A program made the position numbers and the translations under genes. From positions 1-64,000 of the forward strand of contig PNKB01000005.1 in the NCBI GenBank assembly GCA_013997645.1: DNA of 64,000 nucleotides. Direction: 5' to 3'. A model generated the notes under the pieces. That model was not told where the DNA came from. It ran no database searches and worked only from the letters and a program-made list of their open reading frames with translations. The stretch comes from Cyanobacteria bacterium PR.3.49. Lineage in GTDB: Bacteria > Cyanobacteriota > Vampirovibrionia > Obscuribacterales > Obscuribacteraceae. Position 1 is the first letter of the stretch. Each line of letters opens with the position of its first letter. Shown here piece by piece: positions 1-64,000 of the stretch.

Positions 1-332
1 CGCCTTTGACCAAAGAGTCGATCGGTGTGCACAGCCGCGACAAGTCCAAAGATGCATCAAAGAAAGATGCAGCAAAACAGCGATCCACCCCTGCCTACTT
101 CTTGCCTAAAGATCCCGAACCGCAAAGCGGCGAGCCAAATTCACAGTCGGCGCCGACCGATGCCGCCAGTCAAGCGGGCGCAAAGTCAGATGTCCGGCCG
201 TCCGCTGCACCACCTTCTGCAAAGTCGAAATCGGCAAAGCCGAAACATAGCCGGCATAATGATTCTTTCTTTGAAATTCCAGTAGGCAGCGGCAAGCATG
301 AGAAAGACGAGCTCGATGCGGTCGATCGCTAA
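1..332 (+). CDS. C-terminal end of an unrecognised protein (partial at window edge)
   Basis: The frame is open to the left edge of the window, so this is the tail of a gene that begins outside it; a TTG at position 6 is only the first possible start codon inside the window. The visible part of about 108 residues is low-complexity, rich in Lys, Ser, Pro and Ala, with no recognisable domain. It resembles the disordered tails common on other proteins of this window. It converges on the kinase-like gene on the minus strand with a gap of about 25 bases. I cannot assign a function. Confidence 0.55.
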   Translation, partial: PLTKESIGVHSRDKSKDASKKDAAKQRSTPAYFLPKDPEPQSGEPNSQSAPTDAASQAGAKSDVRPSAAPPSAKSKSAKPKHSRHNDSFFEIPVGSGKHEKDELDAVDR

Positions 333-357
333 GAGCTGTGAGAGGTTTGCACCGCGT

Positions 358-2028
358 TTATTGATACGAGGTTTGGTAGGCGCGACGCGGTTTTGGCTGC
401 GTGTATTCGTCGGTGTCATACCGGGTTTCCGACTTATTTTCGAAACCTGGCTCGGAATAAGACTGCGATGACTGATTGACTTGCTTATCTGTTTGAGAAT
501 TTTGCAACGGCGGTGATGGAGGCGCAGTCTCGCCCTCGAATTGCACGGGCTCTCCAGGCTTGACAGGAACAAGCGGCGCTTGCTGATTTACCGCATTGGG
601 ATCGCTGCTGCTCAAATCTGTTGGCGAAGAAGTTTCTTTTGTCTGAGAATAGTCGACAGCGGACACCTGAGACTGTTTCACTTCCTTTAAGGGCTGCAGT
701 TGCTTTTTGCTTTTGCTCTCGGTGGTGGCACTTTCTTTGGCTGCAATCAACCGCTTGGTGCGCTCAGGCACCGATTGCGACCAGTTGAATGCCTCACGCT
801 CTGCTTCTTTTGCATTCATGGCATGGCGAATATTGACGGTGACAACAAAACCCATGATGCCTGCCATAACGGCAGCGGTCAGATAAAGTGGAGCTTCGAA
901 TTTCTTGAATGCACCAGTGCGAATTTTTTCCGCTTCTTTTTCCATCTCGTCAATTTCTTCAGTCAGTCGCGCTTCTTTGCGGACTTGCGCTTTTGTTTTC
1001 TTGGGCGGCTCCGGCTGGATTATGGCGCCTTGCGCAGCAACTGCAACTTTAGGCGCTCCGATATTGTTGAGATCCGAGATCGAGTAAGCCTTTGGTTTTT
1101 CTTCGTAAGCAATCTCACGCTCAGGCTCCGCGTCCACTGGTTGGGTGGCGTATTTCCATGTACGCAACCACTTGGATAATTCGTATGCGGATTGAAAACG
1201 CTCTTCTTTGTCTTTGTCCAAGCATTTGAAAACCGTGGCCTCGACGTGAAATGGAATCGTCAATTCCGGCGCCGTATCTTTGAAGCGGCGCGGCAGACCA
1301 TTCATCTGGCACTCGACAAGCTCATCCATGTCTTCGCACGCATAAGGAAGTCTGCCGGTCAGCGCCATATAAAGAATGACGCCGATGCTGTATATGTCCG
1401 AGCGGGCGTCCGTCGGCTCGGCACGCAGTGCTTCCGGGCTGGCAAATTCAGGACGAGATGATCTTCTGCCTTGTGGTGGTGCGCTGTCATCCAGGATAGT
1501 CGCGCTGCCGAAGTCGGTGAGTTTTGCTATTTGCTGTGAATCGGTATCGCCGAGCAAGAAAATCGAGGCGGGTGTAAGTTCATTGTGAACCACGCCGGCG
1601 TCATGCGCTGCCGCCAATCCGTTAGCGATTTCCAGAAAAATCGGAAAAACCAGGTCGTGAGGAAGGGGCCCTTCAGCTGAGAGCATTTCACCCAGGCACA
1701 TACCTGTAACGTGTTCGAAAACAATGTACAGACTGCCGCGATCAGAAAAATGATCGAGCATTAAAGGAAGGTTAGGATGCTGGGCTCGATTGAGAGCTCG
1801 TATTTCCGACTGGAAAAGGTCCGCCTGCGCCTCTTTGGAAACTTTGGCCCGAGTCAATTCTTTGATCGTGACCTGGCGCCCGGTGCGACGGTCGCGGGCG
1901 CGATAAAGGTTGTACCGGACGGTCGAACAGATGATACCGGTGACTGTATAGATGGTATTTAGCGTGCAACCGATCGGATATGCGCGAGACAAGTCGAAGC
2001 TTGTTTTCTTTGTGCTGCTGGAGCTCAA
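358..2028 (-). CDS. Membrane-anchored Ser/Thr kinase-like protein, probable pseudokinase
   Basis: A protein kinase fold covers about residues 25-290 of 556. The beta-3 lysine (VTIKEL, K56), the DFG motif (TDFG, D172) and the SPEALR segment are present. The catalytic loop, normally HRDLKPxN, reads HNELTPAS, so the catalytic Asp, the Lys two residues further on and the Asn are all replaced. The Gly-rich loop is also poor. A charged coiled-coil-like stretch (about 345-372) precedes one membrane segment (about 379-400), and the C-terminal 150 residues are Ser/Pro/Gln-rich and probably outside the cytoplasm. The layout is that of PknB-type receptor kinases with the catalytic half in the cytoplasm. 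The TTG start is preferred because GAGGG lies about 8 bases upstream and a stop closes the frame just above. It probably acts as a scaffold or regulator rather than an active kinase. Confidence 0.8.
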   Translation of the reverse strand: MSSSSTKKTSFDLSRAYPIGCTLNTIYTVTGIICSTVRYNLYRARDRRTGRQVTIKELTRAKVSKEAQADLFQSEIRALNRAQHPNLPLMLDHFSDRGSLYIVFEHVTGMCLGEMLSAEGPLPHDLVFPIFLEIANGLAAAHDAGVVHNELTPASIFLLGDTDSQQIAKLTDFGSATILDDSAPPQGRRSSRPEFASPEALRAEPTDARSDIYSIGVILYMALTGRLPYACEDMDELVECQMNGLPRRFKDTAPELTIPFHVEATVFKCLDKDKEERFQSAYELSKWLRTWKYATQPVDAEPEREIAYEEKPKAYSISDLNNIGAPKVAVAAQGAIIQPEPPKKTKAQVRKEARLTEEIDEMEKEAEKIRTGAFKKFEAPLYLTAAVMAGIMGFVVTVNIRHAMNAKEAEREAFNWSQSVPERTKRLIAAKESATTESKSKKQLQPLKEVKQSQVSAVDYSQTKETSSPTDLSSSDPNAVNQQAPLVPVKPGEPVQFEGETAPPSPPLQNSQTDKQVNQSSQSYSEPGFENKSETRYDTDEYTQPKPRRAYQTSYQ

Positions 2029-2415
2029 AGGCAGTTTCCCTCATGCTTTGATGCCTCAATACTAAAGGCAATGTCGTGTCATCCCTAATAAGAAGTCGCT
2101 CACCAACATGAGTGAAGTTTAGGCAATCTTCAATTGTGATCGAAACATTGATTTCTGCGACCTTTGATCGTCTGAGATCGGAGCGCGAAACAATCTGCGC
2201 TTGGCACTGTATGCGGTATCACTCTCGAGTCGTGTGTGTTTGTACAAGTGTTGACATCTTTCCATATGGAGGGGCAATTTCGCGATGTGAAGGCGCTTGA
2301 CTACGCCTTTGCCATCACCGATATGCTGTTCTGCTAGAATCTAACAGTGCTATTGACGCAATTCGTAGTGGGCAGCAAGAGCGCGCTGGCAGGCTCGGTT
2401 AGGAGGTTTAGTTAG
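2029..2415. other. Intergenic region between divergent genes
   Basis: These 387 bases separate the divergent kinase-like gene and the YlqD-like gene. Short reading frames occur, but none has a ribosome binding site or a recognisable product. A TTGACA at 2251-2256 and a TAGAAT at 2335-2340 are possible promoter elements for the plus-strand gene, but they do not pair with each other at normal spacing. I see no RNA gene. Confidence 0.35.
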
Positions 2416-2853
2416 ATGGCTGAGACCATTCAACTCGTGAGGCAGATTGCAGTAAGAGCAATCGTCACGGAGAACTTCAAGGGGCAGGTCGGCGGCGAAA
2501 TTGCTCGCAATCTTCAACAGATTGATGCGGAATTGCAGCAGTTGGAATTCAAAGGAAAACGCGCCATCGCCGATATCGAGAAACGCAGCGGTGGTGCTGT
2601 GACAGCCGATGCGCGTGTGCAAATCGAGACGATCAGACAGCAGATCGAGGCTGAAAAGATGCGTCTTCTTCAATACAAAGAAGAAATGCAAGGACAGAGC
2701 CAGGCGCTGACGGAGTTGCCTGTGGGAAGCGTGGTCACGCAATTCACTGTCGAAAATCCCGTAGAAGTGCGCATTGGAGAAAACATCTTCCAACGCTTGG
2801 AAGGCGGCGAAATTCTTGTCAAGGACGGGATCATTCAGGAGATTCGCGTCTAG
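2416..2853 (+). CDS. YlqD-like protein
   Basis: This 145-residue soluble protein has an N-terminal segment beginning MAETIQLVRQIAVRAIVTE, a long charged coiled coil (about residues 25-90) and a short C-terminal beta-rich domain (about 95-145) with the IGENIFQRLEGGEILVKDG type of sequence. This order matches the YlqD family, found next to 16S rRNA processing genes in Firmicutes and also present in cyanobacteria; its biochemical role is not established. The start is firm: AGGAGG lies 9 bases upstream of the ATG. A strong hairpin follows the gene. Assignment is by sequence pattern only. Confidence 0.6.
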   Translation: MAETIQLVRQIAVRAIVTENFKGQVGGEIARNLQQIDAELQQLEFKGKRAIADIEKRSGGAVTADARVQIETIRQQIEAEKMRLLQYKEEMQGQSQALTELPVGSVVTQFTVENPVEVRIGENIFQRLEGGEILVKDGIIQEIRV

Positions 2854-2872
2854 TTCAGTTTCCAATTATCAA

Positions 2873-2900
2873 AAAGGGCGACGCAATTGCGCCGCCCTTT
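2873..2900. terminator. Shared hairpin terminator between convergent genes
   Basis: An 8-bp stem (AAAGGGCG with CGCCCTTT) continues into an inner CGC/GCG stem around AATT. It lies between the convergent YlqD-like and sigma factor genes. On the minus strand it is followed by a run of five T, so it fits best as the sigma factor gene's terminator. The T-run on the plus strand is weak. Confidence 0.75.
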
Positions 2901-2919
2901 CCGTATCTATGTTTTTAGC

Positions 2920-3954
2920 TTAGAGATATTCTTTCAACTTCAACGTAACGTTGCTTTGTCTGAGTGCTCTCAAAGCCTTCAGCTCGATCTGTCGAGTGCG
3001 CTCGCGGGTGATTCCGACAAGCTTTCCAACTTGCTCGAGCGTGCGCTGCTTACCGTCATTCAGTCCGAATCTAAGGATCAAGACCTCACGCTCTCTCGGT
3101 GTGAGCATAGACAGTACGCCGCGGATGTCGTTAGACATCAGGCTCGCCTCAGTTGAATCCTCAGGGCGAGAAGAATTCTCGTCCTCGACAATCTCGGAAA
3201 GTGAGTTGTCATCGTCATCTCCATACGGAGTATCGAGTGACAGAGGAGAGCGGTTGGCAGCGAGAATCTCTTTGATCTTCACCACAGACACACCCATTCC
3301 CTTGGCCAGATCCTCCAGATTGGGTCTGCGACCCATCTCTTGAGAGAGCTTGCGAGTGACTTTTCTCAAATTGTTGATTGTCTCTACCATGTGGACTGGC
3401 ACGCGGATGGTGCGTGATTTGTCAGCGATAGCGCGAGTGATACCCTGGCGGATCCACCAGGTCGCGTAGGTCGAGAATTTGTAGCCTCGCTCGGCATCGA
3501 ATTTCTCTGCCGCGCGGATCAGACCGAGGTTGCCTTCTTGAATAAGATCAAGAAACGGCAAGCCGCGACCTTGATACTTTTTGGCTACAGATACCACCAG
3601 CCTGAGGTTGGCTTGTACCAGGCGCTTTTTGGCCAGCATATCGCCGACGGCAATGCGCCTTGCCAGCTCGATTTCCTCAGCGGCGGTCAACAGTTTGATC
3701 CGACCGATCGAACGCAGATAGAATTGAACCGGGTCTTCTGAAGTACCGGTGCGACGTCCGATCGGCGCGTAACCTGACGCGTCGTCGTCTGAGTCGTCAC
3801 TGACAGCACCTAGATCTACCTCGTCATCCGTATTGAATGCAGCGGCGTATCCCGGCACTAGGTCGTCCAGAGTGTATTCATCAATAGGTGGAGCGTACTT
3901 CCTGTTCATTTTCCTGACGGCTTTGGCCGCTGTACGGTAATACTCGAGATCCAA
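2920..3954 (-). CDS. rpoD: RNA polymerase sigma factor, RpoD/SigA type
   Basis: The 344-residue protein carries the full sigma-70 core: region 1.2 ([11 protein letters not shown], about 74-84), region 2 with the invariant [17 protein letters not shown] and the -10 recognition helix [14 protein letters not shown] (about 163-176), region 3, and region 4 with [15 protein letters not shown] and the -35 recognition helix [16 protein letters not shown] near the end. The N-terminal part is short and acidic, as in cyanobacterial-type group 1 and 2 factors. It could be the primary factor or a group 2 paralogue, which one window cannot decide. The TTG start at 3954 lacks a clear ribosome binding site; an ATG at residue 16 is an alternative. 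Confidence 0.9.
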
Positions 3955-4106
3955 ATTTGGAACTCTAAAAAATGGGATGCAAATGCCCCGCCTGGGAGGC
4001 AGTTACATATCTATTCACTTGTCCCACCAACGCTTGAGACGGTACTTCTATTAAAATGTTCCGACCCTATTCTTGAAAAGTGGGTTATCCCTAGATCTCA
4101 AGTAGG

Positions 4107-5099
4107 TTATTTGAAATTCCCGTAACTGTGCAGCCCGCCCAGTCCCAGAGAATTAAAGCCCAGATAGGTCATCAATGTGAGCAGCAAGCCGACGATAGAA
4201 ACCAGAGCCAGCTTTTCGGATGAGCACTCGCGATGCACTCTCAAGTGAATATATGCAGCGTAACTGAGCCAGGTCACCAGCGCCATAGACTCTTTCGGGT
4301 CCCATGACCAGTAAGTTCCCCAGGCATGATTGGCCCACAGTCCGCCGGTGATAATCCCGAAAGTCAATGCCGGCATACCGATGGCGATGCAGCGATAACT
4401 GACGTCGTCATAGGTTTCCGCCAGTTTTAGATCGCCTCGATTTTTATCAACCCTTTGTAAAAGTCTGAAAGAAATAACCATGCCGATGAGGCTGGCTCCG
4501 GCAAACAGAATCTGCAACCAGGCTGTCTCCACTGAAGTGAAGGTTCCCAACACTACAGCAAGTATCGCTAAAGATACTGTGGCGATGGCTGTGTACAAGC
4601 TGGCGATGCGCCCGGCCTGATAGAGCTGAATGAAGCCTGACAGTCCGCCCAGGAAAAAGAGCGCATAGGAAACAATCAAGGGCGGCACATGAATCCAGCG
4701 CCAATAACTGACCAGAGCCGGCACCAGTGGCTGGATGTCGTGCTGGGATTGAGGCAGCCAGCTGCCGTAGAGAAACATCAAAAGCGCCGTCAAACTAGCA
4801 AGCCAGCCCAATTGACGGACTCCGTAAGCCTTGGCGAGGACCAGGTAAGCTCCCATTGTCGCCCAGGCGAACCAGAGCAAAGACTCGTAAAGATTGGCGA
4901 GCGGAAATCTCTGAGCATCTATGCCTCGCGTAATTATCGCTGCCGTCAGTGCGGCAAACGCCAGTGTCAGTGCCCAAGAGCCTATTTTGACGAGCAATTC
5001 CTTTCGGTTTTTGAATCCGTTGGAGGCGACAAAAACCCAGAACGACATTACCGATGTAATGCCTGCCGTGTTCGTCAGTGCCATCTGCATATCGGACAT
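4107..5099 (-). CDS. ccsA: Cytochrome c biogenesis protein CcsA/CcsB (ResC type)
   Basis: This 330-residue polytopic membrane protein of System II cytochrome c maturation carries the heme-handling WWD signature near residue 265 (WGTYWSWDPKESMALVTWL), flanked by conserved His residues in membrane helices. With ResB it forms the complex that exports heme and attaches it to CXXCH motifs outside the membrane. The ATG at 5099 is chosen over an adjacent TTG because GGAGGAG lies 7-8 bases upstream. This ATG overlaps the resB stop codon by one base, which indicates translational coupling. The family is typical of cyanobacteria, plastids and Gram-positive bacteria. Confidence 0.92.
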   Translation of the reverse strand: MSDMQMALTNTAGITSVMSFWVFVASNGFKNRKELLVKIGSWALTLAFAALTAAIITRGIDAQRFPLANLYESLLWFAWATMGAYLVLAKAYGVRQLGWLASLTALLMFLYGSWLPQSQHDIQPLVPALVSYWRWIHVPPLIVSYALFFLGGLSGFIQLYQAGRIASLYTAIATVSLAILAVVLGTFTSVETAWLQILFAGASLIGMVISFRLLQRVDKNRGDLKLAETYDDVSYRCIAIGMPALTFGIITGGLWANHAWGTYWSWDPKESMALVTWLSYAAYIHLRVHRECSSEKLALVSIVGLLLTLMTYLGFNSLGLGGLHSYGNFK

Positions 5100-6625
5100 C
5101 AACTATCTCCTCCGGCGTCTTTTGCATTGGCACCGGCAGCGCTGCCGGCCAGCATATGCTCTTTTCTATTCTGCGACGAGTTCACTTTGCCATGAATTTC
5201 GCCGGCGGACTGTTCATTCTTTTCGGATTTTTGATCTGGCAGACCAAACTCGCTTGCAATCTGGCTTTCCAGAGTTTTGATCAAGCGCTCGAAGCCGACT
5301 TTTGCTTTCACCGAACGCCCTCCGAAGTAGAGGACTTTCGATGCGAGCGGAATTTCTTCTTGCGACTTGTTTTCGTTGCCTGCGCAAACTCCTTGCGGCG
5401 CTGCGGTTTCAAGGCACACCCATACATGTCTGTGGGGAATTGCCGCCATTAATACTCCTACGATAATGAATCCGAAGGCGATGTATGTTATTGGCAGACC
5501 CGGATCGCATTTATATTGAAGGCCCGTCACCGGCACAACCTTAACCAGCGAAATCGTCACCGGACCCAGCTTTGCCGGTTTGTCCCTCGTCAACTCAGCC
5601 AACTGGCGAGGACCTTCCCAGTCAGGACGTTTGGCGAAAATTTTGATCGTTCCGTCTGCTCTTACAGAGAAAAGCATGACAGTGTTTTGATCGAGCGGTA
5701 AAAAGGCTGCGTAGAGTTTGCCCATCGGGCGCAAATCAAGGCGTTCTTCCTTACCGTTGAAATTCAAAATGATGTGATCGAGGCCCCAGCTCGACTGATA
5801 GATGTCTACGCCGTCGTACGAAAGTGGGTTATTGACGGAGATTTCTTGTGATTTTAATTCCTTGCCTTGAGGGTCCAGCACCGTCAATTTTGAAAACCAT
5901 TGTTTGGGCTCGCCGGTAGGATGATCTTCTCGATGTGTGGCATCTACTCGGACAGTCCATTTGGGCAGCTTTCCCACCCAGAGTTTTGAATGTTCGGACT
6001 GACTGAAATCGAGATGGGAACTGAGCAAAACAGGCTGAAAGCCTGAAAATCCGGTCCACGAAGTGATGGTCACACCGACAAGCAAGGTGAGCAAACCGAT
6101 GTGTGTGACGGTGGCGGCAAGGCGTCCGAACTTTCCGTATTCGGCAAGTAATTTGTCGCCGTTGGTAGCCACTTTGAAGCCTCTGCCGGAGAGCTTAACT
6201 GCCAGCGCTGTCAAGGCTGACTGATCGTTTCCTCTAAGAGCGACTGATGTGTTGACCGGCAATTTGCCAATGTCCCTTCCGGAAAGAAATGGCAGCGGCT
6301 TCTGAAGCAATTTTATGCGCGGGAACACTCTCAAAAAGCTGCAGGCGATCATGTTGACCGTGAGCATGGCTATGAGCGAAAGGAAGAAGGGACTGTGATA
6401 AATGTCCGTAATTCCGAACTGCGTGAGCAGCTTTGCCGTATCCGCACCGAATTGCTCGACGACCTTTTCTTTGCCGTTGGCCGAATCTTGCGGGCACCAG
6501 GCTCCAATCAATACAGTCAAAGCGGTTAAAGACATGAGAAAAATCGTGAGCTGAACGGAAGCGAGAGCATTTTTCAGGCTCGACTGCGTTTTGGGATCGT
6601 AGATCTTTTCGCTTTCTGTATTCAC
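5099..6625 (-). CDS. resB: Cytochrome c biogenesis protein ResB/Ccs1
   Basis: The 508-residue protein has the ResB layout: two N-terminal membrane helices (about 22-45 and 78-100) with a short loop, a third helix near 170-190, a large domain outside the membrane (about 190-370) and a final helix near 375-395. The first loop contains GAWCPQD. It is the partner of CcsA for heme delivery to apocytochrome c. The C-terminal 100 residues are charged and probably cytoplasmic, longer than needed for the core. It lies 54 bases downstream of the precorrin-2 dehydrogenase-like gene and overlaps ccsA by one base, so the set appears to be co-transcribed. Confidence 0.88.
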   Translation of the reverse strand: MNTESEKIYDPKTQSSLKNALASVQLTIFLMSLTALTVLIGAWCPQDSANGKEKVVEQFGADTAKLLTQFGITDIYHSPFFLSLIAMLTVNMIACSFLRVFPRIKLLQKPLPFLSGRDIGKLPVNTSVALRGNDQSALTALAVKLSGRGFKVATNGDKLLAEYGKFGRLAATVTHIGLLTLLVGVTITSWTGFSGFQPVLLSSHLDFSQSEHSKLWVGKLPKWTVRVDATHREDHPTGEPKQWFSKLTVLDPQGKELKSQEISVNNPLSYDGVDIYQSSWGLDHIILNFNGKEERLDLRPMGKLYAAFLPLDQNTVMLFSVRADGTIKIFAKRPDWEGPRQLAELTRDKPAKLGPVTISLVKVVPVTGLQYKCDPGLPITYIAFGFIIVGVLMAAIPHRHVWVCLETAAPQGVCAGNENKSQEEIPLASKVLYFGGRSVKAKVGFERLIKTLESQIASEFGLPDQKSEKNEQSAGEIHGKVNSSQNRKEHMLAGSAAGANAKDAGGDS

Positions 6626-6679
6626 TCGCTTCCGGGTTTCCTTGTGTGATGAGGCTTCAGTATCTGGCAGCCTGGATTT

Positions 6680-7420
6680 CTAAAAGCTTCTTGCTGGCGA
6701 ATCTTCATTTTCCACATGCGTGCCGCTCAAGATTTGATCGCTCAGACGTCGCGCTTCATCGAAATTGCCGCGGCTGACTGCTCGGTAAATGTCTTCGGAT
6801 TCCGCCAATTGGCGCAGAAACTCTTGCTTTTGCTCCTGTGAAAATGCCGCATCCCGGGTTGTTTCCTTCAGCTTTTCTGACAGAGCATCGAGAAAAAGAA
6901 CATAGCGATCCATATCGTTTACGAGCATGCCTTCTAAGCGACCAATCAAAGCGCGCTCCAGAGCATGGCTGACGCCATCGGTTGAAACCGCCAGTTTCAA
7001 ATGTCCGCGCTTTACGGACTGCCCGAAAACTATGTCGCAATTGACGTGGCAATCGTTTGATGCTGAAAGCACGTTAGCTTGCTGAGCCGCTTCGTAAACG
7101 CTGTCATTTTCAGCCAGGTCTAAAGAACAGGGGACGACAAGGAAAAATTCTCCTGAATGAATACGTTCGAGATCTCGCATACCCACTTGGCGCCGGCTTA
7201 CTGTAAGCCGATTGGAATAAGCGATTTTGAGTTCTTCGATCTCGGAGCAAACATGTGAGGCAATTACTTCAACTTTTGCGCCGTAATCGATGAAACGAAT
7301 AACTTCTTTCAAAGCTTGCTTGCCACCGCCGGTGATCAATACGCTTCGACCGTCAACCTTCAAATTGACTGGCAAAAGGTTGAACAAAGGTGCGTCTTTA
7401 GTTTGGTTGGCGGAGCTCAT
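6680..7420 (-). CDS. Precorrin-2 dehydrogenase / siroheme synthase-like protein
   Basis: The 246-residue protein begins with the LLPVNLKVDGRSVLITGGG pattern of the NAD-binding domain of Met8p/CysG-N/SirC, including GGGKQALKE near residues 31-39. The family oxidises precorrin-2 to sirohydrochlorin and some members also insert iron. The conserved SND/CHVNCDIVFG region (around residue 120) is recognisable but not identical to the usual ASND..CNF. It starts one base after the stop codon of the polyprenyl synthase gene and lies upstream of resB, so its setting is tetrapyrrole and cytochrome metabolism. Whether the product is siroheme or another tetrapyrrole cannot be read from the window. Confidence 0.78.
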   Translation of the reverse strand: MSSANQTKDAPLFNLLPVNLKVDGRSVLITGGGKQALKEVIRFIDYGAKVEVIASHVCSEIEELKIAYSNRLTVSRRQVGMRDLERIHSGEFFLVVPCSLDLAENDSVYEAAQQANVLSASNDCHVNCDIVFGQSVKRGHLKLAVSTDGVSHALERALIGRLEGMLVNDMDRYVLFLDALSEKLKETTRDAAFSQEQKQEFLRQLAESEDIYRAVSRGNFDEARRLSDQILSGTHVENEDSPARSF

Positions 7421-7421
7421 C

Positions 7422-8447
7422 TCATTTCGTTCTTACAAGCACGTAATTTATGAGGGACTCAAGGGAGTTCCTAGCATCTGAAGGAGCGATTTTGCTCAGC
7501 GACTCTTTGGCCAGATTGGCATAATGACCGGCTAAATTGACGGTGGCTTCGACGCCGCCCTCGGATTTGATAATCGATATTCCTTCCTCGGAGCCTTCGT
7601 CGGTGGCAATGGCTCTGGTTTTGATAAGCTCGCGCAACCGTTTTGCCGCAGCATCATCCTTTTCTAGAATGAACAATGCCGGAGCCGTAACCACACCTGC
7701 TCTCAAATCGCTGCCAGGCTGTTTGCCAAGCTCGGTGGCCTCGCCTGTCACATCCAAAAGGTCATCAACTATCTGGAAGCAAATGCCCAGATTGACCCCG
7801 TAGTCTTTCAATGACTGCACCACAAGATCGGGGGCGGCATTCAAAATAGCCCCGGCATGTGCTCCAGCAGCAAACAGGGATGCCGTCTTGCCGATTGATT
7901 TATTAATATAGCCTTCCCAATTGACCTCGACGTTGAACTGGCTGCGCATCTGCTTGATTTCGCCGGCGCAAAGGTCGCCCAGGACCTGACCGTAAATGCC
8001 AACCACGACCGGGTTCATGATTCGGGCCAGGCAAATCGATGCCTGGGCGAAGAGCAGATCGCCCAAAAGAACCGCCAGTCGGTCATTAAAGCGTTTGTTG
8101 ACCGTTTCTTTTCCCCGTCTGAGCGAGGCCGAGTCGATAACATCGTCATGAACCAGACTGGCTGTATGGATAAGTTCGGTAAGGACGGCTTGAATGATAT
8201 TGAGGCGACCGATCTCTCGACCCTCAATCAGGCTGGCTTTCGAGCCTAGAAGGGCAATGGCCACGCGAATTCGCTTGCCGCCCGATTGGAAGACCTGGCT
8301 GAGCAGCTCACCGACAAACGGGTTGTCGTCGATAAGGTTTGTTGTCAGCCACGTTTCGACGATAGCCAGCTCCTCTTTTACTGGAGCAATGATGGCTTTC
8401 AGGTCGTCTTGCAGAGGTGTAGCGGTCGTGATTGAGGCGCTGGTCAT
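7422..8447 (-). CDS. Polyprenyl diphosphate synthase
   Basis: This trans-prenyltransferase of 341 residues carries both Asp-rich motifs: the first (HDDVIDSASLRRG, DDVID at 101-105) and the second (VDDLLD, about 228-232), plus the GGKRIR segment near residue 57. It condenses isopentenyl diphosphate units into a long-chain diphosphate, probably the side chain of a quinone. The small Ala five residues before the first Asp of the first motif suggests that the product chain is not blocked at C15. It is the first gene of an apparent four-gene minus-strand operon with the precorrin-2 dehydrogenase-like gene, resB and ccsA, linking quinone and cytochrome supply. Confidence 0.9.
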   Translation of the reverse strand: MTSASITTATPLQDDLKAIIAPVKEELAIVETWLTTNLIDDNPFVGELLSQVFQSGGKRIRVAIALLGSKASLIEGREIGRLNIIQAVLTELIHTASLVHDDVIDSASLRRGKETVNKRFNDRLAVLLGDLLFAQASICLARIMNPVVVGIYGQVLGDLCAGEIKQMRSQFNVEVNWEGYINKSIGKTASLFAAGAHAGAILNAAPDLVVQSLKDYGVNLGICFQIVDDLLDVTGEATELGKQPGSDLRAGVVTAPALFILEKDDAAAKRLRELIKTRAIATDEGSEEGISIIKSEGGVEATVNLAGHYANLAKESLSKIAPSDARNSLESLINYVLVRTK

Positions 8448-8673
8448 GATGCTTCCCGGTATTTAATACCAGCAGTTGCTACCACCAGATAATGCCGGCA
8501 CATCTACCGGATGTCATCTGGTTTTGCTAAGCTTTTCATATAAGGCCAATACACGTCAACAAATACACCTTACTAAGCAACTAAGAGAAACTTATTAGGT
8601 TTTTAGCCAGTGATCTGGCTTATACCTAGCTAAGAATCTATACTCGTGTGCAAACCTCGAAATATTCCTCTTT

Positions 8674-8692
8674 GAAGCCCGTTCTTCGGGCT
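8674..8692. repeat. Short hairpin upstream of the AbiTii-like gene
   Basis: AAGCCCG and CGGGCTC/T form a 6-7 bp stem around a five-base loop just before the start of the AbiTii-like gene. No T-run follows, so it does not look like an intrinsic terminator on the plus strand. Its position could influence translation of the downstream gene, which lacks a clear Shine-Dalgarno sequence. Function is unknown. Confidence 0.35.
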
Positions 8693-8699
8693 CCGGTTG

Positions 8700-9227
8700 A
8701 TGAGACACCTGACTGTGGAGCAGAATCCCTTGCAAGACTTGAAGAGAAAAATCACAAACAAGGAGCTGGCACTTCCTGATGCACTGGCTAAAGCATTGCC
8801 TTTGCTGCGCGGATTGGTCACTGACGACAAATTGATGTGGCTGGCCTCGGAATTGCAGGGTTATCCCAACGCACTGGAGTTTTTTCAAAACCAAGGCAAC
8901 GAAGCTGCTCTGAAAGATTTCCCATCTTACAGAATCGTCACCGGCAAAATTTGGCTTCTCACTCCTCAAGGTACGCTCGCCGAGCTCAACAATCCGATGA
9001 CGAGCCGCGAGAGAGTGTTTCTTTCCGCCCCAGTTTCGTGGCTGGAAGAAGCGCTGAAGGACCCCAACGACACCTGCATCGTCGACATGGCAGAACTGAC
9101 CAACTATTTTGCTAAGGGCGTCGGCAACGTCGTGTGCGAATGCCCGAAAGAACACCTGCGCGGCATACTTTCCATCTTCAGACAACGCTTCATTCAGGTG
9201 CTTGACGAAGCGAGTCAAGCTAACTAA
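8700..9227 (+). CDS. AbiTii-like domain protein
   Basis: The 175-residue soluble protein fits the AbiTii domain, annotated as an abortive-infection phage resistance module. The N-terminal helix pair ends in WLASELQGYPNA, followed by DFPSYRIVTGKIW (the family's 'NGYPD...VPDYR' region), an ISWLEE-like helix in the middle and a C-terminal LRGILSIFRQRFIQVLDEA helix. There is no partner toxin or nuclease gene next to it; the neighbours are housekeeping operons. The ATG at 8700 is preferred over the overlapping TTG at 8697, although no strong ribosome binding site is seen. The role in defence is inferred from the domain name only. Confidence 0.6.
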   Translation: MRHLTVEQNPLQDLKRKITNKELALPDALAKALPLLRGLVTDDKLMWLASELQGYPNALEFFQNQGNEAALKDFPSYRIVTGKIWLLTPQGTLAELNNPMTSRERVFLSAPVSWLEEALKDPNDTCIVDMAELTNYFAKGVGNVVCECPKEHLRGILSIFRQRFIQVLDEASQAN

Positions 9228-9248
9228 GCCCACCGGATTTTGCGTAGT

Positions 9249-9656
9249 TTAAAATTCGTGGTAGCCCAAAACTACAAGGACGCATGCGCCGCCGTAAATC
9301 ACGTTCAAGCCGGCCGACTCGGCGCGTTCTATTGCTTTTTTGCTTTCTGCTCCAGGTTGCATCCACAGATGTTTCACACCAGACGCAATGGCATCTTCGA
9401 CCACCCTTTCTGTCACCGGAGGAGGTGTGATGATAGAAACAGCTTCGATCGGTTCGGGCAGGTCTTTGAGAGATGGGTAGCTAATCAGCCCTTCCACCTC
9501 TCCTTCATTTGGATTGATGGGCACAGCCTGGCGGTTGTTTTGCAGGTAGCAGCGCAATACTTTGTTGCCGTATTTGTGGCGATTGGAAGATGCGCCGCAC
9601 ACGGCGAACTTCGAGGACTCCAGGAATTTTTTGATTTTGTTGCCTTCAGCGTCCAT
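9249..9656 (-). CDS. CoA-binding domain protein (YccU-like)
   Basis: The 135-residue protein is a single Rossmann-type CoA-binding domain of the YccU family: KFAVCGASSNRHKYGNKVL near the N-terminus (nucleotide-binding loop), AVPINPNEGEVEGLISYPSL, then LWMQPGAES and a C-terminal VIYGGACVLV. Members bind CoA derivatives but have no settled function. It follows pqqE with a 25-base gap and has GGAGA about 9 bases before the ATG, so it is probably the last gene of the pqq transcript. No link between CoA binding and PQQ synthesis is known to me. Confidence 0.82.
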   Translation of the reverse strand: MDAEGNKIKKFLESSKFAVCGASSNRHKYGNKVLRCYLQNNRQAVPINPNEGEVEGLISYPSLKDLPEPIEAVSIITPPPVTERVVEDAIASGVKHLWMQPGAESKKAIERAESAGLNVIYGGACVLVVLGYHEF

Positions 9657-9681
9657 ATTTATGGGTCTCCAGATGCAAATC

Positions 9682-10773
9682 TCAGTTTAACCGGTAGATC
9701 AACTCTTTGGTTGATGCAAGAGGCGCGTTTGCTTTCTTGATTTTTTCTTCTACAAGTTGGTGATGAGGCGAAAGTTTGCAAACCGGATCAGCTTGCGCCG
9801 CGTCGCCTGTGAGAAGAAATGCCTGACAGCGGCAACCTCCGAAATCTTTCTCTCGAAACTCGCACGACCGGCAGGGTTCGAGCATCCAATCTGTTCCTCT
9901 AAAGGCATTGAAGGCCGGTGATTCCTCCCAGATCCACTGGAGAGACTTTTCTTTTGTAGAAGGAAAAGACAGCGTTTTAATAGCACCGGCAGCCAGGCAA
10001 GGGTATGCGGTTCCATCTGCTGAAACAACTATATGTTGATTGGCCCAGCCGCCCATGCATGGCTTTGGCGATCTCTCCAGATAATCGCCGATTATCCAGC
10101 TCATCTGAATTTTTGCGGCCAGTTGTTTTTTCTTCAGGTCATAAACTGCAACAGCATTTTCCATCTGTTTTTCGGACGGCAGAAGATTTTCCCTGTTGGC
10201 CAGTGCAAACCCGTAAAACTGCGTATTGGCCAACTCCAGGCGTTTCACGTTTAATTCCGCCGCTAAATCTATTATCTCGCCTACTTCGTCTATATTGTAT
10301 TTGTGCAGCACCACATTTAGTGACACAGGAATTTTTTGGCGCAATGCCAGATTCAATGAAGACATTTTTTGTGCTTGCGCATTCCATCCGGCAATCAGCT
10401 CGGCAGTTGATGCATTAGCTGATTGCAGGCTGATTTGAATACTTTCAAGTCCGCATGAAACCAGTTCTTCAAGCACCTTTTCTGTCAGACCGATGCCACT
10501 GGTGATCAAATTGCTGTAGATGTCTCGTTTTTTCAGCTGCGCAACTACCGAGGTGAGACGCGGGTATGCAAGCGGCTCTCCACCGGTTAAATTGGCTTGC
10601 ACAATTGAAAGATCCGCTGCTTGATCGACGATTGATATCCAATGATCGAGTGACAGTTCATTTTCTTTGCTGATCAATTCCATGGGATTGGAACAATACA
10701 AACACTGGAGCGGACAACGATGAGTAAGTTCCATCGTGATTGTGAATGGGCGCTGTTTGGCGATGACTGTCAT
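9682..10773 (-). CDS. pqqE: PQQ biosynthesis radical SAM enzyme PqqE
   Basis: The 363-residue radical SAM protein forms the carbon-carbon bond between the Glu and Tyr side chains of PqqA. The CxxxCxxC cluster motif is CPLQCLYC (C20, C24, C27). The C-terminal SPASM region carries CMGGW, PCLAAG, EPCRSCEFREKDFGGCRC and ADPVCKLSPHH, which ligate the auxiliary clusters. The length fits the family. It starts one base after the pqqD stop codon; PqqD is the chaperone that presents PqqA to this enzyme. All diagnostic residues are present, so it should be active. Confidence 0.95.
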   Translation of the reverse strand: MTVIAKQRPFTITMELTHRCPLQCLYCSNPMELISKENELSLDHWISIVDQAADLSIVQANLTGGEPLAYPRLTSVVAQLKKRDIYSNLITSGIGLTEKVLEELVSCGLESIQISLQSANASTAELIAGWNAQAQKMSSLNLALRQKIPVSLNVVLHKYNIDEVGEIIDLAAELNVKRLELANTQFYGFALANRENLLPSEKQMENAVAVYDLKKKQLAAKIQMSWIIGDYLERSPKPCMGGWANQHIVVSADGTAYPCLAAGAIKTLSFPSTKEKSLQWIWEESPAFNAFRGTDWMLEPCRSCEFREKDFGGCRCQAFLLTGDAAQADPVCKLSPHHQLVEEKIKKANAPLASTKELIYRLN

Positions 10774-10774
10774 T

Positions 10775-11086
10775 TCATGTTTGAATGGATTCTGACTTTA
10801 CTTCAATCCATCCACGGCTGAGCGCGTCCATAATAAATTCGGCCAGGTCGCGATGCAGCGTGTCATCTTCGTAGCGCGCCGCTAGCTCCGAGTAAATCAT
10901 CTCAATGGTGCGCTGCCCGTCGACTAGTTCCAATACTTCACTGGCCGAGCGATTAAGTTTGACAATGCATTCCGGCATAAGCAAAAGCTTGCATTGTCTT
11001 TCTTCATCGTCTTTCAAGCGGACGCCCGGCGTGAATTGCAGCACCGACTCTTTGACTATATTTATATTCTCCAGTCCATCAGTCAT
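10775..11086 (-). CDS. pqqD: PQQ biosynthesis peptide chaperone PqqD
   Basis: This small protein of about 103 residues has the winged-helix RRE fold of PqqD: FTPGVRLKDDEERQCKLLLMPE, then VKLNRSASEVLELVDGQRTI and IYSELAARY. It binds the PqqA precursor and delivers it to PqqE. The longest reading frame begins further upstream inside pqqC, but the ATG at 11086, overlapping the pqqC stop by 8 bases, gives the normal family length and is preferred. No strong ribosome binding site is visible, consistent with translational coupling to pqqC. Confidence 0.92.
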   Translation of the reverse strand: MTDGLENINIVKESVLQFTPGVRLKDDEERQCKLLLMPECIVKLNRSASEVLELVDGQRTIEMIYSELAARYEDDTLHRDLAEFIMDALSRGWIEVKSESIQT

Positions 11087-11780
11087 GATCGATTGCATCC
11101 AGAAGTGACCACAGTACATCGCATTTGAATTCCACTGCTGCAAGCGCCTGCATTTGTTTTTCGCCGGTATCAGCCGCTCTCATGACCAACTCCAGTCCGT
11201 GCTTGGAGTCTCTGGGTGCCTGGCCGAGCCGGGCTCGAAAATAATCGAGTCCTTCTTTTGCTATCCAAGGATAGTGTTTTTCCAAAACTTCAATCCTGTA
11301 GCTGACCAGTCTGGGCGCGAACACTTCTGTTAGTGAGCTGGCTACTGCCAGCCACCAGGGGTTGAGACGGCAATAATTGACATAGGCGTCAACAGCAAAA
11401 ATTACGCCCGGCAAAAAATGCCGCCCATCCAGGAGCTCATTTCGCTCGATTCCTGCGGCGGCAGCCAACTGCAACCAGGCATTGATGCCGCCGTCATTCT
11501 CTGTCAGCCCGTCATGATCGATTATTCGCTCTCGCCACACAATGCGATCGCTCCTTTGCGGCAGCTTCGAAAGCACGAGAGCATCTTTTACAGGCAAGCA
11601 CTGCTGATAGTAAAAACGATTGGCAATCCAGCGTTGCATCTCTTGTCTGGACAACTGGCCTGCATGCATGCGCTGATGGAAAGGATGTTTGTCGTGATAC
11701 TTTTGCTCGCCGATTTGCTCGAGCCTGAGGACGAACTGGCGCTCATTTAAAACTGCCTGGCTGGACTTTACATCAATCAC
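11079..11780 (-). CDS. pqqC: Pyrroloquinoline-quinone synthase PqqC
   Basis: PqqC catalyses the last step of PQQ formation, an eight-electron oxidation and ring closure using oxygen. The 233-residue sequence is all helical and carries the family blocks KYHDKHPFHQRMHAGQLS, WIANRFYYQQCLPVKDA, RIIDHDG, INAWLQLAAAAGI, AVDAYVNYCR and SSLTEVFAPRL. The longest frame starts inside pqqB; a GTG at 11780, overlapping the pqqB end and preceded by AAGGA, restores the usual length. Because the step needs oxygen, it implies at least microaerobic life for the host. Confidence 0.94.
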   Translation of the reverse strand: MIDVKSSQAVLNERQFVLRLEQIGEQKYHDKHPFHQRMHAGQLSRQEMQRWIANRFYYQQCLPVKDALVLSKLPQRSDRIVWRERIIDHDGLTENDGGINAWLQLAAAAGIERNELLDGRHFLPGVIFAVDAYVNYCRLNPWWLAVASSLTEVFAPRLVSYRIEVLEKHYPWIAKEGLDYFRARLGQAPRDSKHGLELVMRAADTGEKQMQALAAVEFKCDVLWSLLDAIDHD

Positions 11781-12711
11781 GAAGTTTTTCCTTGACTTTG
11801 CTTGTCGACAAGCACATGCCATCGACCGCAATTCTGACTCCGGCGTTTTCGACCGCCTGTCTTTCCGGGGAATTATCGCGCAAAATCGGATTGGTGTTGT
11901 TGATATGAGTGAGGAGTTTTACTCTCGCTTTAGTTTTCTTGAGATGAGCCAGGATGCCATCTTCCCCTGAAAGAGGCAGATGTCCCATACTTTCTGCCGA
12001 CCCTGCACTGAGGCCAAGTGATGACATCTCGGCGGATGTATAAAAAGTGCCATCGGCAAGAATTATCTCGGCGCCGCCGAGCAGCGAGTTGACTTTCTCG
12101 TCCCAAAGTCCGATTTGAGGGGCATAAGCAACCGACGAGTGGGCTGATTCAAACTTAAGTCCGATCACCGAATTTTCAGAGTCGAGCCGGCCGGCAGCGT
12201 CTGCTGCATATCTGGGCAATTTATTGCTCAAAGCGGTGGCTGTAACTTTTACAGTTTCTCCCAGAAAAAATGGTTCGCCCGGGACGATTCTCACGAATTC
12301 GAGCCTGGCGTAATTCTTCAATACCGAGCGCACGGGAAAAATGCTCTCCATTAATTCGAGCACGAGGTCGGTGACGAAAATTCTCAGCGCCGCGCCTTCG
12401 CGAAGATTAATCAGACCCATGGTGTGGTCGAGCTCACCATCCGTAAGAATTACTGATTGAATGGGAGTTTTTCTTACCGGCCCGTCTTTAGGCGGTTGCA
12501 ATTGAACATGTTGGGCCAGCTGGTGGCGCAAGTCCACACCAGGATTGACAATTGCCCATTGCGTTTGGGCGGCATTTTCATAATGGACCGCCAGAGCATC
12601 GGTTGTGCGCGCAAATTGTGGGTTTTCTCTTGCAAAAATGCAATTGAAGCAGCCGCAATTCCACTGAGGACAGCCGCCACCGGCGCCCGTCCCCAGGACA
12701 ATCAGTTGCAC
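11773..12711 (-). CDS. pqqB: PQQ biosynthesis protein PqqB
   Basis: This 312-residue metallo-beta-lactamase-fold protein is recognised by its N-terminus, MQLIVLGTGAGGGCPQWNC, followed by CGCFNC, typical of PqqB. It acts as an iron-dependent hydroxylase on the cross-linked intermediate during PQQ maturation. The HxHxDH motif of classical MBL enzymes is altered (the segment ILTDGELDHTMG is present), as is normal for PqqB. It begins at a GTG five bases after the pqqA stop codon, with AAGAGG inside the end of pqqA as ribosome binding site. It is followed directly by pqqC. Confidence 0.95.
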   Translation of the reverse strand: MQLIVLGTGAGGGCPQWNCGCFNCIFARENPQFARTTDALAVHYENAAQTQWAIVNPGVDLRHQLAQHVQLQPPKDGPVRKTPIQSVILTDGELDHTMGLINLREGAALRIFVTDLVLELMESIFPVRSVLKNYARLEFVRIVPGEPFFLGETVKVTATALSNKLPRYAADAAGRLDSENSVIGLKFESAHSSVAYAPQIGLWDEKVNSLLGGAEIILADGTFYTSAEMSSLGLSAGSAESMGHLPLSGEDGILAHLKKTKARVKLLTHINNTNPILRDNSPERQAVENAGVRIAVDGMCLSTSKVKEKLRD

Positions 12712-12716
12712 GCCGA

Positions 12717-12788
12717 CTACCTCTTGTGAAGATAGGCCGTTATTTCGGCTCCGGCGCTGATGATCTCATAGCTGGGCTTTTCCCACAT
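12717..12788 (-). CDS. pqqA: PQQ precursor peptide PqqA (23 residues)
   Basis: This 23-codon gene was found by translating the minus strand upstream of pqqB. The peptide starts MWEKPSYEII and ends EITAYLHKR. The diagnostic Glu-x3-Tyr spacing is present (E15, Y19), the pair that PqqE cross-links, and the MW.KP start is typical of the family. GGGGAG lies about 6 bases before the ATG. Its stop codon is five bases from the pqqB start, giving the order pqqABCDE. A longer overlapping frame (12740-12922) in another phase is spurious. Confidence 0.93.
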   Translation of the reverse strand: MWEKPSYEIISAGAEITAYLHKR

Positions 12789-12955
12789 AATGCGCTCCCC
12801 GCTGCATAGGATTTATTCGGAACGATGACCATCGTCAAATCACTTAAGCTTTCTTCCTGGATCATGCACCCAGAACCATAATCTAAACTATCATTTGTAC
12901 TTAATAGACTTATGTTTTTCAATCATGACTTTCTTTGGGATTACAAGGGGAAGCG

Positions 12956-14185
12956 ATGAAGGCCAGTGTAGCAAAAGAGGCGGTAAAGGGTGAAAAGCAC
13001 TTCGATCTCGCTGCCGTGCAGTCAGCCATCAAGGATGAAGACCTTGATGGTTGGTTGTTTTATTTCTTTCACGACAATGATCCGTTGGCGCTCAGCATCC
13101 TGAATTTGACAGAGGGACATTTCACTCGCCGCTGGTTCTATCTTGTGCCGAAATCCGGACAGCCGGTGAAAATCGTTCATCGCATCGAGATGGATGCGCT
13201 GGATTCGTTGCCTGGAGAAAAATGTGTTTATCTCGGCTGGAAACAGCTCGAGAGCGTATTGAAAGAAACGCTCGGCAATTTTAAGGAAGTGGCGATGCAA
13301 TATTCGCCGATGAATCACATTCCGTATGTCTCTCGCGTGGACAGCGGGATTGTAGAGCTGGTTCGCTCATGCGGACCGGCGGTTGCCACCTCGGCGAATC
13401 TGGTTCAGAAATTCGAGGCTGTGTGGAGCAAAGAGCAGCTAGAGAGCCATGTGAAGGCCGCCGAGAATCTGCGTAAATTCGTCTTTGCCGCTTTTCAATT
13501 CATAAAAGAGCGCATTAATGCCGGCAAGCCCGTCAATGAGTACGAGGTGCAGCAATACATATGCAAGTTGTACGAAGAAAACGACATGATTACATCGTCA
13601 CCGCCGATAGTGGCAGTTAATGCGCATAGCGGATTGCCTCATTATCAGCCCAACAAAGATACATTCAGCCAAATAGAGAAAGGCGACTTTGTTTTGCTCG
13701 ACATCTGGGCAAAACAGAACGCGCCGCACAATGCAATTTATGCCGACATTACCTGGACAGGATTTGTCGGCGAAACTGTGCCTCAAAAATATGTCGACAT
13801 TTTTGAGGTGGTGCGGGGGGCGCGCGATGCCGCTCTTGCTTTTGTTTCCGAAAAGGTGAGCGCAAAGAGCATCGTGCATGGATATCAGGTCGATGATGTT
13901 TCTCGCAATTACATTGCAGAGCGAGGCTACGGGGACAAATTCGTTCACCGAACCGGCCACTCGATCTGCACGGAAGTGCATGCCAATGGTGCCAATATAG
14001 ACAATTTGGAAACCAAAGACGAAAGAGAAATCATCGCCCACACCGGCTTTTCGATCGAGCCCGGTGTGTATCTGGATGAATTCGGCGTGCGCAGCGAGAT
14101 CGATGCGTATGTGGCTGATGATGGAGTCCTGGTTTTTGGGCAACCTATACAGACGGAGATCATTCCGATTCTGTCTCTAGAGTGA
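12956..14185 (+). CDS. M24 family metallopeptidase (Xaa-Pro aminopeptidase-like)
   Basis: The 409-residue protein has an N-terminal creatinase-like domain (about 1-170) and a C-terminal pita-bread peptidase domain. The metal ligands of M24 enzymes are in place: Asp in LLDIW, Asp in YADIT, His in RTGHSIC, Glu in FSIEPGVYL and Glu in VRSEID. The substrate is likely a peptide with proline at position two, but prolidase or another M24 activity cannot be excluded. The ATG at 12956 is preferred over the upstream TTG because AAGGGG lies about 5 bases before it. It is divergent from pqqA and heads a plus-strand operon. Confidence 0.85.
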   Translation: MKASVAKEAVKGEKHFDLAAVQSAIKDEDLDGWLFYFFHDNDPLALSILNLTEGHFTRRWFYLVPKSGQPVKIVHRIEMDALDSLPGEKCVYLGWKQLESVLKETLGNFKEVAMQYSPMNHIPYVSRVDSGIVELVRSCGPAVATSANLVQKFEAVWSKEQLESHVKAAENLRKFVFAAFQFIKERINAGKPVNEYEVQQYICKLYEENDMITSSPPIVAVNAHSGLPHYQPNKDTFSQIEKGDFVLLDIWAKQNAPHNAIYADITWTGFVGETVPQKYVDIFEVVRGARDAALAFVSEKVSAKSIVHGYQVDDVSRNYIAERGYGDKFVHRTGHSICTEVHANGANIDNLETKDEREIIAHTGFSIEPGVYLDEFGVRSEIDAYVADDGVLVFGQPIQTEIIPILSLE

Positions 14186-14194
14186 GGTCTCGCT

Positions 14195-15172
14195 TTGCTC
14201 TCTGATTATTCCTTGAAGCATGTGGGTGCCTGGGTGACCGACCTGGCGGCTATTTCGTGTCTTGGTGCCGGACTTGCCGCTGTGGTATTGACGCTTATTC
14301 CCGGCAAAAGATTGACGGGCAAAGCAGAAGGGGGCGACCCTTCTTCTTTTATCGATCCCGGTGCCGGTGAGACTGCCAGATATCGATTAGCTTACAAAGA
14401 TCTGGTCACGGTGAAGAATACCTCTCTGGATGCGACCATCGTTTCTCAACCAAAACCGGTACAACCCGAAGGCGATGGCGCCAATCTCGATGTAACCAGT
14501 GTGCAATCGGCAGTCGATCTTGCTTTGACAATGTTCGATCAAGGTGTGCTCGGGGCCGGCAATGGCGAAAAGAGTCAGGCGGCGACCAAGCAGATGTCCA
14601 AAACGAAAGTTGAAAAGACTAGAGTTGAGCCTAAAAAGAGCGAGATTAAGAAAGAATCGAAATCAAAAGCCGAACCAAAAGCAAAAGGCAAAAGCGATCC
14701 CAAGAAAGACAAGGGAGGCCAGAAGCCCGGCGTTGAATCGAGCATGGCTGTGCGCAAAGTAACCTACGGTCCAAAGGCTACTAAAGAAACTTCTTTGCCC
14801 GGCACTGCCGGCGGTGCCATTGAAGAATTGCCGGCGCAATCGCAAATTTCGCCTGACGAGCAAGTATCCGGTTATCCCTTCCCGCACGATCAAATTGCCG
14901 ATCAATTCTCCGGGCAGTTTCCTGAGCAAGCCCGGCAATTCCCACAGGCTCAACAACCGGGCTTTCTCGAGCATGATGTGACCGAATTTCAACATGTGCT
15001 CGAGGAGGAGAGCCAACCGGCCCCTGCCCCTGCCCCCATTGTCGTAGACCCGATCAAAGACCCCAAAAAGGTCGGTCGCGCTACCTTGATTGAGCCGAAG
15101 AGCAAGCTGCAAGGCGGGGAGCAACCTAAAAACGACGATCGTGAACCGCCGCCTCTGGAGTATTTCAAGTGA
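14195..15172 (+). CDS. Low-complexity membrane protein, unknown function
   Basis: This 325-residue protein has a single predicted membrane segment near the N-terminus (about residues 12-36), then a long Lys/Pro/Glu-rich region (about 110-190, with repeated KSEPK-like stretches) and a Gln/Pro-rich tail. I recognise no domain. A GAGG lies about 8 bases before the TTG start. It begins 9 bases after the M24 peptidase gene and its stop overlaps the GTG start of the PrsW-kinase gene by four bases (GTGA), so it is probably translated with that fusion and may be its partner or substrate. Confidence 0.65.
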   Translation: MLSDYSLKHVGAWVTDLAAISCLGAGLAAVVLTLIPGKRLTGKAEGGDPSSFIDPGAGETARYRLAYKDLVTVKNTSLDATIVSQPKPVQPEGDGANLDVTSVQSAVDLALTMFDQGVLGAGNGEKSQAATKQMSKTKVEKTRVEPKKSEIKKESKSKAEPKAKGKSDPKKDKGGQKPGVESSMAVRKVTYGPKATKETSLPGTAGGAIEELPAQSQISPDEQVSGYPFPHDQIADQFSGQFPEQARQFPQAQQPGFLEHDVTEFQHVLEEESQPAPAPAPIVVDPIKDPKKVGRATLIEPKSKLQGGEQPKNDDREPPPLEYFK

Positions 15173-17220
15173 CAGAGGCCCCCGCACCAGCAAAACCAAT
15201 ACAAACAAAGAAGCCCCAGCCTGATAGACAGGGTGTTAAGCCCTGGTCTGTGCGACTGCTTTTTATCTATTTGGGCATGGGATTTTTCGTCTTCATGGCC
15301 TGGTGGCAGGTCGGTCCAAACATTCTGTCGGCAATCGCTTTCAACCTTGCCGTGCTTGGTGTTTTGGCTATCTTGTCGACATTTACGCGCACACTGGTGC
15401 TGCGAAGAATGTTATCGCTTTTCATGTGGGGCGCCTTCATGACCGGCGTTGCGGTGCTCGCTTCGCGCATAATCGTCAAAGCTTTCGCTTTTGCCGGCAA
15501 CGGCGGCATTGAAATCGTCATGGCCATGCTGGAAGAAAGCATCAAACTTTTGCCTCTCATAGTGCTTTTAATTGCCGGACGCAAGTTCAGCACTTTCACG
15601 ATGGGCATGACCGATTTCATACTGGCCGGAGCGGCCCTTGGTGCCGGTTTTTCTTGTCTGGAGTATGCGGCGGCTCACCCGCACAGTGCAGCCTATGGTC
15701 AGCTAGCCTGGTTGCCTACAGCAGAAATCACCAATGGAAGAATGATATCCGGACATCTTATCTGGTCGTCGCTGGCAGCTGCCGGAATCGGTTTCGGCTT
15801 TTTCTTCAAGACCAATCTAAAAGTGGCGGCAATCGGTGCCATCATCGGACTGTCGGTTTGCATGCTCGATCACGCTGCCTACAATTACAGCGTGGTCAGC
15901 CAGGATTGGTTGTCTTCGATTCTCAATGCACTGGCACTGAATGGGTATTTGGCTTTCGGACTTTGGGTCGCTTCTTTGCTCATTGCACTCGTTGTGGATC
16001 TCAGGATATTGCTGAAAGCGGTGCCTCAATTCACCGAATTCAAGGTGCCGAAAGGTCTTGAAGGTCTGGATGGTTTGATGGCAATGTGGGATTTCATCAT
16101 CGATCGCCGGCGCCTTGCTTATTCACTGCATCATTACGCCAATGCACCCGAAAAATTGAGAAAAGATGCCGCCGTGACATCCTCGCTTTTGGCGCAAACA
16201 TTGATCAATTTCCATATTCCGGAGCGTCGCTTACGCACTCTTGATGCAATGACGCGCGAAGACCTTACCCTGGTCAGCGGCATCAATGATATGGGCAGAG
16301 GCGGCGATCCTGATAGTCTGGACGAGATTGATTTGCCCGAGCAATATAGACTTGTTTCTCCCCTGAGCGAAGGCGGAATGGGCATCATATATAGTGGCGA
16401 GCATATTCACACCGGTCAAAAGCTGGCGATCAAACTTTTGCACCCTACTTTTGCGCGTCAATCTACCGCTGTCGAGCGGTTCAAGCAGGAAGCAAAAGCG
16501 GTTGGCTCTTTGATGCATCCCAATCTGGTTACCATTATGGATTTTGGCATTACCGAGCGGCGCCGAATTCCGTACTTGATTATGGAGCTGATTCCCGGCA
16601 TCAATTTGGAGCAGATCTTAAAAAGTGAACAGATGCCGCCGCAGCGCTTTTTTGCTGTTTTCGACCAGGTCCTTGATGCTTTATCGCACGCGCATAAGCG
16701 CATGGTGATTCATCGCGACATGAAGCCCAGCAATATTCTTTTGACTCAAACTGATGACGGTCGCGATTTCGTGAAAATTGTCGACTTCGGAATTGCGAAG
16801 ATGATGACTGGTGAAGGCGAGGACGGCAGTAATACGCAAGAGTTGACGAGAACCGGCGATCTGATCGGCAGCCCTTTGTACATGAGTCCAGAGCAGGGGT
16901 TGGGCACGAAGCTCGATGCGCGCTCCGATATTTATTCTGTCGGTTGCGTCATGTACGAGTGCATCGCCGGAAAACCGCCATTGATGGGCACTACCGCGGT
17001 ACAAACTATCATGATGCATGTCAACGAATCACCTCAATCTTTGCGGGTAGCGCGACCGGAATTGAATATACCTGTCGGCATCGATCATTTCGTCATGAAA
17101 GCTCTCTCTAAAAATCCCAACCATCGCTACCAGACAATGGACGAGATGAGGGAGGCTCTGCACAATGTCAGGGCAAATCCTCATGGACCGTCAAATGCAC
17201 CAGCTCAGCAAGTACAATAA
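15169..17220 (+). CDS. PrsW-like intramembrane protease fused to a Ser/Thr protein kinase
   Basis: The 683-residue protein has two parts. Residues about 28-280 form seven to nine membrane helices carrying the PrsW glutamic protease signature: EESIK (E122, E123, K126), GAGFSCLEYA (E165), SGHLIWSS (H196) and LDHAAYNY (H235). Residues about 393-665 are a complete protein kinase: Gly loop SEGGMGIIYSG, K422 in AIKLL, HRDMKPSN (515-522), DFGIAK (539-544) and SPLYMSPEQ. Both halves keep their catalytic residues. PrsW of Bacillus cleaves the anti-sigma factor RsiW, so this protein could couple membrane proteolysis to phosphorylation. It starts at a GTG overlapping the previous gene by four bases. Confidence 0.85.
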   Translation: MTEAPAPAKPIQTKKPQPDRQGVKPWSVRLLFIYLGMGFFVFMAWWQVGPNILSAIAFNLAVLGVLAILSTFTRTLVLRRMLSLFMWGAFMTGVAVLASRIIVKAFAFAGNGGIEIVMAMLEESIKLLPLIVLLIAGRKFSTFTMGMTDFILAGAALGAGFSCLEYAAAHPHSAAYGQLAWLPTAEITNGRMISGHLIWSSLAAAGIGFGFFFKTNLKVAAIGAIIGLSVCMLDHAAYNYSVVSQDWLSSILNALALNGYLAFGLWVASLLIALVVDLRILLKAVPQFTEFKVPKGLEGLDGLMAMWDFIIDRRRLAYSLHHYANAPEKLRKDAAVTSSLLAQTLINFHIPERRLRTLDAMTREDLTLVSGINDMGRGGDPDSLDEIDLPEQYRLVSPLSEGGMGIIYSGEHIHTGQKLAIKLLHPTFARQSTAVERFKQEAKAVGSLMHPNLVTIMDFGITERRRIPYLIMELIPGINLEQILKSEQMPPQRFFAVFDQVLDALSHAHKRMVIHRDMKPSNILLTQTDDGRDFVKIVDFGIAKMMTGEGEDGSNTQELTRTGDLIGSPLYMSPEQGLGTKLDARSDIYSVGCVMYECIAGKPPLMGTTAVQTIMMHVNESPQSLRVARPELNIPVGIDHFVMKALSKNPNHRYQTMDEMREALHNVRANPHGPSNAPAQQVQ

Positions 17221-17262
17221 AACAGGCGTCCCGGTTAAAACTTCGTCGAAAGAAGGAATGAA

Positions 17263-17931
17263 ATGACACTCTGCAATCAAGCCGGCAAGCACAAGAGAAA
17301 TCGATTTGCCAATCTTCGGAATCAAAAGGGACTGGCGACATGGGTGAAAGTGCTCATCGGCGTGATGATCATCGGGACAATCTCATTCATTGTCTTAATT
17401 GCCGGCGGTGTCTATTTCATCGGCGGGGCCATGAAGCAGATGCAAGATCCTGCACAGGTGAGAACAACAGCTGAGTCAATCGCCAAATTTTCAGAACCTT
17501 TACCGACCGGATGGAAGTTTACCGTGGCGTTAAACATGTTCGGCACCAGCATTGCCGTGTTGAGCAACGACAAAGAGAATTTATCAATCACCTTTTTGAA
17601 AATGCCGCGCGCCGAAAAGGACATGGATGCAAATGCTGTTGTAGAAACTTATGCAGAAAAAGGCGTTCCCAGCATGCATGGAACCGACCCTAAAAAGACC
17701 TCTGCAAAACTCAATATCAAGGATCGCGGCAAGCTCACCGTCGGCGGTGAAGAGATGAATTATGCAACAGGGTCCAGCCAGAGTGGCGACGATAAATTCT
17801 CACAGCTAATCGGATGCATCATGCCGAAAGGTTCAAAACAAGCGCTCATCGTGCAAGGTGTCGCGCTCGGCTCAGAGGAATACAAACTGGATGAGACAAA
17901 GACTTTGCTGAACTCGATCAAAGGGTTTTAG
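17263..17931 (+). CDS. Membrane-anchored protein of unknown function
   Basis: This 222-residue protein has a basic N-terminus, one membrane segment (about 27-50, with KVLIGVMIIGTISFIVLIAG) and a domain outside the cytoplasm of about 160 residues that contains LPTGWKFTVALNMFGTSIAVL. No family is recognised, although the pattern resembles small sensor or stress-related domains encoded next to kinases. AAGGA precedes the ATG. It lies 42 bases downstream of the PrsW-kinase gene and three bases before the DoxX gene, so it is in the same operon. Confidence 0.65.
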   Translation: MTLCNQAGKHKRNRFANLRNQKGLATWVKVLIGVMIIGTISFIVLIAGGVYFIGGAMKQMQDPAQVRTTAESIAKFSEPLPTGWKFTVALNMFGTSIAVLSNDKENLSITFLKMPRAEKDMDANAVVETYAEKGVPSMHGTDPKKTSAKLNIKDRGKLTVGGEEMNYATGSSQSGDDKFSQLIGCIMPKGSKQALIVQGVALGSEEYKLDETKTLLNSIKGF

Positions 17932-17934
17932 CGA

Positions 17935-18402
17935 ATGGCAAAACCTGCTACATACATGGATAAGTACACGTCTCTTCTGGCTCTGTACGCTCGTTTTTTT
18001 CTGTGTATGTCGCTTTTCTGGAATGCTGGTTTTAACATCATTGGCTGGAATGTTCAGTTGGCGATGCTGATGCCTGTTGCACAGTCGTTCGCCGCGCCGA
18101 TACTCTCAGCCGTTACAGCTTCAGAAATTGTGATTGGCATCGCGATTTTGATTGGCTACATGTCCAGACAGATAGCCTGCCTGGCCGCTGTATACACTGT
18201 TACAAATGCCTGCGTACTCCACTCTTTCTGGACTGCACAGCCCAGTATGCAAGCTAATGAAGCGATGAATTTCTTCCAGTCCATGGGAGTCGCCGGCGGC
18301 TTTTTTCTTCTGGCAGCATTTGGTCCGGGCGAATACAGTGCCGATGCAAAACTCAAAGAGCCCACGGCTCAGCAAGAACCGAAATCCGAGCCGAAGACTT
18401 AA
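17935..18402 (+). CDS. DoxX family membrane protein
   Basis: This 155-residue protein has four membrane segments and the DoxX pattern: ARFFLCMSLFWNAGFNIIGW in the first helix, ASEIVIGIAILIGY in the middle, HSFWT before the third loop and FFQSMGVAGGFFLLAAFGPG at the end. DoxX proteins are small integral membrane proteins linked to redox or quinone functions in some organisms; no firm activity can be given. A charged tail of about 20 residues follows. It is the last gene of the plus-strand operon and converges on the amine oxidase gene. Confidence 0.8.
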   Translation: MAKPATYMDKYTSLLALYARFFLCMSLFWNAGFNIIGWNVQLAMLMPVAQSFAAPILSAVTASEIVIGIAILIGYMSRQIACLAAVYTVTNACVLHSFWTAQPSMQANEAMNFFQSMGVAGGFFLLAAFGPGEYSADAKLKEPTAQQEPKSEPKT

Positions 18403-18405
18403 GTT

Positions 18406-19791
18406 CTAGATTGTCTCAATTGCCAGAATTTCCCGAGCTGCATATTCACCCGCGCGGACTGCACCGTCTATATTGCCGTTCCACAATGTCGAAGTTTCTG
18501 AAGTCGCCCAGTAAATGCGCCCAAAGGGCTCGCGAATGACATGTCCAAAAGATGTGATCACGCCGGCACCCGTGTGGGCAACGTGGCATCCCTGAGTCCA
18601 GCGATCCTGGAACCAATCATGTTCGAAGTATTGAAGCGGTTTTTGCGCTTTAGGACCAAACCGCTTTTCGAGCTCATTCAGCAATGTGTCCTTCCTCAGT
18701 TGCGGCGGCATCTCTTGCAGCAGAATTGCTTCTCTGGCAAATGCAAACGACATTAGTAAACCGCTTTCTTTGTCCGGTGCTGATGCATCCAGAGTCATTT
18801 GAATAAACTCGTCCGGCGCCATTACCTCGCCGCTCAAGCCTTCTTCTCGCCAGAAAGGTGTTTCATAGGCGGTAATGAATTTGATGCATCTTCCTGCCGG
18901 CATATGCCTCAACAATTCCGTCTTAGTCGCGGGCAAAGAGGGGCTGTACTCAATAGCCCCGGCAAGATTCGGCGGAACTGCCACCACAACTTGTTTTGCT
19001 TTCACCACGACATGACTGGAAAACACCGTTGCGCATTTTTCGTTTTGTTCTATGCGAGTGACTGGCGATGAAAAAATTATGCAATCGCCAAGTTTTTCCA
19101 CCATTTTAAGTGCAACCAAACTCATGCCGCCCTTGACCATGTCCTGATCCGCGCCTCCTTCGACGCGCATCTGTATTTCAATGTCATTGCCAGCGGCGGC
19201 AATTTGAAACAGAACGAAAAGGAGAGAAATTTCCGACAACTCGCAGGTAAATAAACTGATAAAGAGCGCTCGCAACATTGCACGCGCAGGCTCGCTGAGG
19301 TTTCTTGAGGGAGCATCGATGAACTGTGCCAGTGTTATGGAGTCCCATTCTTTTGCGCGCGGACCTGACCAAGGTGATTGATTGGAAACTTCCGCCGACA
19401 TTTTAGAGAGAGTTCGCAGAGTTTCCCACACACCGGCAAGCTTAGAGGCATCCAGATCCGGCATATCATCGCTGTAGCGATAAACTTGGTTGTCATAAAC
19501 AATCAAGCTGTCGCCATGATTGGGTGTAGGCGTGATGGACAAATCGAATTCGTCCAGAAGAGCGTAAATTCTGTCTTGGGTCGGTCCCAAAAATGTCCCG
19601 CCCATGTCGACAGGAGTTCCATCATCGAGATAGTGTGTCCAGACTTTGCCGCCGACGCGCTCTCTTGCTTCCAGAACGAAAACAGAATACCCGGCCTGCG
19701 TCAGTCTCAATGCCGCTGTAAGACCGGCAAAACCGGCTCCGACAATGCAAAAATCCGCCTCGAGATGATCTGCTGCAACGCTCATTGGCAC
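18406..19791 (-). CDS. Flavin-dependent amine oxidase
   Basis: The 461-residue protein belongs to the monoamine oxidase group. The FAD-binding motif is at the N-terminus (CIVGAGFAGLTAALRL), followed by the ARERVGGKVWT segment that binds flavin, DMGGTFLGPTQDRI and a C-terminal block ending GRIYWATSET, GNIDGAVRAGEYAA. It oxidises a primary or secondary amine with release of hydrogen peroxide in known members; the substrate is unknown. No signal peptide is evident. The GTG at 19791 or the ATG at 19785 may be the start. It converges on the DoxX gene with almost no gap. Confidence 0.88.
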   Translation of the reverse strand: MPMSVAADHLEADFCIVGAGFAGLTAALRLTQAGYSVFVLEARERVGGKVWTHYLDDGTPVDMGGTFLGPTQDRIYALLDEFDLSITPTPNHGDSLIVYDNQVYRYSDDMPDLDASKLAGVWETLRTLSKMSAEVSNQSPWSGPRAKEWDSITLAQFIDAPSRNLSEPARAMLRALFISLFTCELSEISLLFVLFQIAAAGNDIEIQMRVEGGADQDMVKGGMSLVALKMVEKLGDCIIFSSPVTRIEQNEKCATVFSSHVVVKAKQVVVAVPPNLAGAIEYSPSLPATKTELLRHMPAGRCIKFITAYETPFWREEGLSGEVMAPDEFIQMTLDASAPDKESGLLMSFAFAREAILLQEMPPQLRKDTLLNELEKRFGPKAQKPLQYFEHDWFQDRWTQGCHVAHTGAGVITSFGHVIREPFGRIYWATSETSTLWNGNIDGAVRAGEYAAREILAIETI

Positions 19792-19819
19792 TACACTACC
19801 GGTTTTGTTTTATAACGAC

Positions 19820-19846
19820 AAGAGCCGGCTGAAATAGCCGGCTCTT
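19820..19846 (-). terminator. Hairpin terminator of the small secreted helical protein gene
   Basis: A perfect 11-bp stem (AAGAGCCGGCT with AGCCGGCTCTT) surrounds a five-base loop. It lies between the stop codon of the gene ending at 19866 and the start of the amine oxidase gene, both on the minus strand. The following T-rich stretch is weak. Confidence 0.7.
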
Positions 19847-19865
19847 TCGTCAGACATATGTATTT

Positions 19866-20204
19866 CTAGTCGTCCTCAACTCGTTTTTCCAGTGCTTTAG
19901 CATGGATTTTCGTGCTGATTCTGTTCAAATCTTTCTCGCATTCAGCGATGTCTTTATAGCTGAGCTTACCGCCGTTTTTTGCTTTCATTCTGACGACTTT
20001 TCGCCAAAGATCTTGATTGTCGTCTCTCAAGCTGCGTGCTTCCTTTAACGTCAATTCGCCGGCTTTTTCCATGCGATTGATTTTGGCTGCCAGAATTTCA
20101 TGGCGTTGGGTGATGGTGTAACGACGCGCTTTGGCTTCGGAAGACTGCGGTGCCAATTGCAAGACAGACATAACTAGGAGCGCGCATACTATTTGACGAA
20201 TCAT
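19866..20204 (-). CDS. Small secreted helical protein, unknown function
   Basis: This 112-residue protein starts with a signal peptide (MIRQIVCALLVMSVLQLAPQ, then SSEAKA). The mature part is charged and helical. The longest frame runs much further upstream, but GGAGG placed about 7 bases before the ATG at 20204 fixes the start. The mature part matches two segments of the protein encoded at 21384-22427 in pattern: a helix, then G.LT..EA..LR, a helix, then a second G.LS....... and a helix. The function is unknown; secretion to the envelope is inferred from the signal. Confidence 0.7.
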   Translation of the reverse strand: MIRQIVCALLVMSVLQLAPQSSEAKARRYTITQRHEILAAKINRMEKAGELTLKEARSLRDDNQDLWRKVVRMKAKNGGKLSYKDIAECEKDLNRISTKIHAKALEKRVEDD

Positions 20205-20295
20205 AGGGAAACCTCCGACACTGTGGTGCTTTTGAGACGCGCCAAAGTGCTCGCGGTTCCCGCGGGGCAGTAGCCAATCAGCTATATGCTCACAG

Positions 20296-21135
20296 TTATG
20301 CAGGGCTGTTGCTGGGCTGATTCTGCGGCAGGTGGCTCTTGATATATTCGCGCAGCGTGGAAAATTCGCGCTCGATCGAGGTAGCTGTTTCCTCCGCTTC
20401 AATCCAATCATGCCGACAAGCGGTTTGCTCGAGATACAGGCAAAGACGCGCCAAATTTTTGGCGCCGATAGAAGCGCAAGAGGCCTTTATTTCGTGCGAC
20501 AGAGCAGCAACCAATTTGGAGTTTTTCTCTTCCATGTGTTTTCTCACTTTTGCAAGCATGTCTTGCGTGTCGTTGAGAAACATTTCCATCATGTCCATCA
20601 GCTGGTCCGGTTCGTAGAATTCCTCGAGCTCAGCCATGTCGAGTGGCTCGTTTTTCACGAGTGTAAGTGCGCCTTTTGGTCTGAGCACCTTGCGCCTGGC
20701 TTTCTGGGTTTCGTAGACCACTTCAGTGCGCAACCAGTGCGTGACTTTCGCCTTCAATAAATCAATGTCAATGGGTTTGGACAGATAGTCATCCATGCCC
20801 GCAGCAATACAGCGCTCTCTGTCGCCGGACATAGCCAGCGCCGTAACAGCGATAATCGGGCTATAGGAATTAGTGCGCGCTTCGATTTCTCGAATCGCTA
20901 CTGTCGCTTCGAAACCGTCCATTACCGGCATATGACAATCCATCAGGATCAAGTCGAATTTTTGGCTCGATACGGCTTCAACAGCTTCTCGCCCATTACT
21001 GGTAATTTTTACTTTCAATCCCAGCCGCTGCAGAAGGACTGTGGCAACCTTCTGATTGACAAAATTGTCTTCCACAAGAAGTACATGCGGGGGATCGCCT
21101 TGCATTTGCATTGAGTCGCCGGATGCTGGTTTCAT
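20296..21135 (-). CDS. Response regulator with C-terminal HPt domain
   Basis: The 279-residue protein has a receiver domain (about 18-135) with the acidic pair VEDN, phosphoacceptor in LILMDCHMP, Thr in AVTAL and Lys in LSKP. A C-terminal four-helix HPt domain (about 170-265) contains the phospho-His context ALSHEIKASCASIGA. Such REC-HPt proteins are usually the tail of a hybrid kinase phosphorelay; no kinase is adjacent, so its partner is elsewhere. It is not followed by a DNA-binding domain, so it relays phosphate rather than regulating genes directly. Confidence 0.88.
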   Translation of the reverse strand: MKPASGDSMQMQGDPPHVLLVEDNFVNQKVATVLLQRLGLKVKITSNGREAVEAVSSQKFDLILMDCHMPVMDGFEATVAIREIEARTNSYSPIIAVTALAMSGDRERCIAAGMDDYLSKPIDIDLLKAKVTHWLRTEVVYETQKARRKVLRPKGALTLVKNEPLDMAELEEFYEPDQLMDMMEMFLNDTQDMLAKVRKHMEEKNSKLVAALSHEIKASCASIGAKNLARLCLYLEQTACRHDWIEAEETATSIEREFSTLREYIKSHLPQNQPSNSPA

Positions 21136-21337
21136 TTATTACTGGACCTCACGTATTTTGTTTTGAGTCCTTGTCGAGTTTTCTCTGGAAATCTCTCAGC
21201 CGCATACTTGCTGCGACTAATATCTTGTGGACCGAAACAGATATCTGAATTATTGCCGAAAAACGTTCCTGTTTGCATCAAAAATCGGTATGTCAAAAAG
21301 ATTTAGAGTAATTTGAAGATTTCACTAGATCTCAATG

Positions 21338-21373
21338 GGCAAAGAGACGGCCAAAGCCGCCTCTTTGTTGCCC
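21338..21373 (-). terminator. Hairpin terminator of the 21384-22427 gene
   Basis: The GGGCAAAGAG...CTCTTTGTTGCCC arms form a long interrupted stem whose core is AGAGACGGC/GCCGCCTCT. It lies just past the stop codon of the minus-strand gene and between it and the next minus-strand gene downstream. Confidence 0.7.
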
Positions 21374-21383
21374 ATCTGTGATG

Positions 21384-22427
21384 TTAGTTAACGCGAATGC
21401 CGATGCGAGCACGGGCACGTTGAGTGCTGGCGATGCTGCGATCGAAGGATGATTGAATGTCATCCAGTTTTTCGGTCAGGTATTTCATCTTGCTGTCGCT
21501 GAGCACGCCATTCTTTGTGCTTTTCGCCTGGCGAGTAGAAACTTCGTTGAGGCGCTCTTTCAGCCTGGCGACATCACGATTGGTGAGGCGACCGGCTTTG
21601 TATTCGTCGTCAATCTTTTGAGTCATCAGGGCGATACGAGCGGTGATGTCGTTGTTGGCTACAATCACTGCAGGAGCCGAAACTACACGTGCCGGCGTTA
21701 TCACAGTGTTTGCTGGCACAACGCGGGCCGGAGTGATGACGGTTGTATTCGGTACGACTGATGTGGTGACAGGGGTGATTACAGCGCCGTCGCTGGCTAC
21801 GTAGGTGGTGCCAACCAGTCTTCTGAACGCGACTGTCGGAACGTATCCGCTCAGAGTAGCGTGCAGGTCATTCAGTCTGGTGGCGATGAGCAAGGCTTCG
21901 TTATATGTCATGGCGCGACCGCCGATTTTATAGCCTTCTTCTTGAGCAGCAATGGTTGCCAGGTCAGAGCGCAAGTGCATGGCCTGATCGGCTGAAATTC
22001 TGCCCAGTGATAATGATTCATTGATGAAACGTTCTAATTCGGCGCGGCGAGCGTCAATGGAGGTGACGTAAGCATCGAAGGCGGGCGCAGCGGAAAGCGC
22101 GACCAGTCGACCGGACGAGTTGAAGCTCGCCAGTACCTTGTTGTTGCTTCTGTCGAGCAAAACCCAACCAGGGCTGAGCGTGCCGGTGAGAAATCCTCTA
22201 ATAGGATCGTACGGGCCTTTAACAACGCCCGTAAGCGGATCGATGACAACATAGTCGCCGGATCCGGTCAGAGTGAATTCAGTCGCTGCCACTGGGACAG
22301 AAGTTGTCGTTACGGGCTGAGTAATTGTCGTTGTGCGAATGATTGTTTCTGTATCGGCATTTGCAGGCACGACAGCGCAGCCCAAGATGCTCACTGTAAA
22401 TGCGGCTAGTATTACTTTTGCGTTCAT
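21384..22427 (-). CDS. Secreted protein with two repeated helical modules
   Basis: The 347-residue protein has a signal peptide (about 1-24, ending PANA), a Thr/Val-rich stretch and then a module beginning near residue 70 with DPIRGFLTGTLSPGWVLLD. Two related helical modules follow, around residues 124-192 and 262-335. Each contains two helices joined by 'G+[IL][ST]....' then L+..L and a second similar half. The same module forms the whole mature part of the nearby protein at 19866-20204. GGAG lies about 9 bases before the ATG. No family is recognised; it is probably an envelope or secreted structural protein. Confidence 0.7.
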   Translation of the reverse strand: MNAKVILAAFTVSILGCAVVPANADTETIIRTTTITQPVTTTSVPVAATEFTLTGSGDYVVIDPLTGVVKGPYDPIRGFLTGTLSPGWVLLDRSNNKVLASFNSSGRLVALSAAPAFDAYVTSIDARRAELERFINESLSLGRISADQAMHLRSDLATIAAQEEGYKIGGRAMTYNEALLIATRLNDLHATLSGYVPTVAFRRLVGTTYVASDGAVITPVTTSVVPNTTVITPARVVPANTVITPARVVSAPAVIVANNDITARIALMTQKIDDEYKAGRLTNRDVARLKERLNEVSTRQAKSTKNGVLSDSKMKYLTEKLDDIQSSFDRSIASTQRARARIGIRVN

Positions 22428-22675
22428 GATTGTTTCTCCATATCAGTTTTCCGGGCTGCCCGACCTTTCCAGCAACGCAGAGGTCATAACTTCCTGGGCT
22501 CACGCCGGCCAGTACGACTGGTGAAACCCGTTCTGGTTCCTAATAAGGAAAGAGATTTCTTCCTTTTAGAAAAGATCTCGGCATAAATGGCTCAGTCCTG
22601 ACAGTTTTAAAATCAGTGGTGTAGCAGTTGTAAACCCGACCTGTTTGGGTTTTGCCAGTTAAACGCTTGACGACC

Positions 22676-22713
22676 TTGACAGCATGACAGTAATTTGCAA
22701 CAATACTGTTATG
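22676..22713 (+). promoter_or_regulatory. Candidate MerR-type promoter/operator
   Basis: TTGACA (22676-22681) and AATACT (22702-22707) are 20 bases apart, longer than the usual 17 and typical of MerR-controlled promoters. Between and over them lies an imperfect inverted repeat, CATGACAGTA (22683-22692) and TACTGTTATG (22704-22713). It sits directly at the start of the MerR gene, which suggests autoregulation. An alternative pair, TTGACG (22667-22672) and TAATTT, is possible. Confidence 0.45.
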
Positions 22714-23241
22714 GTTGTTCAAGGACACGACGCATTCACCCTGGATGAGCTTCTGGCGGAAGTTGGACAGCTTGTGACGTCTTTGGGGTTGCTTGGAGTC
22801 CAGAAAGACAATCGAGTATCGGACCTACCGGATGTAAGGACAGTCCGCTACTACACCAGTCTCGGCTTAGTCGATCGCCCTCAAATCGTTGGGAGGCAGG
22901 GCATTTACGGTCGCAGGCACATTCTGCAGTTGCTCGCTATCAAGGCACTTCAGACCCTGTCCCTGCCGCTTCAAGAAATTCAGGCAAAACTATACGGGCT
23001 CAGTGATCTTGAGCTCGAGGGACTGACCGCAGCAATTGCCGGTCAAAGAAGAGCACAGAGTGACGAGTTTCAATCTCGTCCTGTACTCTGGAGAGAGATA
23101 GTTGTTGCGCCTGGCTTGAAGCTTATGGTCGAAGACGGGTGGTCTCCGGAAACCGATACAGAAGCAGTTTTAAACATGATGCGCGCTGCTTTGCATTTGA
23201 TTATCAAAGATAAGCGCCCACCTAAACACGATGGAGGTTAA
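22711..23241 (+). CDS. MerR family transcriptional regulator
   Basis: The protein of about 176 residues has the MerR winged helix-turn-helix: DVRTVRYYTSLGLVDRPQ then GIYGRRHILQLLAIKALQTL and SLPLQEIQAKLYGLS. An N-terminal extension (FTLDELLAEVGQL) precedes it, as in the MerR proteins that accompany VIT/vWA genes. There is no Cys cluster, so it does not resemble metal sensors. The longest frame begins at 22684, but that ATG lies inside the predicted operator; 22711 is the more cautious choice. Its stop codon overlaps the 5' end of the next gene, so the two are coupled and it probably controls it. Confidence 0.82.
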   Translation: MVVQGHDAFTLDELLAEVGQLVTSLGLLGVQKDNRVSDLPDVRTVRYYTSLGLVDRPQIVGRQGIYGRRHILQLLAIKALQTLSLPLQEIQAKLYGLSDLELEGLTAAIAGQRRAQSDEFQSRPVLWREIVVAPGLKLMVEDGWSPETDTEAVLNMMRAALHLIIKDKRPPKHDGG

Positions 23242-23245
23242 GGTA

Positions 23246-25975
23246 ATGAGCCAGGATCCAGCCGCAAGGACTATTCCTTTATTCGACCCAAATTCTGAGC
23301 AGGCACGAAGAGCCCTGGGCATGCTAATCGCTGAGATGTCCGGCGGTAAGAAAGAGTTGCCCCTTGTCGGTGTGGACATCATTGCCAAAGTCGCCGATCG
23401 CATAGCCGATGTCACAGTCAAACAGAAGTTTCGCAATACTTTTACTGATCATATGGAAGCGGTCTACATATTCCCGCTCGCGCATTCAGCCGTTGTTACA
23501 GCTTTTGAATTACGCGTTGGAAAACGCACAGTCAAAGGTGAGGTGAAAGAACGGCAAGAAGCGCGCCGAGATTATCAAACCGCATTAACAGAAGGAAAGC
23601 GATCTGCTCTTATGGAACAAGAGCGCGATGATGTTTTCACAATGCAGGTAGGAAACATTGCTCCCGGTGAGGAAGTGACGGTCGAAATCAAGTACGCCGA
23701 GCGGCTTGCTTACTTCGAAGACGGTACTTGCGAAATTCGTTTGCCTCTGGTCGTCGCGCCCAGATATATTTCCGGAGCGCCGAAGGGCGGCAATTCCACA
23801 GGTTGGGGCGTGGAAGTCGACACGGACGAGGTGCCGGATGCTTCTCGCATTACGCCTCCACGCTTGGTGACAGGCTCCAAAGACAATGTCCAACTCTCGG
23901 TCACTGTGGAGCTTTTGCAATCAGGGAATGGTTTGCTGGAGATAAAAGATCTCGCCTCCACGCAGCACGTCGTCAGCACGTCGCTGGGTGAAGGTGGGGT
24001 GAAAGTCGAGCTTTCCAAAGAAAATGAAGTTATGGACAGAGACTTCATCATTAAATGGGTCCTGGCGGATAAGAATTTAAAACCCAACTTGGTCAGCTAC
24101 ACGGATGCAAAAGGTGAAACCTACTGCATGTTGACCGTATTCTCTCCAAAGCAAGACAAGTTTCTCGGCGTGCCTAGAGACGTAATCTTTGTTGTCGATC
24201 GCTCCGGCTCAATGTCGGGATCGAAAATGGCCTCGGCTGCGAAGTCTTGCTCAATACTCCTGGACACACTGGGTCCTCAGGACAGGTTTGCTATTTGTGC
24301 GTTCGATAATGTGAATGAATGGCTGCAACCTCACCAGGAATGGTCCAGCCGTATAGACGGGCGGTTCATCGGTGCAGACGAGGAAGGCATAGAAAGCGGC
24401 AAGGCTTACTTGCGCACCGTCACCGCCCGTGGGGGCACAGAATTGGATATGGCTCTGGCTGAGTCGCTTGGCGAATTGAGAAATCGAACGAAGAAAGAAG
24501 GCTCCGGAATTATTGTTATCCTCACAGATGGTCAGGTCGGCAACGAGTCCGGAGTATACAGCCGCTTGCAGACCGAACTCGGCGATGCACGAATATTTAC
24601 GGTCGGCATCGACACGGCCGTTAATGGTGGCATCCTCAGGCGTATGGCGACCCTGGGTGGTGGCACATCGGCCTTGGTCACTCCAGGTGCAAAACTGGAA
24701 AAAGCGCTCAGTCAAATCGGGCGCGAAATCGGCGTACCTGTTTTGACCGGGTTGAAGTTGGAAGCCTCTCACGGAAAGCTCGAGTCCGAGACTATAACGC
24801 CGGCACATCTGCCCGATCTATTTCGCGGTCGCGCTTCGACTATTTTCTTCAAAATGTCCAGCGGCATGCTTACTGGAAAGGGCAAAAAGAAAATCGCAAT
24901 CAAAGGTGTTCGCGCTGATGGCTCGCCTTACAGCGTAGAAGTGACAGAAAAGAGCATTGCATTGCCGGCAATTTCTTCTCTTTATGCTCGTTCTCTTATC
25001 CGCGATTTGGAAGACAATTACAGAGAAGAATCGCACGATCGCAATAAGCTCAAAAAGCGCATGATTGAGACTTCCCTTGCCCATTCGATTCTCTGCAGAT
25101 TTACGGCGTTCATTGCTGTTGATCATGCCGAGGTGGTGAACAAAGACGGCGGTCGTCGCACCGTAGTGCAACCAGTGCATCAACCCAGTGAATGGGAAGA
25201 ACATGCCAGCGGTGCATCGGCACGGGGAAGGTTGATGCAACGCTCTGTCGGATCGCTACCGGCTGGAGGATATGGTGCAGCGAATTTTGGTGCTTTCGGA
25301 GCTCCGACGGAAAGATTCGGCATGGCCGCTCCGCAACAACCAGGCGCATCACTGCCACCAGCGGCCCAGGCGCCCCCGTCACCCACGTCTCAATCAGGCG
25401 GCGATGCCTGGGGCTCAAATACCAGCACAGGAAGCTGGGGTGCAGCGCCCGGCGGCGCGCAGCAACCAAGTACTGGCTGGGGATCTCCACCTGAAACTTT
25501 GGCAGAGTCTATTCGCAAAAAGATTGCCGAGTCTACTGCACCGCAGAGCTGCTGGGGAATGGGTGATGTCAAAGACGAATTATCCGATTGCAAAGCCGCC
25601 CAAACTCCAGTCAGCGCCGAGCTTATCGAAGCGACCAAGAATTTGATGGTCATGTTCGGCGCTGTGGTGAAGCAATTTGCAATTGCCAACAACGCAGACA
25701 GCATGGACTGGAAAGCGCTGGAGCAAGCGCGTTGCCAATGTTTGAAGCACTTGCAAACTTCCAAGTTCGCTGCCAGTGCACCCAGATTGCAGCAATTCCT
25801 GCGCTCTGATGCAGTCGAGCTCATTGCTGCAATCAAAGCAAAAGGACTGTCCGGCGAAATCGTGGACAGATTGAAAGATGCATTGCCGCATCTCGATGCT
25901 GAAATTAAGGCGATTGCTGAAAATAGAGCACCGGTCGCATCCGGTGGTGGCAATTTCTGGGAGAACAGCATCTAG
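23246..25975 (+). CDS. VIT and von Willebrand A domain protein
   Basis: The 909-residue protein begins with a VIT domain (about 40-180: VDIIAKVADRIADVTVKQKF, EAVYIFPLAHSAVV, then ERQEARRDYQTAL). A vWA domain follows (about 310-480) with an intact MIDAS: DRSGSMSGSKM, GGTELDMAL and LTDGQVGNES. A Pro/Gly/Gln/Ser-rich linker (about 640-770) leads to a helical tail. No signal peptide is seen. GGAGG lies 8 bases upstream of the ATG at 23246, so that start is preferred to 23231. VIT-vWA proteins bind divalent metal and partner proteins; the role here is unknown and its partner is the MerR regulator upstream. Confidence 0.9.
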   Translation: MSQDPAARTIPLFDPNSEQARRALGMLIAEMSGGKKELPLVGVDIIAKVADRIADVTVKQKFRNTFTDHMEAVYIFPLAHSAVVTAFELRVGKRTVKGEVKERQEARRDYQTALTEGKRSALMEQERDDVFTMQVGNIAPGEEVTVEIKYAERLAYFEDGTCEIRLPLVVAPRYISGAPKGGNSTGWGVEVDTDEVPDASRITPPRLVTGSKDNVQLSVTVELLQSGNGLLEIKDLASTQHVVSTSLGEGGVKVELSKENEVMDRDFIIKWVLADKNLKPNLVSYTDAKGETYCMLTVFSPKQDKFLGVPRDVIFVVDRSGSMSGSKMASAAKSCSILLDTLGPQDRFAICAFDNVNEWLQPHQEWSSRIDGRFIGADEEGIESGKAYLRTVTARGGTELDMALAESLGELRNRTKKEGSGIIVILTDGQVGNESGVYSRLQTELGDARIFTVGIDTAVNGGILRRMATLGGGTSALVTPGAKLEKALSQIGREIGVPVLTGLKLEASHGKLESETITPAHLPDLFRGRASTIFFKMSSGMLTGKGKKKIAIKGVRADGSPYSVEVTEKSIALPAISSLYARSLIRDLEDNYREESHDRNKLKKRMIETSLAHSILCRFTAFIAVDHAEVVNKDGGRRTVVQPVHQPSEWEEHASGASARGRLMQRSVGSLPAGGYGAANFGAFGAPTERFGMAAPQQPGASLPPAAQAPPSPTSQSGGDAWGSNTSTGSWGAAPGGAQQPSTGWGSPPETLAESIRKKIAESTAPQSCWGMGDVKDELSDCKAAQTPVSAELIEATKNLMVMFGAVVKQFAIANNADSMDWKALEQARCQCLKHLQTSKFAASAPRLQQFLRSDAVELIAAIKAKGLSGEIVDRLKDALPHLDAEIKAIAENRAPVASGGGNFWENSI

Positions 25976-25998
25976 AAAGGCTCTAAGACCAATTAACG

Positions 25999-26028
25999 AA
26001 AAAAGCTGGAGGAGACTTCGGCTTTTTT
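25999..26028 (+). terminator. Terminator of the MerR-VIT/vWA operon
   Basis: A 12-bp stem with two G-T pairs (AAAAAAGCTGGA with TTCGGCTTTTTT) encloses a short loop and ends in a run of seven T. It lies 25 bases after the stop codon of the VIT/vWA gene. Confidence 0.85.
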
Positions 26029-26252
26029 TGGTAACATCCGCTATCCGGCGGGAACCCGCTTGTTCTATAAGGGCGGAGCCATTTATTTAAATGCATGAAT
26101 GGGCAATCATTTTTCAATGGGAACAATAGCGAGTCAAAATTGTCTTTCAATTCATCAAAGGAAAAGCGCAAGTTGAAGAGTCCGGTCCCAGACCGGCGCG
26201 AATCTTCAGCGGTGCCAAACGTCTATTGGAGTCCTATTTAGTTTGTAGGTGA

Positions 26253-26444
26253 ATGAAGATGTTGTCTCAAGAAAACAATAAAGAGTCTGAACTTTCCAAA
26301 GAAACGGTCATTGATTTGACGGCTCAGGTTACAGATAATGAGTTGGAGCAACTACTCTCTAATAGGATTGAAGCCGCTGATTCCTGCCCGGGTGGTGTTT
26401 GCCAGTTGAACTGGCGTCCGACTCGTCGCGCTCAAGCCGCTTAG
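26253..26444 (+). CDS. Small Cys-containing peptide, possible precursor peptide
   Basis: This 63-codon frame begins MKMLSQENNKESELSKETV. The middle is acidic and helical (VTDNELEQLLSNRIEAAD), then comes a short Cys/Gly core, SCPGGVCQLNWRP, and a basic end. TAGGTG lies 4 or 10 bases upstream, so the start is the ATG at 26253 or 26259. A leader-like acidic helix followed by a Gly-Gly and a Cys-rich C-terminus is the layout of some ribosomally made, modified peptides. No modification or export gene lies beside it, and the PQQ radical SAM gene is 15 kb away. It could equally be an ordinary small protein. Confidence 0.5.
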   Translation: MKMLSQENNKESELSKETVIDLTAQVTDNELEQLLSNRIEAADSCPGGVCQLNWRPTRRAQAA

Positions 26445-26732
26445 GTTTTGCTTTTAGCACCTTATTTAAACGATTGAAACTGGACAGTCACGGCAGTGTT
26501 ATGTTCGTCTCTTAGATTGCAAGAGTCGAGATGACTGGCACGGTATCCAGAGCGTTCAAAATTTCGGTTTAATGTGACTGTCACTAATCAGTTGCAGATA
26601 TGTCCTAATTTAGACGTATGCCACATTGTTACCACAATTGGTGTCTAGACTCGCAGATACCCACCAGGTCCTGAAGTACGAACTGAAGGACATTTCTTGT
26701 TCCAACGCTATCGCTTTTAAAAACTTACTACC

Positions 26733-27356
26733 GTGTCTAAACTTACTAACAAAACGACCCCGGACCGGTGTGCTGCCCTTGTGGATTTAGCATCCGGAGC
26801 TCAAATCAGTCTTCGGCATGCTGAAATACGCATCGGACGCTCGCGTGAGAACGATCTCGTGCTCGAGGGAGATTTGACTGCATCCCGCAAGCAGGCGCGT
26901 ATTACGCGAGTCGGTGACTGTTATTTCCTGGAAGATCTGGCCAGCACCAATGGCACTCTTCTAAATGGAAGGCAGATTCACTCTCGGGCTCTGCTCAATC
27001 AGGACGACGTCCTTAATTTGGGGCGACGAGTGTACGTTTTTTCAGCAGTGCAAGCTGCCGGGCAAGACGATCCAACAGTCAATCTGGCTGCCGGGTTGAC
27101 CGGAAAGGTTTCTCTTCTTCAATCCGCACACCGCCTGGTCGGTGATTTGCTTGTCCGTTTAAACGCAAGCAGTGCATCTGGGTTCTCACGTCAATCAGCC
27201 TATTCTGAGGCTCTTGCTACGACAACGCCTCAGGGCGGCAACAACCGATTTGCACAGGGTAAGCTTCTTACAGGAGCATTGAGGCAGTATCAAAAGAGAA
27301 AACATATTCCTGTGAGTTTGGTCAGTCTGAATGCACAGGCCCACTTGCTGAAATAG
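26733..27356 (+). CDS. FHA domain protein
   Basis: The 207-residue protein has a forkhead-associated domain (about 15-105) with the phosphothreonine-binding residues GRSRENDLV, ASRKQARI and STNGTLLNG. The FHA fold binds phosphothreonine made by Ser/Thr kinases, several of which are encoded in this window. The C-terminal 90 residues are low-complexity and have no recognisable domain. The start is a GTG. It converges on the DUF3124 lipoprotein gene with a gap of one base. Confidence 0.88.
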   Translation: MSKLTNKTTPDRCAALVDLASGAQISLRHAEIRIGRSRENDLVLEGDLTASRKQARITRVGDCYFLEDLASTNGTLLNGRQIHSRALLNQDDVLNLGRRVYVFSAVQAAGQDDPTVNLAAGLTGKVSLLQSAHRLVGDLLVRLNASSASGFSRQSAYSEALATTTPQGGNNRFAQGKLLTGALRQYQKRKHIPVSLVSLNAQAHLLK

Positions 27357-27357
27357 T

Positions 27358-27990
27358 CTAAGGCTCTTTGGGCTTTTCTTTCGGATTTGATTTTGCTGCC
27401 GGATCTGTCCGGGCAGCAGTTTCAACCTTCTCTATCGCACTTACACTGCCGGGTTTGCCCGGCGGAAGAGCGACCGCTCTTGATACAAAGGAAAGGTTTT
27501 TTCCGGAGCCGGTGCTAATCATTACTGCTTCAACAAGCGGGGGATTGAGTGTCTCGACGCTTTGCAGATCAACTGTGAAACTTGCGCCGGAACCACCGGA
27601 GGTATCATCAAGACGTACGACAAAGTCAGCGGCCGCCATTGGGTCCAAGATAATCGGCTTGGGAACGTACTCTCGAATCAATTTGCCGGTATTGGAGCGA
27701 TAAGAAACTGAAGTGATGACGAGCGCGTTGGCGTCGTCGGTGTTTCTAACGCTCAGTGTTTCAGCCAGGTTTAGTACGCGGTCGCGGTCGTCAGTGTAGA
27801 TATGCGAGTAGACCGGAACATAGACCCTCTGACGTTTCGGATACGACTCTAGGTCTTTTCTTTCAATGGATTTCAAATGGTGCTGCCAGCTTTCCGGGCT
27901 TTCTGCGCTCGAAGGTGACATGTCGAGACTGCAGCTTTGAAGCAAGCAGGCAGATGCGGCAAGAGACATGATGCAAATGAATGAACGCAT
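27358..27990 (-). CDS. DUF3124 lipoprotein
   Basis: The 210-residue protein has a lipoprotein signal peptide ending ACLLQSC, so Cys19 or the neighbouring Cys is the lipidated residue. The mature part has the DUF3124 pattern: VYVPVYSHIYTDDRDRVLNL, LSVRNTDDANALVITSV, GKLIREYVPKPIIL and GGSGASFTVDL. This family is found mainly in cyanobacteria and some proteobacteria and has no known function. A Pro/Lys-rich tail of about 30 residues follows. It is probably attached to a membrane on the outer side. Confidence 0.85.
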   Translation of the reverse strand: MRSFICIMSLAASACLLQSCSLDMSPSSAESPESWQHHLKSIERKDLESYPKRQRVYVPVYSHIYTDDRDRVLNLAETLSVRNTDDANALVITSVSYRSNTGKLIREYVPKPIILDPMAAADFVVRLDDTSGGSGASFTVDLQSVETLNPPLVEAVMISTGSGKNLSFVSRAVALPPGKPGSVSAIEKVETAARTDPAAKSNPKEKPKEP

Positions 27991-28330
27991 TGAAAAACCC
28001 CATAGTCGGCAGCTTCTATTGTAGAGGCAGCCGGGCCCAGGAACCGAGCTGTCCGAACAGCGTCTAGCTAGTCAAGTGGAAATGTTTTAAGGCAGATGTC
28101 CATTACGGCGGTATTAGGCCAATGTTGCTGCTTCGCTACAAAAGATGCTGAGAATTATCTCCTGAGTTCCTATTTTTCAGGGCCCCATGGTCAATTCAAC
28201 ATTCAGCTGTAAAACATAACCTTGAAAACCGGTAGTGCGCTTATAATAGGAGTACTTTAGATAGCTTCTATATTATTATTGAAGTCCGGCATCAATTTCG
28301 GTCCCCAACATCCGTCAGGAGCATTTTAGG
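27991..28330. other. Intergenic region between divergent genes
   Basis: These 340 bases separate the DUF3124 gene (minus) and the acyltransferase gene (plus). A good -10 hexamer, TATAAT, lies at 28242-28247, with a TTGAAA at 28222-28227 that is too close (14 bases) to be a normal partner. AGGAG about 9 bases before 28331 serves the downstream start. I see no reading frame or RNA structure that I can support. Confidence 0.4.
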
Positions 28331-29173
28331 GTGGTAAACAACTTATCTTTTTCGTGGTTAGCACGATGCCGTTGGAACGTTCTAGACATGATCAACGTGA
28401 TTGGTCGCGGATCGGTTCCGACATACATGTTTTACGAAATTGATATGACGTGGGCGGAAAGCCTGCGTGAGCAGTTAAAAGAGAAAGGCGTCAAGGTGAC
28501 GGCGACGGCCATACTTCTCAAGGCAATCGGCATTGCTCAGCGCCTTCATCCTGCCAGCCGCACAGCAATTTTGCCCTGGGGACGCACTGTAACTTTCAAC
28601 GATATCGTCGCCGGTTTTACGGTTGAAAGGTATGTCGGTCAGCAGCCGGCCGTGTTTTTCGGAGCGATTGAAGCGCCTGATACCAAGCCGCTCGTGCAGG
28701 TTGCAGAAGAACTACGCGCTTACGGTGAAGAAGAAATTTCAGCAATTCCTCAGCTCGATATCGAGCACAGATTCAATAATATGCCCTGGCTCTTCAGACG
28801 TTTCATTCTCTGGCTGGGCATGCGGTTTCCCAAGGTTCGCCTGCGTTATATGGGCGCTACTTTCGGTTTGTCATCTCTGGGCAAATTCGGCTGCCGCGGT
28901 TTGATCCCACCTTGTGTCAGCACTTCGACCTTCGGTGTGGGCACTGTCGAGCCCCGCGCCGTAGTCAGAGAAGGCGCTGTAGTTGTGCGGCCCATGATGA
29001 CCCTGATTCTCAACTTCGATCACCGCTTGATCGATGGAGCGCCGGCTGCAAGATTTATGCAGGATGTGCAGAAATTGCTGGAAGGCGATTTGCAAAGCTA
29101 TATTGAAGATGAATTGCACTTGCTGGAAACGGCGACTGCCAAGGCAATGGCTCCGTCACCTGCATACACATAG
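28331..29173 (+). CDS. Stand-alone 2-oxoacid dehydrogenase acyltransferase catalytic domain
   Basis: The 280-residue protein matches the catalytic (E2) domain of 2-oxoacid dehydrogenase complexes, with the active-site block NFDHRLIDGAPAARFMQDV near residue 236-254 that carries the catalytic His and Asp. It has no lipoyl domain and no subunit-binding domain, so it is not a normal E2. A region of about 60 residues before the active site (RFNNMPWLFRRFILWLGM) is unusual. The GTG start is supported by AGGAG upstream. The physiological substrate is unknown; it may act on another acyl-CoA. Confidence 0.72.
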   Translation: MVNNLSFSWLARCRWNVLDMINVIGRGSVPTYMFYEIDMTWAESLREQLKEKGVKVTATAILLKAIGIAQRLHPASRTAILPWGRTVTFNDIVAGFTVERYVGQQPAVFFGAIEAPDTKPLVQVAEELRAYGEEEISAIPQLDIEHRFNNMPWLFRRFILWLGMRFPKVRLRYMGATFGLSSLGKFGCRGLIPPCVSTSTFGVGTVEPRAVVREGAVVVRPMMTLILNFDHRLIDGAPAARFMQDVQKLLEGDLQSYIEDELHLLETATAKAMAPSPAYT

Positions 29174-29180
29174 TTGGCTG

Positions 29181-30308
29181 TCAGTTTCTTGTCGTGTCGG
29201 TTTCTGTTTGCGGAGTGCCGATCAATTTTCCTTCGACCATCAAATTCTCCGGTCCAACCAGTTTGAGAATATCCGGAAGAAGTTTTTTGCAGGCCTCAAC
29301 TCCGGCTGCCACTGCAGCTTTTGCGTCCTTCTTCTTGGTTGAAACCATCCTTATGCCATTCACTTCAGGATGAATGACAATGTCGGCTAACTTCAAATTC
29401 TCTTGATCTATCTTCGACAGGTGCAAGCAAATTACTCGGTGAACGACGCTGCCAAGTTTTTCGAATTCGCTCATGGGCAGGTCATTGATGCGCTCATCCA
29501 CATCGACAGCAATGACTATGTCCGCGCCCATATTGCGCACTTGTTGAGTGGGCAGATTAACAAGCACGCCGCCGTCAACGAATAATTTGTCGTCGATTTT
29601 TACTGGTCGCCGCAAAACCGGCAGAGCGCAGCTTGCCTGAAGAGCCCGGCCGAAATTGCCTTTCGCCAGTGCATAAGGCTTTCCGTCGATCAAATTCAAT
29701 GCAACTGCGCAAAAGGGTATTTTAAAAGACTCGATATTTTTATCGTCTTGAGGAACGGATCTGTTCAAATATTTGCGAAAAATATTACCGCGATAAAGAC
29801 CGTCGTACTGATGTGAACCGAGTGCTTTCATAGGAAGGAAAGCAGGAGCCACAGCTAGTCTTATGCCAACCGGAGCAGTCATGAAATGTTTCATGACGAT
29901 GCCGTGAGTAAACCTGTCTTCCAGCTGGCAAATCGGCACCCCCGCTGCATACAATCCACCAACTACAGAACCCATGCTTGTGCCTGCGATGTAGTCGATG
30001 TGTACGCCTTCGCGCTCCAACACTTCAAGTACACCTATATGTGCGGCACCGCGCATGCCACCACCGCCCAGCGCAAGGCCAACCTTCAATCGAGGCTTAC
30101 CACTTCCGCTTAAATTATGAGTGGGCGAAGGAGCAGAGATTTGATCAGTTACCGCCTTCACCGGCAGTGCCCTTTGTCCGTCGCATGGTTGTGCCAGGCA
30201 AGCCTGAGAGTCAGAGGTCATAGCCAAAAAGAGACCAGTCAAAACACCTGCTTTGAGGCAGGCAATTGTTTTGCGATCTCTTTTAAATTTGCCTATGTCC
30301 AGCTCCAT
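29181..30308 (-). CDS. Patatin-like phospholipase
   Basis: The protein of about 375 residues contains a patatin domain with the oxyanion loop GGGGMRGAAHIG, the nucleophile motif GTSMGS and the DGG motif (VDGGVLVNLP), the Ser-Asp dyad being intact. It hydrolyses acyl esters of lipids. A hydrophobic N-terminal segment (about 20-33 of this start) may be a signal or anchor. The ATG at 30308 overlaps the end of the upstream repeat-protein gene by 16 bases and gives the most sensible start; the longer frame would extend further into that gene. The C-terminal domain also resembles YjjU/RssA-type proteins. Confidence 0.85.
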   Translation of the reverse strand: MELDIGKFKRDRKTIACLKAGVLTGLFLAMTSDSQACLAQPCDGQRALPVKAVTDQISAPSPTHNLSGSGKPRLKVGLALGGGGMRGAAHIGVLEVLEREGVHIDYIAGTSMGSVVGGLYAAGVPICQLEDRFTHGIVMKHFMTAPVGIRLAVAPAFLPMKALGSHQYDGLYRGNIFRKYLNRSVPQDDKNIESFKIPFCAVALNLIDGKPYALAKGNFGRALQASCALPVLRRPVKIDDKLFVDGGVLVNLPTQQVRNMGADIVIAVDVDERINDLPMSEFEKLGSVVHRVICLHLSKIDQENLKLADIVIHPEVNGIRMVSTKKKDAKAAVAAGVEACKKLLPDILKLVGPENLMVEGKLIGTPQTETDTTRN

Positions 30309-31510
30309 TGCATGCGAATAGGGATTGTCCAGCCTAATTTGGCAATAGCCTCGTCTACCGTGAGTGTGGTTTTGACACACATCTTGAGCAATTCAATTGT
30401 TTGATCTGCGGAGAGCAATCCTTCTTTGTAGAGAGACTGGCTGCGCAGAACGCTGTAGAGCATTTGATCATTGATTATATTGGCATCAAGCAGCTTTTTG
30501 CCTACTTTCACCGGTTTGTCGCCCTCGTTGGCGATTTTCTCGATGATCTCTCGGTCGGCAACTTTTGCCGCTACCAATAGGTCTCCGAAGCGCATCATCT
30601 CTGTCTGCACCTGCGGTGGCGGATTTAACTCGGCCATCGCCTGATAGACGCCGACATTCTTTGACTTGACGTTTTTCAGTGCTTCAGCCGCCTGATACGG
30701 TTTCAGGTAACTTTGCACAAGATCGAGCATAGTCATTGCTGCTTCCAAAACGGAATGCGTGATAAGCCCGGCATCCAAAAGCAGCTTGTGCAGCGGAACT
30801 TCCAGCATCACTTCGTGCTCGAGGCAATCCATAAGATCAGACTCTGAGACGACCATAGACATGGCCAGCAATTCCGGCAGTCTAAGACTGGCGCCCGCAC
30901 AGTCTTTATAGACGCCCTGTTCGAACATGATCTGCCAGACTGATTGACGTTTTTCGCATGCCTTCTTGAGACACCTGACGCCCTCAGAACGCTCCACCTT
31001 CTCTTCCCTAATTAATTTCAAAAGCGCGATCGACTCGAGAACAACACGGCGACTCTGGTAACGATTGAAAATTATGGAACGCGTCAGCGGCATTCCTGTC
31101 TCGTTCGCCTTCTTAATGGCGCTGTCCAACTGGTCCATAGTAATTGCTGTAGCTTCAATCATGAGCTCGGTCAGAGCATTGGTTTCCACCTTGGGCGGCG
31201 GCGGCTTGTCCAGAACGATTCCCATCATGTCCAGCGCCTGATAAATGGAAAATTCGTTTTGGCGGGCACAGATGACGGCGGCTATCGCCGTATCGACATT
31301 GATTCGATCAGACTTCACCAAATCATTGGCGTCCATCGCGAAGCGTAAGGTCGGCTCTGTAGCGTGGCGCAGGATAAGTATCGCCTGGCTTAGTGACATG
31401 CCCAGCTTTTTGGCTGTTGCTTGTGCCTCCTGGGCTTCTTCAGGACCAACTATTTTTGCTGCAACTACTATCTGGTAAAAGCTATCTGCATGAGTCGTTC
31501 GTTCGTGCAT
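30293..31510 (-). CDS. Helical repeat protein of unknown function (MshEN-like pattern)
   Basis: The 405-residue protein consists of a series of helical segments with a repeated pattern. The clearest unit is FGDLLVAAKVADREIIEKI followed by VGKKLLDANIINDQMLYSVL, which resembles the 'LGxLLVExGLIxxxxLxxAL' pattern of the N-terminal MshEN/GspE-type domain. Further degenerate units occur at residues about 40-90, 115-160 and 215-250. No ATPase domain follows. Members of the MshEN family bind cyclic di-GMP or regulate pili, but these repeats are too degenerate to claim this. The gene overlaps the patatin gene by 16 bases, which suggests one transcript. Confidence 0.6.
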   Translation of the reverse strand: MHERTTHADSFYQIVVAAKIVGPEEAQEAQATAKKLGMSLSQAILILRHATEPTLRFAMDANDLVKSDRINVDTAIAAVICARQNEFSIYQALDMMGIVLDKPPPPKVETNALTELMIEATAITMDQLDSAIKKANETGMPLTRSIIFNRYQSRRVVLESIALLKLIREEKVERSEGVRCLKKACEKRQSVWQIMFEQGVYKDCAGASLRLPELLAMSMVVSESDLMDCLEHEVMLEVPLHKLLLDAGLITHSVLEAAMTMLDLVQSYLKPYQAAEALKNVKSKNVGVYQAMAELNPPPQVQTEMMRFGDLLVAAKVADREIIEKIANEGDKPVKVGKKLLDANIINDQMLYSVLRSQSLYKEGLLSADQTIELLKMCVKTTLTVDEAIAKLGWTIPIRMQWSWT

Positions 31511-31702
31511 TTATCACCTTCGCCTTCATTTGGGGTCAGGCTGGAGAAATATTAAATCGCCGAAGAGTATCCACGTATGTTATTCCACCAGTGCCGGGCC
31601 GATCTAACTCGTGACCGCCAGCGACCAAGATTAAGGCATCGCTCAGGCGTCCTATAATGCAGGCTGTCTGGCTTGCAAGTGAATCAGGTTGTGGGTTTCG
31701 GG

Positions 31703-32167
31703 TTACCGGTCATCGAACACGCGACAACGAAACTCCCCGGAAAAGAGGTCGTCGATTACGTCTGCGGCATGCGATACGTTCCAGATGAGAGTATTGAGCT
31801 CTTCGGGATCCAACCCAGCGATTGGTCTTTGGGAGGTAACCAGGATGATTTCTTCGTGTGCGCTGAGCGAGCAGCAGCTCAGGTCCTGATTGAGTTCCAG
31901 GCAGCGCTGAAAGAATTTCTCACGATCGAGGTCGGGAAAATGCACGATCGGACTGGTAACCCGCAAGACAATATTGCCGCTTTTGTCCTCTTGCAGAAAA
32001 ATGTAGACCTTGGCGGAACCTTCCATCAGCCACCAGCCACAACTTTCGTGGTCGCTTTCAAGGGCATGACCGTGAATGTCCAATTGGCGTCGTTTGAAAT
32101 ATTCGGTAAGCATTGAGACGACGCTTTCGACAGTGCCTTTGGGTGGTTTTGTGCCAAAAAGACCCAT
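31703..32167 (-). CDS. YbjN/CesT-like small protein
   Basis: The 154-residue soluble protein begins MGLFGTKPPKGTVESVVSML and has alternating beta strands and helices: GWWLMEGSAKVYIFL, IVLRVTSPIVHFPDL, FFQRCLELNQDL, then HEEIILVTSQRPIAGLDPEEL and a final helix. This pattern is that of the YbjN or secretion-chaperone-like fold in other bacteria; it is a guess by pattern. Such proteins often bind other proteins. It has no close partner; a gap of about 190 bases separates it from the next minus-strand gene. Confidence 0.5.
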   Translation of the reverse strand: MGLFGTKPPKGTVESVVSMLTEYFKRRQLDIHGHALESDHESCGWWLMEGSAKVYIFLQEDKSGNIVLRVTSPIVHFPDLDREKFFQRCLELNQDLSCCSLSAHEEIILVTSQRPIAGLDPEELNTLIWNVSHAADVIDDLFSGEFRCRVFDDR

Positions 32168-32384
32168 ATAAACCTCTTGATGTGAACCGGCAGGACGGAG
32201 CGATTATTCTAGCCGAGCTGCAAATACCGTGAATGAAATGGCTGCAGCCGGAGCTTGTGAATTTATAAAATGCGGATGCAAACTGGCGACTGACTGACCT
32301 GGGAGCAATGCTGTCGCTGACTATCGTGGTGGCACCGCCGGTGATATCGGGGTCGAAGAGAAAAAAGGTTGCCGCGCGTTCTGG

Positions 32385-33359
32385 TCACTTGGCCGACACT
32401 GTCAGATCCTTTTCTGTAATTGGAACGACGCCGGCCCGATAATATTGTAGTGTCCCGGCAAGGACCGCCATATCAGCGGCAGTTTGTAAGTCTTTGCCGC
32501 GATAAATCGCTGCGCACATTGCTGCCATCGCTTGTTCACCGCATCCGGTGGCATCTTCCTCCGCTCCTTCACTTACTCTCGGGCAATCAATCAGTTTTTC
32601 TCCAAGCTTCCAGGCAAGCACCGCGCCATTTTCGCCTCGCGTGAGAAGAACATGCTCCGGACCCATCGAAACCAGCTTTCGCGCTGCTTCCAGCGCACTG
32701 TCATTATCTTTGATCTTAATGCCGGTCAAATGACTCGCTTCTTCATCGTTGGGTTTCAAAAGAAAAATGTCGCTGTTTATCAACGACGATACATCTGAGC
32801 GTCCGCGCGCGCCGCCTGGATCCATCATCACCCTGATGTGGTGTTCGCGCGCCTTTTGAATGGCAAAAATCGCTGTTCCCAGAGGCACCTCCATCGAAAG
32901 GATAAGCATGCCTTTGTTTCTGGAAACGGACCGAAATAGATGATCGGACTGTGCCAGATCGTCGGGTGAAAGCTCGTTATTAACGCCTTCGATGACATAT
33001 GTGTGGCGATTGCCCGCCTCATCCATGGCGACAAAATTTATACCCGGCCAGCCTGTATCCTTGTCAAAACGTACAAATCGAATGCCTGAGCAGTCGACTC
33101 CGGCGTCGATAAGAGCATCCACAGGAGGGCGCCAGAGCCCGAAGGGGTCCTGTGTGGTGCGCCCTACCATCGCTACTTTTCCTTGTCCCAGAAGCGCTGC
33201 CAGCATTTGTCCGACAAATCGAGATTTCCCGCCCGGGCAAACTTGCAGCTTGCTGCCGAAACCGGTTTCGCCTTCTTTTGGCAGGGAGGAAAAACCATGT
33301 CCGACAATGTCTGTGTTGAACGAGCCGATAACTAATGCCGACAGATTGTCAAAGCTCAC
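32385..33359 (-). CDS. PfkB family sugar kinase (altered catalytic motif)
   Basis: The 324-residue protein is a ribokinase-like kinase: N-terminal VIGSFNTDIVG, CPGGKSRFVGQMLAALLGQGKVAMVGR, KPNDEEASHLTG and the C-terminal ATP/substrate block. In that block the usual GAGD, whose Asp is the catalytic base, reads GCGE (DATGCGEQAM), so the base is Glu, or the residue has been lost. Activity is therefore uncertain. Substrate cannot be predicted; the family covers ribose, fructose, adenosine and others. Nothing in its neighbourhood is a sugar gene. Confidence 0.82.
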   Translation of the reverse strand: MSFDNLSALVIGSFNTDIVGHGFSSLPKEGETGFGSKLQVCPGGKSRFVGQMLAALLGQGKVAMVGRTTQDPFGLWRPPVDALIDAGVDCSGIRFVRFDKDTGWPGINFVAMDEAGNRHTYVIEGVNNELSPDDLAQSDHLFRSVSRNKGMLILSMEVPLGTAIFAIQKAREHHIRVMMDPGGARGRSDVSSLINSDIFLLKPNDEEASHLTGIKIKDNDSALEAARKLVSMGPEHVLLTRGENGAVLAWKLGEKLIDCPRVSEGAEEDATGCGEQAMAAMCAAIYRGKDLQTAADMAVLAGTLQYYRAGVVPITEKDLTVSAK

Positions 33360-33703
33360 CTTTTCGTACCTGTAAAGAGCTAGCTGGCGTGAGTGAATTG
33401 GTAACGCACAAGTGATGCATTATCGCACCAGAGGGTCCCGGAAACATTACGCTACATCACATATGGCTTTCACGCGGTAGCTATTTTTCGGAACATTTCA
33501 AGGGCTATTGTGTCTTAGTAATTGTCGGATGAAACACAGTCATCTGGTGGGGCAAAACTCTCTGATCAGAGCGGACGATGTTCGTGCAGTGGAGAGGCAT
33601 GTGAATTCTTGTTTTTGAGCGCTCCAACGCCGTTGGCAGCGGGCTTTGGCTCGCAGTTTTGGGTGTAGAAGTCGGCTCGAGATTGAGAAGGAAGGGGGAA
33701 TAG
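33360..33703. other. Intergenic region between divergent genes
   Basis: These 344 bases lie between the PfkB gene (minus) and the next gene on the plus strand. A 12-base palindrome (CTCTGATCAGAG) lies at about 33568-33579, and GAAGGAAGGGGG precedes the plus-strand start. An antisense frame runs from 33505 to 33798, but it has no support. I see no other feature. Confidence 0.35.
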
Positions 33704-34426
33704 ATGTTTGCCGCTTGGAGATATGAAGAGAACGGATTTGACGCCTGGATGGAGCAAAAGTTAGGGAAGCGATTCTCTCGCCTGGCCCGACCTGTCATAG
33801 TGACGGCTCTGGATATTGTCGCTGCACCATTTGAATTGGCGCAGCGAGTGTTTTATCGTCCCAATACACGCAAGGATAAGCTGGTCGTAGAGGATTTGCG
33901 CGCCAAGTCCAAAAACCAGCTCACCCAAACCTATATTGAGGCGTGCACTCAGCAGTTCTATGCTGACAAATATACCGGTGTGAAGTTCGATCCCAAGCGC
34001 ACTTATGAAAATATGCAGGCTTGCACTTCTGGATCGTTCAAAGCAGTAAATCCGGATGTTCCGCATACCGTAGAGTCTGCGGGCAGTTTGCCGATGCTCA
34101 CAGAAGCGCATTTTGCTCCAAACAGCATGAGTATTGCGCCGCGCATGAGTGACTCTCAGACTATTACCGGTCAGCATCGAAGTTTGCTTGTGCGCCCGCT
34201 CAAGGGTGAATTTGCTGAGACAAAATTCGGAGCTACTGCATCAGGAACATTCTTCCCGTTGAATGGCTTCCACCAGTGGCAGAACGAGACCAATCCCAAA
34301 CTGGCCGAAAAACTTGCCGAAAAGCGCGCGAATCAATCGGGAACGTATTCAGTTTTGCAACCCGATCAAAATCCGCACGGCTTGAAACAGTTCATCAAAG
34401 GCAGTGACGGCGAAAAGTCCGCTTAG
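33704..34426 (+). CDS. Protein of unknown function
   Basis: The 240-residue protein begins MFAAWRYEENGFDAWMEQKL; a moderately hydrophobic helix may lie near residues 29-48 (PVIVTALDIVAAPFELAQRV). No signal peptide, Cys motif or known domain is visible. The rest is soluble-looking and contains many Thr, Ser and Lys. A GGGGG stretch about 5 bases upstream serves as ribosome binding site. The gene is followed by an inverted repeat and the xanthine phosphoribosyltransferase gene on the same strand, but the hairpin makes co-transcription doubtful. Confidence 0.6.
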   Translation: MFAAWRYEENGFDAWMEQKLGKRFSRLARPVIVTALDIVAAPFELAQRVFYRPNTRKDKLVVEDLRAKSKNQLTQTYIEACTQQFYADKYTGVKFDPKRTYENMQACTSGSFKAVNPDVPHTVESAGSLPMLTEAHFAPNSMSIAPRMSDSQTITGQHRSLLVRPLKGEFAETKFGATASGTFFPLNGFHQWQNETNPKLAEKLAEKRANQSGTYSVLQPDQNPHGLKQFIKGSDGEKSA

Positions 34427-34484
34427 TTCTCTGGTATCGGCACGGGTGATCCGGTTCGTTACGGTCTGGCAGCAACATGATCTG

Positions 34485-34525
34485 GTATCCTCCGGCTGGC
34501 TTATAATCGGCTGACCGGAGGATAC
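34485..34525 (+). promoter_or_regulatory. 11-bp inverted repeat around a -10 box upstream of the xpt-like gene
   Basis: GTATCCTCCGG (34485-34495) and CCGGAGGATAC (34515-34525) are perfect complements, with 19 bases between them that contain TATAAT (34502-34507). The right arm includes the ribosome binding site GGAGG four or five bases before the ATG at 34529. If transcription starts before the left arm, the hairpin would hide the ribosome binding site. If it starts after the -10 box, the arms are more likely a DNA operator. Either way it looks regulatory. Confidence 0.6.
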
Positions 34526-34528
34526 GTC

Positions 34529-35113
34529 ATGGAAATACTTCGCCAGCGCATTTTGAAAGATGGCAAGCATCTGGGTAAGGGCATTCTCAAAGTCGATTCA
34601 TTCATGAATCATCAAATCGATCCGATTTTGATGCAGGCTGTTGGGGATGAATTCGCCGAGCGTTTTAGACAATTCAATCCGACTCGCATCCTTACAGCGG
34701 AAACAAGCGGTATAGCACCGGCTTTAGCAGCAGCAATGTCATTGAGAGTGCCGTTGGTTTTTGCTCGCAAGCATAAACCGGTGACTATGGCTGCCGAGCC
34801 CTACGTAGAATCAGCACCTTCGCATACTAAAGGTGGTGTTGTTGATTTGATAGTATCTTCCGAATATTTGCAATCGAGCGATCGCGTCTTGATTGTCGAT
34901 GACTTTCTCGCCAGTGCAAAAACTCTCGTTGCGCTTGTGAATTTGGTGAAAGCAAGCGGCGCAACTCTGGTTGGAATCGGCGCAGTTATTGAAAAAGAGT
35001 TTCAGGGCGGACGCGCTCTGCTAAAGGATGTCACTGTGCCGATTGAATCGCTGGCTATCATCGAGAGCATGGACGACACTATAGTTGTGAAACCTTCTAA
35101 AGCGGCAGTTTGA
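34529..35113 (+). CDS. xpt: Xanthine phosphoribosyltransferase
   Basis: The 194-residue enzyme attaches xanthine to phosphoribosyl pyrophosphate in purine salvage. It begins MEILRQRILKDGKHLGKGIL and shows the Xpt features NHQIDP, TAETSGIAPALAAA, VPLVFARKHKP and the PRPP-binding loop VLIVDDFLASAKT. The length is that of the family (about 190 residues). In Bacillus this gene is controlled by a guanine riboswitch; I see none here, but an 11-bp inverted repeat surrounds the upstream -10 element and ribosome binding site. The gene seems to be transcribed alone. Confidence 0.92.
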   Translation: MEILRQRILKDGKHLGKGILKVDSFMNHQIDPILMQAVGDEFAERFRQFNPTRILTAETSGIAPALAAAMSLRVPLVFARKHKPVTMAAEPYVESAPSHTKGGVVDLIVSSEYLQSSDRVLIVDDFLASAKTLVALVNLVKASGATLVGIGAVIEKEFQGGRALLKDVTVPIESLAIIESMDDTIVVKPSKAAV

Positions 35114-35115
35114 CT

Positions 35116-35457
35116 TCATTCCATCTGACCGAAGTCACCGGCGACACTGAGTAGATGGAGAACGCGCCTGCTAGCGGTGAACTTATCGCCAAATTTATCG
35201 GTGGCTTCTTTGCGCATTTTTTCCGCGTGATTGTTCAAGTAATTGTCCAAACTTTTTTGGTCTTCGACAATATATTGAATAGTCCAGAGTTGTGACCCAT
35301 TCGGCTCTTTGCCTTCTTCTTCGTGATTGCGGAAGAACCACTGCGCTGCCTTGAATCCATCGCATTTCAAAATCTTGTCGATATGCTCAGGCAGCCATCC
35401 AGCGAAGCCGAATTTTGCTTCTTCTTTTACTTCTAGATTTACTTCGTAGATGAGCAT
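35116..35457 (-). CDS. DUF4286 family protein
   Basis: The 113-residue protein has the DUF4286 pattern: N-terminal beta strand MLIYEVNLEV, WLPEHIDKIL, the KAAQWFFRNHEEEG centre, LWTIQYIVED, and a C-terminal helix with LDNYLNNHAEKMRKEA. It is a small alpha/beta ferredoxin-like fold of unknown function. Its start overlaps the end of the luciferase-like oxidoreductase gene by 19 bases, so the two are probably translated together. Confidence 0.82.
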   Translation of the reverse strand: MLIYEVNLEVKEEAKFGFAGWLPEHIDKILKCDGFKAAQWFFRNHEEEGKEPNGSQLWTIQYIVEDQKSLDNYLNNHAEKMRKEATDKFGDKFTASRRVLHLLSVAGDFGQME

Positions 35458-36440
35458 GGTTGCAGCACTCCTTTAGAGATCAATTCCATAGATTGCAAAA
35501 CTTGCTTGTGAGGCAGTCCGCCAAAGTTATTTATGGCGAGAAAGTTGGTCATACCGGCCTTTTCGTAACGCCGAGCGACGCGAAGAATTTCTTGCTGATC
35601 GCCGAAGGCGACAAGGTCGCGTTCAATCAGGCTGTCGATTGGTCTTTGGCGCGCATATAGCCTGGTCCGCACATACCTTTCCATAGCTTCCTGGCACTCG
35701 CTTCTTGCCTGTTTCGTTGTGGCAGCGCAATGCGTATGTAGTCCGAAAGAAATTTCCGCCGTTTTAGCGATACCTCCGGCACCCTCAAAAGCTTTTCGAT
35801 AATTCTCTGTCGTTTCTCCCAATTCTTCTAGTTTTTCGGTTGTGGCATAAGGAATCATCATCATCGGCAATTTCTGAGCGCCAACAAAAGGTGCGACTTC
35901 ATTGCGTAAAACAGCAACGTGAATTGTGGGAAACGGTTTTTGCACTGGCACCACATTCAGTTGCACATCTTTGCAGTTGTAAAATTTGCCCCTATGAGAG
36001 AATCTTTCGCCGCTCCAAGCTTTCTGAAGGATTGCCAGGCTTTCGTCAAAACGCTCCCGCTTCTCGTTCGGGTCTAAATCGAATCCGGCGAATTCGTGAG
36101 CGAGATAACCAGATCCGACTCCAACTTCTAAACGACCATTCGTGAGCACATCAACCATGGCCAGATCTTCTGCTGCACGCAGCGGATTATCGAAAGGCAG
36201 GACTATTACCGCGCAACCCAGCTTTATACGCTTTGTTCGCTGCGCTGCAGCTGCCATCCAAATAGCAGGACGAGGAATCGCTCCGTATTCGTGAAAATGA
36301 TGCTCGGCAATCCAGAACGAATCAAATCCTAGAGCTTCTGCGGCTTCCACTTGCTCGAGAAGCTCATCGTAAAACGTGCCGACATCGCGGGGCAATTCGT
36401 TTGGATAATGATCGACAACAGAAAAGATTCCGAACTTCAC
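35439..36440 (-). CDS. LLM-class flavin-dependent oxidoreductase (luciferase-like)
   Basis: The 333-residue TIM-barrel protein begins MKFGIFSVVDHYP and shows the bacterial luciferase family blocks: AEALGFDSFWIAEHHFHEY, KLGCAVIVLPFDNPLRAAEDLA, LEVGVGSGYLAHEF and FDESLAIL. It uses reduced flavin and molecular oxygen in known members; the substrate is unknown. The His pair in the AEHHFHEYGA segment is typical of this family. It is the first of a two-gene set with DUF4286. Confidence 0.87.
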   Translation of the reverse strand: MKFGIFSVVDHYPNELPRDVGTFYDELLEQVEAAEALGFDSFWIAEHHFHEYGAIPRPAIWMAAAAQRTKRIKLGCAVIVLPFDNPLRAAEDLAMVDVLTNGRLEVGVGSGYLAHEFAGFDLDPNEKRERFDESLAILQKAWSGERFSHRGKFYNCKDVQLNVVPVQKPFPTIHVAVLRNEVAPFVGAQKLPMMMIPYATTEKLEELGETTENYRKAFEGAGGIAKTAEISFGLHTHCAATTKQARSECQEAMERYVRTRLYARQRPIDSLIERDLVAFGDQQEILRVARRYEKAGMTNFLAINNFGGLPHKQVLQSMELISKGVLQPCSSTK

Positions 36441-36754
36441 GGACGTTTCTCATTGATGGCGTCAATGATAATACAGGATGTTGAAATCTATTGATGGCTC
36501 TTAGGAAGCCAAAAAGCGCTTGAGTTTCGGATCGTTAAATCCGAAACCCCAGCTTCCCCTTCACACATTGTCGAACGCGTTGTCTCTTGCGTTCTGTACT
36601 CATAATAGGAACCCCTTGTTGCAGATTTGTTGCAGCCAAGAAGTAGTTTTTCCTTGCTTAACACCGGTTTTCAAGTGCTCGCAAATACCTATCTGCACGG
36701 GTTTAGAGCGGGTGGTCCCTCTGAACCTTTTAAAGAGATGACGGATGTTTTGCC
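36441..36754. other. Intergenic region with one hairpin
   Basis: These 314 bases lie between two minus-strand genes. A 9-bp hairpin (GTTTCGGAT with ATCCGAAAC) lies at 36524-36547; on the minus strand it is followed after nine bases by five T, so it may act as a terminator for the upstream gene. A short direct repeat, TTGTTGCAG, occurs twice near 36617-36640. No reading frame has support. Confidence 0.4.
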
Positions 36755-37561
36755 CTAGTAGGTCATGTCTATTTTGATTTTTGATCCGACTGCAGGCAGC
36801 GCAAATTCTTCGCGGGCGGACCCACCACGCTTGAATAATTCCCAAAAGCGCCGGTCGTGACCGGAACTTCCCGGTGCAAATGCCAGGTCGCCTTCCATCA
36901 CGTTAAAGCTGCCCGCAGCTACAGTGGCCGCCCGAATTATTGAGCCGATGGTCACTTTTATACGCTGACCATCTTTCAGCTCAGCCAAAAGAGGATGACC
37001 TTCCCTGAATGTGGTTTTTAAATTGCCGAAAGAGTCTATATAGCCGATCACTTCTTTTGGTTCTTCCGGGATGACCTTTTGGGGATCGAGCTTGTTTACG
37101 AGAAAAGAAAAATCACCTTTCACGGCCAAGGCGACAATGCGCGGAAAGAAATCGCGAGAACGAAACTGGCTGCCGAATTCCTCGGCATCAGTACTCCACA
37201 ATTCGAGAATTTCATCCCGAATAAAAGACATCGAATAGCCGCTGTTGACTGCGATCACGTGCACGCCATTGCGCAGGCTGGCGTAAAGCAGACCTTCTCC
37301 TTCGTTGTCCTGCCGCGCTTCTTTGACATCTTTCCTGGGAGCGCAATTGGCAAAAATTGTCAGACTTTCCGGCTTTAAGTCGTTGGTTGCGCAACTCAAT
37401 TGTCCGACTATGAATCCGGTACTGACGGTGTCGAAAGAGCGGACAGCCGTCATATGCAGTGGAACGTCTTCTGTCAATTTGGCTTTGAAGGCCGAATAGA
37501 CTTCTGCCCACGCCAAATCTCCCGTTGCGTAATCGCAGATCACATGCAAGTAGCTGGTCAT
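36755..37561 (-). CDS. S-adenosyl-L-methionine hydroxide adenosyltransferase family protein
   Basis: The 268-residue protein belongs to the DUF62 / SAM hydroxide adenosyltransferase group, which hydrolyses SAM or related compounds. The N-terminal domain contains VICDYATGDLAWAEVYSAFK, and the C-terminal barrel carries IGYIDSFGNLKTT, the IGSIIRAA segment and FAPGSSGHDRRFWELFKRGG with the usual Asn/Ser/Asp ligands. The ATG at 37561 is preferred over the GTG at 37588 as it is closer to an AAGAGAAAG purine run. The neighbourhood gives no substrate. Confidence 0.8.
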   Translation of the reverse strand: MTSYLHVICDYATGDLAWAEVYSAFKAKLTEDVPLHMTAVRSFDTVSTGFIVGQLSCATNDLKPESLTIFANCAPRKDVKEARQDNEGEGLLYASLRNGVHVIAVNSGYSMSFIRDEILELWSTDAEEFGSQFRSRDFFPRIVALAVKGDFSFLVNKLDPQKVIPEEPKEVIGYIDSFGNLKTTFREGHPLLAELKDGQRIKVTIGSIIRAATVAAGSFNVMEGDLAFAPGSSGHDRRFWELFKRGGSAREEFALPAVGSKIKIDMTY

Positions 37562-37611
37562 GGCTTTCTCTTGGGTTTCTGGGGACACTAATCTCTTGGT
37601 TTAGAGTATAG

Positions 37612-38616
37612 ATGAAACCGCAGAGCATTCGTTGTAAGCCGGAAGGTTCTCAAGTGGCGCCTGCATGGCTTTTGTTATTATGTGTTGGACATTTCATGGG
37701 TGGTGGCAGCAGCGTGATTGCAAATCTTCTACATGCTGTTTGGTCTTTTCCTCTCACACGATTTTTTGTGTTCGTCCTCATTCTGCTTTTGACTCTGATA
37801 TTTACAGAGCCGATGCTTCTCAGCATACTTAGCGGCTTTGGAGTGAAAGGCACCCTGCCTTTGCTGCTTTTTTCTGAAATTTATCACCTGATCTTTTGCT
37901 TGGGACTGTTTGTTATTTTCGTGCGATTCATAGAACGCGCCAAACTGGAAGATTTTGGATTTAAGACAGAGAATGCCGCAAAGAATCTGTTTCTCGGTGC
38001 AGGATTCGGCACTTTTCTTGTCGTGCTTATGGTGCTTGTCATGTACGCAATGGGTGTTTATCACCCTGTAAAAATCAATTCCGCTCATGATCTGCTCCTG
38101 TCTGCAGTTACTTTGCTTTTTGCTGCCGCCACCGAAGAGCTGATTTTCCGCGCTTACTTCTTGACCATTCTCGAAAAGCACTGGGGAACGATCGCGGCTA
38201 TTGTTGTATCGTCCCTGGGATTTGGGTTTGCGCATATTTTGAATGAGGCGGGCGGGGCGGCTGTGGCAGAGAAGCTGCTCTTTTGCACTTTCTTGTCTCT
38301 GGAAGCCGGTCTGTCTCTGGCTGCCTGCTACGTATTTACACGTGATATATGGATGGCGATTACGGCTCATTGGATGTGGAATTATTTTGAAGGACCGATT
38401 TTCGGCACGCATGTCTCCGGTGCTGATTTCGGAAAGAGTCTGATCGATGCGAGTTTGACCGGTCCTGACCTTCTCACTGGAGGCAAGTTCGGTCCGGAAG
38501 GCAACCTTGTCTGTTTACTGGTCGGCACCGTTGGTGGTATCGCACTTCTTTATCTTGCCTCCAAGAGAAATCACTTGATTTCATATGCGCAGGCCCGGGG
38601 GAAACATGATGGATGA
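37612..38616 (+). CDS. CPBP family intramembrane metalloprotease
   Basis: The 334-residue membrane protein has about eight hydrophobic segments and the CPBP (Abi/CAAX) motifs: EELIFRAYFL (EExxxR) near residue 180, FGFAHILNEAGG (motif 2) and HWMWNYFEGPIFG (motif 3) near residue 255. These provide the catalytic Glu and His residues. CPBP proteases take part in peptide maturation and immunity in other bacteria; the substrate here is unknown. It overlaps the alpha/beta hydrolase gene by 11 bases and is divergent from the SAM hydrolase gene. Confidence 0.85.
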   Translation: MKPQSIRCKPEGSQVAPAWLLLLCVGHFMGGGSSVIANLLHAVWSFPLTRFFVFVLILLLTLIFTEPMLLSILSGFGVKGTLPLLLFSEIYHLIFCLGLFVIFVRFIERAKLEDFGFKTENAAKNLFLGAGFGTFLVVLMVLVMYAMGVYHPVKINSAHDLLLSAVTLLFAAATEELIFRAYFLTILEKHWGTIAAIVVSSLGFGFAHILNEAGGAAVAEKLLFCTFLSLEAGLSLAACYVFTRDIWMAITAHWMWNYFEGPIFGTHVSGADFGKSLIDASLTGPDLLTGGKFGPEGNLVCLLVGTVGGIALLYLASKRNHLISYAQARGKHDG

Positions 38617-39424
38617 ATCAGGGCGGGAAACAGGCAAATTCAAAATCGTCGACAGCGACATACAAATAGAGGACATTTCGCTGCGCGTCCGCAAAATTGA
38701 AAGCGGTTCCAAACGCCCTCCTATCGTTTTTCTGCATGACTCACTTGGGTGCATTTCCGTGTGGAGAGACTTTCCTGAGCGCCTTTGCGAGCTCTCCAAG
38801 CGTGACGGTATTGTCTATGATCGGCAGGGATATGGCTTATCATCGCCATTCACCCGAGTGAGAAACACCGATTATTTGGAAAGAGAAGCAGACATCCTCG
38901 CTCAATTGCTAACAAAATTAGGCATCAGCAAATGCGTATTGTTCGGGCACAGCGATGGCGGTTCCATCGCCCTAATTGCCGCGGCCAAAACGCCGCAGCT
39001 CGTTTGTGGCGTGATTACGGAAGGTGCGCATGTCTTTGTTGAAGAGATTACTCTGAGCGGAATAAGACAAGCTCAAAAACTGTTCGCTGAAACAGACTTG
39101 AGAAAGAGGATAACTAAATATCACGGGGATAAAACCGACGGCGTCATCAGTGCCTGGGTCGATACCTGGTTGTCGCCTCAGTTTCGTGACTTCAATATGG
39201 AACACTTCTTGCCTGCCATTAAATGCCCGGTTCTGGTCATTCAAGGTGAGGCAGATGAATACGGTTCGGAAAAACAGGTCGACGCGATTGCCGAAAAAGT
39301 TTCGGGACCCTCGACTAAAGATATGGTCAAGTATGCCCGCCATACACCGCATAAAGAAGCGGCCGATTATACTTTGCGGACGACAAGCACTTACATTTGT
39401 GGCATCGACAGCTTAGGGCAATAG
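38606..39424 (+). CDS. Alpha/beta hydrolase
   Basis: The 272-residue protein is an alpha/beta hydrolase-fold enzyme: oxyanion loop IVFLHDSLG, nucleophile elbow FGHSDGGSIALI (Ser in GHSDGG), acid in LVIQGEADEYG and catalytic His in ARHTPHKEA. The substrate is unknown. A GGGGGAAAC purine run precedes the ATG at 38606, so the start there is preferred to the upstream 38585. It overlaps the CPBP gene by 11 bases and appears co-transcribed. Confidence 0.86.
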   Translation: MMDESGRETGKFKIVDSDIQIEDISLRVRKIESGSKRPPIVFLHDSLGCISVWRDFPERLCELSKRDGIVYDRQGYGLSSPFTRVRNTDYLEREADILAQLLTKLGISKCVLFGHSDGGSIALIAAAKTPQLVCGVITEGAHVFVEEITLSGIRQAQKLFAETDLRKRITKYHGDKTDGVISAWVDTWLSPQFRDFNMEHFLPAIKCPVLVIQGEADEYGSEKQVDAIAEKVSGPSTKDMVKYARHTPHKEAADYTLRTTSTYICGIDSLGQ

Positions 39425-39841
39425 GTTTTGCCTTTGCAATCGTCCAAACAGGATTAGGAAAGTTGCCAGGACGAAATGAAAGATGATTGGTATCGTGCCG
39501 CCAAACCACCGATCGGTGGGATGAATGCTCATGTGATATATGTACCGAATCACCATGGCGCTGTAATAGAAATAACTGAACGTGACCAAAAATGCGCCAA
39601 GACGCGGTTTTTTTCGGGCGAAATAGCCGCTTTTCCTGCACAGGTCAAAGCAGATTTTTGCGAAAATGCCGACTATTAGAAACTGGCAAATCAAAAGAAT
39701 GGGATATGGCAATAATCCTGAGTACCACTGGTCCATCGGCGGCAGAAAGTCGACGTGGAAAAATGCCACCAGAATTTGCCCGACCACGCGCAGGCAAAAG
39801 AGAAACAGCAAGAAACAAAGTATGGCAGTGTAGTTTTTCAT
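39413..39841 (-). CDS. Integral membrane protein of unknown function
   Basis: The 142-residue protein has four hydrophobic segments (about 5-28, 42-65, 82-105 and 115-135) with aromatic-rich loops (QWYSGLLPYP, HPTDRWFGGTIP). No family is recognised. Its 3' end overlaps the end of the convergent alpha/beta hydrolase gene by 12 bases. The nearest upstream gene on the same strand is a receiver-domain protein 70 bases away. Confidence 0.7.
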   Translation of the reverse strand: MKNYTAILCFLLFLFCLRVVGQILVAFFHVDFLPPMDQWYSGLLPYPILLICQFLIVGIFAKICFDLCRKSGYFARKKPRLGAFLVTFSYFYYSAMVIRYIYHMSIHPTDRWFGGTIPIIFHFVLATFLILFGRLQRQNLLP

Positions 39842-39911
39842 TCCACTGTGAATTATCCAACGAGCAGACGCTCGTGCTTAAACCCAACCGACAGTTTCAA
39901 AATTGATGTTT

Positions 39912-40286
39912 CTAAGTAGCTTCTTTAGGTTGTCCCATCAACTTACGCAACCGAGCCGATAGGTCTTTCAAGTGAAACGGCTTCAACAAATAATCATTGG
40001 CACCTGCTTCCAGCCCTGCTTGTTTGTCTTTCGCCTGATCGCGGCCTGAGAGCATGAGTATGGGCGTTGTTCCGCCGTCGGAGCGAAACTTCTTGCAAAT
40101 GTCTATGCCGTCCATCCCCGGTAAATGCCCGTCCAGGACAACGGCGTCATACGCTTCGAACTGCAGGTGCTCGACCGCTTCCGGACCAGTGTATACGGCA
40201 TCGACGATGAACTGTTCGAATTCAAGCCACTGGCGAATTTGATCGGAGAGAAACTGGTCGTCTTCTGCTATTAGAATTTTAGCCAT
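39912..40286 (-). CDS. Single-domain response regulator
   Basis: This 124-residue protein is a stand-alone receiver domain: acidic pair AEDDQF, phosphoacceptor in VVLDGHLPGMDG, Ser in MLSGRDQ and Lys in LLKPF. It lacks an output domain, so it works through protein contacts or as a phosphate sink. A GGGGAG sequence lies 6 bases before the ATG. It is 50 bases downstream of the multi-receiver GGDEF gene, with which it probably forms a pathway. Confidence 0.92.
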   Translation of the reverse strand: MAKILIAEDDQFLSDQIRQWLEFEQFIVDAVYTGPEAVEHLQFEAYDAVVLDGHLPGMDGIDICKKFRSDGGTTPILMLSGRDQAKDKQAGLEAGANDYLLKPFHLKDLSARLRKLMGQPKEAT

Positions 40287-40336
40287 TTGCGGCTCCCCTG
40301 CTGATTTTGCATCTACTATGAAAGCGAATGTCTTGC

Positions 40337-42358
40337 TTAGCCTTCGCTGATGATTCGTCGGCGACCTTGTTCTTTAGCTATGTACAGGCGCTCATCCGCT
40401 TTCTTTATCAGTTTTTCAATCTCTTCTCCGTCTTGGGGAAAACTGACAAGACCCCCGGAGAAACTGACGAAGAACTCTTCATTGTGATCGCCGGTAAAAG
40501 ATATGGTAACCAGTTCATCAAGGACGCGATTGAGCGCGCCTTTCATAGTTTCTTTCCCCTCATGGCGAAATGCCATTATAAATTCTTCGCCGCCCCATCT
40601 GCCGCGTAAATCTTCCACGCGGAATCGCCGCCTTATCAGTTGACCGAAATGCGATAAGACGCGGTCGCCTGCCATGTGACCGTATGTGTCATTCACTTTC
40701 TTGAAATGGTCGACGTCTATAAGACATAAGCTGAACTCCAGCTTGTGCCGTTCTGCTTCTGCGTGCAGGGCGGACAGGCTTTCCACAAAGGCTCTCCTGA
40801 GCAAAAGCCCAGTCAGTATGTCTCTGTCGGCCCTTTCTTTCATGAGCCGCATGCGGTCTAAGCGGACTCTAACGCGGGCCAATAGCTCTACTGTGGCTAC
40901 CGGTTTGGGCAGATAGTCGTCGGCGCCGGCGTCGAATGCTGCCAGCCGCGAATCAAGACCCGATTGAGCGGTGAGAAAAACAATCGGCAAATCCTGCCAG
41001 CGAGCTTGAGCGCGAATCTTGCGGCAGACGTCGTAGCCGCTTGTGTTGGGCATCATGACGTCCAAAAGGAGCAGGTCCGGTGAGAAGTCCTCTAGAATCG
41101 ACAGCGCCTTGTCGGGCTCATTGACGGATTTGACCAGCATCGACTCTTTGCCGAGAGCCGATTCAATAATTCTGGTGAAATCTTCATCGTCATCCACAAT
41201 CAAGATACGCGGCCGTCCGCGCAAAGCAATCAAGTATTCAATCGCCTGCACCATATCCTGGTCTTTGACGGGCTTTTTTAAATATAGAGAAGCGCCTGCG
41301 TGCATGCCTTCGGTGCGTCTGGCAACGATTTCGTCTGTATGAATGAAAGCAAGCGGCAAAGTTTCACAACCGGGCAAACTGCGCAGTTTCAGTGCCAATT
41401 CCAAAGAAGTGTCGGTGGTCATGTCGGACATATCGATAATGGCGGCATCAAGAGTCGTTGCCTTTGCTTTTTCGATTGCATCTTTTGGATCTTGCGAAAA
41501 AATCAAACGAACAATTGCTTTCTGGGCAAATTTCTTCGTTTCTCCTTCGCTATACTTGCCGACCAGAAGCACATTGGCCATCGACGAGTCGTTTTCTGAC
41601 AGCCAATCGCCCCTTGCTTCCGGAGCCGGCGGCAAATCGTGAGGGAAGTCTTGTTTGGCGTTCTCGCGCAGAACTCCTACCAGTCTGTGAATAGTGTCCC
41701 AAGTATTTTTGTCGAGAGTTTTTTTGCCGTCTATGACGTCGTCCATTGTTTGCTCAATCTGCGCGGCGGTTTCGCCCAGATGATGGAATCCGCAAGAGCT
41801 GGCGGTGCCCTTGAGGTTATGCGACAAGCGCCGGACTTCTTTCAGCGCCTCTCTGTCTTCAGGGTTGTCTATTGAATGCTCGACGATTTCTTCCATATTT
41901 TTCAAACGTCCGGGCAGAATCGAGGCAAAACGCGTCTTTAACTGAAGAAAAGTCTCAGTGTCAGAGCCTTCGTTTAACTCGCTGGCCGTCTTGGCTTTCA
42001 ATTCTCCATCTATTTGGGCGCCAAATAAAAGCGGCTTGAGCGGTCGATGAACGACCAGCGAAACGCCGAAATCTTTGGTCAGCTGTTGATAAAGATCAGT
42101 GTCGCGCCACTTGCTGGAGATAAAGACAACTTTCGTGTCGCGATTAACCTGACGAAGTTTGATAATCCAGCCGACACCATCAATGTCCGCCAATTGCTCG
42201 CTGACTACAATCAGGTCTGGTTTTTTCTTAGAAAGCGAGTCAATCGCTTCTTTTCCTGATTCAAAATGCGTTACTTCGTGCCCTCGGCCACCAAGCAGCG
42301 ATTTGACCAGCGCGGTGAGCTGCTGGTCGTTGTCGACAAGGAGAATTGACGTCGCCAT
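40337..42358 (-). CDS. Multi-domain REC-HPt-REC-REC-GGDEF protein
   Basis: The 673-residue protein has a degenerate first receiver domain (VVSEQ in place of the phospho-Asp, residues about 4-115), an HPt-like domain with RRLSHNLKGTASS (H180), a receiver domain with IIDMSDM near 308 (about 262-378) and a canonical receiver with LLLLDVMMP (D433, about 384-500). A GGDEF domain (about 515-670) ends in WGGEEF (589-593) with an RxxD inhibitory site (RVED, 580-583). It is likely a diguanylate cyclase controlled by phosphorelay. The spacing and neighbour gene suggest one pathway with the single-domain regulator. Confidence 0.88.
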   Translation of the reverse strand: MATSILLVDNDQQLTALVKSLLGGRGHEVTHFESGKEAIDSLSKKKPDLIVVSEQLADIDGVGWIIKLRQVNRDTKVVFISSKWRDTDLYQQLTKDFGVSLVVHRPLKPLLFGAQIDGELKAKTASELNEGSDTETFLQLKTRFASILPGRLKNMEEIVEHSIDNPEDREALKEVRRLSHNLKGTASSCGFHHLGETAAQIEQTMDDVIDGKKTLDKNTWDTIHRLVGVLRENAKQDFPHDLPPAPEARGDWLSENDSSMANVLLVGKYSEGETKKFAQKAIVRLIFSQDPKDAIEKAKATTLDAAIIDMSDMTTDTSLELALKLRSLPGCETLPLAFIHTDEIVARRTEGMHAGASLYLKKPVKDQDMVQAIEYLIALRGRPRILIVDDDEDFTRIIESALGKESMLVKSVNEPDKALSILEDFSPDLLLLDVMMPNTSGYDVCRKIRAQARWQDLPIVFLTAQSGLDSRLAAFDAGADDYLPKPVATVELLARVRVRLDRMRLMKERADRDILTGLLLRRAFVESLSALHAEAERHKLEFSLCLIDVDHFKKVNDTYGHMAGDRVLSHFGQLIRRRFRVEDLRGRWGGEEFIMAFRHEGKETMKGALNRVLDELVTISFTGDHNEEFFVSFSGGLVSFPQDGEEIEKLIKKADERLYIAKEQGRRRIISEG

Positions 42359-42415
42359 AGTGACCCCGGTTGCTTAGGGTCTCTTATACCACCGCCGGAA
42401 AAGCGAAAAACACCC

Positions 42416-42631
42416 TTATCTAGGCGGATCGAAATAGATGCTGGAGTACGGAAGCGAGTCCAGTTGCGGTTGCGCAAACATGATAAATCCCAAAGCGCAG
42501 GCCAGTATCAAGATTGCCAGAAATTGCACCCGGCATGTGACCGTGAGCGCCAGAATCTGGTTTTTCTGGTGCATCCAATCGGAATAATCAACGTCTATGC
42601 GTTCTTCAATAGGATGATTGGATTTGCTCAT
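42416..42631 (-). CDS. Small membrane protein
   Basis: The 71-residue protein has a polar N-terminus (MSKSNHPIEERIDVDYSDW) and one membrane segment (about 33-52, TCRVQFLAILILACALGFIM). The longer frame starts further upstream, but the ATG at 42631 gives a more plausible protein. No family is recognised. It may be an accessory subunit or an unknown protein. Confidence 0.5.
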   Translation of the reverse strand: MSKSNHPIEERIDVDYSDWMHQKNQILALTVTCRVQFLAILILACALGFIMFAQPQLDSLPYSSIYFDPPR

Positions 42632-42802
42632 CACAAAAGGGAAACCTAGTAAGTTTTTTGTTTGTTTTTTTCGAGAAGGATTGGCTAGAACGGCAGAAAC
42701 CACTCTGTCCTTCAAAGAATCGCAGGATATTGTGGCAAAAGTGTGGAACGAAGCCGATTGCGTGCGCCAACCCGTTCGAAATCAAACAGGCAATGCCGCC
42801 GG

Positions 42803-43387
42803 CTATTTTTTCTCGTCCAGCTCGATCGATGCTGAGTTGATGCAATATCGCTGATTGGTTGGCTTGGGACCGTCTTCGAAAACATGCCCAAGATGAGCGC
42901 CGCACTGGCTGCACGTCACCTCGGTGCGTTGCATGCCATAGCTGATGTCGTTGTGTTCTGCGACATTGTCTTTTGTGTGAGGGGCCCAAAAGCTGGGCCA
43001 GCCGCTGCCTGAGTCATATTTTTCTTTTGAGCTGAAAAGCTCTGCGCCACAGCAAACGCACTTGTAAACGCCATCTTTATGGCAATTGTAGTATTTACCT
43101 GTAAATGCTCTTTCGGTCCCTTTTTGCCGGGTAATGGCATATTGCTCGGGAGTCAGTTGAGCTTTCCATTCCTCTTCACTCTTCTGGACTTTGTTGGCCA
43201 TTGCTGCAGTATTCTCCTTTTCACCTTCTTTGATGTTTTGCGCCGGTCCTATGCCCGGAGCGCATGTGTTTCCCTTTTTGAGTTTAACCATGTCAGCTCC
43301 ACTTCTCACGGGCAAGGCGTTTGCACAACCGGCAAAGAAAACGGTCAAAACTGCCAATACGAATATTTTTGTGGGTCTTATTTTCAT
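42803..43387 (-). CDS. msrB: Peptide methionine (R)-S-oxide reductase MsrB, lipoprotein form
   Basis: The 194-residue protein begins with a lipoprotein signal (VLTVFFAGC, lipidated Cys about residue 21), followed by an MsrB domain. Zinc-binding CxxC pairs ([16 protein letters not shown]) and the catalytic RYCINS are present, together with GSGWPSFW. It reduces the R-epimer of methionine sulfoxide in proteins, here probably on an outer-surface or periplasmic protein because of the lipid anchor. Confidence 0.93.
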
Positions 43388-43475
43388 TGTTTTGAGCCTG
43401 CCATATTAGAAAACCCACCACTTATGATTGAAGCCTAAATTTGTCTGCAACGCAAACTTGCACATATTTTGCGAT

Positions 43476-44471
43476 TTAAATTCTCAGGACAGCCGCCCCG
43501 GTGAACTTTCCGGCACGCAGGTCGCTGAGTGCGTCATTGGCTTTATCTAAAGGGTAAACCGTGACACTGCAATTGATATTGAATTGCGAGGCTTTGGCAA
43601 AGAACTCTACGGCGTCGGCTCTGGTCAAATTGGTTACCGATCTAATTGAGCGCTCTTGCCAGAGTATGTCGTACGGCATTGCCGGCAGCTCAGACATGTG
43701 AATACCACCCAAAATAAGCTTTCCTGCTTTGTCTAGATTCGATAAGGCATGAGGCACAAGCGCGCCTATGGGAGCAAAGATTATCGCCGCATCAAGTTTT
43801 TCCGGGCAAGGACCATCCGAATCGCCCGCCCACTGGCAGCCAAGATTCAGAGCAAGACCTCTGGCGTCATTATCTTGCGGTCTGACAAAAGCATACAGTC
43901 GTCTATTCTCATGCACGGCCAGTTGGGCAATGATGTGCGCGGCCGCGCCAAAGCCATATATGCCAATTTTTTTTGCATCGCCGCACATTTTGTAGGAGCG
44001 ATAACCGATTAAACCGGCGCAAAGAAGAGGAGCCGCTTTTGCATCGTCGTAGCCTTCAGGCAAATGGAAACAATAACGGGCGTCAGTCAGACAAAATTCT
44101 GCATATCCGCCATCCAAAGTGTAACCTGTAAATTTAGCGCTGTCGCAAAGATTTTCTCTTTCGCTGATGCACCACCGGCAGTGCCCACAAGTCGAGCCCA
44201 GCCATGGTACTCCGACTCTGTCGCCTAAAGAAAAACCCTGCACGTTATCCCCGATAAGCGCAACAGTTCCGACAATTTCATGACCAGGTATAAGCGGCAG
44301 TTTCGGGTCGGGCAGATCTTTGTCGATAATATGCAGGTCCGTGCGGCAAACTCCACAATGAGATATTTTGATGACTAGATGCCCGCTTTTCACTTCCGGT
44401 ACGCTGCGTTCCGCCTGAACGAGCGGACCGCCGTGTCTTTCCAAAACCATCGCTTTCATAAGAGCCTTCAT
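43476..44471 (-). CDS. Zinc-dependent alcohol dehydrogenase
   Basis: The 331-residue medium-chain dehydrogenase shows the catalytic zinc ligands (SHCGVCRTDLH, PGHE) and a structural zinc site with four Cys (CGHCRWCISERENLC), and the NAD-binding IYGFGAAAHIIAQLAV. It oxidises an alcohol or reduces an aldehyde; the substrate is not evident. It has a catalytic domain of normal length. No operon partners are evident. Confidence 0.88.
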   Translation of the reverse strand: MKALMKAMVLERHGGPLVQAERSVPEVKSGHLVIKISHCGVCRTDLHIIDKDLPDPKLPLIPGHEIVGTVALIGDNVQGFSLGDRVGVPWLGSTCGHCRWCISERENLCDSAKFTGYTLDGGYAEFCLTDARYCFHLPEGYDDAKAAPLLCAGLIGYRSYKMCGDAKKIGIYGFGAAAHIIAQLAVHENRRLYAFVRPQDNDARGLALNLGCQWAGDSDGPCPEKLDAAIIFAPIGALVPHALSNLDKAGKLILGGIHMSELPAMPYDILWQERSIRSVTNLTRADAVEFFAKASQFNINCSVTVYPLDKANDALSDLRAGKFTGAAVLRI

Positions 44472-44519
44472 CAGGTCCTTATTTTATCGAGTTTTTGATA
44501 TTCATATCTATCAATTCAA

Positions 44520-45716
44520 CTATCTGTCTTTAGTCGGATAGTCGCCAAGTTTTACCGTAATGGGTGTAATTCCGCCGTTGCGAAGAACGAGGAAGTCCAC
44601 GGTATCATCGACTTTGTGCGAGCGAATCTGCTTTTGCACTTCTTTTGAAGTGAGAACTTCTTTGCCGTCGACTTTCTCAATCACGTCACCGACAGTCAAT
44701 CCGGCCCGTGCTGCCGGACCGTCCGGCTCGACTTTGGCAACCAGTACACCCTTGGTGTTGGCGGGCACTCCGATTGCCCTGGCGATTTTTTCGTTGAGGT
44801 CTTGCATATAGACACCAACGTAAGCTCGCTTGATAGTACCGCCTCTAACCAGCTGATCGGCCACTTCTTTGGCAATATCAATAGGGATGGCAAAGCCGAT
44901 GTTCTGACCGTCTCCGCGAATTGCCGTATTGACTCCAATTACCTCGCCGCGAATATTCAAGAGCGGTCCGCCTGAATTGCCTGGATTGATCGCGGCGTCC
45001 GTTTGAATGAAGTCGACGCTGTTCATATCATTGATGGAACGGCCCAGCGCACTGATAATGCCCATAGTCACTGAATGATCGAGACCCAAAGGACTGCCGA
45101 TGGCAATCGCCCAATCTCCAGGACGGATGTTTTTACTGGTGCCCAGCTGAGCGACAGGCAGATTGTTTGCGTCGATTTTGACCAGCGCTATGTCGGTAAA
45201 ACTGTCACGGCCGACGACTTTACCCTGAAACTCACGTTTGTCGTTAAGCGTGACTTTGATTTCGTCTGCTTGCCCTACGACGTGATTATTCGTGAGGATG
45301 TATCCGTCCTGGCGGATCACCAGACCTGAGCCTGAGCCGTGCTGTTGAAATTTACGCGGCATCATCTGCGATGGGTCGCCATCTCCGAAAAAGAATTGGA
45401 AAGGTGAGCCGAAAGATGCTCCGGGCACCGAAATATTTTTGCTGATATCGATATTGACTACGCTCTCACTGGCTTTGCTGGCCATATCGGCGATTGTGTT
45501 TTCAGCCATTGAAAGGAAAGCGCCAGTGGGCGCCGGTGTGCCTGCAATGTGCGGCAGAGCCGGCTGATTGGGAAGTCCGGACGGCGTGGGCCAGAATTGG
45601 TGACCAGCAAAGAACGCCGCGCTCAAAGCTATTCCAATCGCTATTCCGCCCGCTAGAACAGGCATGGACGATTTTTTCGCTTGTGAAACCGTTGGGGACG
45701 ACGTTGTTTGAACCAT
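44520..45716 (-). CDS. htrA: HtrA/DegP-type serine protease with one PDZ domain
   Basis: The 398-residue protein has an N-terminal anchor or signal (about 20-38), a trypsin-like domain with the triad His145 (TNNHVVG), Asp175 (DIALVKID) and Ser248 (NPGNSGGPL), and one PDZ domain (about 295-390, VLVAKVEPDGPAARAGLTVGDVI). It degrades misfolded proteins at the cell surface or in the periplasm. A loop (about 110-128, FGDGDPSQMMPRK) carries extra acidic residues. It is preceded on its own strand by a long non-coding region. Confidence 0.93.
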   Translation of the reverse strand: MVQTTSSPTVSQAKKSSMPVLAGGIAIGIALSAAFFAGHQFWPTPSGLPNQPALPHIAGTPAPTGAFLSMAENTIADMASKASESVVNIDISKNISVPGASFGSPFQFFFGDGDPSQMMPRKFQQHGSGSGLVIRQDGYILTNNHVVGQADEIKVTLNDKREFQGKVVGRDSFTDIALVKIDANNLPVAQLGTSKNIRPGDWAIAIGSPLGLDHSVTMGIISALGRSINDMNSVDFIQTDAAINPGNSGGPLLNIRGEVIGVNTAIRGDGQNIGFAIPIDIAKEVADQLVRGGTIKRAYVGVYMQDLNEKIARAIGVPANTKGVLVAKVEPDGPAARAGLTVGDVIEKVDGKEVLTSKEVQKQIRSHKVDDTVDFLVLRNGGITPITVKLGDYPTKDR

Positions 45717-46136
45717 CTTTCTACCTCTTATCTAATCTGCAACCAATTGGCTTGGGTTGCTACCTATATAGGCCTAACTTCAGTTTATGTATCCAAATGG
45801 CGCTGTGCGCCGAAATGACATTTTTCGTTAATCTCTGTATTGGGCCACACGACCCCTTCTCTTTGAAAATTGACGACGGAGCACTGTCTAATGCCAACCT
45901 TAGAAGGATTTCCTATAGAAAGCCTTCAAATAGCTCGTTTAAGCTCCATTTCTTAACCGATCCATAACCCCTACAGACGAAAATTCCATTCTGCAGTTCC
46001 TAAACCGGCAGGAGTGGGATTTCCAGAGCTTTCATTTTGAAAGCTTCCGGATACCAACCTGGTTAGGACAAAACTGCAACCGCAAGAGAGTTATTTCTCG
46101 AGCGCAGTACATTTGGCGTCCCTTGGAGGGTTCGTT
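45717..46136. other. Intergenic region between divergent genes
   Basis: These 420 bases separate htrA (minus) and the small membrane protein gene (plus). A TATATA is present on the minus strand near 45762-45767, about 20 bases downstream of a TTGGAT, and might serve htrA. GGAGG lies about 8 bases before 46137. No reading frame in it has support. Confidence 0.35.
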
Positions 46137-46301
46137 ATGCCCGGCGCAGGTTCTGGAATTTTGCTGATTGACTTTCTGGTCAGACCGTTTCTTAAGATCG
46201 GTATGAAGTTTCCACTTGTATTGCTTATTTTGCTTTCGATTTTCTATGGCTATATTGCGTACTTTGCGCTTAGATCTTCTTATGGTCAGGTCGTCGAATA
46301 A
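46137..46301 (+). CDS. Small membrane protein (54 residues)
   Basis: The 54-residue frame begins MPGAGSGILLIDFLVRPFLK and contains a second hydrophobic segment (FPLVLLILLSIFYGYIAYFA). GGAGGG lies about 8 bases upstream of the ATG, which makes it a likely real gene. Its 3' end overlaps the start of the CAP-domain gene. Function is unknown. Confidence 0.6.
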   Translation: MPGAGSGILLIDFLVRPFLKIGMKFPLVLLILLSIFYGYIAYFALRSSYGQVVE

Positions 46302-47292
46302 CTGCCGCCGATTTTTTGCGCCGCTTGTCGCGATATTTCTAATTGCTCAATGCGCGGGTTTGCTTTCCAGTTTGCCGTGCTTTGCTAAACAACGTTCTCT
46401 TGCCCAAGCGGAAAGTGAATTGAGTATTGCTGATGCAAAGCAATACATGATTTCTCTTATAAATAGAGATAGAAAATCGGCGGGTCTCAAAGAAGTGACC
46501 AGCGATGAAATTGCCGAGCGCGCCGGCAACTTGCACTCCGACGAGATGGCTAAGCTCGGGTATTTGAGCCACTGGGACAGATTGGGTCGCAAACCGGATC
46601 AGCGCTATTGCTCGGTGGGCGGAACCGGGTTTGTGATGGAAAATGGGCACATCGAATTTTCCGGATTTTCTTCCAACGGTGAAGGTGAAGGCGGCGGCGA
46701 ATTCACACTCGATGCAGATGCGAGAGTTTCGAGGAAAACTATCGAAGGAATTGAGGCCGGGTTCATCAATGAACAACCGCCTAACGATGGGCATCGGCGA
46801 AATATTCTCGATCCCGATCATACGAAAGTAGGCATCGGATTGAGCATCGCTAAGAAAGGCGACTCTCTTCGGATTGCTTGTGTGCAGGAATTTGTTCACG
46901 ACTATGGAAAGGTCGAAATTTCGGCACAGAGCGTCAATGTTGGTGAGAGCTTCGTTGTGAAGGGCAGTCTGGATCCCGGTTTGACTTTGCAATCGGTTGA
47001 TTTGTTTCGCGATGAATTTCCGCAACCGATGACTTTGAAAGAGCTTGACGAAACCCACAGTTACGGACCACCACAGGTACGAATCAACACATATTTTCCG
47101 GGCGCTCCGGCGGCGGCTGATGCTCTGACTATTTCCGAAAATGCGGGACGTCAAGAATTCTCTTGTCGTTTTGATACTGACAAGGCTCTCTGGAAGCCTG
47201 GTCTTTACTACGTCTACGTCTGGGCTCGACCTCTCGATCCAAATCGAAAAAACAATCTTGTCGTGGCGTCAAAAACAATCGAAGTTCGCTGA
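46282..47292 (+). CDS. Secreted CAP (SCP) domain protein
   Basis: The 336-residue protein has a signal peptide (about residues 10-36, FAPLVAIFLIAQCAGLLSSL). A CAP domain (about 50-210) contains MISLINRDRKSAGL, AERAGNLHSDEMAKLGYLSH, VMENGH and DGHRRNILDPDHTKVGIGLS. A C-terminal beta-rich domain (about 215-336) follows. CAP-domain proteins are extracellular; their role in bacteria is often unknown. The ATG at 46282 is preferred over a longer frame that overlaps the upstream small gene. Confidence 0.8.
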   Translation: MVRSSNNCRRFFAPLVAIFLIAQCAGLLSSLPCFAKQRSLAQAESELSIADAKQYMISLINRDRKSAGLKEVTSDEIAERAGNLHSDEMAKLGYLSHWDRLGRKPDQRYCSVGGTGFVMENGHIEFSGFSSNGEGEGGGEFTLDADARVSRKTIEGIEAGFINEQPPNDGHRRNILDPDHTKVGIGLSIAKKGDSLRIACVQEFVHDYGKVEISAQSVNVGESFVVKGSLDPGLTLQSVDLFRDEFPQPMTLKELDETHSYGPPQVRINTYFPGAPAAADALTISENAGRQEFSCRFDTDKALWKPGLYYVYVWARPLDPNRKNNLVVASKTIEVR

Positions 47293-47324
47293 GCCTGATT
47301 CTGTGGCGAATTTCTGTAGGCAGT

Positions 47325-47368
47325 AGGGTTTGATCAGTGAACCGATAACGGTTCATTGATCAAACCCT
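47325..47368. repeat. Long nearly perfect hairpin after the CAP-domain gene
   Basis: Two 19-base arms, AGGGTTTGATCAGTGAACC and GGTTCATTGATCAAACCCT, are complementary except for one G-T pair and surround a loop of six bases. It lies downstream of the CAP-domain gene and is not followed by a T-run. It could be a Rho-independent terminator without a U-tract or a palindromic element. Confidence 0.6.
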
Positions 47369-47422
47369 GAACTGGCCAGCGGCAGAAGAAAATTTTGGTT
47401 AGCTTTAAAGCTACAAAATGCA

Positions 47423-47451
47423 AAAGCGCTCGCTTTGCGGGCGAGCGCTTT
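47423..47451 (-). terminator. Terminator of the EF-hand protein gene
   Basis: An 11-bp stem (AAAGCGCTCGC with GCGAGCGCTTT) is followed on the minus strand by a run of four T. It lies 20 bases after the stop codon of the minus-strand EF-hand gene. Confidence 0.8.
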
Positions 47452-47470
47452 AAATTGAGGTGCACGGCAG

Positions 47471-48148
47471 TTAGTTTGCCGGCGTTGTTGGGGGTAGTCC
47501 GCCGGTGGGGTCTGAATTCGGTGCATTTTGAGCACCACTGCCACCCCAGTTTCCGCGGCGCTTATGCCTGCCGCCACCGCCGCGATTGCCGAACTGTTCG
47601 CGCATCTGGCTCTTTTCAGCATCATCGAGCTGACCATCATGATTGGTGTCGAAGCGGTCCAACATTTTTTGTCTGCGCGCCTGACGCTGCTCGTCATTAA
47701 TACCCATGCCGCCGCGCCCTCTATCCCCGCGTCCCATGCCCTGACCCTGTCCGGCGCCGCCTAGGCCGGCAGGACCACCCGCAGGCATAGCGTTACTGCC
47801 GTCAAGACCCATGCGACCGGCGCCTCCACCCATTCCTCTTTGTTGCATTCTTTGTTCGCGCTTAGCGCGCATGGCGCTGCGCTCCGCATCATCAATCGTG
47901 CCGTCGTGATTGGCATCAAACTTTTCCATCATGCGCTCACGCATGCGCCCGCCACCCTGACCATCTAACCTTTTCCACTTACCCGAACGATCGCCAAGGT
48001 CCGGCGCGCTCTGCGGCATTGAGCCAGGCGCTGACGGACCGTCTGCAGAAGGAGCCGCAGGTGTGCCCTGCGCACTAGCTGATAAGGTGAACAAATCTGA
48101 CGACACGCAAAAAGAGGCAGCCAGACAGAGGGCGATTTTGAATTTCAT
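47471..48148 (-). CDS. Secreted EF-hand protein
   Basis: The 225-residue protein has a signal peptide (MKFKIALCLAASFCVSSDLF) and two canonical EF-hand calcium loops, DANHDGTIDDAE (about residue 75) and DTNHDGQLDDAE (about 165), with the intervening region rich in Gly, Gln, Met and Arg. It probably binds calcium outside the cytoplasm. The longer frame begins further upstream, but the signal peptide places the start at 48148. Confidence 0.82.
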   Translation of the reverse strand: MKFKIALCLAASFCVSSDLFTLSASAQGTPAAPSADGPSAPGSMPQSAPDLGDRSGKWKRLDGQGGGRMRERMMEKFDANHDGTIDDAERSAMRAKREQRMQQRGMGGGAGRMGLDGSNAMPAGGPAGLGGAGQGQGMGRGDRGRGGMGINDEQRQARRQKMLDRFDTNHDGQLDDAEKSQMREQFGNRGGGGRHKRRGNWGGSGAQNAPNSDPTGGLPPTTPAN

Positions 48149-48234
48149 AGAATACCTACGGCACGGAAAATTGTGACTGACATTATTAAAGACGTAATTG
48201 AGGCAGAAAAAGTTCAATCAATGCAAAAAAATAA

Positions 48235-49365
48235 TTAGTGAGCGAATACCTGCTCTTCAAGCTTTTTCAGGTGCAGTCTCATATCTTCGGCCGAATTGAA
48301 TCGCTTCTGCGGCTCTCTTTCAATCGCTTTGTATATGGCCTTTTCCAGCGCATCCGGTACTTTAATCTGGCGAGGAAGTGCATCGGGTTTGTCCTTTACG
48401 TGGCGAATCATGGTGTGAAATTCATGCTGACCCACAAATGGCGGTTTTCCACTTAGACACTCGAACATGACGCATCCCAGCGCGTACAAATCAGATAACG
48501 GAGATGTTTTCTGCTCAATCAGATATTCCGGACTCAGATAAGATGGGTCACCATATACGCTACCAGTCTTGGTTGTTTGCGGAGTCCATTCGATCTGACG
48601 GAACATCCTCTGTGCAAGCCCAAAGTCCGACACTTTCACCTCAATCTCGCCGTTTTCATCCGGAACCAAAAAAATATTGCTTGGTTTCAAATCGCGGTGG
48701 ACGATTTCCAAACGGTGTGCCAGGTGCAGAGCTTCTAAAACTGCCATGGCAACACGCATTGTCACTTTGGATTCTAAAACTCCAAAGTTGCGAATAATGG
48801 TGCTCAGGTTTGCACCTTTTATGTATTCCATAACGATGTACGGGCGATCGAAAGATATGCTTGTACCCCAGGGAAGACCTGAATCGGAAGCAGGCGGTGC
48901 GATAAATTCCGGTATCAAGCCTGTTTCCAGAACACTCGAAATGTTCTGGTGTTCGAGCTGCTGCCACATGCGAGCTTCCTCAAGAAACCGAGAATTGGTT
49001 TTTGGATCGCATGCCAGTTCGTGGCGAAGTATCTTGATTGCCACTGGCTCAACAGTTTCGACACTGACTCCTTCGAAAACCCAGCACATCCTTCCTTCAT
49101 CGATGAAGTGCCCAGTTGCAAAACGTTTGCTCAATTCTTTGTTCCGCAAACCTTCGATCAAAAGGTCCGGATGACCGAGGCTAGGCAATGTCGGCACAAG
49201 GACTGTATTGTCTTGAGTGCACGCCACCCTGTCTGCCGATTGTTTGACTCCACAGCAGGGGCAAACTTTCTTTGCGCCGCCAGGAAATTCGCGCCTCAAC
49301 CTCTCTTCTTTTTGAAGGTTGCTAAGGATCCAGTTTGCAAGCGCTTTATTAGTAAACGAAGTCAT
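48235..49365 (-). CDS. Ser/Thr protein kinase with N-terminal zinc ribbon
   Basis: The 376-residue cytoplasmic protein has a CxxC zinc-ribbon-like region (CPCCGVKQSADRVAC, about 35-50), followed by a kinase domain (about 85-370). The Gly-loop is irregular (DEGRMCWVFEG), K in AIKIL, HRDLKPSN, DFGLAQR and SPEYLIEQ are present, so it should be active. There is no membrane segment. The ATG at 49365 is preferred over the overlapping TTG at 49374. It could signal to the FHA protein elsewhere in the window. Confidence 0.88.
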   Translation of the reverse strand: MTSFTNKALANWILSNLQKEERLRREFPGGAKKVCPCCGVKQSADRVACTQDNTVLVPTLPSLGHPDLLIEGLRNKELSKRFATGHFIDEGRMCWVFEGVSVETVEPVAIKILRHELACDPKTNSRFLEEARMWQQLEHQNISSVLETGLIPEFIAPPASDSGLPWGTSISFDRPYIVMEYIKGANLSTIIRNFGVLESKVTMRVAMAVLEALHLAHRLEIVHRDLKPSNIFLVPDENGEIEVKVSDFGLAQRMFRQIEWTPQTTKTGSVYGDPSYLSPEYLIEQKTSPLSDLYALGCVMFECLSGKPPFVGQHEFHTMIRHVKDKPDALPRQIKVPDALEKAIYKAIEREPQKRFNSAEDMRLHLKKLEEQVFAH

Positions 49366-49481
49366 GCCGACCAATGATGCTCGGAAATACTCAGCTGTCT
49401 GCGCGCATTCACTGCTGCGCGCAGTAATTCCATCCTACAATATTGCGGTTCAATCGCATCCGGGCAAGCAGCCCAAAAGCA

Positions 49482-49509
49482 AATGCCCGACTTCGAAAAG
49501 CCGGGCATT
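49482..49509 (-). terminator. Hairpin terminator of rpsD
   Basis: An 8-bp stem (AATGCCCG with CGGGCATT) lies 19 bases after the rpsD stop codon on the minus strand. A T-rich stretch (TTTGCTTTT) follows on that strand. Confidence 0.7.
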
Positions 49510-49527
49510 GTAACTTTTTCAAGGCGG

Positions 49528-50124
49528 TTATCTGGAGTAATACTCGATAACCAGGCTCTCTTGGAAGGATTGGTCGAGCTGATCGCGCTCCGGGCGCATC
49601 AGAACCGTAGCAGTCAGCGCTTTCGCGTCGGTGCTTATCCACTCTGGACAAACGCTGACGAGACCGGCTTGCATGCCCTTTACGGTAGGTTGGCTCTTTT
49701 CCTTGATGGAAACGACTTGACCAGGCTTCAAGCGCATCGAAGCAATCGAGGCTTTTTTGCCGTCAACCAGGACGTGCCCATGGGAGATGAGCTGACGACC
49801 TTGCGGTCTGCTGGCTACCAGTCCGGAACGGAAAAGAATGTTGTCCAGACGGGATTCGAGAATCTGAAGCATTACAGTACCTGTAACGCCCTTCTTCGAA
49901 GCTGCTTCACTAAATACGTTGAAAAACTGCTTTTCAGAAACGTCGTAAGTCCAACGAATCTTTTGCTTTTCCAGCAAGTGGGCTGCGTACTCTGAGCGCT
50001 TCTTGCGGTCGCCGCCATGTTGGCCCGGCGGATTCGGCTTTCTGGCAATTGCGCATTTGATGCGGCCGCATACACTGGCACCGACTGCCCGGCAGCGCTT
50101 ACATCTGGATCCAATGTATCTCAA
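49528..50124 (-). CDS. rpsD: 30S ribosomal protein S4
   Basis: The 198-residue protein begins MRYIGSRCKRCRAVGASV and has a zinc-binding Cys cluster (C8, C11, C19, C24) as in the Cys-containing form of S4. The S4 RNA-binding domain contains SRLDNILFRSGLVASRPQGR and LISHGHVLVDGKK. It binds 16S rRNA and starts 30S assembly. The start is TTG, supported by GAAGGGAAG about 1-7 bases upstream. In many bacteria the S4 gene is autoregulated through its leader; the 370-base upstream region leaves room for this. Confidence 0.95.
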   Translation of the reverse strand: MRYIGSRCKRCRAVGASVCGRIKCAIARKPNPPGQHGGDRKKRSEYAAHLLEKQKIRWTYDVSEKQFFNVFSEAASKKGVTGTVMLQILESRLDNILFRSGLVASRPQGRQLISHGHVLVDGKKASIASMRLKPGQVVSIKEKSQPTVKGMQAGLVSVCPEWISTDAKALTATVLMRPERDQLDQSFQESLVIEYYSR

Positions 50125-50495
50125 ACTTCCCTTCTCCTATCGAAAAGACGTCAAAAACTAGGTAATGCTGCAAATTCCAAACAGGGCAGCCGCACCCTTG
50201 CTTTCTCTCAGCATTTTGGAGAACGCGCGTTGGTCACCGCAGCGCTGGCTAATACTCGGCGCTTACAATGCCCGTATATATTAGCAGACGGCGAAGGATA
50301 GCAGTTTGAGTTAAACAATCGCTTTATAGTTATTCTGCACAAGTTTGTCCGAAAAAGGCGGCGAGAGCCGGAAAGTATTGCTAGTTGGGCGTTTGTGGTG
50401 CTATTAAATTTTCTTAGGATGGCTCGAATTGCAAACAAGAGCAAAGGTTTTTCCCTTCCCGAAGGACGCAGTGCCCCGGGCAGATAAGCCGGATC
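50125..50495. other. Region between the hybrid histidine kinase gene and rpsD
   Basis: These 371 bases lie upstream of rpsD (minus) and downstream of a minus-strand kinase. A CCTTCGGGAAGG hairpin lies near 50455-50466, just after the kinase stop codon. A GCTGC/GCAGC pair is also seen in the rpsD leader. An S4-binding leader is possible but not demonstrated. I see no tRNA or reading frame that is supported. Confidence 0.35.
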
Positions 50496-53162
50496 TCAGA
50501 TTTGCTGCTCGGACTTTTCACTAGTCAGAGCAATCTTGGCTTGCTTTGCAAGAGGCAGAGCGACCGTAAAAGTGGTCGTTTGGCCTGCCTCACTCTTACA
50601 TTGAATGGAGCCGCCGTGCGCATCGACGATACGTTTGCATAGGTACAAACCCAAGCCAGTATTGGCGACGAATCGTTTGCCTGGTTGCCCGCGCCAGAAT
50701 TTCTCGAAGAGAATTTTTTGCGATTCCTCATCGATGAAGCTTCCACTGTTGCAGATGGAGACAATCAAATCTTCTCCATCTTCTTCTTGTTTTATTTGGA
50801 TCTCACTGTCTTCGGCACCATATTTGATGGCATTGTCCAGAAGGTGCGAGAAGAGGAGTTTTAGTGCTTTGGCGTCTGCGCGCACCGATGGCAAAACTTC
50901 TTCTGCCTTGAAGGTTAGCTTTACATGCTTTTCTTCGGCGGCCGTTCTATATTCGGCGGCCACTTCATCCAGTAGTTTCTTGCTGTCGACATCGCTGAAA
51001 TCCACATCCTTGCCACCTGACTCGTAGCGGTAGATCTCCAGCAGGCATTCCGTCATTTTGAGAAGGAATTTGTTGCGGTCTTGAATCTGTTCTATAAGAG
51101 TGCGGATTTCTTCCGGTACCTCACCAAGTTTTCCCTCCAAAAGCATCTCGAATACACGACTGGATCCCAGAAGAGGCACTTGCATGTCGTGCGCAAGGGT
51201 AGACATGAAATCGCGTGTTTGCTGTGCTTTCTGTTGTTGCAATGCCAGCATTTCTGCACGTCTGCGTTCCGAAACGCCTGTGAGAATGCCTCTAATTCTG
51301 GTCGTCAATTCTTTCGGATGAAATGGTTTGAACAAATATTCGTCTGCACCGGACTCCCAGCCCTTTATGAGGGAATCTCTATTAGTCAGCGCGGTGAGCA
51401 GAACGACCGGTGTAGATTTAAGAACGGGATCGGACTTGATTTCTCGGCAAAGAGTCAATCCATCTTTTTCAGGCATCATGATGTCGCTGATAACCAGGTC
51501 GGGAATACTCGCTCTCATCAGATCGAGAGCCTCTTGCCCATCTTTTGCAATAATGATGCGACAGAACGATTCGAGCACAGAGGCGATGTATGCAGATAGC
51601 TCTGTGTTGTCTTCGGCAATCAGCACAGTTGGTTTGTCGCCTTCCTGCGACTGACTGATTGAGTCCTTAGAACCGTATTGAGGGACTAGAGTTTTTCTCG
51701 TAGCAGCCGTTTCTTTTGGTTTGGCTTTGCTTGCATCTTTGCCTGTGAATGTTACGGAGAACTGGCTGCCCACGCCGAGTTTGCTCTCGACCGAGACATC
51801 TCCACCCAGCAAGCGTGCGAATTCAACCACCAAAGCCAGCCCCAGACCCGCACCTTCAAAGCGTCGTGTCGACGGTGCCTCGGCCTGACGAAAGCGCTGG
51901 AAAACAAGACCGACATCAGCTTCCGGAATACCTATGCCGGTATCCTTCACGAAGATGAGCCAGCGGTCCTCACTTTCTTTGTGTAATCCAACCGTGATGA
52001 TGCCGTTTGTCTGTGTAAATTTGACTGCGTTCGAGACCAGATTGAAAAGAATTCGCTCGTACAGATAACGGTCTATTTCAATCAGGCTGGCGTTTTCCGG
52101 TAAGTTGGAAACGAGGGTAAGCTGTTTCTGTTTGAGAGCAGGGGTGAAATCAGACAAAATAGACTTCGTTAATGCCACCACATCTGTCGGCTCCGGACGC
52201 AATTCAATCTTTCCTGCTTCCAGCCTTGAAAAATCAAGCAAGCCTGTAATGAGCTGGAGGAGCCGTACTGTGTTATTGTGCATTGTCTTGAGGTGCTCTG
52301 TTTGCTCCTCGCTGAGTTTGCCGGCGTCGCCTGCCAGTATTGATTCGACTGGTGCAAGAATGAGCGTTAGAGGCGTTCTCAACTCGTGCGAGACAGTGGC
52401 GACGAATTCGCTTTTGATGCGTTCCGATTCCACAAGTTTTTCATTCAGCTCGCTCAGCTCAGCAGCTCTGCGTCCCGCCTCGTCTTCTATATGGCGGCGA
52501 TAGCTGATGCCTGAATACATTTGTCTGACCAGGTAAAAGAAGCCGCTAAAAACAAAAAGTCCGAGCAAGCCAAAACCCCAGGCCGTCTGTGAAAAAAATG
52601 TTTGTGATTCGGCGATTTGATTAGCCAGTAATTCCTGTTGATTGATTTCCAACATATCAATCAGCGATCGCAGAATGTCACCATCGTTGGAGGAATCGTA
52701 ACTCCTCATTTTCTTCAGGGCGCCATCCATTCCTTTGGCGCGTTCATGAATGATGTCCAGCAACTGCGTAATACGTTTGACGCTTACATCACTTAATCGC
52801 GCCAGGTTACGGCGTTCATACCAGTCAGGTACGTTAGCGAAAAGGCTCTGCAAATGTTGAGGAATGCTGGTGGCGGTTGTGTTGAACTGGCTCGAGTAAA
52901 CTTCCTTTGGATCGAGCAGATAAGCACGCGTCAGTGACTCCGTGCGTGTTATGGATTCGCGCGTAGCGCGCAGCTCCTGCAAATACGTATAACGCTTTTG
53001 CAGTTTGATTGCAGTGTCTACAGAACTGGATGAGATGAAGAAAAAGGCGCCGAACATAAATGTGGCCAGACCAAGAAAAATGCCGAAGCCAGTCGTCAGT
53101 TGTGTCTCCATGGACACACTGTCAGCTAATCCGGCTTTCTTTCCGTTCGGACCTTTCATCAA
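50496..53162 (-). CDS. Hybrid histidine kinase with two kinase modules (HK-REC-HK)
   Basis: The 888-residue protein has two membrane segments (about 24-46 and 192-214) enclosing a helical sensor domain of CHASE3 type. The first kinase follows, with phospho-His H259 (SHELRTP) and an ATPase with N box NLVSNAVKFT, DTGIGI and GAGLGLAL. A receiver domain (about 512-630) contains LVISDIMMP (D560). A second kinase module (about 650-875) has H658 in LAHDMQVPL, an N box LLDNAIKYG and TGLGLYLCKRIVDAHGG. The second His box is unusual. Both ATPase domains look intact. Confidence 0.9.
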   Translation of the reverse strand: MMKGPNGKKAGLADSVSMETQLTTGFGIFLGLATFMFGAFFFISSSSVDTAIKLQKRYTYLQELRATRESITRTESLTRAYLLDPKEVYSSQFNTTATSIPQHLQSLFANVPDWYERRNLARLSDVSVKRITQLLDIIHERAKGMDGALKKMRSYDSSNDGDILRSLIDMLEINQQELLANQIAESQTFFSQTAWGFGLLGLFVFSGFFYLVRQMYSGISYRRHIEDEAGRRAAELSELNEKLVESERIKSEFVATVSHELRTPLTLILAPVESILAGDAGKLSEEQTEHLKTMHNNTVRLLQLITGLLDFSRLEAGKIELRPEPTDVVALTKSILSDFTPALKQKQLTLVSNLPENASLIEIDRYLYERILFNLVSNAVKFTQTNGIITVGLHKESEDRWLIFVKDTGIGIPEADVGLVFQRFRQAEAPSTRRFEGAGLGLALVVEFARLLGGDVSVESKLGVGSQFSVTFTGKDASKAKPKETAATRKTLVPQYGSKDSISQSQEGDKPTVLIAEDNTELSAYIASVLESFCRIIIAKDGQEALDLMRASIPDLVISDIMMPEKDGLTLCREIKSDPVLKSTPVVLLTALTNRDSLIKGWESGADEYLFKPFHPKELTTRIRGILTGVSERRRAEMLALQQQKAQQTRDFMSTLAHDMQVPLLGSSRVFEMLLEGKLGEVPEEIRTLIEQIQDRNKFLLKMTECLLEIYRYESGGKDVDFSDVDSKKLLDEVAAEYRTAAEEKHVKLTFKAEEVLPSVRADAKALKLLFSHLLDNAIKYGAEDSEIQIKQEEDGEDLIVSICNSGSFIDEESQKILFEKFWRGQPGKRFVANTGLGLYLCKRIVDAHGGSIQCKSEAGQTTTFTVALPLAKQAKIALTSEKSEQQI

Positions 53163-53336
53163 ACAAGATCTAGTAAGAGCCTAACAGCTTGGCTGTTCCC
53201 TGAAAATCAGGATCGCTAACCAGGAACGTCCGATAGGAGCTTTTTCGCGCGATAAATCACCCGCATGGGGGAGACGCAAATGCGACAAGACTTCTCGACA
53301 GGGGAAACTGTTCGCAAGATAACCAAGCGACTGCGG

Positions 53337-54071
53337 TTATGGACCGTTTGTCGCTCCGGCGGAGGCCGCACCTACAGACTTGACGATGTCACCATAACCG
53401 GCCCAGGAGTCCTTGATGCTGTAAAGCCCTTGTCCGTATGCCCTTTCAGACTCCCTGGTTCTTTTTTCCATGGCTTTGACTCCCGGTATTTTTTCAAGAG
53501 CCAGTTTTGCTTCTTCTGAATCCTGCAAAGCCGCTTCTCTCAACCAAATTTCGGCATGTCTGATGTTTTTTTTGGCAGATTTATCGTCCAAATACATCAA
53601 GCCGAGATGTAATTGTGCTTCGCGCTCGCCATGCTCGGCTGCTTTCAGTAACCACTTTTCGGCTTTCTCCAGGTCCTTTTCGACAAACTTGCCCTCGAGG
53701 TAAAGATGACCGAGGTAGCTCTCAGCTTCCCGCAAACCTTGCTCTGCCGCCTTTTCCAGCCAATAAAGCGCTGTTTTGATATCCTTTTCGACGCCGAGAC
53801 CGTGTTGGTACAGCATGCCAAGCACATGCTGCGCCTTGGGATGTCCAGACACCGCCATTACTCGTGCCTTTTCAGCTGCCAGCTTGAACTTCTGATGCAC
53901 TATATGGTGGTGCACTTCATGAAAAGTGTCCTGTTTTTCGGATTGCGCCGCCGTTGCTCCCGTCAGTGCGACCGGCAAGAACAGGAACGCAAGAGCAATC
54001 TTTGCTGTGATTGGAAATTTATTGCGCTGGCGAGTTTTTTGGATACGCGAAAGGGTCATCTGAGATTCCAT
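53337..54071 (-). CDS. Secreted Sel1-repeat protein
   Basis: The 244-residue protein has an N-terminal signal segment (about 22-42, KIALAFLFLPVALTGATAAQ) and at least four Sel1-like repeats of about 36 residues with the pattern A...LG.LY..G..VEKD...A..W..KAAEQG. The last unit is partial. Sel1 repeats form a superhelix used in protein binding, often at the envelope. The downstream region up to the vWA gene is free of other features. Confidence 0.85.
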   Translation of the reverse strand: MESQMTLSRIQKTRQRNKFPITAKIALAFLFLPVALTGATAAQSEKQDTFHEVHHHIVHQKFKLAAEKARVMAVSGHPKAQHVLGMLYQHGLGVEKDIKTALYWLEKAAEQGLREAESYLGHLYLEGKFVEKDLEKAEKWLLKAAEHGEREAQLHLGLMYLDDKSAKKNIRHAEIWLREAALQDSEEAKLALEKIPGVKAMEKRTRESERAYGQGLYSIKDSWAGYGDIVKSVGAASAGATNGP

Positions 54072-54148
54072 CTTGCTGTTGCTTCACGCCCACAGTTTAA
54101 CAGCAGTCTGATTCTACTGTGCCCTGCAAATCAATTTCAGCCGTAGCG

Positions 54149-55183
54149 TCAGAATCTGCGCGCAATGGGCGGGGACTGGACTGCAGTTACTAAACTGCGT
54201 GCCAAACCGCTGGCCATTACCTGTCTGAATGGCGTTACATTGAATATGTCAAAGCTGGCTCCTTTCATTGTCAATTCGCGATCCAATTCGTCCAATAGGT
54301 TGCTGCCTTTAGAGTCGTTGCCTACTTGTAAAAATGTCAGTGTAATTTGATTTGCCGATGTCATTTTGTGAGTGGCGTTGATAATTAAATCCTTGAGAGC
54401 GCGCGGACTGTCCGGATCTCCGTCCGTGACTATGGCCAGGACAAGCGGTTGGTTGTTGCCCATTGATTGAGCCCGGAAAAAATCGTCGAGTTGCCTTTTC
54501 AGCGCACCGACCAGATTAGTGCCACCATCCGGCGAGTTTTGCATGAAAAGATTGGGAATCATGTTGGCTCTTACATTGTGATAAACAGAATCCGAGCCGC
54601 TGAAAAACACCATGGTCAAACCTTGCGGCAAAACTTGTGCGGTTTGCCTGGCCAGATCGACTGTTTGATTTAGGCACCAATCCCAACGGCTCATGGTTCT
54701 TGGCGGAAACGCTCCGAAAGACATAGGCATTGCGCAATCTTCTGTTTTCATTGAGCCAGAGCGATCCATCACAATCGTTACGTGCCTTCCTCTCAGTCTT
54801 GCCACCTCTGCTGGTGCCAATAGGTGACCGCTTAGTGGCGGCATATTCTTCGCTTGTTGTGCAAAAGCAGGCTGATTCGGTCGTGTTCGAACGGTTTGCA
54901 GTACGCGGTTGGCGAAAGCTGCAGCATCAAGAATCCTTTTGGCATCAGGATCTTCTGCAAAGTCGTTTACCCATCCGCCCGCAGAGGCGGGTGACTGAGA
55001 TGGAGTCTGAGGCAGTCTGAAAGAATTGATGCTGTCAGCTCCAATGCCACTTTCTCGATTGTCCGACACGGAATAAACCGGATCGGCTGAGGAAGCACGC
55101 TGAATTCGATAATTTGCCTGACCCAGCGCAGTATTGGCGCTCAGAAAGAGGCACGCCACGGCAGCAAGGGCAGCAAATCTCAT
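54149..55183 (-). CDS. Secreted von Willebrand A domain protein
   Basis: The 344-residue protein has a signal peptide (MRFAALAAVACLFLSANTAL) and a vWA domain (about 125-330) with a MIDAS: VMDRSGSMKTED, GGTNLVGAL and AIVTDGDPDS. A metal-dependent binding function outside the cell is likely. GGGAG lies about 9 bases before the ATG at 55183, and the longer frame upstream has no support. It follows the roadblock protein gene by 94 bases. Confidence 0.84.
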   Translation of the reverse strand: MRFAALAAVACLFLSANTALGQANYRIQRASSADPVYSVSDNRESGIGADSINSFRLPQTPSQSPASAGGWVNDFAEDPDAKRILDAAAFANRVLQTVRTRPNQPAFAQQAKNMPPLSGHLLAPAEVARLRGRHVTIVMDRSGSMKTEDCAMPMSFGAFPPRTMSRWDWCLNQTVDLARQTAQVLPQGLTMVFFSGSDSVYHNVRANMIPNLFMQNSPDGGTNLVGALKRQLDDFFRAQSMGNNQPLVLAIVTDGDPDSPRALKDLIINATHKMTSANQITLTFLQVGNDSKGSNLLDELDRELTMKGASFDIFNVTPFRQVMASGLARSLVTAVQSPPIARRF

Positions 55184-55277
55184 GGAGCACGTCTCCCTGG
55201 ATGGAAACAATGGGCTGGCGACGCATCGCAAGCCGACAGTCTGTTCGACGCCGGCAAGGAATTTATGTTCCTGCGCT

Positions 55278-57212
55278 TCAGTCGCAGCAGATTGCTTCGA
55301 TTGTTTGGCAAAGGCTTGCCAGCAATGCGGCATCGGTTTCGCCAGTCAAAGTGACGAGAAAGCCTTTGCCAAAGTCGGCCAATATCATGTTGCCGGCCGA
55401 ATTCTTGCACACCATTTGCCGTAATTTTGTATATCCCATAACTTTCATGATCGAGTGAGAGTTCATGTAAGTGACAAGGGCGCAACCCGCCAATAACTCC
55501 ACATCGATGTCGGCGCTGAGCTTATTGCCGATTACGAAGCCGTCATAACCCAAAACCATGTATCCAGCCACGCCTGGTGTGCGGACAATGGGCTCCAGCG
55601 CTGCTTCGAGTTGCATAGCTGCATCCAGAGTAATCACGCGCGCGTGACTCTGACCCTGTCCATTGCTGATACAAGTTTCAATGGACGCAACAGCATCGTC
55701 AGTGAGAAGAAATTTGCCCAGATTGTTTATATTGCCGGGGCTGTTTGTAGCATACCGAATGTCGGCCAGACGCCCGACCGAAGACAGGCACGCATTGACG
55801 TCCGAATCCATCGGACCGGTCTTTTGTTGCAGTTGTTGCAGCGCGTCCTTTTCTTTTATTTCTTGCCAAGGTTTCGTCGGTGGGCTACTCTCCACCTGTT
55901 CGTTAAAGATGAGATTTATCCTTTCCGAAATTTCTTCGATCGGAAGAGCGTTGCGCCTTACAGGGACAATCTTTGGCTCGTAATAAGCATTGGCATCGTT
56001 CGGTAAAACTGGCTCGGTTTGTGAAACTGCTGTTTGTGACGGTGCAACCGGATGCGGTGCCCAGGGAGCTGCAGCTTTGGGAACATCTGACCTTGGTGGA
56101 GGCGCCCAAGCAATTTCAGGAGCAATCGGAGCTGGTGACCAGAAGTCATTTGTTGAGACAGGATTTGAAACCGGGTCTGAAAAAGGCAAAGGTGAGGACC
56201 ATTGGTCTAAAGAGAAAGGCACCAGTGGACCCGTTTCAGTTTGCGTCGGTTTTACAGGTGGTTGCACAGTCGGGTAAGTTCCGGACTTCCATTCGAGTTC
56301 TGCCGTTGAGAAACCGTGCGCCAATGAGTTTTCTTGTTCGGGCGCTTTGAAAGATTGAGCAGGCGGCTTTGTAATCCCCTGTGTGCCAACCGTGAGCACC
56401 ATTGATGTTCCCAGAAGGACTGATGCGGCAGGCTCTTCAGTAGTGATAACGGCTGTTGCAATTTCTGGAGTTACAGCGGCGATTCCGATTATCGATTCTG
56501 AAATTTTTGGATTTTGTACAGGCACGTCAACTCTTTTGAATTCTTGCTCAATTTCTTGTCCGCACTCTGGCGGAACGTCGTGCGCTGTTTCTTCGCGCAA
56601 AGTTTCATGCACCTTTTCACGAATGGCGTCGGCGAGAGTTTTGCCAACATCTTCGACAGGAGAGTTGTTGATGTTTTTGCCCAGTTTCTTCGCCAAACCG
56701 CCCAAAGTTGAATGTGTGCCGGTGATGAATTGATTTGATTGCTCAACTGACTGCAAGCCGTAAGGTGTTTTTTCTTTGTCACTTGCTGTTTGTGGATGTA
56801 AAACGGCAGGATCGATTTTCGGATGGCTCGCACTGGTACCATTTGTGGTGGCGCCGGATTGAGAAAGGCTGTTTGCTGTTGTGCCTATGCTGCCTAAGTT
56901 TCTTGTCAGGCGTGGGTCGCTGCCGGCACTCTTGCGGTTTGCAAAAATGTCCAGCAAAGGATCCCAGAAATTGCCTTTGGCGACCGGAAGACTTTCTATG
57001 ATCTCTCCTGCTAGACGACTGCTGTCGCCCGGTCTGACAAATTCCGGCAGCTCCAAATCTTTAGCAGCGGCCACTACCTGGCTGAGATTGGCGCGAAAGC
57101 TCACGGCGGAGTCATTTACCATAAGCACTCTTCTCAGGCGATTTTCTTCATCATGTGAGAGATTGCCGTCTAATTCGCGCTGAATCAGAAGCCGCGTTTG
57201 CGATTCATTCAT
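55278..57212 (-). CDS. Large protein with C-terminal roadblock/LC7 domain
   Basis: The 644-residue protein begins MNESQTRLLIQRELDGNLSH, which resembles the N-terminal helices of anti-sigma factors but without a zinc-binding His-Cys-Cys. A long Pro/Ser/Thr-rich linker (about 80-420) follows. The C-terminal domain (about 530-644) is a roadblock/LC7 fold: AALEPIVRTPGVAGYMVLGYDG and NMILADFGKGFLVTLTG. Roadblock proteins regulate small GTPases such as MglA. AGGGGG lies 4 bases before the ATG. No GTPase gene is visible here. Confidence 0.72.
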   Translation of the reverse strand: MNESQTRLLIQRELDGNLSHDEENRLRRVLMVNDSAVSFRANLSQVVAAAKDLELPEFVRPGDSSRLAGEIIESLPVAKGNFWDPLLDIFANRKSAGSDPRLTRNLGSIGTTANSLSQSGATTNGTSASHPKIDPAVLHPQTASDKEKTPYGLQSVEQSNQFITGTHSTLGGLAKKLGKNINNSPVEDVGKTLADAIREKVHETLREETAHDVPPECGQEIEQEFKRVDVPVQNPKISESIIGIAAVTPEIATAVITTEEPAASVLLGTSMVLTVGTQGITKPPAQSFKAPEQENSLAHGFSTAELEWKSGTYPTVQPPVKPTQTETGPLVPFSLDQWSSPLPFSDPVSNPVSTNDFWSPAPIAPEIAWAPPPRSDVPKAAAPWAPHPVAPSQTAVSQTEPVLPNDANAYYEPKIVPVRRNALPIEEISERINLIFNEQVESSPPTKPWQEIKEKDALQQLQQKTGPMDSDVNACLSSVGRLADIRYATNSPGNINNLGKFLLTDDAVASIETCISNGQGQSHARVITLDAAMQLEAALEPIVRTPGVAGYMVLGYDGFVIGNKLSADIDVELLAGCALVTYMNSHSIMKVMGYTKLRQMVCKNSAGNMILADFGKGFLVTLTGETDAALLASLCQTIEAICCD

Positions 57213-57748
57213 ACATCCCCCTATTCCACTGCCACGCAAACTCTGCATGCGTAGTGGAAGATAAGCGTGACCACCCGCCCAAAGGCAGATAGACATAAGC
57301 TGTTTGTGTGTTCAGCGATCACAGTCTGTGCAAGAGCGCAACGCACATAGCGCCCGGCACAACCTTTTTTGTTGTAACCCCCGCCGGCAGAAGCACTCCG
57401 CCGGTATTCTTCAATTTGCCGCCAAGACTTCTAAAGAAGCCGCCAGGGCTGAAAACAGCCGTATTTGCATCTTTGCACGCGTTACGGAAAGTTGTCAAGG
57501 GATTGATTGAAGCCCGAAAAGGTCAACTGGGTAGCGTTTTGGGGCTCGGCTCGGGTAACCTTAACTAAATTTCAACCGGCTGCAACGCGGAAACCTCGTC
57601 CAATGCAGGCTTTCGGCAGGTGGATAAAGAAAGCGTCCGCCGGCATCAGATCCGGCGCCGTGCCTGCGTGGAACATATTAGAGGTCTATAATGGTGCCTG
57701 GCGGCTCGTAGGCACTTGCGTGCAGCCATACACTAGAGGTTCAGTATT
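57213..57748. other. Long region without a supported gene
   Basis: These 536 bases lie between two divergent genes. Several short frames exist (for example 57308-57568), but none has a ribosome binding site and recognisable product. TATAAT at 57687-57692 is a possible -10 box for the downstream repeat-protein gene; no good -35 is seen. I cannot find an RNA gene. Confidence 0.35.
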
Positions 57749-58453
57749 ATGCGTTTTTCGCCGGGGTTCACTTTTTCTGTTGCATTAGGTTTATTGCTTT
57801 CCTTTTGCTTGGTGCCGGTAGAGTGTGATGCTCAAAATTACGGTGACGTTACGGTAAGGAAGAATCCTGATGGTTCGATTGAAACATTTGATAGTTCAGG
57901 CAGTATACCGGCACAATCACGAGGCCGTTCTTCTGCCAAGAAATCTACCCACAGATACAAAGACGGGGTTGTAGTTCGAAAAAACGCAGACGGTTCGATT
58001 GAGACTTTTGATGCCGGTGACAGTGCGCCCTCGGCGCTAAGGCAGACGCGAGGTTCCACTTCTCGTTCTGTGAACAAGTATCGAGATGGAGTGGTAGTAA
58101 GAAAAAATCCGGATGGATCGATAGAAACCTTTGATAGTGGTGATTCCGTAGGTTTTAATTCGCCTGGACGTTCGCGAGCAATTTCGACCCGAAAGACAAG
58201 AAGCGTTCATAAATATTCAGACGGAGTCACTGTTAAGCGCAATCCTGATGGTACGATCGAGACCTTCGATTCAGAGTTTGCAGGCAGGCAAGCGAGTGCG
58301 AAGTCTCCATCTTCGAGCAGGCCTAAATCAAAGCCAAAGTCCGGTGCGAGTTCTTCCACATCCAACTCGCTGGCAAAAAATTCCTCAAGCAAAAGCTCTG
58401 CAAAAAGACAGTCCGGCGCACGTCGCGCAGAAGAGGGAATTACAGCGATGTAA
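57749..58453 (+). CDS. Secreted protein with repeats of an 'NPDGSIETFD' motif, probably frameshifted
   Basis: The 234-residue protein begins with a signal peptide (about 1-28) and has four repeats of about 40 residues containing YKDGVVVRKNADGSIETFD-like sequences. The last in-frame part is Ser/Lys-rich. Immediately after the stop codon, in the -1 frame (58438-58503), a fifth repeat is encoded: YSDVKVIRNPDGSIETYD, then a stop. So the original protein probably had five repeats, and a one-base change near a GGG run (58435-58437) has broken the frame. No family name is known to me; repeats are probably beta hairpins. Confidence 0.72.
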   Translation: MRFSPGFTFSVALGLLLSFCLVPVECDAQNYGDVTVRKNPDGSIETFDSSGSIPAQSRGRSSAKKSTHRYKDGVVVRKNADGSIETFDAGDSAPSALRQTRGSTSRSVNKYRDGVVVRKNPDGSIETFDSGDSVGFNSPGRSRAISTRKTRSVHKYSDGVTVKRNPDGTIETFDSEFAGRQASAKSPSSSRPKSKPKSGASSSTSNSLAKNSSSKSSAKRQSGARRAEEGITAM

Positions 58454-58553
58454 AAGTGATCAGAAATCCGGACGGTTCAATCGAGACTTATGATGCAAAC
58501 TGAGAACCGCAAACAACTGCGATCAAATTAGGCGACAAAAGGAAAAAGGAAAC

Positions 58554-59588
58554 ATGCAATACGATGCGGTGCTGGTCATCTCCTTCGGCGGACCTGAAGG
58601 AATGGATGATGTGATGCCTTTCTTGCAAAATGTGTTGCGCGGTAAAAATGTCCCTGAAAAGCGCATGAAAGAAGTTGCGCATCATTACGAGCTTTTTGGT
58701 GGCGTGAGCCCGATTAATGGGCAAAATCGGCGCCTGATTTCGGCGCTCAAAGAAGAATTGCGCACACACGACATAAATCTGCCGGTGTATTGGGGAAATC
58801 GTAACTGGCATCCGCTTCTGGCTGACACTCTGAGAAAGATGAAAGAGGCTGGAGTTAAACGGGCTATTGCGTTCGTCACTTCCGCATATGGCAGCTATTC
58901 GGGATGCCGCCAGTATCTGGAAGACATCGAGCGTGCTCAGGCAGATGTAGGTGAAGGGGCTCCTCAGATTGATAAGCTGCGTTTGTTTTACAACCACCCT
59001 AAATTTATCGAGGCGAATGCCGACCATTTGACGGAGTCATTGCGCAGACTGCCTGAAGCTAGGCGCCAGGCGGTTCATGTCATCTTCACAGCGCACAGTA
59101 TTCCCACATCCATGGCCGAGTCGTGCGACTACGAGGCGCAGCTTTTGGAAACGGCGCGACTGGTGGCACGCGCTGCCGGTGTCTCCGATTGGAATTTGGC
59201 TTTCCAGAGTCGAAGCGGACCGCCCACGCAGCCCTGGCTGGAGCCTGACATCCAGGACCACCTTAGGGAAGCAGCACACAGAAAAGTTAAGGACGTAATC
59301 GTGTTGCCGATTGGTTTTGTCTCCGATCACATGGAAATCATTTACGACCTGGATACCGAGGCGGCATCTGCTGCCGGCAAAGCCGGGCTCAACTTTGACC
59401 GCGCTGCTACGGCTGGCACTCATCCTGCTTTTGTTTCGATGATCCGCGAATTGATTCAGGAGCGTCTTGAGAATGCCCACGACCGTTCCTGCCAGGGCGA
59501 GCGTGGCCCGGCACCTGACTTTTGCCAGCCGAACTGCTGTCCTCGTCCGCTTAGACCTCAGACAACAACCTCAACCACATCGGCTTGA
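58554..59588 (+). CDS. hemH: Ferrochelatase (coproporphyrin CpfC-like)
   Basis: The 344-residue protein begins MQYDAVLVISFGGPEGMDD and shows the actinobacterial-type pattern: FGGVSPINGQNR, SAYGSYSGCRQYLED, the catalytic His in FTAHSIP, FQSRSGPPTQPW and LPIGFVSDHMEIIYDLD. Cys in SGC and the C-terminal FCQPNCCPRP fit a [2Fe-2S] cluster as in CpfC enzymes. It inserts ferrous iron into a porphyrin, probably coproporphyrin III, but protoporphyrin cannot be excluded. AAAGGAAAC precedes the ATG. The gene stands apart from the siroheme and cytochrome c genes of the first part. Confidence 0.9.
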   Translation: MQYDAVLVISFGGPEGMDDVMPFLQNVLRGKNVPEKRMKEVAHHYELFGGVSPINGQNRRLISALKEELRTHDINLPVYWGNRNWHPLLADTLRKMKEAGVKRAIAFVTSAYGSYSGCRQYLEDIERAQADVGEGAPQIDKLRLFYNHPKFIEANADHLTESLRRLPEARRQAVHVIFTAHSIPTSMAESCDYEAQLLETARLVARAAGVSDWNLAFQSRSGPPTQPWLEPDIQDHLREAAHRKVKDVIVLPIGFVSDHMEIIYDLDTEAASAAGKAGLNFDRAATAGTHPAFVSMIRELIQERLENAHDRSCQGERGPAPDFCQPNCCPRPLRPQTTTSTTSA

Positions 59589-59654
59589 CAAGCGAGTTTT
59601 TTGGCGTTCGACGTGCTACCTTTTTAGCCGGTATAGAACGCTAGGGGAAGGTTG

Positions 59655-60488
59655 ATGTCACGCACTCGAATTGCCAGGTCAGCGCTTCTAGTCTTTGGCT
59701 TGGTAGTTGCACAAGCTGGCATTATTCCCTTGCCGGCAGCCCTGGCTGAAAACCCCAAGATTTATGCACATCGCGGTGGTGCCAAGTGGGCACCGGAAAA
59801 CACTATGGCTGCGTTTCGCAAGTGCAAGGAAAATGGTGTTTATGGGATCGAACTCGATGTACAACGCTGCAAGTCCGGTGAATTGGTCGTCATTCACGAT
59901 GAGGATTTGAAGCGCACCACTAATGGTGCTGGGCTCATTAAAGACACGAATTTTTCCGAACTGAGCAAAGTCGATGCCGGCAGCTGGTTTGGCGCGCAAT
60001 TCAAGAATGAACGCGTCCCGTTGCTCAGCGACGTTCTCAGTTTGCTTGACGGCAAAGTGGTTCTGAACATTGAAATAAAAAACACACCTGTGGCTTATCC
60101 CGGTATCGAAGACGATCTCTTGAAGGTGCTTGCTGAGTACAAGTATCCAGAGACCATCATAATCAGCTCATTTGACCATGAGGTACTGAAACGTCTTCAC
60201 GATAAAAATCCGAAATATGCAATTGCACTGCTGGGTGATCCCATTTTTTGTGATGTCGGTCAATATGCAAAAAATGTCGGTGCAACAGCCTGGCATCCTT
60301 ACTTCGGCAGTATGCGCAAGGATGTGATCGAGGCGGCTCACGATTCGAAATTAAAGGTCAATGTCTGGACTCCCAATAAAGTGGACGAATGGGAGCAACT
60401 CATATCCCAGGGCGTGGACGGAATTGTTACCGACGATCCTAAGGCTCTGAGCGATTACCTTGCAAACAGAGACAAAAAGCAAAAATAG
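59655..60488 (+). CDS. Secreted glycerophosphodiester phosphodiesterase
   Basis: The 277-residue protein has a signal peptide (about 5-31, ending AALA) and a GDPD TIM barrel with the catalytic segment YAHRGGAKWAPENTMAAF, ELDVQRCKSGELVVIHDEDL and KRTTNG, then EIKN and the C-terminal GVDGIVTDDP. It hydrolyses glycerophosphodiesters to glycerol-3-phosphate and an alcohol, in the periplasm or outside. GGGGAAGG lies 4-5 bases before the ATG at 59655. Confidence 0.9.
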   Translation: MSRTRIARSALLVFGLVVAQAGIIPLPAALAENPKIYAHRGGAKWAPENTMAAFRKCKENGVYGIELDVQRCKSGELVVIHDEDLKRTTNGAGLIKDTNFSELSKVDAGSWFGAQFKNERVPLLSDVLSLLDGKVVLNIEIKNTPVAYPGIEDDLLKVLAEYKYPETIIISSFDHEVLKRLHDKNPKYAIALLGDPIFCDVGQYAKNVGATAWHPYFGSMRKDVIEAAHDSKLKVNVWTPNKVDEWEQLISQGVDGIVTDDPKALSDYLANRDKKQK

Positions 60489-60540
60489 TTTTTCATAGTG
60501 CCATTGGCAGGAAATTTCACCCCAATTCTGAAGAGGAAAT

Positions 60541-61980
60541 ATGCGTTTCAAACTTACAGCAATCAGCCTGAGTATCTTGGGATTAATCGCTAGTTCAGCT
60601 GTTTTCGCTGAAGGTGAAAATCCGAAGTTCGACAAAGCAAAAGCCACTGCCCAAGCCGCTACCGATGCGGGCGATTTCAAGAGGGCGGAAGCTAATTGGG
60701 TAAAGGCCCTGGCACTTTTAGAAGCGCAGGGTGAAGCTCCGGCCGATGCCAATTTGGAGTTAACGCTCAAGCGACTGGCACAGGCAACCCGTCAGCAAGG
60801 AGAGTATGCGGACAGTCAAACCTACTTGCAGCGCGCGATTACAACTGCCGGCAAGATCAATTTAAACGATCCTGATTTGCAAATCGAATCGAATGAGCTG
60901 TGCAAATATTGCCGGGTAATCGATCCCAATAAGCTCGGCAAAGATGCCGCCAAGTTGATTATCGACAATAAGGCCACCATCGTTGTCGTTAAAGATAAGG
61001 ACGAAGGAGCTTTCATAGTTACTGTTTCTGTTCCGAACAGAATCGAGAATACGACCGGTGACGACAAAGTCGATCAAATTGCCATGGAAAAGTCCGTTAC
61101 GCTCAATTTGACGGAAGGTACCGATGGTACTGTTCAGGCGTCTAACATCAAAGGATTCAAAATTCACGTTGTTGAAAAGAAAATGTGGGTCAATCTGCTT
61201 GGAGTGAATTTCGGCAAGGCTAAAGAAACAGGAGAGCGCGATGCCGCCATCACTGCCGGAAAAATGGGAGTGACAAAGACAGTTACTCAATCCATAAAGG
61301 CCGATTTGTTCCAGCCCATTGCTGCATTTGTCGAAGAGACCAAGCTTTTCGGAACACCAACCGACATTGCTACAAGTGGTTCGGGATCGACAACGAGTTC
61401 AACGCCCTCTGCGTCTTCTGTCACATCCACTATATCGACCACAACATCTACAGGTGTAACTTCGGGATCTACAGCTCCAGTCTCCACGACAACTTCCACA
61501 ACGACCAGTGCCGCAGACCTGTCCGTACCGGTAAGCAATGTCTCGTCAACGACAATAACAACCACGTCTTCGTCAGCGACCGTATCTACACCACCGACAT
61601 CAACTGCCCCCGTCACATCGGGCTCAACGACTGCTACTGAGTCAGTTTCTTCTTCTTCTTCTTCTTCTTCTTCTTCTTCTTCTTCCAGCTCAAGCGGTTC
61701 CAGCGAATCAGGAAGCAACACTGGAAGCAGCAAGAGACCAGACATTGAAACGACCACAGTAATTGATTTCACCAATAACTCCAAAAATAAGAAGGAAGAA
61801 CCGGCCCAGGTCGAAGAGCCCAAGCAACAGAGCAGCTCGTCCGTTCAAAAGGAAGATAGTGGCTCGACATCTGCTTCCCCATCTGTCAAGAAACGTCATC
61901 ATGATGATGACGACGATGACGATGATGATGACGATGACAAAGACCGAAACAAAAAGAAGCGCGACCGTGACGATGACTAA
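60541..61980 (+). CDS. Secreted protein with TPR-like N-terminus and Ser/Thr/Asp-rich tail
   Basis: The 479-residue protein has a signal peptide (about 1-23, ending VFA), a TPR-like helical region (about 30-105, KRAEANWVKALALLEAQGEA and SQTYLQRAITTAG), a middle domain (about 115-280) and then a very long Ser/Thr-rich region. This has a run of 15 or more Ser coded partly by TTC-type repeats (61647-61685) and ends in a KKRHHDD-to-poly-Asp tail and basic residues. The Ser/Thr tail is likely disordered or a cell-wall or surface spacer. Function is unknown. Confidence 0.72.
   Translation: MRFKLTAISLSILGLIASSAVFAEGENPKFDKAKATAQAATDAGDFKRAEANWVKALALLEAQGEAPADANLELTLKRLAQATRQQGEYADSQTYLQRAITTAGKINLNDPDLQIESNELCKYCRVIDPNKLGKDAAKLIIDNKATIVVVKDKDEGAFIVTVSVPNRIENTTGDDKVDQIAMEKSVTLNLTEGTDGTVQASNIKGFKIHVVEKKMWVNLLGVNFGKAKETGERDAAITAGKMGVTKTVTQSIKADLFQPIAAFVEETKLFGTPTDIATSGSGSTTSSTPSASSVTSTISTTTSTGVTSGSTAPVSTTTSTTTSAADLSVPVSNVSSTTITTTSSSATVSTPPTSTAPVTSGSTTATESVSSSSSSSSSSSSSSSSGSSESGSNTGSSKRPDIETTTVIDFTNNSKNKKEEPAQVEEPKQQSSSSVQKEDSGSTSASPSVKKRHHDDDDDDDDDDDDKDRNKKKRDRDDD
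61647..61685 (+). repeat. (TTC)13 microsatellite inside a Ser-rich coding region
   Basis: Thirteen perfect TTC copies encode a Ser run (read in the TCT phase). Such a tract is prone to slippage, which would change Ser number in steps of one without frame loss if whole triplets change. Confidence 0.9.
61903..61938 (+). repeat. Poly-Asp codon tract (GAT/GAC)12
   Basis: Twelve consecutive Asp codons, mixed GAT and GAC, near the end of the Ser-rich secreted protein, preceded by two His codons. Charge alternates with basic residues at both sides. Confidence 0.9.
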
Positions 61981-62016
61981 CTGAAACATCGCTAGGCTGA
62001 CGCGCCAAAGCAATAG

Positions 62017-62045
62017 AAAAGGGACTCACTTGCTGAGTCCCTTTT
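62017..62045 (+). terminator. Terminator of the Ser-rich protein gene
   Basis: A perfect 12-bp stem (AAAAGGGACTCA with TGAGTCCCTTTT) with a loop of five bases lies 37 bases after the stop codon of the plus-strand gene. It is symmetrical and could also serve the convergent minus-strand gene. Confidence 0.85.
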
Positions 62046-62082
62046 GTCTTAATCCGAATAATGATCGCCCTCAGGGGAATCT

Positions 62083-62457
62083 CTACTGTCCTTGCGGTTG
62101 CGTGAACTTATTTTGCATGAACGAGTCCAGCCCCTGTTTCAGCAAACCGCCGAAGCCCGAGCCGCCTGTTGCCGGAGTACCTGGAACGCCGGGCTGAAGC
62201 GCCGATGACTGGGCCGGTTGCAGCGCAACATTAATTGCGCGTGGATCTTGTCCCAGCATTTGTCCTTGAGGGTTAACAACGACGAACAAAGATTGACCGG
62301 TAGCCAGATTGCTCATCAGGTATTGGCCGGCCGGCAGGCTCGATGTGCCGACCGATACGAAATTTGCATTGGACATCCCGTATTGCGACCAGGCTGCGAG
62401 CGGAAACAAAACGGCTGCTGCAAAAACTGCGCCGGTTACGAGTTGCTTTCTTCTCAT
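62083..62457 (-). CDS. Small secreted protein of unknown function
   Basis: The 124-residue protein has a signal peptide (MRRKQLVTGAVFAAAVLFPL, cleaved near AAWSQ) and a short beta-rich mature part (FVSVGTSSLPAGQYLMSNLA, LFVVVNPQGQMLGQDPRAIN) followed by a Gly/Pro/Gln-rich tail. AGGAG lies about 9 bases before the ATG at 62457; the longer upstream frame is rejected. Function is unknown. Confidence 0.65.
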   Translation of the reverse strand: MRRKQLVTGAVFAAAVLFPLAAWSQYGMSNANFVSVGTSSLPAGQYLMSNLATGQSLFVVVNPQGQMLGQDPRAINVALQPAQSSALQPGVPGTPATGGSGFGGLLKQGLDSFMQNKFTQPQGQ

Positions 62458-62698
62458 GAACCAATACTCCTGACTGCGGTAACGAACCGCATATTGTACA
62501 CGGTCGTGTCCGGATGCTCTTAAACCTGCAAACACCGCTGATTTATGAGTTTAGGCACATATTGTCACCGGTTCCAGCGCTGCGAATTCAGGATTCATCG
62601 CACCGCAAGTCTGGGGTTTACCCTGGCCGTTTTCCAATCGAACCGCAACATAATTGCACTTATGCGCGACAGCGGTGCAAGCAATAAGTGAGGCGATA

Positions 62699-63901
62699 AT
62701 GGCACGTCGAGTTGTGAAAAACATTGCGTTATTGGCGATACTAGCCGCCTCGGCAGCAGGAATGCAGGCGTTCGCAAGTGAGCCAACAGATGCTCCTGCT
62801 TTGCGATCTAAAGTGTTCAAGATTCCTGATATGAGTAAGTCCCGCATCGAACTGCCTGTAAAAGGACTTATCGGCGACCTGCGCATGCCTGTAGCTTCCG
62901 ATTCAAGAGCAAAGGGAATTGAAATTTCTAAAGCACCGGCATCGCGCAATTCTGCAAGGTCGCTGGATTCCCAAAAACCAGCTCTCAAGCCGGCATCGAG
63001 CCAGAAGGTGGAGCCGGGAAAAGTGCGTTGGCATAAGGCAATTCAGACAGCGATGGATGCTTCGGCCCAATCCGGAAAGCCGGTTCTACTCTTTCAGATG
63101 ATGGGTCGCCTGGACGATCGCTTCTGCTGAACGAATGCGCGCTTGGCGAGAACCGTGCTGTTCTCGGATGAAGATGTTGCCAGACAGATAAATGAAAAGT
63201 TCGAGCCTGTTTGGGTAAGCGTCAGAGATGTCCCAACAGTCACCATTGACTTTGGCAAGGGTCATAAGCTGACAAGAACGCTTCATGGCAATGTGGCTAC
63301 ATATGTGCTCACCGCCGATGGTACCATCATCGATGTTTTGCCCGGTTTGTATGAATCTGCCCAATATTTGGCGCAGTTGAATCAGCTCTGGTGGGTACAT
63401 CACTATGCTGCCAGGACCCGTGTGCCTTCGGCGTTTCTCGCCGACTATCACGATGAGCAAGCAAGAGCTATCCAAACCTCAGGCAAGGCGAAAGTTGTGA
63501 AGCCATTCGCTGACATGTCAAAAATGTCAATCGAGATCAGCACCAAGACAATTTTGCGAACGACAGGCAGTTCTTATCCATCAGAAGTTTTACGCGTCGC
63601 CAAATCGGCAGAGATGGTCGATCGACCCGATTTTTCGAAACCGGGGCAACTCAAGCATTGGCGCAAATTGTACGAAGACACGGACATTAATGAGAACGAA
63701 AGACGTGGACAGATTCATATGATTTTGTCCAAGCGTCCAAATGCCAAGCCTGGCGATGTGACGAAAGAAATCTATCGTGATGTTCTTCATGCCGATATCG
63801 ACGATCCGTATCTTGGACTGCAGGAAACACTCTTTAGAGACTATCCGTTCCAAGAGGACCGCCCCGTGTCTTCCGGCAAAACTTCTCAGAAACATGGCTA
63901 G
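62699..63901 (+). CDS. Candidate selenoprotein, thioredoxin-like, with in-frame TGA (Sec144)
   Basis: Two plus-strand frames, ending at 63130 (TGA) and running from 63131 to 63901, are in the same phase. Read through the TGA they give a 400-residue protein with a signal or anchor segment (about 6-26), a Pro/Lys-rich linker and a thioredoxin-like part: SGKPVLLFQMMGRLDDRFC, then the TGA codon, then TNARLARTVLFSDEDVA. The Cys-Sec pair sits where redox Cys pairs sit in thioredoxin-fold proteins. A separate start (TTG at 63143) has no ribosome binding site. A stem-loop at SECIS distance follows the TGA. Selenocysteine is inferred, not proved. Confidence 0.72.
63147..63166 (+). promoter_or_regulatory. 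Candidate bacterial SECIS stem-loop
   Basis: A perfect 7-bp stem (CGAGAAC with GTTCTCG) encloses the loop CGTGCT. The loop begins 24 bases after the TGA at 63128-63130, inside the 16-37 base range described for bacterial SECIS elements, and has a G in its second position. SelB would bind such a hairpin to direct Sec insertion. Confidence 0.6.
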
Positions 63902-64000
63902 CGTGTCTGTTAGCTCCAGTTTGGTTGGCAACTTACGGTTCGAGTGAACGCCGACGTCGCTCTGCTGTTATAAACTGTATGATCTATGTACGGTTTAGAA

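Follow-up and report, generated by a model that had tools for sequence, protein, structure and literature searches.

The window, that is, the whole stretch of 64,000 nucleotides analysed here, comes from a genome of the Melainabacteria, relatives of cyanobacteria that do not photosynthesise, and was found to carry a gene that very probably encodes an exported thioredoxin-fold selenoprotein, in which SelB would drive the insertion of Sec at an in-frame UGA and a Cys143-Sec144 pair would form the redox centre. A Sec-containing product had been proposed for this locus in an earlier sequence-only reading, and the proposal is supported computationally by homologues which conserve and span the TGA, the exchange of Sec with Cys in aligned forms, a conserved bSECIS hairpin under constraint, the Sec machinery genes selB, selC, and selD, and thioredoxin-like similarity, each of which could be demonstrated by sequence comparison.

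Gene layout and the in-frame UGA

A single frame runs from the ATG at 62699 to the TAG at 63899-63901, and its sole interruption is the TGA at 63128-63130, which stands right after a Cys codon (TGC) exactly as first described. Counting of residues revealed that Cys143 is the only Cys and Sec144 the only Sec of the protein. The encoded protein begins with a signal or anchor segment, in which Ala26 was invariant across seven relatives; a variable linker follows, then the thioredoxin-like domain (roughly residues 105-240) and a C-terminal region with a DDPYLGL motif. Gene order upstream of the selenoprotein gene was kept in congeners, and part of this conserved order is a secreted-looking protein (60541-61980) with a long low-complexity tail of Ser/Thr and poly-Asp. 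TGA serves as the ordinary stop of the conserved neighbour genes at 58554-59585 and 55281-57296; therefore, UGA is not a general sense codon here. The features of the locus are listed in Table 1.

Table 1. Features of the selenoprotein locus (positions in the window)
Feature	Position	Strand	Basis
Selenoprotein gene, 400 residues with UGA as Sec	62699..63901	+	Frame read and full-length homologues
Predicted signal peptide or membrane anchor, MARRVVKNIALLAILAASAAGMQAFA	62699..62776	+	Hydrophobic N-terminus after RR, by eye
Thioredoxin-like domain, modelled alone	62990..63430	+	AlphaFold2, Foldseek, weak Thioredoxin_7 matches
TGC TGA, Cys143-Sec144	63125..63130	+	Sequence and homologue alignment
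Bacterial SECIS-like hairpin, CGAGAAC-CGUGCU-GUUCUCG	63147..63166	+	Synonymous-site constraint, bSECIS rules

Homologues across the UGA

The full protein could be aligned with homologues from six GTDB species, labelled Candidatus Melainabacteria or Obscuribacterales, at 40-77% identity, and all six carried the TGA at the same codon. When 50 genomes of the same taxonomic family were surveyed as well, the total came to 18 distinct homologues of the CUT type, all from Obscuribacterales-type Melainabacteria, and the TGA was present in every one of them within the motif FCU[T/A/V]NA. The frames were intact on both sides of the TGA, in agreement with the conservation on either side and in the same phase that had been claimed from the letters alone, and conservation peaked across the TGA itself (FCUTNARLART).

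Homologues with Cys at the TGA position, for which the sequence-only reading had proposed to search, were recovered by a phylum-wide profile search. Twenty-three intact homologues from other classes of the phylum were free of stops, carried the motif LSCANSR, and placed a Cys exactly in the TGA column; one additional genome outside these 23 contained a degraded copy (L094). Judged by kinship, the hosts of the 23 Cys forms would be photosynthetic cyanobacteria. The C-terminal DP[W/Y]LGL motif was retained in 20 of the 23. The catalytic Cys of these forms is preceded by Ser, and Thr occupies that place in the related TUS-type selenoproteins described below.

SECIS-like hairpin

The 7-bp hairpin with a six-base loop at a suitable distance, as reported earlier, was exact: the stem pairs CGAGAAC (63147-63153) with GUUCUCG (63160-63166), and the loop CGUGCU (63154-63159) begins 23 nt downstream of the UGA. 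The published bSECIS constraints are a loop of 3-9 nt, a stem of 4-16 bp, a G in the first two loop positions, a distance of 16-37 nt from the UGA, and a minimum free energy of -7.5 kcal/mol or lower (PMC13188914). The hairpin agreed with these rules, with a 6-nt loop, a 7-bp stem, a 23-nt distance, and -7.8 kcal/mol for the 20-nt hairpin alone. The + strand of the window has 1,241 TGA triplets, and only one of them was followed by a perfect 7-bp/6-nt hairpin at a loop distance of 17-37. The fold energy of the hairpin stretch was no better than that of shuffled sequence (z = 0.13), and the case for the hairpin rests on conservation, not on fold energy.

Synonymous variation was strongly reduced at the hairpin codons. 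In the 18 Sec sequences, synonymous differences at codons +6 to +11 reached only 0.22 of the expected number, the lowest ratio among 85-98 six-codon windows (median 0.94), and where the stem meets the loop, the codons for Thr and Val did not vary synonymously at all. The same codons gave a ratio of 0.97 in the cyanobacterial Cys homologues, which indicates that the constraint tracks Sec and not the protein sequence. When the CUT and TUS sequences were aligned together, 98.2% of the stem cells paired, and the stem pair 40-49 was A-U in CUT and G-C in TUS. Most of the covariation separates CUT from TUS instead of being scattered over the tree, and in these alignments it may amount to a single change that sets the two clades apart. 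When the source genome was searched with a covariance model, only this hairpin and two TUS hairpins were returned besides weaker, chance-like matches, which leaves room for further selenoproteins with SECIS elements of another kind; an Rfam scan of the locus gave chance matches only.

Selenocysteine machinery

The genes selB, selC, and selD, which the sequence-only reading had named along with selA as a check, were all present in the genome, whereas selA was not found in the assembly, which is 82.8% complete and fragmented into 322 contigs. The selB and selD matches were above their cut-offs; selC scored 69 bits, also above cut-off, and ARAGORN likewise called a tRNA-SeC. SelA could be detected in three of seven congeners and in 35 of the 50 family genomes, the four SelA-less congeners all being 64-84% complete.

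In one congener (G006), selA adjoins two genes which we take, from recognition of their sequences, to be an rRNA methyltransferase gene and an EF-Tu gene. Counterparts of both flanking genes were sought in the source assembly, where only distant homologues (28-35% identical) were detected. EF-Tu is essential, yet it lacks a close counterpart here; hence, that region is missing from the source assembly, and by synteny selA would be expected to sit within it. The absence of selA is therefore likely a gap in an incomplete assembly, and it was rejected as a refutation of the Sec reading, since the EF-Tu and methyltransferase genes that flank selA in the congener are missing as well. A SelA match was absent from five of the eight genomes of the source genus (g1), more than completeness would predict if losses were independent; a common hard-to-assemble region around selA would explain this number.

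Co-occurrence with SelA was evaluated in those genomes of the family with a completeness of 85% or more. CUT or TUS members were present in 24 of the 29 such genomes with SelA and in none of the six without (Fisher p = 2.8e-4, uncorrected for kinship).

Domain structure and family placement

Because AlphaFold2 gave a poor model of the full-length protein (pLDDT 39), the domain was modelled alone. The domain model reached moderate confidence (mean pLDDT 61, pTM 0.59), with pLDDT below 50 for the residues around the Cys-Sec pair, and its elements run from a helix and a strand through the Cys-Sec loop to a helix, strands, and a last helix. Foldseek analysis retrieved mostly thioredoxin-fold proteins among its best matches, the best being 3f9u (E 1.9e-4), and further matches included the DsbH-domain protein 7tkv and DsbD C-terminal domains, while a sequence search of the PDB gave nothing significant. 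In profile comparisons, Thioredoxin_7 (PF13899) weakly matched 25 of 39 family members (best E 0.00097) and Thioredox_DsbH / DUF255 (PF03190) 10 of 39, below the curated cut-offs. The fold search and the weak profile matches, taken with a model of moderate confidence, point to a thioredoxin fold and are consistent with the thioredoxin-like segment noticed earlier around the TGA. A classical CxxC or UxxC active site was not found; in contrast to Thioredoxin_7 and Thioredox_DsbH proteins, this protein lacks CxxC and carries a single Cys and a single Sec in the motif CUTNA.

No Pfam or NCBIfam model reached its cut-off for the protein; the sequence-only reading had recognised no named family with exactly its layout. 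The nearest models were those of VPGUxxT (NCBIfam NF041383 / NF041382), which likewise describe thioredoxin-like proteins with Sec or Cys. The match was weak and confined to the N-terminal part of the domain: type 2 matched 15 of 39 members (best E 8.8e-05) and type 1 eight of 39 (best E 3.8e-05), and the present protein scored 17-19 bits against cut-offs of 275 and 350. It has RFCUTNAR, with a Cys before the Sec, where the VPGUxxT family has VPGU, and its C-terminal half was unmatched. With no model at cut-off, it was assigned to a new family that would be distant kin of VPGUxxT and not to VPGUxxT itself; from these sequence comparisons, we regard it as representing a new, unnamed thioredoxin-like selenoprotein family of a known kind.

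A tree of 39 domains resolved three groups: CUT (Sec with a vicinal Cys), the cyanobacterial Cys forms, and TUS (Sec without a vicinal Cys). SH-aLRT support in this quick tree, which carried a long-branch warning, was 74% for CUT as one side of a branch and 96 and 100% for the other two groups, TUS being the clade at 100%. The unnamed cyanobacterial homologues (LSCANSRFFR) share the domain and the DP[W/Y]LGL motif but differ in having Cys for Sec, Ser for the preceding Cys, and in lacking a constrained hairpin. The TUS paralogues resemble CUT in their TGA-encoded Sec, their related domain, and a SECIS that matches in shape and loop, but lack both the vicinal Cys and DPYLGL.

Proposed mechanism and alternative explanations

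In the proposed mechanism, SelB-GTP carrying Sec-tRNA(Sec) would bind the hairpin and insert Sec at the UGA, and the N-terminal segment would target the product to the cell envelope. In the envelope, the vicinal residues Cys143 and Sec144, whose predicted position is immediately ahead of the active-site helix of the thioredoxin fold, would serve as redox centre. The likeliest chemistry is an attack of the Sec144 selenolate on a disulfide or peroxide; resolution would then come from the thiol of Cys143, by way of a Cys-Sec selenenylsulfide, or from that of a partner outside the protein. Export, the redox chemistry, and the part played by Cys143 are what we infer from the features above. A resolving role of Cys143 cannot be general, as the preceding residue is Ser in the Cys forms and Thr in TUS. 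We would give an even chance to the more specific idea of a new family of exported thioredoxin-fold enzymes in which the adjacent Cys-Sec selenenylsulfide is the entire redox centre, with a Cys form in other cyanobacterial classes.

Three explanations would remove Sec from the protein. A sequencing error or pseudogene mutation might be suspected in an assembly so fragmented and incomplete, but this explanation is already refuted by the recurrence of the TGA in 18 distinct sequences of many different genomes, in which the frame is intact on either side, and we consider it almost inconceivable. The same near-zero probability is given to the presence of two genes, the first coding for a short secreted peptide that stops at the TGA and the second, downstream, for a protein whose translation begins at the TTG at 63143. 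Such a split would fit the finding that other genes of the window do end in TGA; against it, conservation is highest across the TGA, the cyanobacterial homologues form one continuous frame with Cys at this place, and the split would halve a thioredoxin-like domain. Because conservation runs through the TGA, it no longer matters whether a second gene would have its own ribosome binding site. Reading of the UGA as another amino acid, by general readthrough or a code change, could appeal to the selA gene not seen in the assembly; the presence of tRNA-Sec, SelB, and SelD, the RNA-level constraint on the hairpin, the exchange with Cys in homologues, and the normal use of UGA as a stop speak against it, and it is very improbable, if marginally less so than the preceding two.

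A true selenoprotein with a non-redox role, in which Cys143-Sec144 binds a metal or metalloid, is unlikely but deserves more weight than any of these. Vicinal CU motifs occur in the metal- or mercury-related selenoproteins HgcA, MbdU, and SaoL (PMC13188914), and the present protein has no second redox Cys. On the other hand, the model suggests a thioredoxin-like fold in which the pair precedes the predicted active-site helix, which would favour redox chemistry, and the vicinal Cys is not retained in the Cys-form or TUS-form relatives, which also argues against metal binding.

Predicted selenoproteins in Melainabacteria and paralogous loci

A survey published in 2006 reported no Sec decoding among Cyanobacteria (PMC1794560), and no description of Melainabacteria selenoproteins was found in the open-access literature searched. 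A 2026 review mentions a selenoprotein screen of more than 44,000 groundwater metagenome genomes (PMC13188914), so that such a family may already be tabulated there. The clean split between Sec forms in Melainabacteria and Cys forms in other cyanobacterial classes offers a direct test of the benefit of selenium. Selenoprotein genes of this sort are usually annotated as truncated; thus, public genomes probably carry wrong annotations for the CUT gene and its TUS paralogues.

Two more selenoprotein genes, both of the TUS type, were located in the source genome at C155:5903-6277 (L010) and C3:67218-67718 (L011). They carry the motifs TUSAGNS and TUSAANS, respectively, along with a SECIS hairpin of the type seen in the CUT gene, TUS being a second Sec clade found family-wide. 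Two further loci from SelA-positive genomes differed at the Sec position. L058:673-1605 (G040:C1:534305-535204) is free of stops and has Glu at this position with the preceding Cys kept, and by its sequence is probably a Sec-lost paralogue. L059 (G017:C80:33687-34184) is of the TUS type, with Cys for Sec and a decayed hairpin, and is nested among Sec forms; it looks like a Sec-to-Cys conversion. The family appears to have expanded locally in G018 and G050, two genomes of the same taxonomic family (genus g12), with seven matching stretches in each and three CUT-type loci in G018. One copy of this set (L060) contains a second TGA near its C-terminus.
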